Below, piece by piece: positions 1 through 64,000 of a stretch of 64,000 nt of DNA; within the stretch, counting starts at the first letter, position 1, and the number at the start of each line of letters is the position of its first letter. This stretch comes from Sphagnum magellanicum (Eukaryota; Streptophyta; Sphagnopsida; Sphagnales; Sphagnaceae): positions 17,856,001 through 17,920,000 of the forward strand of contig CM038910.1 in the NCBI GenBank assembly GCA_021904315.1, given 5' to 3'. The notes below the pieces were generated by a model. The model did not search any database, was not told the origin of the DNA, and saw nothing but the letters and a program-made list of their open reading frames with translations. The position numbers and the translations under genes were made by a program.

Positions 1-3000
1 TTTGTTATTTCAATAAAGATGATGTATATGTGAATGAAGACTTTCCAAACAAAATGTTATAAAAAATCATCTTTTATCACATTTGAGATTGGACACATTG
101 GATGTTTTTATGTGCATGTCATTGTGTGGGATTAAAGTTGATAATATCAATTAAAGGACAATCTTTGACATTTGGCATAACAATAAAGGTCATGGAATTG
201 TATCATTGGATCAAAGGTGGACCTTGTGTTTTTTTAATATGATTATAAAATTGTTTTTTGCAAATTTTGTTTAGGCATATGTATGTAAACAATTTTGATT
301 TTGCACATGTTGTGATCCAATAAAGTAATTTGAATTGTCAATCTTTTTTCACCTATAGAACATATTTTAGTTTTTTTCCCCAAGAAGGTGTGTTAACATT
401 AGATGAATACAACAATGGATCTAAACTTGTTTGTAAAAAATGGGATTTGCAATTGAGGTTCCATATATCACAAATTGAACATTTCACAACTTAATAATGA
501 AAATCATGCAAAATTCATTCATTCATAATTTGCATGTTTCACAAACTAATATCATGCGTTGAAAACAAATTTGACACACATATTTATAGAAAGATGTGAA
601 ATTCGTATGGCATTCATTCATTCATAAGTTCTTACTTCATTCGTCAAAACATTTATGTATATGTCAAACATGTTTTCAACATATGATATTCGTGTGTAAA
701 ATGTACAAACCTATGAATGAACAAATTTTGCATAATTTTCATTATCAATTTGTTGCATGCTAAATTTGTGATGTATAAAAAAATATTTTTGTTTAAATTG
801 TGTTTGAACTCAATTTTTAGGGCTTTTCTTTGCAAATCATAGTTTGTTCATTTCATTCATGGATGACATCAATTCATTTGTATGATCATTATGTGAAAAA
901 CATTTTAAAATATAAACTATCAAATGAAATGCATTTTTTGAAATTGCACGTCAAATGAAAGGCAATTAGCCAAAGTTCAATATAATATCATTATGAAAGG
1001 CAATTTTAGAACTTGTTTGTCACAGTGAAAGGCAATGGCCCACGTCAAATTCCTACACCTAACCAATTCACATATGAACAAGGTTTTATTTAAATGATTG
1101 TTTTTTCAAAATGGAAAAAAATAGTGATTTTTGAATTTTTTCATCGGCAAATTTCAAAAGAATTTTTTTTAATTTACAAAATTATAACTTAAATTCCAAA
1201 AAGTATCCAAAAATATTTTTAAATTTTAATTTCTTCTAATTTTCATTTTTTTTATCACCAAATATAACTAAATCATCTTATCAACGATCTCCACTTTAAC
1301 TACATCAAAATTTTGAAAAAAGAAAAACACCACAAGTTTGAAACAAGAATTCACAATTATAATGAATTAATGGCCACTAGCACAACATTAAAATGGATGA
1401 TAAATAGTCAAGAAATTGTTTTGTGTTAAGTTTCATTTCCATAAATAACCATGTTGGTTAAAACAACTTCAATGAAAATAATATATTATTGTTTGAAACA
1501 TTAAATTTTTGATGAATTGTTACATTAAAGTAATTGTATTTTTCTTTAAAAAAATAAATGTGTGCAAATAAACATTGTCTTGCAATAACATGAATAAATA
1601 ACAATAAATGAGTATTTGGATGGGTTAATTATAATAATTGACTCCACTGTTGAAATATCAATAACAATGTCCATCTATTTGTTTGTTTTGGAAATTTTGC
1701 CACTTAGTGACAAAAAAGGGTTGTGAGTCATACAAAAGGGTTTTTTTTATAAAAATGGCACAAAGTTGCCATATTTGGAAGAGAAAAAAGTTGAATTTGT
1801 CAGATTTAGACCATAGCATTTTGGATGCCAACAAAATATAGTGAGGTTCTAAAAAATTATATTTTGCTCTTTGGCTTGTGCCTAAATTTGGTTAAGTCCT
1901 CTTTTAGAGGATCACTAATCCACCTACTTCAAAAAAAATTGTAATGTACAATTTGAGGAGTGGATTTATGTTGAAATAAAAGACTTACACCTTGAAACAA
2001 CAATTGAAGGTGTGTTCCATATTTTTGCATAGCCCCAATCAAAAGGTTTTACACCACATACAAATTGACCATTTGATGCAAAAGATGCAATGTATGCATA
2101 ATGCCAAATGAAGGGGCTTTAAAAGACACATGGTAGATGAGCAAGTCATAGGAGAGAAATGAGTAAATGGTGGCAAATGGACGAGGCCAAGGAAATATGT
2201 GGGCACTATGAAAAGTAGGAAATAAATGAAAAGAAGTAGGAAACTTGGAAAGAAACTTATAGTATGGAAGGATGGGAATTACAAAAAATGTAATCCCTAA
2301 TCAAAAACATAATCTCCTTCCTAAGATGCAAGAGGGTAATTGTGCTTTATAAAGCCCATTTGTTTTAGTGTTAAGAAAATAGGCAAATTTTTTACCCAAA
2401 AAAAATCCTTATCAATAATCTTTTCTTTTTCATATTTGTTGGAAGGTTTTTATGATATTTATGGATGGGGTTGAAGGATATAAACAAGATAAATTGAACA
2501 ATTTGATTGGTTTAAACGTTTTTCTACTTGCAAAGTAAATTTAAACTAGTAGCAAAACTCATCATAAAATTATTTTACATTGAATTTCTAATAAGAATGA
2601 TATAAAAAAACAAGATAGTTCTTCATGACTTTGCATTAGTTTTCAAACTTTGCATCATAAAAATGGGTTGAAAGTAGTTTTGCCAAAATACAAATAGTTT
2701 TTGTAGTGTATTTTTGCAATGTAATTCTTCTGTAAAATACATGTTAAGTAGGATGTAACAAATGAAAAGTAGAAGAGTTTTTTGATGGTCCCATACGAAT
2801 ATAATGATCTTCATATCCTAACTTTATATAATTATATTTTATGAAATATTTTGTGTTATAGGTTCCCAACCATGAATTTATCACCTAATAAATTAAGATA
2901 TTTTTGTTTATTTTTAAATTTTATTTTATCCTAATTTTTTGAAGTAGATTTTTATACACATAACAAAAGAAACCAAGGGTTTATTATCACACTTCCACCC

Positions 3001-6000
3001 ATTTTGATATCATGTTATTGCTTTCATATACAAAATATAGGATAAAAATGAAAATGGATTTACATATTTTTGGTATAATTTACCATGCTTGCACCTTGAA
3101 AGAAAGTTGAAAACTCCATCTTGGATGTGTAGAATACCCAATGATGCTACAAGGTGCTACTAGAGTTGCTTTAGTTTAGTTTAATTGCTTAAAAAAATTT
3201 ACCTAACTATTAATAGCTTGTTCGCAACTTTTTATTACATAGGTAGTAAAAATAATATTTACCCTATGCATTAAGTATGGACATGTGTTGGTGTGATATA
3301 GAGGCTTACACTTAATATTCACATTGATATCAACATTAGTAGCAAGGACCCTACCAATTTAGTATGATTTGAGCCAATACCAACCTTATACCAATATGAG
3401 CTTGGTGGGGACTTGAGATAATATTAACCTTCTATCTATATCATTAGTCCCAATACCAATTATATACCTACTTCATACTAGCAAAAAAACATTCTTGAAC
3501 CTTCTACAAAGGCCAAATTAGAATGAGAATATATATATATTTAAATCTAATAACAATATGAACCTAGTATGAAAAAAGGAAAAACCTACCTAATACTAGG
3601 TGTAGTCCGATATGTTCAAAAGTCAATATGATGATATAAAATCATCTACTTACTTGTTAGTCACATATTTTCTTACATGTACCTTAGCTACCTTGGCAAC
3701 TTTGACATGAATTATATTATTTGTAAAAATGTGAAAATTTCCAAAAAATACCTTTTATTCATAATTTTATGAAGGAAAATAGAAAATTTTAGAAAATATT
3801 TTATATTTTAACATGGAACCTTCAAAATTAATTAATTGTTCAAAATGCATGCTACCTTTATACTCTATAAACTCACTATGTTTTTGGCCTTGTTTCACCC
3901 CTTATCCCCTCTTTTAATGGTATTCGCAAAGTAAGGAAATTTTATTAAATTTTAGTATGAAATTCTGAAATTTAGTATTTTATGCACAAGGTTCAAAAGT
4001 AATTATAGTAGCTCTATGGGTAGGAGAAGTGAAAACATATGTAATAGTAGTGGAGGCATTCAAGGAAAAGGAAAGACATGATACCACCAAAATTGGAGGA
4101 AAAACTAGTTTGGTTCCCAATTATTTTGCTTAGAAATTTTCATTCCTAGTTGCACGTTTGATGGTCTATTATGCCAAAACTTGTTGTTCTTGGCCCTTAA
4201 TTGTGAAACTTTACAAATAACTTTAATATATGCCAAACCCTAATGGTAGTCATGGTATACATGACCATAAAAAGATTCCCCTAGCACACACTCTTTGCTT
4301 GGGACTATGATATTGTGATCACAACATTCAATTGTTTTGAATCTTTTGAATGGAGTAATGGTGAAAACACAATATTAATGTGGGTACGTTGGTTTTATCA
4401 TATTGGTTGAAGGTCATACATTTGAAGGTTAATTTGAATTTGACTAATACACTTTAGATGACAGTTTTTGTGCATGTTTATTGCCATTGGTTGATGACAC
4501 AAACATTGACACCTAATATCCCAAATATTTAAATCCTTTGTGCCTTTACCCCATGTTGAAGTTTTTTCATAAAAACATCTATGGAAAGCAAAAGCTTTGA
4601 CAAAAGCCTTGGGAAAATGCAAATATGTGACCATTTCAATGTTTATGAAAAGGGATGGGATCAATTTTTACAATTGATTCACAAAGTGATGATAAGTTCA
4701 AGGAAAGTGATATCTGCACAATTCCACCTTGCACATTAGAGGTTAAACTCCTAGACTTCGCAAATAAGCATGTAATTGGTTATATGAACTTATGGCAACA
4801 CTACAAAGGAATGTCCTTTTGGCAAATTAGAGTTATTCTTCCAATGTGGAATCATTATTAAATTCGATTGGGACCCTAATTGATAAACAACATTTAATAG
4901 CAACTTGGTCAGATACATGTGGATTGTCTAAAAATGTTTAAGGTTGAACATCCAACAACATAATTCTTTCAAAACATTTGTTTATATTCGATTAGTTTGA
5001 ATGATGTTGTGAAAAAATGCTTTAAGCACATTACAAATTCATTATGTTGCCAAAAAAAAGATAATTTTCTTGAACACATCTATGTGATCTAGTAATGGGT
5101 GATTTCTTTGCAACCCAATATACAAATGTTAATTAAGTAAATAATTGCGTTAGACACCAAGAAATTTACATTGATTCACTTGTCCATTTCCTTTCACTAA
5201 AATGGGCAAAATGTTGAATGACAACAAAAAGATCACACAAAATTTTGCATGTCAACCTTATTCAACCACATAGGAAAGAACATTTCACAAATAGGTAGTC
5301 AAGAAATACATTAATTCAATGAAGCACAAAGAGACCATATGTGGAGCATGTAGTCATGGGATTTCTTATTTCCTGGTATAATTAAAAACTTTGTGCATTA
5401 TGTAACATAGAGTGGTAAACATGCCAAACCAATGGGGTTGGTTTTTCAACATGTATTGTAATGGAATTTTGCAAACTATTCTATAAGAAAAATTGATATG
5501 CATGAACAAGCAATACGATTTGATTAATTGACTCCTTATGTTTTCAAGTTAATACATGGAAGGTATTATTGGAAAAGATGTTTGTATATTCTATAAAGGA
5601 TTGGGATTGATAATTAATTAACACGAAATCATTTTTCTCATGTTTTTTAATATGGGTTTGAATGGAAATTTTGTGCATAAATGATATATGATCCAAATTT
5701 CAAATTGATAAAGTAACTAGATATAGAGACAAATGTAATATGATGTTTTTTTTTACTACTTGGAAAGTATATTTAGGAACAAAAATTGAAAAAATTTCAA
5801 AAAATTATTTATAAGGGAAAATGGCAAGAAGATTTTTAGGGATGGGAACTTGGTATATATATGACCTTTGATAATATGGTGGTTGTTTCCCTAAAAACAT
5901 ATGATTGGTGTTTTCAACTTGTTTCATGGTGGGACTAGTCCACTAACTCTCTCCCATACAAAACTTTCACAATGGAAGGATATTAATATTAATTTCAATA

Positions 6001-8400
6001 CCCTCCCCTTTCAAGAGTGTGGATTTAACAATTTAGTAAGGAATGTCCATCTTTAATTATTATAATAAATTTAAATAATTGATCTTAGTCCATTTCCTTT
6101 TTTTGAATTCCATATGTTCATTTTTTCAAGTTGAAAATTTTGAATTGTGTCTAATGCCAACAATTCAATTATGGGTTTTAAAAAAGAAAAGCCATCAAAC
6201 AATGATGTTTGATTTCATATTAGAGAAGAAGATATGTACCATGAGTAAATCATTTGGTTTAATATACTATTGGCACATGAGAAGTGATGATAGTTCTAAA
6301 ATGAAACATTAAACATGCATATTTAGCTGAAAAGTTGTGAATGCCACATGGGATTTGTTTCTTCCATATAAACACCTTTGAACGTATAAACTTGGTAATG
6401 TAAGCATGTATATTGACATGCAAGTCTACTAAAAAATTGATGCAAAAAAAATAATTCTACAAATAACCTTTACAAATTGGCTTGATTTGTATCATTAATT
6501 TAAATTAAATTATTAGAACCCCATGGCCAAGGGAATGTTTAAAAAAAGATTTATGGAATGTATTTTAATAATTAATTGAATTTTCAAATTTCAATTTTAA
6601 GCTTCATTTTGAAAATGTGGAAAAAATAAAAATAATGGTAAAGGATATGGAAGCTTATACATCTAATAATCATTTTCATAAATATAGATTTAATAATCAT
6701 TATGAAATGTATTCTAATAGTGAAATAAATATTTTAATTTTTAATTTTAAGCTTTAGTTTGAAAGCCCAAAGACTTCAAAAGGTTTTTTTTAATAGTGTG
6801 GATAAACACATGTTTACATTCAGTACTACAAAACCTATCCCAAACCCACTAAAGTACTTCCACCCAAGTTAGCCCAAGTGGAAATGGGCTCATTCAAACC
6901 ATTACCCTATGGTTGTTCAAGTGTACATGGTTCACTTGAATGTGTGCATAATGGATTTTAGTGGATTCATAGTGGATTTTCAATGGAAATTGGTGGACTT
7001 GGTGGATGGGAGTAATGCCTAGAGGAATCATAATGGACACCTTGCCACAAATTCTAGATCACTTATGACTTCCATTAAAAATTCACATGGGTGAAATGGG
7101 GTCTTTCATAATCAATGTTGGGTGGAATGTCAAGTGGAATAGGGACATGTTCTATAATAGTGATTTCATAAGCCAATAAGTATTTTCTAATAATATAATA
7201 GTAAAAAATCCAAGGGCTAGGATTAAATGATCTTATGAATGCCAGATTGTCTTGATTATAATCATGGAAATCATGTGGATGAATGACATAAATGATTATG
7301 ACCATAAAAACAACTATTGGCAAAAGCCTTGAATCCAAATCAACCACATATTCATGTGATCACAAGTGATATAAATGAGTACAAAAGTAATCATATGTGG
7401 AGTCATTTATGCCATGTCTTAACATAGTGATTGGCCACCATCTTGATGTGGCCCTTTCATTTTTGAAAAATATCATACTGTTTGATTCACAAATAAATGT
7501 TTAAGCTCAAATCAATTGATACCTAAATCATTTTAATTTACTTCTCAAAGTTGTGGAAGCCATTTGCTCTTTTTTTTGGTTGTGCATTTCAATCTCCTTT
7601 GAAAGTAAGTCTAGTTCATAAGTTACAACCATTAATTTTTGTTCTTTATCCATTCGTTGAAACATGCAATCTATCAATTTTTTGTTGCTTGTTGTTACTT
7701 GCCATATTCAAGATTGCTATAAATAAATTTCAAAACAAGAATGGAAACTTAGATATTGCAAAAAACATCATTTGTGAACTAAGTTAAATTTTTTAATACA
7801 AATGTGTGAATGTAAAATTTAAAAAAAAGTAAAGATATAATGTCGCTTCTAATGTTTAAATAAGAAACTCATGCACAAAATCACATCTAAAGAATAAAAC
7901 GTCAAGTGAAAAAATGGACATTCTTGAATCAAAAGTGCATGAATAGATGATAAAAAATATATGCAAAAATGGATGCGTTTCTAACTACTCAAGATAGTTT
8001 AACAACTTGCTGAAATATTTTGAATTTGTTTTGAGTTAGGAAGACTCTCAAAAGATATAATCAGTTGAAGTTTAGTCCATACTAACCATCTTGTCAAATA
8101 CGTGTTTGTGTTTGTCAATGAAATAGTCATTCTTGACTCTAGTGATTTAGTTAAGGCCGACCTAGTATCAATGACTTTTCCAACTCAAGAACTAAAAATA
8201 TTGACTCCTAGCCTTTGCACATGATGCAACATACAATGAACATTGGATTGGATTTGAAGGAAACAGCAAAAGATTCATGCAAATCATAATTGAGACCGCA
8301 CTAATGTTTATTGACACAAAGATGCAAACATTATGGAGATCCTTCAACAAAAGTCAGCTGAAGATTGAGATAAGGGTTTCATAAGAGAGATTTCAAATGC
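1..8400. other. AT-rich intergenic spacer, no gene supported
   Basis: This stretch is strongly AT-rich, with many A and T runs. Its open frames are all under about 90 codons, show no recognisable motifs, and lie in composition typical of chance frames. No tRNA-like or rRNA-like segment was seen. It probably consists of old, mutated repeats, but no family could be named. Confidence 0.6.
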
Positions 8401-8570
8401 CTGCCTACCTACTTGCGCACTTATGGTTGCATTGTAAATCATTGGGAACGATCTTTCGTCCATCTTGCTTCTCCTCTTTGCTCAGTACAATAGGAGTGAC
8501 TTGAAAAGTGAGAGGAGGGATCAAATCTATTTGTCTTCTCAAGACGAATTGTTATCATTTGCTTCACCAT

Positions 8571-8612
8571 TGTGGGAGTTAGGGCAAATGGTGCAAGCTC
8601 CTAACTCCCACA
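8571..8612. repeat. perfect 13-bp hairpin
   Basis: TGTGGGAGTTAGG at 8571-8583 is followed, after a 16-base loop, by its exact reverse complement at 8600-8612. No U-tract or neighbouring gene gives it a clear role. The stem is too short for a plant microRNA precursor. Confidence 0.7.
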
Positions 8613-9428
8613 AAATCTTAACTCCGAGAAAACCTCAGCACACCATTCTTGACAAGTCTGAAAATTCCCCAACTGTGATCAGTTGAGTTGCAGCCATGTT
8701 TATTTTTCCTGGCAAAATTTTCACCATTTTTCGCCATAGAAATTGGGAAAATTTCGTTTTTCTAGTGTAAATTTGACCACTTTTGCTAGGTTTATAAATC
8801 ATTGAGTTACAGTTGCATATTTGCTTTAGAAGACACACTTTGCACTAGCTAGCTTTCTTGAACCATCAACCCTTGTCCAAACTTCAATGCTGAAAAAAAA
8901 GGAAGCGGGATGTGAAACTTGGAGACATTGCAATGGATGCAAGGCTGTCGATCTAGGCGACTTCAAACCAAAGCTCCAAATCGTAAAAATACGGTTGTAG
9001 GGGCCATAGATATCACTTACCTCAGTGTGCAAGAGCCGTGCACTGGGGGTTTTGCTTTCATGAATAAAGAGTCAGTTGCATCTATCCCCTCGGTGGTAAC
9101 CTTTTCCCGCAATCGCAATTCCAACCTCCCGCAAGTCCTGTTCCTTAGCAGCGAACGGAAACAATAGCAGAAATGAGTTCTCAATCCACAATTATTGTGT
9201 ATAGAGCCCGACCTAGTCAAGGAACATGATCCAGCACGAATCAGCTTGTGAAAAACACTGCCAAACACGTCGATTTCTTCTCCAAAAGCGGAAAAAATCA
9301 ATGTTCACATCCCTGCACATCCCAGCACCACACTCACGAAGCCACACCACTTGTAATGTAGTGGCAAGGGTTCAAAAATTTTCCTACTGGACGCCATCGC
9401 CACTTGTCAAGCATCGTTACAACAAAAC

Positions 9429-9831
9429 CGAGAGAGAACACGATCGTTCCTTGACAGAACACTCGGAGAAGACAACCGTTCTGTGCAAAATTCTCACCCT
9501 AAAACCAATTCCTGTACAAAGCAACCTGAGAAGACGACCATTCCCCCATGGAATTCTTGCCCTAAATGCCATTCCTTTTACACCACAATACCATGAAAGA
9601 CGACCGTTCCACACCTAAAAACTCTCACCCTTAATACCATTCCTTAACACCACGAGAAGACGACAGTTCCCCCACGGAATTCTTGCCCTTAATAAATACC
9701 GTTCTTTTGCAGAACACCCCGATAAGACGACCGTTCCGCACCTGAGAAACTCTCACCCTACTTACCGTTCCTTCACGAAACATTTCGAGAAGACAACCGT
9801 TCTGGCAAGGAATTCTTACCCTACAAAATTT
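9429..9831. repeat. degenerate tandem repeat, unit about 60-67 bp, 6-7 copies
   Basis: A core close to GAGAAGACRACCGTTC recurs near 9464, 9526, 9593, 9653, 9720 and 9786, with a weaker copy near 9435. Between cores lie diverged versions of an AATTCTTGCCCTTAATACC-like stretch. Spacing is about 60-67 bases, so this is a minisatellite-like array. Open frames across it (both strands, 9226-9618) follow from the repeat and are not taken as genes. Confidence 0.75.
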
Positions 9832-10491
9832 AATCAGTTTTGAAAAGCACTTCCAAAAGGTGGAATTTTGGAATTAGCTTTTGATTTTTCATATTCTCCA
9901 AAACGAAAGAGCTCCAAAAGTCAAACGCCTAGTTCGTTCTTTCTTTAAAGCAGCCACGTCTCAAACCAAACGTGGCTTTTTTCATTTAAAAAAAAAAGAA
10001 AATAATTTCTTTTGCAAAAAAAATTTAAAATTCCCATTTCGAAATTGACAAGTCTCGACTCCCATTTCCAAAGGTGACTTTGCATTTAGAAAAAAAGAAA
10101 AGAAAAGAAGTTAAATAAATAAATAAATAAATATCTGATTTCCTTTTGTTTTTACTTTGTGAGAGTTATGGAGCATTATCATCATGGTTTTTTTTTTTTT
10201 TTTTTTTCCAATTTTCTAATATCGAAAACTCGGTAAGTTTTTTCAAAAAATTAGCAAAATTAATCGAATTTACAATTTTTAAAAAAACCCATTTGTTCCC
10301 AAAAAATTCCCAATTATTTTGTCGAAAAAACAACCAAATTTGTCGGAAAATAAAAATAAAAATCACAACTCCAACTTATCACGCGTTTTAAAATTATTAT
10401 AGGCAGTTTGGCACCCTTTTGTGGAATTCAATCAGGTTGCATCGCAGTGTTCCCAATGCAACACTGCCACCTGATTGTAAAAGAGTTGGAA

Positions 10492-10500
10492 TTAGGGTTT
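10492..10500 (-). promoter_or_regulatory. telo-box (reverse orientation) at the start of the BEACH gene
   Basis: TTAGGGTTT is the reverse complement of the plant telo-box AAACCCTAA, a motif usually found close to transcription starts of housekeeping genes. It lies about 660 bases before the start codon, where the composition changes from AT-rich spacer to mixed 5' leader. Role inferred. Confidence 0.45.
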
Positions 10501-10777
10501 GGGGAACGCCTTCTGTTTTCCTTCGGAAAAACTTCGTCTCTCTTTGTGTGCTCTTGTTTTCGGTGGCCCTTTTTTTTGTGGGTTTGTCGTTGCAGTTTCG
10601 TTTCGTCTCTGTGGAGTTTATGTTTTCGGAAAGCGAATCCGACGCATACTCGAGTCCCCCAGAAGGAAGAGATCGAGGAAGCGAAAGGGGAAAGTTGAAC
10701 GAGAGATTTTACTTTTTGGGCTACGGTATGCGATCCGGATTCGAGACTCACCGTTTTATTTTGGGATTGTGAAGAAG

Positions 10778-11042
10778 GTAAAAGGGTGGTAGTGTTGGGC
10801 GAGATTTTATTTTTTGGGGGGGGGGGTGTTGGAAGGGAGGGGGGTTCTTCTCGGAGAAATCGATTCAAGGAATCCATCTGATGATTTAATCTTTTTTCTG
10901 AGAAAAATCTAGAGGAATGCGGATCTGAGGATTTATGAGAAGGGGTTTTGGAAGTTGTCCTCGAGCATGTGTGCTTGTTTTGTCGCTGTTGTGCCTGGAT
11001 CTTGATTCGCGATCTTTTTCCTCATTGTTTTCCTTTTTTCAG
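10778..11042 (+). other. candidate 5'-UTR intron of the BEACH gene
   Basis: A donor-like GAAG|GTAAAA at 10777/10778 pairs with a pyrimidine-rich acceptor CCTTTTTTCAG ending at 11042. The tract contains a run of 11 or more G near 10817. Splicing it out would remove the start (10935) of a 66-codon upstream frame that otherwise ends at 11135, 17 bases before the main start codon. RNA evidence is needed to decide. Confidence 0.45.
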
Positions 11043-11152
11043 CTGGTTTCCAGTTGTCTTCGAAGAGGGCGGAATGGATTGGTGATTTGTTACTGCATGT
11101 CGAATAGAACTAAAGAAGCTCACAACGTCCGATAGAAGCCCGACACATTGCA

Positions 11153-28152
<17,000 letters not shown>

Positions 28153-31108
28153 CAGATTGAGCTTGACACTTAATTCTGAAGTTTGCTGCCCCTCCCCTTC
28201 ATTTTAGTTCAGCCCTCATGTACAAGACCTCCTGTCTATTTATATCCACAGGAAATGGTCAGTCAGAACTGAATTCTGTCCCTTTGATTGATTGAGAGCT
28301 GTCTTCATCATCTTAGAATCTGTTGTGACATTGCTTTACACAGCAAGCAGAGTCATTGAAAAGCTAGTTGAAAATAAAAAAATTTCATTATTATTCTGCA
28401 GTGGGTGGTTGTTGTATAGGGTTACTATTGCTTTGATACAATTCTGAGCATTGCGTTTTATTCCCTTAACTTTTTCCATCAAGTTGTCACTCTACTGTCA
28501 TGATCTTTGTCTTTGTAGAAGAATTACTATGAAATGAGACAGGCCAACTTTCTACTTGGTACACAGATCTTAAAATTTTGGTCCATGGTTGATAGGGACA
28601 AGGGAATGCAGTCTTGTCCATGGAGTTTTCGCTGGTGCATTTGATCCATTTGAGTGTGCCGAGGTGGCCAATTTCACAGCAAATATTCATGAATTGAATC
28701 CCTGCAGAAACAAACCATGGAACTTGTTAGTGTCTTTTGTGACTGGTCCCCTTATGCTCTTACAGAAGGAAACTTGTGGCAAAAGATATGTATGATTTAA
28801 TGACTATGAGGGTAAAGGGTACTTGGGTGTTCCTTATATACTATGATGGTAAGGGTGAACATTGCTGTGAACACTCTTGAGCAGATTGCTATCAGCATCT
28901 CATACTGTACCCACATGTACAGTATGGGACTTTCTCACTGACAAGATTCATATCATGGACATTGTCATTAGAGCTGCATGCCATCGATTTTCATACTTTC
29001 AATTACAAACATGCAGTTGAATGGTTTTTTTCTCAGGTCATTTTCCGGATTCAAAGTCATCCTAGTGAGTGCAACAACAAGAGTGTTTGCTAAACAGCAA
29101 TTGGAGGCCCCATGTTTGTGGCTTGCACCCATGGGTATGGATATCTTCCCCCCATTGCTTGCCTGATTTCTATTGGTCTTGAGCAAATGCTATATCTCCC
29201 CTTGCTGTACCAACATCAAAGATGAATTGTCATGAGTATCCTTGACCATTAGCAACCTGCCTACTTTGGCTTCCAGAGATGAATTGTCTAAAGAAGATTC
29301 ACCTGCTCTTGTGATAGCAGCCTGATACTTTTTCAATAGCTGGTACAATTTCTCCAAAATGAAGGATGCCTTCTCATGAGCAATTAGATTCAGGACCTCT
29401 GAATGTTGTTGATCTAAACAAAAATAGAACTCTTCAATCACACAAGTTCATGGTTGCAATGTCCCTACTGCTCCCAAGCAATTGAATGTGATCAATTGTT
29501 GCAACAATGTTCAAACATTCTGATATGAGTTGCAATGGCATTATTGAGCTTTTTGAAGTTTACAATACATGTAAGAACCTCAATTTGAAGATGTTGATGG
29601 ATGAGCGTGAAGATCTTTTTTCGGAAGCAAACCAAAACAAATATGTTGCCATTGATCAATTTGAGTTTATGGTGTTGATGCAATATAGTGGTTCACCTAG
29701 ACACCGAGTCATGCTCCCAATAAACAATTTCACACCCATTTGCATTCTCGTGCTAGCTATCATTCTAGAGTAGTAAAACCAGACAATATACTTGATATTG
29801 GAGGCCATACTTTGCTTTGACACTAGAATGTTGTCAAGGAAAGAAGTAAAGAATTGCCCAAAGGAAACCCTTCCACATCTTCAACCTCAACTAGGGACCA
29901 TACTCCATGTGGCTATGCATGGATTGAAATATTGAAACAAAAATGTGTTTTGGATTTTAGAGGCTTTGCAAGACAATGGGACTTGGGGAGATGATCAACT
30001 CATCATTGTTAACAATATGGTAAAGGACAAAGGCAAGCAATTTGAGGAGCTTAGTGAAGAAGAAGAATTCAAAGGAGAACACATCGAAGGTGATAGAATG
30101 TCCAAACCAATGTTGTGCAATTCTTCTTTTTAAACAAAACCTCTAGTCTTGGTTCTAACACTTTATATTGCAAGTTGAAGCAATGTCACCTTAAATGTTT
30201 TGGAACCTTCAAGAAAACATTGTTTTTTGATGTTTACATGGGTGAAGGTCGAAAACTTGGAGAAAAATGTGAGGGTTGGATTAAAGATATTTTGTTCCAT
30301 TGAAAACATGATATGGTATATTTAAGGTTTTTTTAATGTACATAGTCGTAGGAAATTCCCATGTTCTTGAGAGCTTGTAAGAGAAGAATCCCATGAAATC
30401 ATCATCCTCATGAAAATCATGTGAAAGCTTGTGAGAGAAGAAATCTTATGAAAGCCCATGAAAGCCGTATGTGAAAATCCCACATGTAAATACTTGTGTG
30501 AGAATCATGTGAAAGTCCCCATGGGTGGCAAATTGGGAAGCCCACATACAGTTCTATGATAATTCCTCAATAGAATGAGCATCATGGGTCAATAATTTCA
30601 TGAGAATCTCATGAAAGTTGAAATTTCCTAAGAGAGTTGTTTTGTGAAAGTTTGGATTCCCGTCAAAATACCTCACCAAATAATAGTTCCATGGGAATCT
30701 TGGTGAGATAACTTTTTGGAAAAAAAATCATCTTGTGAGAGAGAAAAAAATCCAACCCACAACAAAGTCTTAAGAAAAAAACACGAGATTTTCCAAAATC
30801 AAATTACAAATGAAGGAATATAAAGTCAAGTTATGAAGTGGATGTTTTGCAAAGCAACAATTGACTATGAAAACTTCATTAGGAAATCATGTCTTTCTCT
30901 AAACACATTTATTAGTTTAAATAGCAATGTTGCATCTTCCTTCCAAAAGAGAACATCAAGATATCTTCCAAGGATTTCATTTGAATGAAAAAATCATGGG
31001 TTGAATTCAATAGTCCAATAATCAAACACAAACAATGTTGGGAGTTGAAGTGCAAACATTGTAGGAAAGAGTTTAAAATTAGGTCTATTTATCATGTTAA
31101 GGAACACT
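28153..31108. other. 3' UTR of the BEACH gene, then unexplained spacer
   Basis: The first few hundred bases are probably 3' UTR, with no unambiguous poly(A) signal chosen. Beyond that are short open frames (29190-29441 on -, 29507-29773 on +) without recognised domains. From about 30360 to 30680 a motif like ATCATGTGAAAGCTTGTGAGAGAAG recurs imperfectly, giving a low-complexity GAAAG/CATG-rich tract. Confidence 0.5.
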
Positions 31109-32425
31109 ATTTTATATATTAAAGCAACAGTGGTGTTTGTTTGTCTGTCCGGGCAGTGTTTGGAAAATTCTTCCAATCACTGTCCGTTCCCTGCGGTGTG
31201 CTTTGTAGAAGGGGGGGGCCCGGGTAAGTTGAGGAATTTTTTGATTTGGGAATTTCGATCTCTGTGACAGTTATTATTCAACTGACAACTGATGGACCTG
31301 GCATGTGAGAGGTTCAGGTTCAGGCATCTAGTGGATGGAGGGTGCGCCGGTGGGTGAATCATTTTGGCCCAGTGTGATTCGATGGAAATCGGTGTTCATG
31401 CATCCAGTGGATGAATGGTGCGCCAGCGGGTGCTGAATCACTTTGGCCCAGTGTGATCCGATGGAAACCATGGGATGAAACTGGGATTTCATGGATGGGG
31501 TGAAACTGCCCCCTAAAGGTCAGTTTACTTGGTCAGTAGTTTTTTTTTTTTTTTTTGAGGCTTTTTCTTATCATGTTTTTTTTTTTTCCTTGCTCTCACT
31601 TTTTTCCTGGGCCTTTTTTTTTTCTCTTTTTTTTTTTCCTTGAAATAACACACTTGTGCATTATGCACAGGGTTCACACTAATTTAATTTAATTTTTTCA
31701 ATCAAATCAGACGCAACCCAATTCAATCACTTAACTCATGTCATGTCTTGATGTTTCATCCATTGAAACTAGTGTGAACCCTGTGCATAATGCACAGGTG
31801 TGTTATTTCAAGAAAAAAAAAAAAGGGGGCCTAGGAAAAAAGTGAGAGCAAAGAAAAAAAAAAAAGCATGATAAAAAAAAGGTTCAAGAAAAAAAAAAAA
31901 AAAAACTACTAACCAAGTAAACTGACCCCTGGGGGCAGTTTCACCCCATCCATGAAATCCCAGTTTCATCCCATGGTTTCCATCGGATCACACTGGGCCA
32001 GAGTGATTCAGCACCCGCCGACACACCATCCATCCACTGGATGCTTGAACACCGATTTCCATCGGATCACACTGGGCCAAAGTGATTCAGCACCTGCCAG
32101 CGCATCATTCATCCACTAGATGCCTGAACACCGGTTTCCATCGAATCACACTGGGCCAAAGTGATTCACCCACCAACGCACCCTCCATCCACACCCTCCA
32201 TCCACTAGATGCCTGAACCTGAACCTCTCACGTGCCAGGTCCATCAGCAGTTAGTTGGGTAATAACTGTCACAGAGATTGAAATTCCCAAATCAAAAAAT
32301 TCCTCAACTTATTCGGCCCCCCCTTTTGCAAAGCAAATCACAGGGAACGGGCAGTGACTGGAAGAATTTTTCAAGCACTGCCCGAATAAACAGACAGACA
32401 CCACTGTTGCTTTAATATATAAAAT
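31109..32425. mobile_element. long foldback (near-palindromic) element, non-coding
   Basis: Two arms, about 31109-31681 and 31770-32425, are reverse complements of each other around a loop of roughly 88 bases. The ends read inward as ATTTTATATATTAAAGC followed by AACAGTGGTGT. The arms keep high identity along most of their length, including the inner GGTTCACACT end. Each arm holds tandem units of about 80 bases (CCCAGTGTGATYCGATGGAAA core): two in the left arm, three in the right, which explains the longer right arm. There is no open frame of note, so it is a non-autonomous long-TIR or foldback transposon. No target-site duplication could be fixed because both ends are AT-rich. Confidence 0.85.
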
Positions 32426-32838
32426 TTACATCCTACATGGTTGAACACAAATAAATAAATAAATAAATAAAAATCATCAATTTATTAATCAATCACCAAA
32501 TGGCTATGTTCATCAAATGATTTTGTGATTTGACATTCAAAAATAATTAAACCAAAAACAATTTTTTTTTTTGGTCAAATAGATGGATTTTAGAACTTGT
32601 GATAATTTAGTTTGCAAAAAATTGGGTTAATACAAAAACTTGATAATTAATGGTCAAGTGGGTTAATAATAAATTAACTGACTTTGATGAATTAGTTTGC
32701 AAAAGTAGGTTAGCTAATTACCCTTGAATTTTTTTTAAAATTTAAAGTCTGGGTTTAATTAATTAAAATAGCTAATTAATTAATTGCAAAGGAGGTTATC
32801 TAGTTTCCACCAGGGAACTCACGCACGGCAGTGCCCAC

Positions 32839-32862
32839 GTTGGGAGCCGCTCCCAACGGTCA
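32839..32862 (+). promoter_or_regulatory. MSA-type (G2/M) element within a perfect hairpin
   Basis: Positions 32839-32857 form a perfect 9+1+9 inverted repeat (GTTGGGAGC c GCTCCCAAC). Overlapping its right arm, CCCAACGGTCA at 32852-32862 matches the mitosis-specific activator consensus YCYAACGGYYA bound by three-repeat MYB proteins. It lies just upstream of the coiled-coil gene leader. Function inferred from the consensus only. Confidence 0.5.
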
Positions 32863-32937
32863 TGTCGCGGTGAGATCCCACCGCTCTATTTAGCCAATTC
32901 GTCCCCCTAGGAAGATCGTGACCGTCAAATCTCTCAG

Positions 32938-32946
32938 AAACCCTAA
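32938..32946 (+). promoter_or_regulatory. telo-box AAACCCTAA
   Basis: An exact telo-box lies about 80 bases downstream of the MSA-like element. This is the position where plant promoters often carry it near the transcription start. It marks the likely 5' end of the gene with start codon at 34095. Confidence 0.5.
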
Positions 32947-33751
32947 ATTAGGCTTCACCGACAACACACCACCTCCGCGAGTCGTTGGAGTAGTGTTTGA
33001 ACTTCCTCGTGTCGTCGCCCCGCTTTGCACTGCGAACGAACGGGGGAGGGGGGGTTCTCGCGGAGGGTGGTCTTCAGTGTCGCGGATTTCGCAGCCCCTT
33101 TTCCGCTCGTTTCGGACGTTCTTGGAGCTACAAATTTTCCGCTGTGGTTAGTTCTCTCGTTTCTAACCTACCGACTGTTTTTTATCCGGAGAATTTTGGT
33201 GCAATGTCTTTGTTGATTTCTTCGCTTGAACTCTCGAGAGTTTGGAGTTTGTACCGTCCTTCGTCTCTTCTTCTTCTTCTTCTTCTGTTTTCTTTGTTTC
33301 CAGAAACTTTCAGAAACTTCAGAAATTTGAGATGCAGCGAGTAGTGAGTGGATCCGATTTGTGACTGCTGTTTGCATTCGGGATTGAGCAATTAATTCTT
33401 TGTGATTTTGAAAGGTTTTTTTGGTAGTGGAAGATCGATTTTGTTTGTTCCCTGCATTGTTAAGGTTAGATTTTCCTTGTTGTCCTCGGCTTGCATATAT
33501 ATTATTATACAATTGATTGTTTCTTTCTTGAAGATGGACTGAGTCGGGTTGGTTTTGTCTTGCGTTCTTTCTTTTTGAAGCATCGAGGAGCTTCGTGTTC
33601 GTGTCGAGCCTCCGATAGAGTCAAGGATCATCTGTGTCTTCTTCTTCTTGCTGTTTTCTTGGTGCAGCGTGAATTCTTGTTCTTGGATTTCACATCGTGG
33701 TATACAGATTCCAAAGAAACGAGGCACGCATGTACTCATTGAGCATCCTTG

Positions 33752-33905
33752 GTAAGTTTTGCACCTTCTATCTTTCTCTGTCTGGTCGCGTTTTCCATGA
33801 GACATTCCCGACCGTTTATTTCATGATACAAAAGCGTGTATCTGCGTCTGGAGAATAAGGAGTGCTAAGTCTTCTTGTTCTTCTTGTTCTTCCTCTTTCC
33901 TCTAG
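33752..33905 (+). other. candidate 5'-UTR intron of the coiled-coil gene
   Basis: The donor TTG|GTAAGT at 33752 is close to consensus, and the acceptor TTCCTCTAG ends at 33905. The leader between about 32950 and 34094 holds several short upstream frames, none of which joins the main frame, so a spliced leader is likely. RNA evidence is needed to confirm it. Confidence 0.5.
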
Positions 33906-34094
33906 GCTCAGATCGTTCTCTTTCTACATCAGTGAATGCTGCAACCTTTCTTACTCATGAACTGTTGGAATAGAATGCAAGAAGCACGACAGAGCCGCGA
34001 TTTTTCTTAATCAGAAACATCGATCCTTAACAACAGCGCATGGTTGTTACATCATTCTTGAGGACTTCCGCGTCTTCCTCTCTTCTTGCGCGCA

Positions 34095-37000
34095 ATGATT
34101 CACTGCTTGGTAAAGCGACGGCTGGCACCACCACCAGGCCACACGCGGCATCAATTGAGCAATGAAGCTGTCGTCAGGTGTGATCTCGAGTCGTCTTCAG
34201 CAGCGACAGGCATACTCTGCGGGTTTACGAATGTCGATCATGGAGAGGAAAAGAATGACTGTTTCTTCTCAGAACGTACAAGAAGCTCATGCATTGCGAG
34301 CTCCTTAGCAGAAGCAGCTTCTTCCAGAGCTGAAGGTGCGACACGACAGCAGCTGAAGATACATGAATCTCCAAGCAGAGACGAGGAGGAGCACAAATCT
34401 CGAATTGGGGAGGAGGAAGAGCCACTATCAAGCTTGATCGGACCAGCAGCGCACAAGTTCTGTGTCGAGGGGAGAAAAAGACTGAGCGGGCCGTATCCCA
34501 GCGTCTCCGACGTCCGTGAAGCTCGACGAGCATCAGAATCTCTTCATCATCATAGGAGTCCTTTCGAGGAGCTGCTGCCACGCAATTCTAGCAAGGATCG
34601 TCATCGGGCTGCTTCTGAAACTGAGAAGTTTGCGTATATGTCACTCGACGGGCGCTTGATGAATGCAGAGATGGCAACGAAATCCACCACTATTGGACTA
34701 GGCACTGGGGGGCTACTGGAGAAGGAAGCTCGAGCATGGGATGCATTCCATCCCTTACACAGGGTGTTGATTGTAGCTGTGTCAGCTGCTGCTGCTGCTG
34801 CTGCTGGGAAACGTCAGAGTGTGGCAGAGTTCTGTCGTTTACAAAAGCTCGTAAATGCTCGGGTACTAACGAACATTCCATTCTCTTGACCCATGAGATG
34901 AAATGCTCAGGATGTGAAGATTCCCGCTCTGGACATTAAGACTGGACTTGATCTGTTTTGCAGGAGAGGGAGCTGGAGGTGATTAGGCAGAAATTGAGCA
35001 ACCTCTGCAGCAATCAGGAAACCCAGAAGAAATCTGAAGCTCTTGTCGTAGGACTTGAAGCCCGCAGCGAAGAGGATTCAATGGACTCTGCTTGCAGCGT
35101 GGAGGGGCAGCAGCAACCCATTAATGGGCTATGCACAGATTTTTCAGCGGAAGAAGGGATGGCTAACAGGGACGTTCATAATGGAGTGTGCCTGGAAGAA
35201 CGCGAAGCAGTTGTGACTGATGACACTAGTGAAGCAAAGTGGTACAGTAACCCATTGCTGCAAGCTGGTGAACACTACTTCCAAATGTGTACTCCGGAGA
35301 TCGACGACCCACTGTTCCGAAATTGGACACCACAAGAGAATTTTGGGTGGAAGTCGATGATGATGCAAATGGATGCAGGTCTTTTATGCGCTGGAACGGG
35401 GCCTGCTGTTCCGCAAGATCAGCACCTATCTGATGCCTCTGAAGGTGAGAAGGTCAGCACGGGGAGGGTGACAGCGTCTACTATGGAAGGAGCAGAGAGG
35501 ATCCACCTCCCACATCAGAGTGGTTTAGGGTTCCCAGAGGATTCTACTGAGGAATTGCTTGCAGAGCTTGAGAGCGCGCCAGAAAAAGTACAGTTCCAAA
35601 CCAACCGCTTCAATTCTCCGGATTCTTAAGTTCTGCCGATTCTTTCGATGAGAAAAATCAGTACATTTAAACTTTGCCTTGTAAGAACTGCAGGTTGCAG
35701 ATATGGAGAGCCAGATCAAGACTATGAAACATTATGCAATGGACAGCTATGCTAACAAGAAGAGTTCAGAGGTCGAGCTTGAAGAATGGATTGATGGTGA
35801 CTATGAAAATCAGGTTTTCTTCTCAGTTTCTGCTATGTTGCTCAGGGACAATAATCGTGCATCTTAATAGATGGTAGCCCTGGTCTTCCGAGTGTCTCTG
35901 CGTTGCACTAAAGAGAAAGCATGGGGGCATTGGATATGGCTGATAGGTGAGAGCATGCATGGAAATTACAGAACTGAGAAGGCAGCTTCACAGCCAGGAG
36001 TCTGAATACAAAAGCTTGGTGCGGAGCTGCAAGGTGAGCACTTTTATGTACATAATGGAAAAAATGATGTCAGGATGCTGGCAAACTGAGTCAAAAGACT
36101 CAAAAGATGAAATTCGCAGATGATGCTTGCAGTGAAGTCAAAGGAGATTGCAGAGCTGAGGGAGGACTGCCAACGACGGGACATAGCCCTGGATGACATC
36201 ACTGCTGCAGCACGAGCAACAAGAACTGCAAGTGATGAGGTAACAGAATTTTGATCCCAAACCATTGTGACAGATGGCAGTTTTGCTATCAGAGGACTTT
36301 TGAGTTTATCCTGGACAGGGCACTTGGGGTTGCTGGAAGCAGAGAATTGGAGTTCTTGAGGATCTTTGCAGACGAAAAGACACTGTGATATTTGACCTAA
36401 AACAGGACATCCTTGCTCTGGAAAACAAGGTAGTTTATTTTCCTCAGAGCCACAGCTATTTCCATCTCTAAAGAGCTTTTGCACTATATTGTACCTAGGT
36501 TGTTCTCTTGGCATGTGATGACTCAAAATCTTCCTGAAGCATTTATGCAACACCTAAAAGACCCAACCAGGAATCAAATAATGGACAAAGTCTGATTGCA
36601 GGTGCAAATATGAACTCAATACACCTTGATTCTGTTATTGCAGGTTCATGGTTTAAGGACATTCCAGTCACCGGCAATGTTTTGTGGAAGGCACAGTGTT
36701 ACATCTTTATCTCCACACCAATCTGATGAACATCTAGCAGGAAGCATGTCACTTCCTATGTCTCCTAAAAGGTTTCCACATTATCTGCCACCACCAGGCG
36801 AATCAGCACAAGTACATATTATAGCAGAGTCACAGAAGGATTGTTCAAGTGATGGTGGAGATTGTTCCTCATTATCAATGCTACCATCATGTGAGGACTA
36901 TGTAGCTGCTGAAAAGCCAGTGCAGGCATATCGTATTGATCAAGAAAGCTCCAAGGATTTCTTTTCTCCTCCCCCCTCAACAATTGGGGACGATTTTCAG

Positions 37001-37591
37001 GAACTGGAGAGTTCTCTACTTGCACTTTCTGTAGAGGAAGAGAGGAAGATTGGAAGTGGGCAATGCACATCCAGTCGAAGATACATAGATATTTCCATCC
37101 CCCCTACTGAAGAATTTCGAGTTATCAAAGAGAGTGACTTCAACACACATCGTCTCCCAAGGCGCAAAACAAAACCTCCTGGTAAGACCTCTGATACCAA
37201 GGGAGAAGTTTGCATAAGACTCAGCTCAGAGTGTAGCAGGAGAGGCAGAATAATTACTAACAGTGGTGTCCTTTTTTGCTGCACAAATGCAACAGTGGCA
37301 TTCACAGATATATTCACAGTGCAAGGGAGTGCAGCTGCTTCTACAATTGTTGATGATTTCATGAGAACTTCATGCTCAAGCTCAAGCATAAGCTTGGTAT
37401 CATCAGGACAGAAGGCAAATCGGGAACCAATCTGCAGTCCTCGAAGAAGTGTTGAAATTCTTAGATCTGTCAAGACAAATACTTGTTATGAACCCCGAAG
37501 AGCCGTATCTGTGGATCTAGGCAGCAGTGGCTTCAAGTCACTTGCAAGGAATGAATTTAAAGAGAACGTCAAGCAAAGACGGTGGCAGTGA
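34095..37591 (+). CDS. coiled-coil protein of unknown function (7 coding exons, 917 residues)
   Basis: Proposed exons: 34095-34862, 34964-35587, 35694-35813, 35947-36033, 36120-36239, 36343-36429, 36644-37591. All junctions are phase 0 with GT-AG ends, giving 917 codons plus stop. Residues 1-215 are polar and probably disordered. Near residue 216 comes PLHRVLIVAVSAAAAAAAG, a short hydrophobic/alanine segment, followed by charged heptad-like sequence (RERELEVIRQKLSNLC). The four short central exons encode helical Glu/Lys/Arg-rich segments (VADMESQIKTM, ITELRRQLHSQESEYKSL, KSKEIAELREDC, DLKQDILALENK), so a coiled coil is likely. The last exon is Ser-rich and disordered with RRS motifs. I do not recognise the family. 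The acceptor of exon 6 was chosen because it alone gave an open frame that joins both neighbours. The promoter hints at G2/M expression, so a cytoskeletal or division role is possible but unproven. Confidence 0.85.
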
Positions 37592-38370
37592 CAAATCCTC
37601 TTGCTACACTCAAATGATCAAGCAGCCCTTTTTTGTTGCTGTATTTGAGAGGTTCTGATGGGGGTGGGTGGCACAGAGGAGCAGAAATACGATTATCTGC
37701 ATTCATTCCTGATTCCTGACATTCTGGCGGCAAGTAAAACATACAGTTGACCTTACAGGAAACTGCTTAAATGCTAAACATTTCGTTTGCATGAACTACT
37801 CCCAAGTGGAGTTGAGGAAAATACTAAGTTGAGTTTGTAATGGACATTCTTGTTTGGGAGACAATTTCTCAATCAATTCTGACTAATCCACTCAAGCCCT
37901 AAAATATTCAAGAACCAAAGCAGACATTGTTTTACTGTTATATTTACTATCTCAATCCGAAAATTGGTCTAATCATAGCTTACAATTAAGGTCTGCAAAC
38001 ACCAAATGAAAAGCACTGACATACTTCTCCATCATATTTGTACACACAAATGTGTCTCTCTTGAGCTCCATAGATTGATTTATTTCACAAAAGTCCAAGA
38101 ATAACTATAGTACTCTGTTCTAATCTAGTTATAATAGTAGGTTTAAAAGCTAAAAACCCGTCACAAAATTTCTAGCATTTGAAAAATTGCCCTTAATTCT
38201 CCAATGCTTCCATAGCTCAGAAGATCAAAACAATATGTATATGCTCTGCGTGCTTATTTTTGTACATAGAAATTACAAGTTTTTGCATTACAAATATGCT
38301 GCATCTTTTTGAAGTTTTTTTTTTGGTTTTGTTTTTTTTTTGTTTGCAGGAGTTTCTTAAGAGAGTTTTG
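37592..38370. other. convergent 3' UTRs and short spacer
   Basis: The stop codons of the coiled-coil gene (+) and the small-protein gene (-) face each other across 779 bases. The segment is AT-rich with T-runs near 38316-38341 and probably holds both 3' UTRs and their poly(A) sites. Overlapping tail-to-tail transcripts are possible. Confidence 0.5.
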
Positions 38371-40333
38371 CTAAAGGGTGGTTGAGAAGCTTGAAGGACT
38401 AGAGTACATTTGATGCAAATTGCTTGCCTTGGCTGCAACGTCAAACTGAGGGGTGTATTTGTCCCTGGAATCTTTCAGCAACATCTCTGGAGGGAAATTC
38501 AGAAATGCCCAGTTGCTTCTTGTCCACCTGCAAGAAATACCCCCAAACATAAAGAAAAAACCCACAGCAAACACATCAATTGCAGCAGCACACACATATA
38601 GTCTTTTGGTTGAAGAAGAAAAGAAGGAAGGGTGTTGATGCTGGTGTTCATCATGCATGATGGTCAAGAAGAGAAGGAAGACAGGGTCTTTGAGCTTTTG
38701 AAATCTGTCAAGAAGAGAAGAAGATGAATAAGTGTTCATGAGGTACTTGTTGAGCTTTGATTTCTGTTGAGAAGAAAAGAACACTGAACATTTATGGGGG
38801 GACTCTTCAAGCTTTTGATCTCTGTCAAAGGAAAAGAGGAAATGGGTATTGCTTACAAGATACTCTTCGAGCTTTTGACTTCTGTTGAGAAGAAAAGAAG
38901 AATGGATGTTTTTGAGGTATTCTTTAGAGCTTTTGAGTGTTTGTTCATGAGATACTCTTTCAGCTCTTTTGGTCTCTGTTGAGGGGGGATGACTTGTGTT
39001 TACAGGGCGGCAATCTTCTGCAATTTGTTTTTCAAAGGCGTGTGTTTGAAAGCAAGCATTTTCTCTTTCTTAAGAAGGATGGAGTGAAGGATTAGAGCAG
39101 CTCTCTCTCTCTCTCTCTCTCTCAGTGCTTTCACAATATTTTTTGGTAGAGAAGAAGAATTGAGTGTCTAGAATTTAGGTTTAGAATTGCTTTTTCTTTC
39201 CTTTGAAGAAGAAGAAGACTGAATTTTTAATGAGTTCCTCATGTTGGGAAGAAAGAATCAATCGATTGTTTTTTCAAGCTAAAATTCCTTGTTTTACTAA
39301 AACCCGTAGCTTCTTCGCGCAAGTTTTGGAGCTGAGAGTTTTGTAGTGACATACCAGTCTGGGCTGCTTGCGGTGGGCTGCTGTACTTCCATCGAAGCTT
39401 GTTTTGGCACTTCAATCGAAATTGCTGATGCTGCTGATAATGATGAACCACCACCGCTCTGTCCATCATGCAGTCATGGGATCAAACATCTCAGAAACCA
39501 GCTATGAGTATCACATTGCAGATGTACAGAAACATGTGCAGAGTCAGAGGGTTTCTTTCTTTCTTTGTTACTTCAGCCGAGTTTTCACTTCTAAGAGCTT
39601 CTGTCAACTATCTAACGAGCACAGTAGTAGCTGCTCGAATTTGTTGCAGTCCTCTTGCAAGCCTTTGAACAGGCTGCTTGTACAGCAAGCAAGCAAGCTC
39701 CAAGTTTGCTTCGAAAACTCATCAATATATCATTGCATGATCCGTGAGTTTTTTTCCTCTCTTTGGTCTTCTCCGACTATGACTACAAAAGTAGGTGATC
39801 ACAAGCAACAGTAAACTGAATATTTATACATTTTTTCCAATTCTGAAGCTGCAGATGAGCAAGCTCAAGGCTGTTCTTACAAGTTCACTACTTTAGTACT
39901 CACTTGTTGTGTCACAGTTGCTGCAAGAGCTTTCTGGGCTGCAGCTTCCTTCAGGTGTTCCTCCATAGCTCTTTGCCTTGATCGCCAGAACGCCGAAATC
40001 TCGTCCTTTGTCAAAGAACTGTTGCTCCTCTTCGTCACTGCAACGCGTGAGAAAACGCAGAAAAATAACAAAGTGTTAAGCTTAAAACTCGTAAGTGCCG
40101 AGCATCCATCCCCCAAAAAAGATCAAAAAAAGATTTGGTGCGAAAACAGAAAACCGCGGCGCTCCAGCAGCTGCTACAAAATCCATAAGAAGAGACAACC
40201 ACCAGACTTCACAACGTCCTAAAATGCAAAAACAAAGTCTTGCAGAGGAAAACTTCACTAACGCTTCCTAGAACACCATACCTTTCTGATTATCCAAGGG
40301 ATGTGAGTCCCAACCTGACATCAAAGAACCCAT
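38371..40333 (-). CDS. small plant-specific protein of unknown function (4 exons, 148 residues)
   Basis: Read on the minus strand, exons are 40333-40282, 40037-39904, 39458-39355 and 38527-38371. All introns are GT-AG, and phases join to 149 codons including the stop. The protein starts MGSLMSGWDSHPLDNQK. A charged helix follows (SLTKDEISAFWRSRQRAMEEHL), then a Ser/Ala-rich linker, and a C-terminal block with PDWWTRSNWAFLNFPPE and KYTPQFDVA. As I recall, the MGSLMxGWDS start, the LTK-EI--FW---EEHL helix and the WWT(K/R)SNWAFLNEPP block are hallmarks of an uncharacterised land-plant family of about 120-170 residues. No catalytic motif, signal peptide or membrane span is visible. The order of conserved blocks and clean splicing argue for a working gene. 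The third intron (38528-39354) carries a degenerate minisatellite. Confidence 0.87.
38660..38990. repeat. degenerate minisatellite in intron 3 of the small-protein gene
   Basis: A motif close to GAGCTTTTGATYTCTGTTGAGAAGAAAAGAAG recurs about five times at intervals of roughly 60-80 bases, with decay (near 38690, 38750, 38810, 38870, 38930 and 38960). It lies inside the intron on the strand opposite to the gene. Confidence 0.6.
39103..39122. repeat. (CT)n microsatellite
   Basis: About ten CT dinucleotides in a row lie within intron 3 of the small-protein gene. On the gene's own strand this reads (AG)n. Confidence 0.8.
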
Positions 40334-41300
40334 TGAGCTCAAAAATTTCACAACACACCAAAAAAAACAAACAAATTTACAGACTACTTTTCTCCCACTA
40401 ATTTTCAGAGTCCCACTTTCAAGTCGATAGCTCGAGCTTGGGATACTGATAAAATAAAATAGTAATGGATGTGAGAAATACTGATGCAGGTCTAGCTGAT
40501 ACCACCCAGTATGTAATATGGGTGCTGGGTGAGAGGATCCTCTAAGCTATAACTGCAGGGATCAAGAGGGCAGGGTCAAGAGCAGCAAGCAGAAGCAGCA
40601 ATACTGGTGAAACTTTTTTAGAACATTTAAAAACTCGAGATTCTCAGAGCTGGATGCTCAATATGTACCCAAAAACACGAAAATCGATCCACAACCCAAA
40701 ATCCTACAAGTAGTCTACTCTGTTGTGTGAAAAGCTTGAAAGACACGAAATCAAACAGAGTAGACACGCAGCAGAGTTATCACCGCTCGGCTCTCGTTTT
40801 GTTTGTTTTGCTTGTTTGTTTGTTTGTGTATGAGCGCTGCATGCGCGCATGTGCAGCAGAGGCCATTGGTATGCGTGCGTACAGTACTGTAAAAAGAAAT
40901 GGAGGCTTGGTCAGGTCGTCCGGTCGGTGTTGGGTGCTTTTCTTTTACTTCCGTCGAAAAAGAAATTTAGTGAAACTAGTGGGCTGTGCCACAACTCGCT
41001 CTGTCCTAAGTGTAACTTAGCATTTTTTTTCTTTTCTTTTTTCCCTTTTTTTTCGGCGAAATTAGTTTACAACCTGGCGAGAGAGACCAAAAAAAAAAAA
41101 AAAACAACAACAACAACAACAAGGCCAGGCCAAAATGGACCTTTGTTTTGTTTTTTTTTTTTGGGGTGTGGAAAAGATGGGCTTAAGTAGCCATATTATG
41201 AGGTTGAAAAACAATCTAAAGTTATCTTATTTAGAGAATAGGTTCCAACCCTAATTTTTTTTTCTATTTCTCCCTCTAAAGTCTAAACCAAATTTGGCTA
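40334..41300 (-). promoter_or_regulatory. probable 5' leader and promoter of the small-protein gene
   Basis: Upstream of the start codon at 40333 the DNA keeps mixed composition to about 41010 and then turns into homopolymer-rich spacer (T-runs, A-run and (ACA)n near 41022-41122). The transcription start should fall in the mixed part, but no convincing TATA box or initiator could be picked. Confidence 0.35.
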
Positions 41301-42185
41301 AGTCCTCTCATGCATGGTTGCCAACCCACCAACTTCAGAAATATGGGAAAAGAAGGGGGACCAAAAAAAAAACTAATTGTTACACAAAAAAAACATCATT
41401 TGTAATTTTAGGGAAAGTAAGATTTTCCACCCCAAATAATAATTTTCTTTTAAAAAAACATAAAACAAGATTTTCAAGCAAAACTCAAACTAATACTATC
41501 ACAAAAATTGAACTCATGCCCCAATTCATAAGTTCATCCACTTTACATTATTAATTCAAAGGCGTATCCATTCAACATTCCTCTATTCTTCCCCTCTACA
41601 CCCATTCTCAAAAAGGGGTTATCACAATGCCCTTTATCCCCAAGTTGAGACATATAAAAATAATTTTTTTTTTTAAAAAAAAAGAAGAGTGGAAACAATG
41701 GGTGTTGTGGATGAAACCCTAACACTAATAATGCATCCAAAGTGATGTGCTAGATGTATTCAAATTTAAAGTGATTTATCCAATTTGCTATTAATTTATA
41801 TTCAAAAATCCCTCTAGAAATTTGATGCATGTTTTTTCCTCTTCAATATAATTTTTTTAAATTGAAAATATTATACAAAATACCTACCATTTCAACTTAT
41901 TATTCAATTAAATTCAACCAAAAGAATTACACAATTTTTTGGGGGAGGATAAGCCTGGGACACGGTAAAAGTGACGGGCTATTGCCGGTCACTCTGTCAT
42001 CCTGCAATTTGTCCCAGTCACAGGTGCCATGTCAGAGTGAGCTGGCGTGTTATCAGTTATCCTAACTCAGGCCATGGTTGTGATTAACGCAGGTTGTGGT
42101 TAGCTAACCCCTGACTGGACTTGACATGCCCTTGGGTCAACCAGCAGCACCCACCAGGTTGGTACCATGGTTAAAAAAATCCCAA

Positions 42186-42440
42186 AATCCATTTAAATTT
42201 TTTTCTAAAATATTACAAATATCCCATCTTTAGACTTAAATGAGGATCTCTGGGTTCAAATCTTACTTGGGGGGGGGGGGGATATGGCCACTCAAACGCC
42301 ATTTTAAATTATTTCTAAATATTACAAATATCCCAACTTTAGTCTAAATGAGGAAATCTGAGTTCAAATCTTACATTTGGGGGGGGGGGGGTGACAAATG
42401 GCCACTAAGGAGGGGGGGGGGGCCATCACTCAAAATCCAT
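42186..42440. repeat. tandem duplication of about 110 bp with G-runs
   Basis: The segment with TATTACAAATATCCCA, TTAAATGAGGA, GTTCAAATCTTAC and a run of 12-13 G occurs twice, near 42210-42282 and 42321-42392. A third G-run lies near 42411. G-runs at the same place in both copies suggest duplication of a unit that already held one. Confidence 0.75.
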
Positions 42441-42727
42441 TTTTAATTATACTTGAAGCTTTACTCACATTCCATTCCCACATGAACTAACTCACTTTTT
42501 CTCACTTCTATAGGATGCTTATCCCTTTGGCACTAGTTCCAAATCCTTTGACAAATTCATATGATTTGTTTTTGTTTGCATATGGATTTGTCCACATTGT
42601 ACACATAGTTAATGGACAAGGGTGGATGTGTAAAATATATAATATAGGTCATAGTTTGTGATACATCTTCCTTGCAGGCTTAATTAATTATATCATAGAT
42701 AGAAAACAACAAAATCTTTCTTTTGGG

Positions 42728-42830
42728 AAGTAAAGCTACTGGTAAGGATTTCAACCTTTTGTTGAGAGATCATGGGTTCAAAACAACTCTACTAACAGCA
42801 GAACATGTGAGTACCACAGAAAATATTTAA
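42728..42830 (+). mobile_element. possible tRNA-derived SINE
   Basis: AGCTACTGGTAAGG near 42734 resembles a polymerase III A box and GGGTTCA at 42774-42780 a B box, about 40 bases apart as in tRNA-headed SINEs. No tail or target duplication was settled. It could also be a chance match in a repeat-rich spacer. Confidence 0.3.
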
Positions 42831-42837
42831 TGTTTAG

Positions 42838-43102
42838 CTATGGAAAAATAGTATCTTCAAAAAAATCCTCTTTAAAAAAAAAGCCAAAATCCTTCAAGAT
42901 ATTATTATAACTCTTATAACTAATCTCAAGTTTCGACACAATCTTCCAAAATATCATCTTCCAAAATTCCTCATAATTAAAAAAAATTGACCTACTATTA
43001 TTATTATTTACCAAGGGGCCAAAATCCCTTGAGCTACTACTATACTCTATAATGAATCTAATAAGCACAATATCCTTCCGTTCATAGGCAAGGCCAACAA
43101 AG
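42838..43102 (-). repeat. copy A of a 300-bp repeat family, inverted
   Basis: This segment is the reverse complement of the repeats at 43372-43688 and 44272-44573. Shared stretches include GGATATTGTG, TTCATTATAGAGTATAGTAG, GAAACTTGAGATTAGTTAT and ATAATATCTTGAAGGATTTT. Together with copy B it forms an inverted pair around a loop of about 270 bases. Confidence 0.8.
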
Positions 43103-43236
43103 TTATTGCATATAATACATATATCTAGACCTTTTGGGTGGCATGTTGTTGTTTTTGTGAGGAGAGTTGACAACATGAAAAGATGTTGTCTCTCGAAGAA
43201 ATATCCCATGTAAACAACACCACATGGGGTTGGGGG

Positions 43237-43278
43237 GCGCGTGTGTGTGCGCACACACATGCCCACACACACACACAA
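43237..43278. repeat. alternating GT/GC/AC tract with Z-DNA potential
   Basis: GCGCGTGTGTGTGCGCACACAC is alternating purine-pyrimidine and nearly self-complementary. It is followed by a further (CA)n tract. It lies in the loop between inverted copies A and B. Confidence 0.7.
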
Positions 43279-43371
43279 TGTGTCATCAAGCATAGATTTT
43301 TCTAGATGTGGCCAAAGTTAACAAAACATTGCATGTGTTAATGTGTGACCTACCAAGGGCAAGAAGGATAT

Positions 43372-43688
43372 TGTGTTTAGATTCATTATAGAGTTATAGT
43401 AGCTTAAGGGATTATTATTATTGTCCCTAGACAATAATAATAGGTCTATTTTTTTTTTAATATGAGGATTTTTTGAATCATGATATTTTTGGCTTGTGTT
43501 GAAACTTGAGATTAGTTATTATATAGAGTTATTATTAATAATATCTTGAAGGATTTTTGGTTTCTTTTAGAGGATTTTTTTGAAGATTATAGTTTTTGCT
43601 ATGGTGAAATATTTGAGTTTCCATAATTCTTCTTTTTGCCTTAAGATACTTTTTAATGTAAATGGCAAGGCCACATTGTGACACACCC
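43372..43688 (+). repeat. copy B of the 300-bp repeat family
   Basis: This copy is direct relative to copy C (44272-44573) and inverted relative to copy A. It runs from GATATTGTGTTTAGATTCATT to TAAATGGCAAGGCCACATTGTG and ACACACCCCTT. No open frame is kept, so it is a non-coding, MITE-like or satellite-like module. Confidence 0.8.
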
Positions 43689-44271
43689 CTTGTTCCATAT
43701 GCCCCCACCACAAAGTCCCAAATCAAAATTGTAAAGAAATTGTGTCCCCCCCTCCAAATTTGCACTTCCATGACGAGGCTGCCACTTTCCACCTCACACA
43801 AGTGGATATTTTCTTCAATAGGGAATTCATCCTTTCCTTATTATCCATCCCTTATTGGTTCATCTCAACCTGATGCTACGTGGACATCCAGCCGTCAGAT
43901 CATCCTTTCCCAGGCCCATGTGGGTAGGGATGGATGGATGGATGGGTGGGTGGACGGTGAGGAGGTTTCCTATCTCCCATCCCAAATTGGACACGGTTTT
44001 GGTCCCAAATTAGGTTGGGCTTGGTATGAAAACCAAACATATGTCTAGTTTAGAAGGGTTTTTTATCATCAAAACCATGCAAAAAAATTATTCATTAACA
44101 CACCACGGATTCAAAAAATGTACAAAGGAATACAAAAAAAGGAAACAAGCCTCAGTCCCAAAAGGGAAAGTGTGCTAACTTGACGACCTTTTCAATTCTT
44201 CCTCTTTTTTTTCCTAATATCTTTGTACATTTTTCAAATCAAAAGATATGATGGCTTGTCTACCAAGGCAA

Positions 44272-44573
44272 GGATATTGTGTTCAAAATCATTATAGAGT
44301 ATAGTAGCTTAATGGATTTTTGCCCCTGGGTAGTAGGTCTATTTTTATACAAGGATTTTTGAAAGATGATATTTTTTGGCTTGTGTTGAAACTTGAGATA
44401 TTAATTATAGAGTTATAATAATATCTTGAAGGATTTTGGTTTCTTTTAAAGGACTTTTTTGAAGATTATATTTTTTGGATGGTGAAATATTTGGATTTCT
44501 ATAATTATTTTTTTTGGTCTTAAGATATTTTTAATGTAAATGGCAAGGCCACAGTATGACACACCCCTTTTTT
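44272..44573 (+). repeat. copy C of the 300-bp repeat family
   Basis: This is a diverged direct copy of 43372-43688, with the same order of blocks and the same end (AATGGCAAGGCCACAGTATG, ACACACCCCTT). Both direct copies follow a CTACCAAGG-like stretch, so the duplicated unit may start slightly earlier, near 43350 and 44260. Confidence 0.8.
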
Positions 44574-47013
44574 TAAACAATTTGCAAGGTTTTGTTATAG
44601 AAACACAACCCAAAGAATGGACCCATGGGAATGAGACCCAAAGCTGGAGGAACTTTACCACCTAATGACACACAACTTAGGTACCTTGTAGCACCATTTT
44701 ATTATTTAAGACCCTCAGGGAAGAAAAAGCAAAGGAGCTTCCCACTAGGAATCAAACTCAAAAAGAAACTCCTCTTTAACCTAGCATACTCAATTCTACC
44801 TTGTTAGATTAAATATTTAACTTGATGGTTTTTCAGTACTTTGATGGTAATCAATAATTAACTTGGAGCTTGAAGACTTAGTTGTTATGATCTATCCAAA
44901 TAGTCCAAAGCAAAAGACTCTTCAAGCATCACCAAACATTTCTAAATTGCTTAAATTTCTTAGGTAGGTCCTCACCAAAAAGGTATCAACCTATAGATAA
45001 TCCCATCCAAGGACAACAAAAAAAAAGGGGGGGATACATCCTAGCCTATTCATAATGGTTACTATGCATGTCTTGCTTGACTACACTCAACAAAATTGTG
45101 AGGAAGAGGTTTTTCAATGTGTAAATCACAACATTGTAGTATCAATGAATTAGTTAATCGTAGCCCTCCATGTGTTAACAACAATGGCCTTGGGATATAA
45201 GGACCATATGAACCCACTTTCTTTATTAGACCTTCATGATGTCCAAACTTTTTTCCAATCAAGTAGAAATGTTCTTGGGAGAACATCTTGCCACTTTTGT
45301 GCAATGGGTTTCAACAAGTTGTCTTGTGCCTTGACCAACTTTCTCCTCATTTGCATTGTAATATATTCAAAATTTAAACCCCTTTAATGACTTTGACAAC
45401 TTGGATTGGTCACCTATGCCCTATGAAAATTATGGTCTAAAGATCCACATTAGTCACCTCCATAAGCCTCTTTAAATGGCTTCCAACTATGAAAAATGGG
45501 ATATTTGGTATAATTGTTAAATTCTCAATCTTGGTATATTGTAAGCAAAACTCGTCACATGCTTAGAAAACAAAAGATTTTTCATCTTCTCCATCAAACA
45601 ACACAACCCACTCTTTAACTCTACACATAGATTCCCTTCTCTCCAAAAAATTTCCCCATTTGGTTTCTAAGCTCACCACCATCTTTGAATAGTTCACAAT
45701 TCCTACAAGTCTTAGTTTATATCTCTCCACAATCACATTTTTTTAAAATATATATTTTTTGATTTGATATTAATATTGAGAAAAAATATGACCCATATCA
45801 TAATGATAATAATTCTTTTGAGCATCAAGCCTTACATTATAATCAAATGTACAACTTTGTTTTTAACCATTATTACAAAGTTTGAAATGTTATAATCATT
45901 AATTACGTCTAAAATCATAATTAACAACATCCAATATATGATTCAGTAATGTACACCTTAAATGATCAACACATGTGACCTTTCTTGTGAAATGTGTTGA
46001 AGCTCACAATAAATTTGAAAGCATTTGACGAAAGTTTGAATAATTTAAAACACATTCAATTTTAAACATGTTAAAAAATATTGTGTCAACAAATGTTTTT
46101 GTGTATAAAAAATATTCTAATGACATATTGAAATGATTTCAAATTCATGATATTTTAACTTCTTGGGTAGACAAATATAGTTGAAAAATAAGGATAATTT
46201 CATTATATATATATATAAAATGCAAGTATATATTTTCATTACAATCTACAAGTGTTTTGACTATTTTTAGAGTAACACAACATTTTGTTTCATTTGTTGG
46301 AACATTTGAATCCAATGATTCCTATAAAAGGAAAACATTTTCCAATATATAATGAAGAAATAAGAAAACAATTTGACCTAAATGAATGATTTCCATCAAA
46401 ATTAGTTGAAATACATATTCAAGTGTTTTTGCATATATCTTATAATCACATTAAGCAAGGTTATAGGTCTCCAATCAAATAAATCATCCACCTCCCTTAC
46501 CTTATGTATCAAGGTAATAAGATGGTGTCGTTGGGAAGTGACCCTCTTTATATTAATGTTTGGATCTTGTTAAAATAATTATCTCTTGTTACTTCCCAAT
46601 ACATTGTGAAAAAATTCATGACAACCTTGTTGTGAATTGGTGCCTTGTTTCATACCATTCTCTTGGCCACTCACGTGAATTCATCTTTTGTGATTGGGGT
46701 TGTGAATTTGTCATTCATAGGACTCTAGAACTTTTAAGATAAAAAATTCAAAATCTTTTTCTTTAATGCCTTGTCCCCTTGAGATTCCTCTTTTAAATCA
46801 TATAAGTCCTAGTAGAAATTAGAGTAGACTTGATTGAATTCTTCAAGGTGTGTGGATAAAGAACTATCCTACTTGGGTAATAGTAAAAGATTTTGGTCTT
46901 TCATGGATTTGAGCAAAAAAATCTTTCCATCCATGATAGTAGGAGGTAATGCATATTTAGATTCTCAACCCACACAATAAAGGTGGACATAATCTAGAAA
47001 AGAGGGGGAATAA

Positions 47014-48164
47014 TGTTAAGGAGTTTAAATTTCTAGACTAGTTAGTTCCATGAGCCTCTTAGTAACTAATAGTTACTAGTGATAAACTTACCATCCTTTA
47101 CCCAAAGGGTGAAGCTAACCAATGGGATTAGGTAACCTAAGTTAGTGAGTGGTTTGGGGGTAATCCACCCAACCATTTAGGAGATTTCTAAGAAGGGATT
47201 AGGATAAGGGCCTTATTTTCTAGGGGTCAATGTGGGCCTTGTGTGGTTTGTGGGGAAGAAGGATTAAAGGAAATGTTAGGAGATTTCTAAAGGATTCAAC
47301 ACTTTTATAGTGGGACGTTGGAATGAAGGACTTTCATGGAAAGGTGTGTGAGGAATGGAAAAATGTGTATGTACTTGGTGTGTGATTTTAATGGAAAATG
47401 GTTGAAAGACTTAAACCTCTTGTGTTGTATTTATATTCTATTAGAAAGTGTGGAAAATAAAGTAATTGATATTGTACAAGTAGGATGTTGCACGTTTTGA
47501 GATGGTATTTCTGTGTTTCTTTTAGGATAGAGAATAACAAGACATACCACTTGGTAGCCTTTGGAACATTAAGTTACTAGTTGTCACATGAGAGTAACAA
47601 CCAATTTTTGATGGTGGAAAGTAGGGGGGGAAAGACTAGTAAATAGCTACTTGCAAACTAAAAGGTATTGTTGTAGGCGGTAGACATGTGCTATGAAGGA
47701 AGGTTGTAGTCAATAGAGAGTAAAAGGGGGACCTCTTGAGGTGTTGCAAACAGCAAGCAGAACCATTAAAAGACCTTCAAGCATGGGAGAGGAGGGACAA
47801 TAGTGGTAGAAGGTTTGTAGACCCCACTTGGCAACATCCGGGGGTGTTGAAGGTGTTCCAAAGCAAGGGAAAGTAATTATTCTCAGGTTTTGATCATTTC
47901 TCATGTTACTTTTCTTTACTTTTTATCCATACCCCTTGGATTAAACTACTTACAAAAAGGTAGCTCTATTTTTGGACAATAGACCTTTACTTTCCTCATT
48001 CATCTTTGTATGACTTCTTACTTTCTACTTGAATAATTGTAATAAAGTTAAGTAGAGACAATAAAATAAAAAAATTATCGAGTGATAAGGTGTCAACCTT
48101 GTCCCTTTGGTCTTACCTTGTAATTGATGATAATGATTGAGGGCTGCAATTTCACCCCTTAACA
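47014..48164. mobile_element. possible solo LTR fossil
   Basis: TGTTAAGG at the left and CCTTAACA at the right form the 8-bp inverted ends (TG...CA) typical of a long terminal repeat, about 1150 bases apart. The interior is non-coding. No target duplication was found and no internal retroelement region adjoins, so if real it is an old solo LTR. The family is unknown. Confidence 0.25.
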
Positions 48165-48652
48165 CCTTTGTTCATAACACCCATTTGTAATTTAGAAAAA
48201 ACTTATTACATGTAAAGGATTTATCAACATAAAGGTCCACCATGTTGAAATCTCCATGGAAACATCACCTATAATCTCATGGTAGGTTGTGAAAGATCTC
48301 ATTCCATAAAACAAAACTCTCCTTAGGATCATTAAGCACATAATCATTCAAATATCCTATATCTCCATTAAGAATGTTAGTAAACCAAAACTACAAATTT
48401 ATTTTTTCCATGAAACAACATGAGTATTTGATTAAATTATTCCATTTTTCATGTAGGAAAATGTGATCTTCCCTTTCTAGCTCCATTTTCATTTGCTTCA
48501 TGGTTGTACCCATTTTCAACCTATTTGATCAATCCTTTGGCTTTTAACCAAAACGTAAACATTAGTTCTTTGAAACCTATTTCTTTTTAATATATTTATT
48601 GAATCATCAAAATGTTTATTGTGGGTTTGCATTGCCTAACATTATTCCTTAT

Positions 48653-50346
48653 TGTTAAGGCTAGATAGTAGTTAAGAATTATTGTAATAACATGTAGCTA
48701 AAAATTACTTGGGGTAATAAAGTTGGTTTTATTTAACCTCCCTCGATTTGGGAGGAACTACTAAAGTAGTTAAAAAAATAGAATAGGAAAGGGAAATTGG
48801 GAGTTAATTTGGGATCTAGCCTAGTGTTAACCACAATTTATTACATAGTGATGGTTGGTTATTTGAGGAAAACAGTAGGGAGTGCAAAGGGGGGAAAAAT
48901 GAATAGGTTTATGAAGTATGTGTACTGTATGTGTGTGTGCGAATGGTAAGGAAAGCAGCAGTAGTAAACCTTGGAATGTCTATAGCAAAGTAGTTCAGGA
49001 TGTATAATGATGTAGTGTGTGTGAAGTTTGAGAATAAAAGTGAGTGGTGTGCATTGGTTTGAACCTAAAGGCATTTTTCTTCTTCTTTTTGTGTATTCAC
49101 AATTTTGTTGCATGATTTTCATACTTCCCAAAATGTTTAAATAGTTGTAATAAATGTATCAAACTACCCCAAGCATATTTCTTCCTATTTCATTTTTTTT
49201 GTATTGTTGAAATTAGGATAATAAATCATCTATCATCTTTACAATTACAATAATGCGTGTATCTTAAAACCTAGGATCCACATGTAAATCAATGAATTGC
49301 CATAACTTTAAAAAGAGCTAGAACTTTCAAATTACCCCCAATAAAGTTATAAGTTGTTTTTTAAACATTTTTGTTGTTGATTGGGATTCTATTGGGTCCT
49401 TGGAAATGTGGCTTTTCCACTTAAATTAAGGATTACATGAAGTTCATTGGGATCCTTTTACATTGTACATCATTGGGTTAGGAATTGGGCCATTTAATTT
49501 TTTTTCCTCCAACACCCACCACTTTCATAATCCCTTTAGTTTCATGCATTCAATTATTGTCATCAACACAATTTTGGCTTTTTAATTCTTGGGAATAAGT
49601 CATGTTGATTACACTTGTTATGTGAAACATATATCCCCTATTCATTGGAAATGTTGTTTGACATTGAATGACTTTTTTGCATGTGGCAATGCATAGGTTA
49701 GGGGGTAGCTCAAATGTCATGGACAATAAATTACAAGGGAAACTTTTAGAAGATTCACAAAATCTTTTTAAAATATTCTTAAAAGTTTTCAAAAAGACCA
49801 GTAAGGAATAAACTCGAAGGTTTTCAAAAGTTTCCAAAAAGATCCATACAAAATATGTTTGGAAATTTTTAGAAAGATCCTTGAGGAATTAATTTGAAAT
49901 TTTCAAAAAAAATTCTAAAAGATCCATGAAAAATATGCTTAATTTTTTAAAAAAGATATAAAATTAACATAATGTTTAGAAATTTTTAAAAGATGTGAAT
50001 TCTTGTAAAATAATAATTCGTGGAACTTTTTTAAAATGTGATTGATAGAAGTTTCTAGAAGTTTAGATAATATAAACTTATTAAAAACATAGTTTGCAAA
50101 AAAATTTAAAAAGCTAATGACTTTTTAAAAGCTTCCATTGAATAATATAAAAAAGGTCCAAAGGGCACCACCCCTTAATGTTGCTAATGTAAGTTATTAC
50201 CTTTGTATTTTTAATTCATTTCATGTTTAGTTTGTATCATGTTTTGTTCAAACAATAAAACCATCTAGTTTTTGTTCATTGTCAAATTTTTTGGTTGTTA
50301 AGTTTTTTAGTCTTCTCCAAGTTGTGTCTTTGTCTAGTCCTTAACA
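48653..50346. mobile_element. possible second LTR-like fossil with the same end motif
   Basis: TGTTAAGG recurs at 48653, and CCTTAACA next occurs at 50339-50346. The left part resembles the style of the 47014 element, but the length (about 1.7 kb) and the right end are uncertain. Old and non-coding. Confidence 0.15.
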
Positions 50347-53300
50347 ATAAGGTCCAATTGTTAACATCCACAAAAACCTCATCCTCCAAACGTGTTAATT
50401 GTCCACCCCAATATCCAACAAGATTTGCTCATGGGTGGAAGCACAGTAAGCCCCCCCAAAATTGTAATCACACGTATAATCTTTTTGCAATTAAATGTTT
50501 TGGTAATGTATGGACATCACATCTTGGAGTATTTTGGTTTGTTTTAAGTATATTTGATTAGCTTTAGATTTCATATAATCAATTATTTTGAAAAAATCAA
50601 CAAACATTGAAAATTTTGAATGTTTGGAGTATATTCATGACAAATTAATATTTGTCACAAAGTTTGAAATTTAAATATATATACTTCAAAACTAAGGTTG
50701 TGGATGGAATTTTTGGGTGAATTTTTTTATGGTGTATGATATTGATATACATAAATTAAATCTAGGACAATTTAAAAATTTAAAGTTTTTGGATGAAATT
50801 TCATTCAAAAAATGTGTTTTTTTGCATTTGTTTAGTAATGAATGCATAATAATATTTTTTTTAAAGAAAAAACCACAACCATATAAAAAGGAGGAGATTT
50901 TATAAATGGTCATTGTGTTATTTTTTCAATTTTCTTTTGTTTGGTAATGTTTCATGAATCATAAACACGAAGCCCTATGGTCATTGAAAAACTATAAGTT
51001 ATACACTCTGTAATATACACTCTATGTATATTAATTTTATCCAATCCTCCTCATCTAATCATTGGATCAAAATTAATTTTGACTCAAAATGAACTTTGAA
51101 CTCAAAAATGTTGTGGAAATTTTTAAAGTTTTTTACTTGTGTTTAGGATAACCAAAGGATGCCATCAAGATTTTAGCTTATTGTGTACTATAATACTTGT
51201 TATACATCACCTTTTTTTAACAAAAGTGGCTCACCTTTAGTGTGTTTTCACCCTCATGCACTTTAAAATACAAGGACAAATGTCAAAACCTAATAATTTG
51301 TGATGACAAGGTTAGAATTAAATTCAACCAAGGAAACAAAGTTATAATTGTGTGATGAGGTGCAAATGAAATTACATTTTTAGCAAATGATTTTCTCCCA
51401 TCACCCATTTGATTAGGTGGGATTGATTGAACTAAAAATCAAGTTGGGTAATTGGTGATTATGGCATTAACTAAGCTTGTTCTTGTTGATTAATCTCCAT
51501 AAATGAAGAAGAATAGCCCCATAAATAAAAAACCAAGGATGGGGACCCATCCACAAGAAGTACAAGGTCAATAAAATCATGAGGACACAAATCATGGACA
51601 CTATAAATACACTATTAAATAAAGGATTGTAAATTTAAAAGGCCACCATTAATACATTAATAAATAGATTATTATAAACTAAAACCGACGTCTTTTGCCA
51701 AAAATTAGTTAGTGACAGAGGTGCACTTGTTATGATGTGCAAAAGAAATGAAAAATGTTCGTCAAACGTGGCAACACAAGGAATAATTGCAATGGCCTAT
51801 GCATGCTAAAAACTATGGACACATGTTGTCAATAGTAAGAAATAAACATAAGGGGAATTTAAAAAGACTACCAATGATGAACTATAGTGGCCTAAACACA
51901 AAAAATAAAAAATGAATCAAAATGAGAATGAAGAGAACCATGAGTTTTTATGGAAAATGGAATGAAATCATTTCCTACTATGCTTTCCACATATGATCAT
52001 GTCCTCTCTTGAGCGGTGATTATCGTTCCATGTGTTGTTGTGGATGGTGCACATTGTACCATATCCTGACGATTTGGATTAAAAATGACATTAACACTTG
52101 AGAATGATTTTTGGTGATAAGCATATTAATTTATCTTTTCATGTGGAAGGGGAAAAGGTGGGAAACCTTTCTTTGACGTATGTGTGTTCCATTTTCCAAA
52201 ACAATAGTTGCGATAATGTTTTAGAAGGTATCATAGGATGTAATACACTAATTCCTACATGGGCATTGAAGCAAATGAATACCCAAATCATCAATGGTAT
52301 GTTCACACTAACAATGTGAAAGATGTGCAACTATAGGATGTGGCATGCCAAAGCATGTATGTAACACTATAAGGATGTGAATTGAAGACAAACAAAATGC
52401 AAGTGTAGTAGAACGAAGTATTCACCAAATGGCCACTATGGGACTTGCACAAGATTGGAAACATGCTCATGTGGCATCATAGGGAACATCAACTAAAAAA
52501 TCTTATTCATGTAGTCAATTTGTCAAAGAAACATGTTAGTGAGGATATGACTATACCACAAGATTCTAAAAAGGGGGGACGTGAAAATGGACAATTTGAA
52601 ATAAAAATGTTTGGGTATCTTGTAGTGTCAACAAGAAGGGAAAAATGTTTGTTTACATATGTGCCATGACATCAAGAATAATAAAATGACCATCTTGTTA
52701 TAAACAAATGATCAAGAATGATCAAAGCCCAACATCCCAAGGAGGCGAGGGCAACAAGTTGAACCACTAAAGGAAGGTCAAGCACCTCCCTCAAGAAGCA
52801 GGTAAAATGATTTATCAACAAGCCAAATGAACCATTGTTATGCCAAAAGATCCCAACCCAATAACTTTTCCAACGTAACCATGGTATGTGAATCAAACTT
52901 GGCATAATGTTACAAGATACCTATAAATGAGAAAATGATAAATAGTAAATAGCATGGTCATTGGGCATATCAAAACAAAAGCATTGCATAGGTTACATGT
53001 GGATCTACAAACATAGGAGGCTAGCTATGGTGTTGAAGTCCTCTTAAAATGCCTATGCAACGAAGGACTTCACAAATGGCATAAAACCGATTGGTGCATT
53101 TAGAATATAAAAACTTGTGTTGGGTATAAAAAAACATGGAAGAAGTGAAATGGATAGGTCTAATATTTGTGGACACCAAACTACACATTTTGCTAATTGA
53201 ATGGAAAGTCTTAATGTTACAAACTTTGACTATAACCATAAAAATGTGAGTATTGCATTTGAGATAGGACCAACAATATGCATATCATTGACAAGTAAGA

Positions 53301-55010
53301 AAAAATCACAAGTAGGGCAAGCTAATGTAATAGGGTGAAAAACACAAAAATGTGCTAAATTGAATAATGTTTCACCCAAAGGATCCCCTTGTCGTGTACT
53401 AAACTTGAAAAAAACAACTATGAAATCCCTATGTTGAAAAGCCTACAAGAAATGTAATGGGGATGGGCTTGCATAAAATTGTTAAACAAATGGGGAAAAC
53501 ATATTCAAGGTATCAATAAAAATCATAACTCTTGAAAAATGATTGTTCATGATACAAAATTGAAAGCATTATAAATGTCCATTTGTAATACCACCCAATT
53601 TGGATGCAAATGCAACATAACGTGAACCTCATAGACCACCATTTCACACCCACCTTGTGTTGTCACACTAAATTGGTGAAGATTAAAATGTTTCACAAAT
53701 GTATCCTTCATCTAAATGGCAAATGTGCAAGTGACCAATCGATAGGTCACCTTTCCAATCACAATAGGTCGAATGTTATCAATTTACTTTTACAAAACTA
53801 GTAGTTGTAATACCAAAAGAAAACACAATACAAATGGGGGAACATGACCATAAGCAATGTGCCCACATACCTCAAAAATCAAAGGCACTCACAAAGTCAT
53901 ATGGGATAAAACAATCTTACATAAAAACTCATACACCATACCTAAAGGATCATTAGATGAAAAATGTAGTGAACATGCCAAAACAAAAATAAATGCCTCT
54001 CGATCTAAATCACATTTGTCTTTGGATTGGAATCATTGACAAAGGGGGGAGGTCGACATTTGTTGATAGGTGAAGAAGACAAAAAACTCTCATGGTTTCA
54101 TTGAATTGGACCATTGATATGCTTAAAACTCTTGCACACACCATTCCCGCACACTCTCTTACATATGCAAATGCCCTATGCGTGATGCAATCATGCCAAA
54201 AAAAATGAAGAAGGATCTAAAACCATTTTGAAAAGTCTCCAAGAAACTAAAGCCTCTACTCTAATCATGGAGGAAGTTGAATCTTGGGAATGTCCTCTCT
54301 ATCTTCACTCACATGTGTGGGTTGAAAGACTATATCTGATGACACCAAACAACAAGGGACTTATCCCTTGTGCTTTGTGTGCTAACCCAAGGTGCTAACC
54401 CATGGGTCTCCTTTTATCTCTCCAGCACCTTGGATTCTTCCTCTTCTTTTCTTTATAGTTTGAAGTGAACCAGTGTTGGGTGGTTCTTGATGTTTGGGAA
54501 AAACCTCCCATTTCTGTTTATAAAATTTTAAAAATCAGTTGTGGTTCAACCAAAGAAAAGTAACCTAGAATTTGCTCTGGGTTCAGTTCTCACCTCTCCC
54601 CACCCCCCAAGAAAAAAATGGTTCCAGTCTGGTTCTAAATATCAGACCCAGTTCTAGGTGTCCTGGACCAAAACTGGTAGCTAACTGCTGGTTAGTCCCC
54701 TGTTCTAGTCCTTTTTCTTCAAAAAAAAACTTGATTTTAGTTTCAGTTCAGTTCTGGTTATGAACTTTTAAATAAGCAGCAAAGAACCATCACTTTTATA
54801 AATGGACATTTGACCAGTTTTTTTGAATTTATGAAGCTTGTGATCATATATTAAAATCAGTTCTTCAAATGTTTTAGAACCGTGATCAAATATCAGAACT
54901 GGGTACTTGATTTTTTGAGAACCAGGGTGATATATAATTGAGAATCACCTTAAGAACTTTTGGGTATCCAGATCCATTTCTGATAACCACCCAACACTAG
55001 TTTTTTGCAC

Positions 55011-55305
55011 ATCCAATGGGACATAGTTGTGATGTGAATGTAATGATCTAGCCACTAAAGCCTTCCAAGCTAATCCACATTCTTTTAGCATCATATCCAA
55101 TGGGACATAGTCGTGATGTGAATGTAATGATCTAGCCACTAAAGCCTTCCAAGCTAATCCACATTCTTTTAGCATCATATCCAATGGGACATAGTCATGA
55201 CGTGAATGTAATGATCTAGCCACTAAATCCTTCCAAGCTAGTCCACATTTTTTTAGCATTATATGCAACGGGATATATGCGTGAATGTAATGATCTAGCC
55301 ACTAA
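55011..55305. repeat. 84-bp tandem repeat, about 3.5 copies
   Basis: Units begin at about 55011, 55095 and 55179, with a partial fourth from about 55263. The core reads GTGAATGTAATGATCTAGCC followed by ACTAAAGCCTTCCAAGC. The first two full copies differ at very few bases and the third is more diverged. Because 84 is a multiple of three, the minus strand stays open through the array (28-residue repeats, 54945-55268). That frame is a by-product and is not called a gene. Confidence 0.9.
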
Positions 55306-57726
55306 GATTAGCTTGGATTTAAGTATGATGGTACTAGGCCCATCCCCCTAACGAACACAACAAGCCCAACCAGGTGAGCCAACATTCCATTGGGTGATAA
55401 TGTGCTCTTCCAAGGCCTATTTTAGAGTGTAATCAATTTTAAATTGATGATTTACCTTTCAATCCCATTAAGAGTCATCAATTTAAAAAACCGCAAAACA
55501 CAAGTAATGTGCCAAAACCCTACCTCATAAACATGAGGACCAGTTTGAGCTAAATCAGAAACTGATGTGCAAAAACTTCAAATTCGTGTTAAAAACTCCT
55601 TGGAATTTGCATGGAACAACATGTAAGTAGTAGTTCACTAAGGCAACCATTCAAAACAATTCAAGGCACCAAAATGAATAATCTCATTGGCCATAATTTT
55701 TTTCTTTGCATCTACAAACAAGTCTACAATATTTAAGTGTTAGTTTACTAAAGTTAACTGCTCAAATCAATTCAAGGCTCTCATTTTAACAATATAATTC
55801 CAATGATGAGTAATCAAAATTAGTATACAAGAGATTTTTTTGGAATCCTTCATATGGTTATCCATGGACCATTCCAAAGACAATTTCAGAAATAATTATC
55901 TCATTTTCAAGCTTAATTATTTCATTTCTTTCTTATAATTACTTATTTTTCCTATTAATTTTCTTAATAACTATTTCCCACCTTTTCTAATAACTGCATC
56001 CATTTTATAACTATCTCATTCTTTTCCCCTATCCACCAACATGAATATGAAAAAACAAATTAAAATGTATCTTTTTCATGTTAATAAAACTTATATTAAT
56101 TTATATTAAATTTAACATTGATATAAATAATGATGAATTATTGAAAACCATATGAAAACATCATAAGAAAGAAAGTTGATGGTCATTGATAGTGCGTAGC
56201 AATGCAGAGCTCAAATTGGTTTTATAAGGTTTGTTTTTCATCCCTTTGCACTATTCCTAGACCTTGTATCATGTATTTTCACAAGCTTATAGTATAATGA
56301 GTAATGGAATAGTAATTCATTACTTAACCGATTGTGTAATGGAATTGTTTTGCAAGGTAAAGCCTTGGGAGCAAGGCATTTATGGCCCCGTGTGCTAGGT
56401 ATAAATGCCCTACTCCCAGCGCTTAATACTCTATGGAATTTTTTCCAATGTTTGCAGAGGATCTTGCAACAAGATGCCTTGTACAACAGAGCACTTCCTT
56501 TTGCTGACTACCAAGAGGCAAACAAACTGTGCAAAGTTCAAACCCTTTTGTTTTCTTGTGGAGAGAGCATCAGTCTGCACCACCATTAACTAATGTAGGC
56601 CAAAGGCAAATAAATTCTTAGACTACCTCACCACAGTCAGTTCTTTCCTTGATCTCTGTCCTGGGTCATAATGTACATTATCTGACTGGAAATCTGCTTC
56701 CAAAGGTCTGTTCTTCCTGCAGTTTAATGAACATATATACAGGGTACCCATGTGCACATCTTGCACTCAATGCTTACAATCAAGAAAACCAAACAATTAC
56801 TGCCAACTATCTCCTGGAGTACCTTTACTATTGCAGCAGTAATTAACTTATATTCAATAAATGCCATTTCTCCTCAAAATCAGTCGCTCACAGTGTTGAA
56901 AGTTCTGGAAGATGCTGGAATGGTAAAGATACTATGGTGTTCATGTTAGTTGTTGTTGCGCTTGAGTTGATTCAGTGTGTCAATTGGTGTTAATACCAGT
57001 GTTAATAAAGGCAATAAAAACCCAATGTTGAGCCTGGTTAAATGCTGCATATTAAGTGAGCGTAAATGGGCTATTCTTGTCCACTAGACCTGTGCTGGGC
57101 ATGATTTCTCAATAGGAAGCTCCTCACAAACAGATCAAAAATGAAACTTTGTCCAAGCAGACTAGTGGATAGAAGTTACTTGCTCCACCTGAAAGCACTG
57201 GTTAGTGCAGAGACTGACCTGAATATACAGATTCAAAGATCTTGTGGAGTGACACTCAGAAAGATCCAGTATTGTCACGAGTGCCTAGTATGCACCCATC
57301 AGGTCCTCAGACGGAAGACAAAACGGTACAAATGGATTGAATCAACTTGAGCTGGTTACCCTAAATGTTTGTTTAGGGATAAGCAAACTAATGGTTGAAA
57401 TGGGAAAGCCCACTTTTGGGAATTCAGTTTGTTGGGTTCAGAGTTCAGACCTGCATCACTGATCAGAGTTCTGATTCACTCCCACTAAGTGCCTTGGAAA
57501 TATTGCCTGGCTTATTTAGATTGAACACCCACAACTGCACAACCAAAAGAATGTCTAAATACACATGCAAGTATACTGCAATCAACATCTCAATCTCTGA
57601 TAGTGCTTAATCACTTGATCAGTCTTTCAACCATCACTTGAAAGAACATGTGCAAAAACATAGAGTTCTTCATCAGACTTATGGAAGAACCCAAACAGCT
57701 TATTAGTGAAGTCAGATCTTTCTTAC
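55306..57726. other. spacer with one short coding-like stretch
   Basis: To about 56200 this is AT-rich spacer without features. From 56300 the composition becomes more even, continuing into the UMP kinase pseudogene. On the minus strand near 56630-56720 a GT-AG-bounded stretch reads open (ADFQSDNVHYDPGQRSRKEL). On the plus strand 56332-56589 is open (LQQDALYNRALPFADYQ). Neither could be assigned. They may be remnants of the same duplicated segment. Confidence 0.4.
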
Positions 57727-58905
57727 CAGGATTTTGATTTTCTTGGCAGAGAGTAATGGCAGTGATGTCCATGACTAAGAGGTTCTTCAGTGCAACTTCT
57801 TGATATCAGACATGATTGAGCAGTGCAGCATTCTCATTCTTTCTTGGATCACTATTGTAAACTCCATCCACATTTGTTGCCTTCAACACAACATCAGCAT
57901 CAATGGCAACACATGACACAGGTGAAAATCACATGAAAATCTCATGGATCCTCAACATTGGAGCATTTTTTCAGAGGGATACAAGTCTACTATTGTACAT
58001 ATGAATGTTGTATGGCTGATAAATGAAGTGGGTTACCCAATAAGAAACTCAATTGATTGTTAAAACAGTGTCTGAGCAACTTCATCAGTTTGGCCCAAGC
58101 AAGACAAAAATATAAGTGTTTTGCAGTACAAAAAGCTATCTGGCTGGTAAACGAAATAAAATATTTATGCTCATTTTCTGCAGCTCAAAGAGCAGCAGAA
58201 TATCTGTTGTAAAGAATGGATGGCCAGTTCCACCCCCAAAATATCACCATCCACCCCTTTACCAGGTGTTGGATTGCCCGTCACCGGATCCAGGGCTCTG
58301 CTACCTCAGCCATCATCCTAAAGGCTGTCTACACCACACACATTGGAATTTCCACTCTCCATTGAGGCCTGTAAAGATATGACCATCATGAACTGTTGCC
58401 ATCATCCTGCCCAACACCCAATTCATCTACACTCTCACCACACATGAACTGATTTCAACAACAATTTCAAACAGAGTTTGCAGTTTCCATAAACTTTCTT
58501 ATGACTAAATCCTGCTGTTGCTTCTCTAATATAAGCTCTCTAAACTTAGGTCACAAGATCATATGCCATTTTCCACTGTTATTCTGATCTGGGAGATAGG
58601 TTTAATAGGTATCAGATGCGCATCCAATATGGTCTTCTGATGCCCGATGTTGTGCCGTAGCTTATATGACCTCACATAAATTACTCTTGCTCTGGTAATC
58701 AATTATACAACCCACACTATCCGACTAGCGCGATCCTCATGTGATTTCCCATTCAATTTCACTGAATGCGAAAGACAATTGTTGGTGCATCTTGGACAAA
58801 CAAACACCAAGGATTTCATGTGGTTTAATCAAAGACCATACTTCAACTCCAAGACGAAATTGATGGTCGCCACCTCTTTTACAATTGAGATCGTAATCTG
58901 TTACA
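57727..58905 (-). pseudogene. PUMPKIN: broken copy of plastid UMP kinase (uridylate kinase) gene
   Basis: Minus-strand pieces follow the order of plant plastid UMP kinase, which makes UDP from UMP and ATP. Piece 1 (about 58905-58830) holds a VKEVA-like match to the N-terminal helix. Piece 2 (58407-58179) reads MATV, then ASMES, AEVAEPWIR, RAIQHL and an acetylated-looking remnant of the GTGNPFFTTDT loop. Piece 3 (57904-57727) reads [21 protein letters not shown], then YQEV, LLVMDITAITLCQEN. Breaks include a stop at the second Arg of YIRRRAI, a stop just before YQEV and frameshifts within pieces 1 and 2. The donor after piece 2 and the acceptor before piece 3 are no longer GT and AG. Intervening DNA sits at intron positions, so it came from genomic duplication and not from an mRNA copy. 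The C-terminal exon and transit peptide were not found. Confidence 0.85.
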
Positions 58906-61499
58906 CCACCCAGAGCAAGAAACTTCCAAGATCAGTGAAAGGATGAGGGGAAATTACACCACAGGAGTATAGTGGAATGAAAATCCGTATAGCAGTAGAT
59001 AAATTAGAGAGAAGAGGATAAAACATTAATGTAATATAGTTGCTTCTGTTGCCGATTCTGCCCGCAAGGAGGGAGGACTCTCAGGCAGGGACTGGATTTC
59101 CACTTTTGACGAAACCTTGTTGACTCAATTTCGACCAGTACTAAAAAGGATTTGTTCGATCGCTGTACTACAGACTAGAATGAAGATACCAGAGCTTCAA
59201 CCGGCCGCGATCGACCAAATGCAACGTCGTCGTAACCACTGGTTCGATGATGATAATGATAAGGATGCCGAAGGGACAGAGGATAAGATGAGATGAGATT
59301 ACAACAGGAGCTTTGAAAGCAAAAAGACTTGCATCAAGAAGAGTTGATGATATTACCTCTTCCTTGCTCAAGAACCTTTCTCTTCCAACATATTACCAAC
59401 AGACGAAGCTGGGAGAGTCCGTCGAGTAGTCCCCTTCCTCTCTTTCTTTCGTGTGAAAAACAGTCCCGTACTCGAGTTCGCAAGCACGAGATTCTGCTGC
59501 GAAGATTGAAAAGATTGTTCAGCAAAATTTGAAAAAACAATTCAGCAACAAAAAGAAAGAAAAAAGTTCCTGCATCACAATACTCCACAGAGTTTTTTCT
59601 GCTGCAATTTGGACTTAGAAATCCACGAAAGAAGTGAGATTTCTGTGGTGGATTTCCAAGCTCAAAGTGGGAGTGCACATCGCGCACAGAAAGCAAGAGC
59701 ATCCGAAATGGGAAGGAATGGCGGGAAGGACGGCACGACGACGACGACGACGACGACGACGCACGTCAGGTGTCTTTTACTCAGGGCATTGTTCTTTCTC
59801 CTTGGACGGGAGAGATGTAATTAGAAATTCAAATCCGGAGGCCAGAAGAATGACACGTGGAAAAAGACCTAAAGACGATATTACGTAAAGATATTTCTAC
59901 CCAATCCGGTAGATATTGGGATAACGTGTGCTGCTGGTGCTGCTATTGGGAACAAGATTGGAAAGCTATCGGGGATTTTGGGGAACAAATTTAAGAACGT
60001 GATAAATAACCTCTGGGAACTTCTTTCTTGAACGTCAACTCATAGGGTAAAATATTACATTAAAAAAAACCACAAAAAAAAAAACATTTTAGCATTTAAA
60101 AATATGTGTCAGGTGAATTTTTTTTCCTTCATTATTTTGAATTTATCCACCCATGAAAAAATGTGTTTAGATTAAAAAAAAACACACACACAAGTTGCTA
60201 GGGATGTCATTTTTGAGGTTGGGTAGTGATGATATATTAATCATATTTGTAAACTTGTCATAGGCACCAAAATTACCATAGTAGGTACCTTGGCAACTTC
60301 AAACATGTTTGTTGAATAATTAATCAAATTTTCATTTCTCATTTGGACTATTTTTATTTTTAATTTTATGATTCAAATTTTCCTTCATGAAAACTTGTTC
60401 TTTGACAAATATTTTCTGAATTTTTTAATTTGTAAAAAATTGTATAATTATTGTCAAAGCTATCATCAGGGTATTATTGTATCCATCAACCATAAAATCT
60501 CAACCTATGTAAGGGATAAGATAAATTATAACAAAAAGATATTAAATTTAAATCCAATCACACACAAAACATTATTGAAAACAAGGGCACAAAATATGTG
60601 AATTTTTTTGAATTGAACGTTATTTGAAACATGAAACAAAAAAATTAATGGTGCATGCACGCTTTGTGGTACCTAACTAGGTGGCATCTAGGTATTATAA
60701 TAACGTTAACTTAAAAGGTGTCAACACTAAAGTTAATATGGAATTTGATGTGTTAACTAGATGTTAAGTGAAATGTGTAGCATCAAATGTTTAAAAAAAT
60801 ATCCTTCATTTTCAAAAATGCACAAAAGCTACAATGTTCAGTTGGTCACCCAAATTTCAAGCAAATAAGTAAATTGCAAGTTCAAGTTTTTCAACATCAT
60901 TGTTGTGTGTCATCATGTTCCTCATCATCTCCAACTTAACAATAGACACAATCCCAACGTTGCCAAGCTTCAAGCAACACCAAAGGTTGTAGGAGATGGC
61001 TAAAGACAAAGGTAACGATGATGTGAATTTAACCATGTTGAAAACAATAAAAACAAACTAAACTTGAAAAATCCAAGAATGCATTCAAAAAATTTGAATT
61101 TTGTGAATTAAGAGCTTTAAGGCACTTGCCTTTGAATTTAAACATGGTGACAAAGATGCAAAACCATTCCCTCCTCATGCAAGTAGAGGTTTTAAATCAC
61201 TTCACAATCAAGCACATGGAGGTAGGAATAAGCAAAGGTTAAGGAGGCAAAAGGCCAATTTTTTCAAACATAATCCCATTCAACTTTTGTGACAATGTTG
61301 CATGCAAAGCAACTACACCAAACACCTATGACAACACATGTAAGTGTCTACATCAAACACTTGTGACAACACTATGCACAAACCCTATTAGCCTAACTTT
61401 GACTACGAAGTTTTTTTCGTATACATGCAAAGATAGATGAAGTTTTGGTAGGGTTAAACATTGTAAACCCAATTTGAATCTACAACTTGAAAATGGAGA
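58906..61499. other. possible old 5' part of the pseudogene, then AT-rich spacer
   Basis: From 58906 to about 59900 the base composition stays mixed and could be the former first exon and promoter of the duplicated UMP kinase gene. No matching peptide was seen, although a 122-codon minus frame (59334-59702) is open. A (GAC)n run lies at about 59733-59762. From 60000 to 61500 the DNA is AT-rich spacer with nothing supportable. Confidence 0.4.
59733..59762. repeat. (GAC)n microsatellite
   Basis: About nine to ten GAC/CGA trinucleotides occur in a row, unusually rich in CpG for this AT-rich neighbourhood. Confidence 0.85.
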
Positions 61500-63470
61500 A
61501 TATCAACCCCTGGAGGTTATAAGGCCATCCTTTTTGGCGTTTGAACCCTCCTTGACCTACACCTCGATTAGGCCGTGATGTAGGTCGATGTCGAAAATGC
61601 TTTTAATAGCGGTTCTCAACCTGTTATTTTAAAAAAGTTGTGTGATGCCGGGGGGTTTTTGGAGAGCATTGCCCTCTTTACTAGGTTGTTTTATGGTGCT
61701 CATTTTTTTTACTACCAGCATGGGGGCATGTAAAGGGGGTCACCATTATTGAATCATCTTAAGGCATAAGGTAGGGTGACCCCTTAGGAGGTCCTTTATT
61801 TGTTTTGGCCCATTATTGAGCTCTTTTAGAGACCATCATGTGGGCCCCAAGTTGCGTTTTTCCATCCCTAGTGGACAATAGCCACATCATGGGGCCTATG
61901 AGTGAGATTTCCCATGTTTTTGACCACCTTTCGACCCAATTAACCCAAGGTCAAGGTGTCAAAATGTAAGTTTTGGGGTCCATTGAGGACCTCTTCAAGC
62001 ATGGAAATTCCTTAGGGTTACACTTTGGTCATAGATGGCCTACACATTTTGGGTGTGCAAGTGGGTTCTTAAGATTTTGCCACATTTTTTAGATGAGGTT
62101 TTATTTTAAGACATGGCACATATTGATGATTTTCTTTTCTTGGGAAATGTCTAGGTTGCTTTGGTCATTTTGTAATCATGTGTAACTCATAGACCTTCTT
62201 ATCTCACATGGATAGTACCTTTTTTTTTTTTTTCCTTTTTGTAATTTTTGGTAAGTTTCGACAATAAAATTATGCAAATATGTGGGGACATTATGGGTCT
62301 AGGATGATGGGAGTCTTTTTAAGGCCCTTTAGTGAGGCGTCAAATTTAACTACCGATATCCTTTGGTGGTATAGGCTTTCTTTCAATGGAAGATTATGCC
62401 CCATCTGTTTTTTTAGGGAGTTGTGCTTTAGTGGCTTCATATTTGTGCTCTAAGTTTCATATTTTCAATAGGCTTATTTTGGAGGAATATGTTTTTCAGG
62501 TTGAAAGGGGGCCCACACTTGTTTTAGTCATGCCTACATGTAACATGAGATGGATTTCTTCATGTAACTAAGGAGATCCACCCTTCTTTTGAAAGTCTTG
62601 CTATTACTAATGCCCTAGGTTTACAAGCTTCTTTGATGGACATCCACCATGACACATCCTTTAGGTCTATCTCGAAAAATGATTCCATTTCCTTAGCATC
62701 CATAATTCGCATTTGTTCATGTTCGAATAAAAGGGTAGGGCTATGGTTGATTGCTAGGCCATATATTTGTTCGTTTCGCATTGCACATTTTATTTTCACC
62801 TTAGCGTTGTGTTTTCGCCTTATTTTGATTCAACCTTCGACATCTAGTCTTTTCATGTGTGAGTGTGGACATAAGTTGGACGCATGTGGCATGCATTTAA
62901 CTTAACCCTAAACCCTCGCTTGAAAGAATGGGCATGTTGCATGGAGAGAATGGAGGTACGCCCTTACGTCATGAGTTTCATTATGAACCAATCTTTACAC
63001 GATTCGAAAGGATTAGGTCTTCATTGCTGATGTGGTGGTTATTGATCCAACGCAAGATACGATGTCTTCGAGTGTCATTAATCGACCAACATGTGTAGTT
63101 TCAGAACTTAACACCATTGTTAAAATCCGCAAGTATAAAAGGCTTTAGGAAGGGCACCACTTTATTCCGATGGCCATGGAGGTGCACAACGCACTCAAGT
63201 GTGATATGGATCATTTCATCAGGGAGTGTCTTCATCTTTTCCATGATAGACGAATGGGAGGTTATTTATCCTGTCTTTTTGCATTCAATTCTTGAGACAA
63301 CGTGTTAGTATTTCTCTCCAACGTGCATTAGGAAGATTACATTGACAAGCGATGCTTGTTCTAGACCTCCCACTACTATTAGATCTCACGATTTGCATGT
63401 AGACAACATTAGAGGGGCTGTGGGTGAGATAGCTTCCTACCTTGAGAGAGACTAGCTTTCTCCCTCTTTT
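61500..63470 (+). mobile_element. decayed LINE (non-LTR retrotransposon), 3' half
   Basis: In several plus-strand frames the order of a LINE reverse transcriptase can be read. VDVENAFNS lies near 61584 (motif A region) and LCDAGG and FTRLFYGAH near 61650-61700. GDPLGGPLFVLAHY starts at 61776. SLVDNSHIMGP near 61865 stands where the (Y/A)DD box should be, so the second Asp is lost. Farther on are open stretches at 62386-62571 and 62633-62905 with RVGLWLIARP and a CECGHKLDACGMHL Cys/His cluster, then FIADVVV near 63020 and HHFIPMAMEVH near 63165, resembling the endonuclease-like tail of some LINE clades. Many stops and frameshifts show an old, dead copy. The 5' half is missing. CpG loss probably caused much of the decay. 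Confidence 0.8.
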
Positions 63471-63673
63471 TGGGCCCTACTGGCGGTGCTTCTTTTGGCC
63501 TTTCTTTGGGTTTCCCTTTTTGTCTCCCCTGGGATAGTTCCGGCCATCAATCTTTTATTGGATTTTTCTTCTTCTTCCTTATTATGTGGGAAAGGTGTCC
63601 CCACTACTACTGGATGTAAATATAGTAAATGCCTTTAATATGTTCAGCACTTGAACCTGATATTCTTGTCCAG

Positions 63674-63862
63674 AACTCCTGATTCTGGTGCACGATCAGG
63701 GAATCATTTGGCTACTGACCTGGCTTTGAAGAGTTATTGTATATTGCAGCCTCACGATGCCAGACGGTCCTCCTTTCAATGCATTCGTGGCCAGGTTTCA
63801 ACTGTCCAGAGGTTCCTTAATACACGTATTGAGCTTCTCAAAACATTCCTTTCTTATTACAG
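63674..63862 (+). CDS. likely exon of an unidentified gene continuing past the right edge
   Basis: A 189-base stretch (63 codons) is open between a good acceptor (TATTCTTGTCCAG, ending 63673) and a donor (TTACAG|GTACAA at 63863). It reads TPDSGARSGNHLATDLALKS and on to RGQVSTVQRFLNTRIELLKT and FLSYYR, with the balanced composition of real protein. Composition and codon use differ sharply from the AT-rich flanks. I do not recognise the family, and other exons would lie beyond 64000 or upstream across the LINE. It could instead be a gene fragment. Confidence 0.45.
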
Positions 63863-64000
63863 GTACAAAAGTAGTAAAATTATCCTTGTGTTCATTTTGT
63901 AAGAAGCTTTCTTGGATTATTTCTTGAGCAAAAAATTTCATCTTCTGTACTTGATATCAATTGATTTGTGCAATCTTTTAAGCTAACTTCTAACTCTTCA

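Follow-up and report, generated by a model that had tools for sequence, protein, structure and literature searches.

Canonical Helitrons are described as having TC and CTRR termini and a palindrome of 16-20 bases lying 10-15 bases from the 3' end, and as inserting between an A and a T (PMC5148889, PMC4778049 and PMC2267711, in the sections available). The family scheme of Yang and colleagues is cited in the accessible text of a paper that covers rice elements of the Mothra type (PMC4683698). Two Helitrons lying side by side are known from maize r1, and the authors explain their adjacency by consecutive insertions (PMC2267711). In the moss Physcomitrella, inverted repeats are over-represented in one class of small-RNA loci, and LTR retrotransposons and Helitrons in a second class, of 22-24 nt (PMC2600652). 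For Sphagnum, a literature search on Sphagnum, Helitron and genome returned no Sphagnum genome paper by title, and the word Helitron is absent from the main text of the Sphagnum divinum genome paper, as far as that text was available (PMC9946827).

Here we describe a near-palindrome of 1.3 kb in a 64-kb stretch of Sphagnum magellanicum DNA, hereafter the window, which is contig C4, positions 17856001-17920000, of the 438,994,042-base assembly of 31 contigs that was searched throughout. We are highly confident that the near-palindrome is made up of two members of a single family of short non-autonomous Helitrons, whose 3' ends face each other across 86 bp. The pair sits in intergenic DNA, and the gene upstream of it is of the BEACH type.

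The inverted repeats span positions 31109-32425 of the window. The left arm is a non-autonomous Helitron of 573 bp on the plus strand (31110-31682), with TT at its 5' end, where most copies have TC, and CTAA at its 3' end. The right arm is a second copy of the same Helitron, 656 bp long and on the minus strand (31769-32424), with its 5' TT at 32424 and its 3' CTAG at 31772-31769. Both arms have the ends that are common to the dispersed copies of the family described below. A host A (31109) adjoins the 5' end of the left copy, and the host T at 32425 on the plus strand is likewise an A immediately 5' of the right copy. The spacer of 86 bp between the two 3' ends (31683-31768, no strand assigned) has a single match in the genome, and we read it as host sequence lying outside the element. 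The 3' terminator of the left copy (31656-31682, plus strand) is made up of the palindrome GTGCATTATGCAC and the CTAA end, with one mismatch to a 28-nt end pattern, and that of the right copy (31769-31795, minus strand) of the palindrome GTGCATTATGCAC and the CTAG end, with none. In the right arm the palindrome, CCTGTGCATTATGCACAGG, sits 11 nt before the 3' end, and the left-arm palindrome differs from CCTGTGCATTATGCACAGG by one C-to-T change. Apart from the TT at the two 5' ends, the termini, palindrome position and A/T flanks match the published features, and each arm is a complete non-autonomous Helitron of the canonical kind.

Each arm also carries an internal tandem repeat of 79 bp, present in 1.9 copies on the left (31318-31467, plus strand) and in 2.8 copies on the right (31977-32192, minus strand); the gap in arm length is mainly one extra repeat unit plus 13 bp in the right arm. 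Arm-to-arm identity is 91.5% (514 of 562 gap-free columns). The preliminary description had given arms of about 570 and 655 bases that pair along nearly their whole length around a loop of 88 bases; the lengths found here (573, 656 and 86 bp) are close to these, and the palindrome is confirmed. It had also expected a long hairpin if transcription crossed both arms, and the predicted RNA fold of the plus strand is indeed one long hairpin, at -980.2 kcal/mol, a value that comes with no shuffle control, as for any sequence above 1000 bases. A Rfam search of the window gave no matches. When the left arm was compared with the genome, its best match outside the window had an E value of 9.2e-161 and the matches lay at dispersed places, so the palindrome is far beyond chance.

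The pair lies downstream of a BEACH/neurobeachin-type gene that is recognised from Pfam matches on the plus strand and extends over several open frames (14041-27614). A DUF4704 match falls in the frame at 14041-15861 and an NBCH_WD40 match in the frame at 26352-27614, while the two others of the four upstream frames tested (11114-13984 and 18303-19568) had no Pfam match, nor had three frames downstream of the pair. Where the preliminary description had put a gene promoter, about 400 bases downstream of the pair, the sequence shows two putative promoter motifs, a CTATTTAG box (32886-32893) and AAACCCTAA (32938-32946). Two further repeats occur in the window. A tandem repeat of 84 bp (55011-55305, 3.6 copies), whose single genome match is itself, is open as a 28-aa repeat within a minus-strand frame of 118 aa (54945-55301) that had no Pfam match over the cut-off. 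A weaker inverted repeat (42846-43597) has arms of 62 bp that are 74% complementary and lie 628 bp apart.

The copy search used the first 405 bases as query, with E values up to 0.001 and the best 40 of 490 candidates scored. It gave at least 46 matches, of which three were in the window, five shared a locus with another match and 38 marked further places. All 38 places outside the window were examined, over 4.5-5.5 kb each, and this sample is biased toward the closest relatives of the left arm. Dispersed single copies with Helitron ends were found elsewhere in the genome. On this point the preliminary description is supported: the sequence derives from a transposon, and further copies with the same ends, for which it had suggested a search, exist. 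A second full arm was present at none of the 38 loci within the 4.5-5.5 kb examined at each. At one locus, L020, 88 bases of the 5' end recur on the opposite strand, head to head and 636 bp away, and three others (L023, L025 and L032) have only 40-base internal pieces and no second full arm.

The 5' ends could be read in 36 copies. A/TC (the slash marks the edge of the element) was found in 29 of the 34 copies outside the window, in L016 one base aside, and A/TT in both window copies. The 3' ends were sought within 2.5 kb of the 5' end and found in 30 of the 36 copies; outside the window they were located in 28 of 34 copies, with a host T next to the element in 28 of 28 and exact CTRR in 25 of 28, counts that are biased toward the CTA[GA]T form because the search pattern held it, with up to three substitutions. 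The window copies end in CTAA/T and CTAG/T. In 28 of the 30 copies with both ends there was no flanking direct repeat of three or more bases, the exceptions being 4 bases in L011 and 8 bases within a TAA microsatellite in L012. The single element has no terminal inverted repeats when its 5' end is set against its reversed 3' end (one match in 12). Allowing up to two mismatches, the 20-base 3' end occurs at 1,032 places in the genome (478 forward and 554 reverse), against 0 forward and 2 reverse places for its reversed control. Exact ends are now given for an abundant Helitron family. A Helitron subfamily (L033, L034, L036, L039, L043, L045 and L046) shares approximately the first 190 bp with the window family; its interior is different, and its 3' end takes variant forms such as TGCACCAGGTTCACACTAG.

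On sequence grounds, the Rep-helicase loci of this genome are candidate autonomous partners of the window family. The Helitron_like_N profile gave at least 150 genome matches (150 of the 150 scored, these being the best 150 of 576 candidates), and four of the loci were examined (L056, L057, L059 and L060). In L059, a frame of 1,508 aa is open (1029-5552, plus strand) and includes Helitron_like_N and PIF1 domains. Within 1.9 kb after this frame there are four Helitron-type 3' ends (5706-7419), as if terminators had been stacked or copies nested. The 3' ends downstream of the Helitron_like_N frames agree with the family's last 30 bases at 26 of 30 positions in L056, at 27 of 30 for each of two of the four ends in L059, and at 25 of 30 in L060, where the end lacks CTRR; one of the two L059 ends compared is followed by G rather than T. 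Yang and colleagues reportedly place elements in one family when the last 30 bp at their 3' ends are 80% or more identical, and the matches of 25-27 in 30 exceed that figure, with the L060 and L059 departures just named. L057 has no frame of 250 aa and a perfect family 3' end downstream, and another perfect one is found in L056, 1.1 kb past the first end of that locus.

The relationship between the two arms was assessed among 23 copies, for identity, tree and substitution counts alike, after leaving out of the 36 the six without a 3' end and the seven of the 190-bp subfamily. The identity of the arms, 0.915, ranks 81 of 253 copy pairs (median 0.907), and 76 of the 210 pairs that do not involve the window arms are at least as similar as the two arms are. 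High arm identity had been offered as a sign of recent insertion or of arm-to-arm gene conversion; it is the family average, and there is accordingly no sign of recent insertion or of wholesale conversion. Each arm has closer relatives on other contigs. Among the copies compared, both arms are nearest to L009, of contig C14 (92.0% and 92.9%), L009 and L010 are closer to the left arm than the right arm is, and L009, L014 and L011 are closer to the right arm than the left arm is. The longest identical run between the arms is 65 columns (rank 44 of 253), and 227 of 253 pairs equal or better their best 100-column window. Conversion from arm to arm over the whole length is thus unsupported by overall identity, by the longest run and by the best 100-column window.

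The best tree does join the two arms, weakly (bootstrap 66, SH-aLRT 89.6, not starred; 2 of the 20 inner branches are starred), and the end branch of each arm, 0.054, is close to the all-copy median of 0.048. Two states are exclusive to the arms, where the mean is 0.23 per pair, eight other pairs share two and one shares five, and in alignment columns 241-400 the arms are more alike than most pairs (rank 3 of 210). Given the weak grouping, the shared states and these columns, it is possible that both arms came from one source copy or that a small patch was converted. Substitutions relative to the majority were C-to-T or G-to-A in 26 of 33 and 27 of 33 cases in the window arms, and in 15-19 of 39-43 cases in L023, L025 and L032. 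The C-to-T and G-to-A bias fits methylated, decaying transposons, as expected.

The simplest reading, and the most likely, is that the two copies arrived by two independent insertions. We infer both these insertions and the mechanism behind them, which follows published Helitron work: the Rep-helicase proteins of the genome presumably moved each copy in trans, would have copied the element beginning at the 5' TC and finishing at the 3' hairpin with its CTRR end, and would have joined the copied element between the A and T of an AT target. The palindrome itself is then ordinary, two copies of a short rolling-circle transposon that is common in this genome. Several searches bear on this reading. 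A spacer query (31680-31771) had one genome match, itself, and there was no second full copy of the outer flanks in the same genome, the flanks matching themselves and giving 1 and 4 short partial matches. Exact convergent pairs, counted genome-wide over spacings 1-61, 70-100 and 101-161 with ends free of mismatches, numbered 0, 1 (that of the window) and 0. Exact tandem and head-to-head pairs at spacings 1-61 numbered 0 and 0. In the literature, the phrase tail-to-tail in PMC6927752 belongs to the title of a cited work on heat-shock sites and appears nowhere else in that paper.

A single event could also have produced both arms, through an inverted duplication of one Helitron or the insertion of a composite that already held the spacer, and we regard this as unlikely while giving it some weight. 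The grouping of the arms in the tree and their two exclusive states would agree with it, as would the outer A (31109) and T (32425), which also fit a single insertion of the whole unit between A and T. If the 1,032 ends were placed uniformly, moreover, just 0.06 convergent pairs would be expected within 100 bp, a figure that an insertion preference for AT-rich DNA would raise and that has to be read against a window chosen because it shows a palindrome. However, neither the spacer nor an exact tail-to-tail pair 86 bp apart recurs in the genome, and both inner 3' ends adjoin a T. The internal repeat number is unequal in the two arms, and their end branches are so near the median that any duplication would have to date from roughly the time when the family spread.

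With two independently inserted Helitrons as the preferred reading of how the palindrome arose, a separate proposal concerns what it does, namely that the locus is a source of hairpin RNA, and that the small RNAs made from it target the nearby gene or the Helitron family. We consider this very improbable: a hairpin-siRNA role has a low prior and is possible but unsupported. The predicted fold is in its favour, and there are precedents in Physcomitrella, where small-RNA loci are described with reads that map onto the arms of a single inverted repeat (PMC2600652, in the part available), and in maize Mu killer, where an inverted duplication of a transposon is proposed to make hairpin RNA (PMC3440606, likewise). 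At CHH sites, C-to-T changes were more frequent in the arms than in the other copies, at 22 of 335 sites compared with 130 of 3,484 (Fisher P 0.018), and we treat this excess as a lead only, since the comparison copies had been chosen for similarity to the left arm, which lowers their divergence. By contrast, no excess was seen at CG sites (5 of 52 in the arms, against 79 of 522; P 0.41, with fewer in the arms), and none that was significant at CHG sites (26 of 158, against 205 of 1,617; P 0.17). In P. patens, moreover, inverted repeats make up 6.2% of the genome, and no small-RNA locus of the hairpin class overlapped Helitron-like regions, according to the accessible text (PMC2600652). A bolder version, that the tail-to-tail meeting made a natural hairpin-RNA trigger that silences in trans a Helitron family of about a thousand members, with methylation spilling over toward the gene 400 bases away, seems to us less probable still. 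If true, such a trans-silencing hairpin would be the Helitron counterpart of Mu killer.

Least probable of all, and rejected here, is a single transposon of the foldback or long-inverted-repeat (MITE-like) type, flanked by a target-site duplication: the long inverted arms around a short loop do suggest it, but the copies examined elsewhere are single arms (a second full arm in 0 of 38 loci, which also tells against one inserted palindrome as first proposed), the inner ends are Helitron-type 3' ends, the spacer is unique, and the outer flanks have no direct duplication, the target-site duplication for which the preliminary description had suggested a search, nor is one expected of Helitrons, which insert between A and T.

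A striking palindrome of 1.3 kb can thus arise without a foldback element, from two copies of a common Helitron that itself lacks inverted repeats, and the two tail-to-tail copies may be compared with three described systems. The closest in kind are the Mothra-like elements of rice, canonical (Helitron1-type) non-autonomous plant Helitrons that likewise have a TC 5' end and a CTAG 3' end, a hairpin set back from the 3' end by approximately 11-13 bp, internal tandem repeats and high copy number, and in which no coding sequence is expected (PMC4683698, in the sections available). They belong to another family, with ends and an interior of their own by their description, and the window copies are set apart by lying tail to tail. 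The adjacent Helitrons of maize r1 are, as here, two elements side by side. Unlike the window pair, which is inverted, of one family and separated by an 86-bp spacer, they lie head to tail and differ in their contents (PMC2267711, as far as accessible). Mu killer of maize is alike in being an inverted transposon-derived sequence, in principle a source of hairpin RNA; it consists of part of a transposase gene, whereas the window arms are elements of 573 or 656 bp, and its genetic evidence of silencing sets it apart from the window pair (PMC3440606, in the part available).
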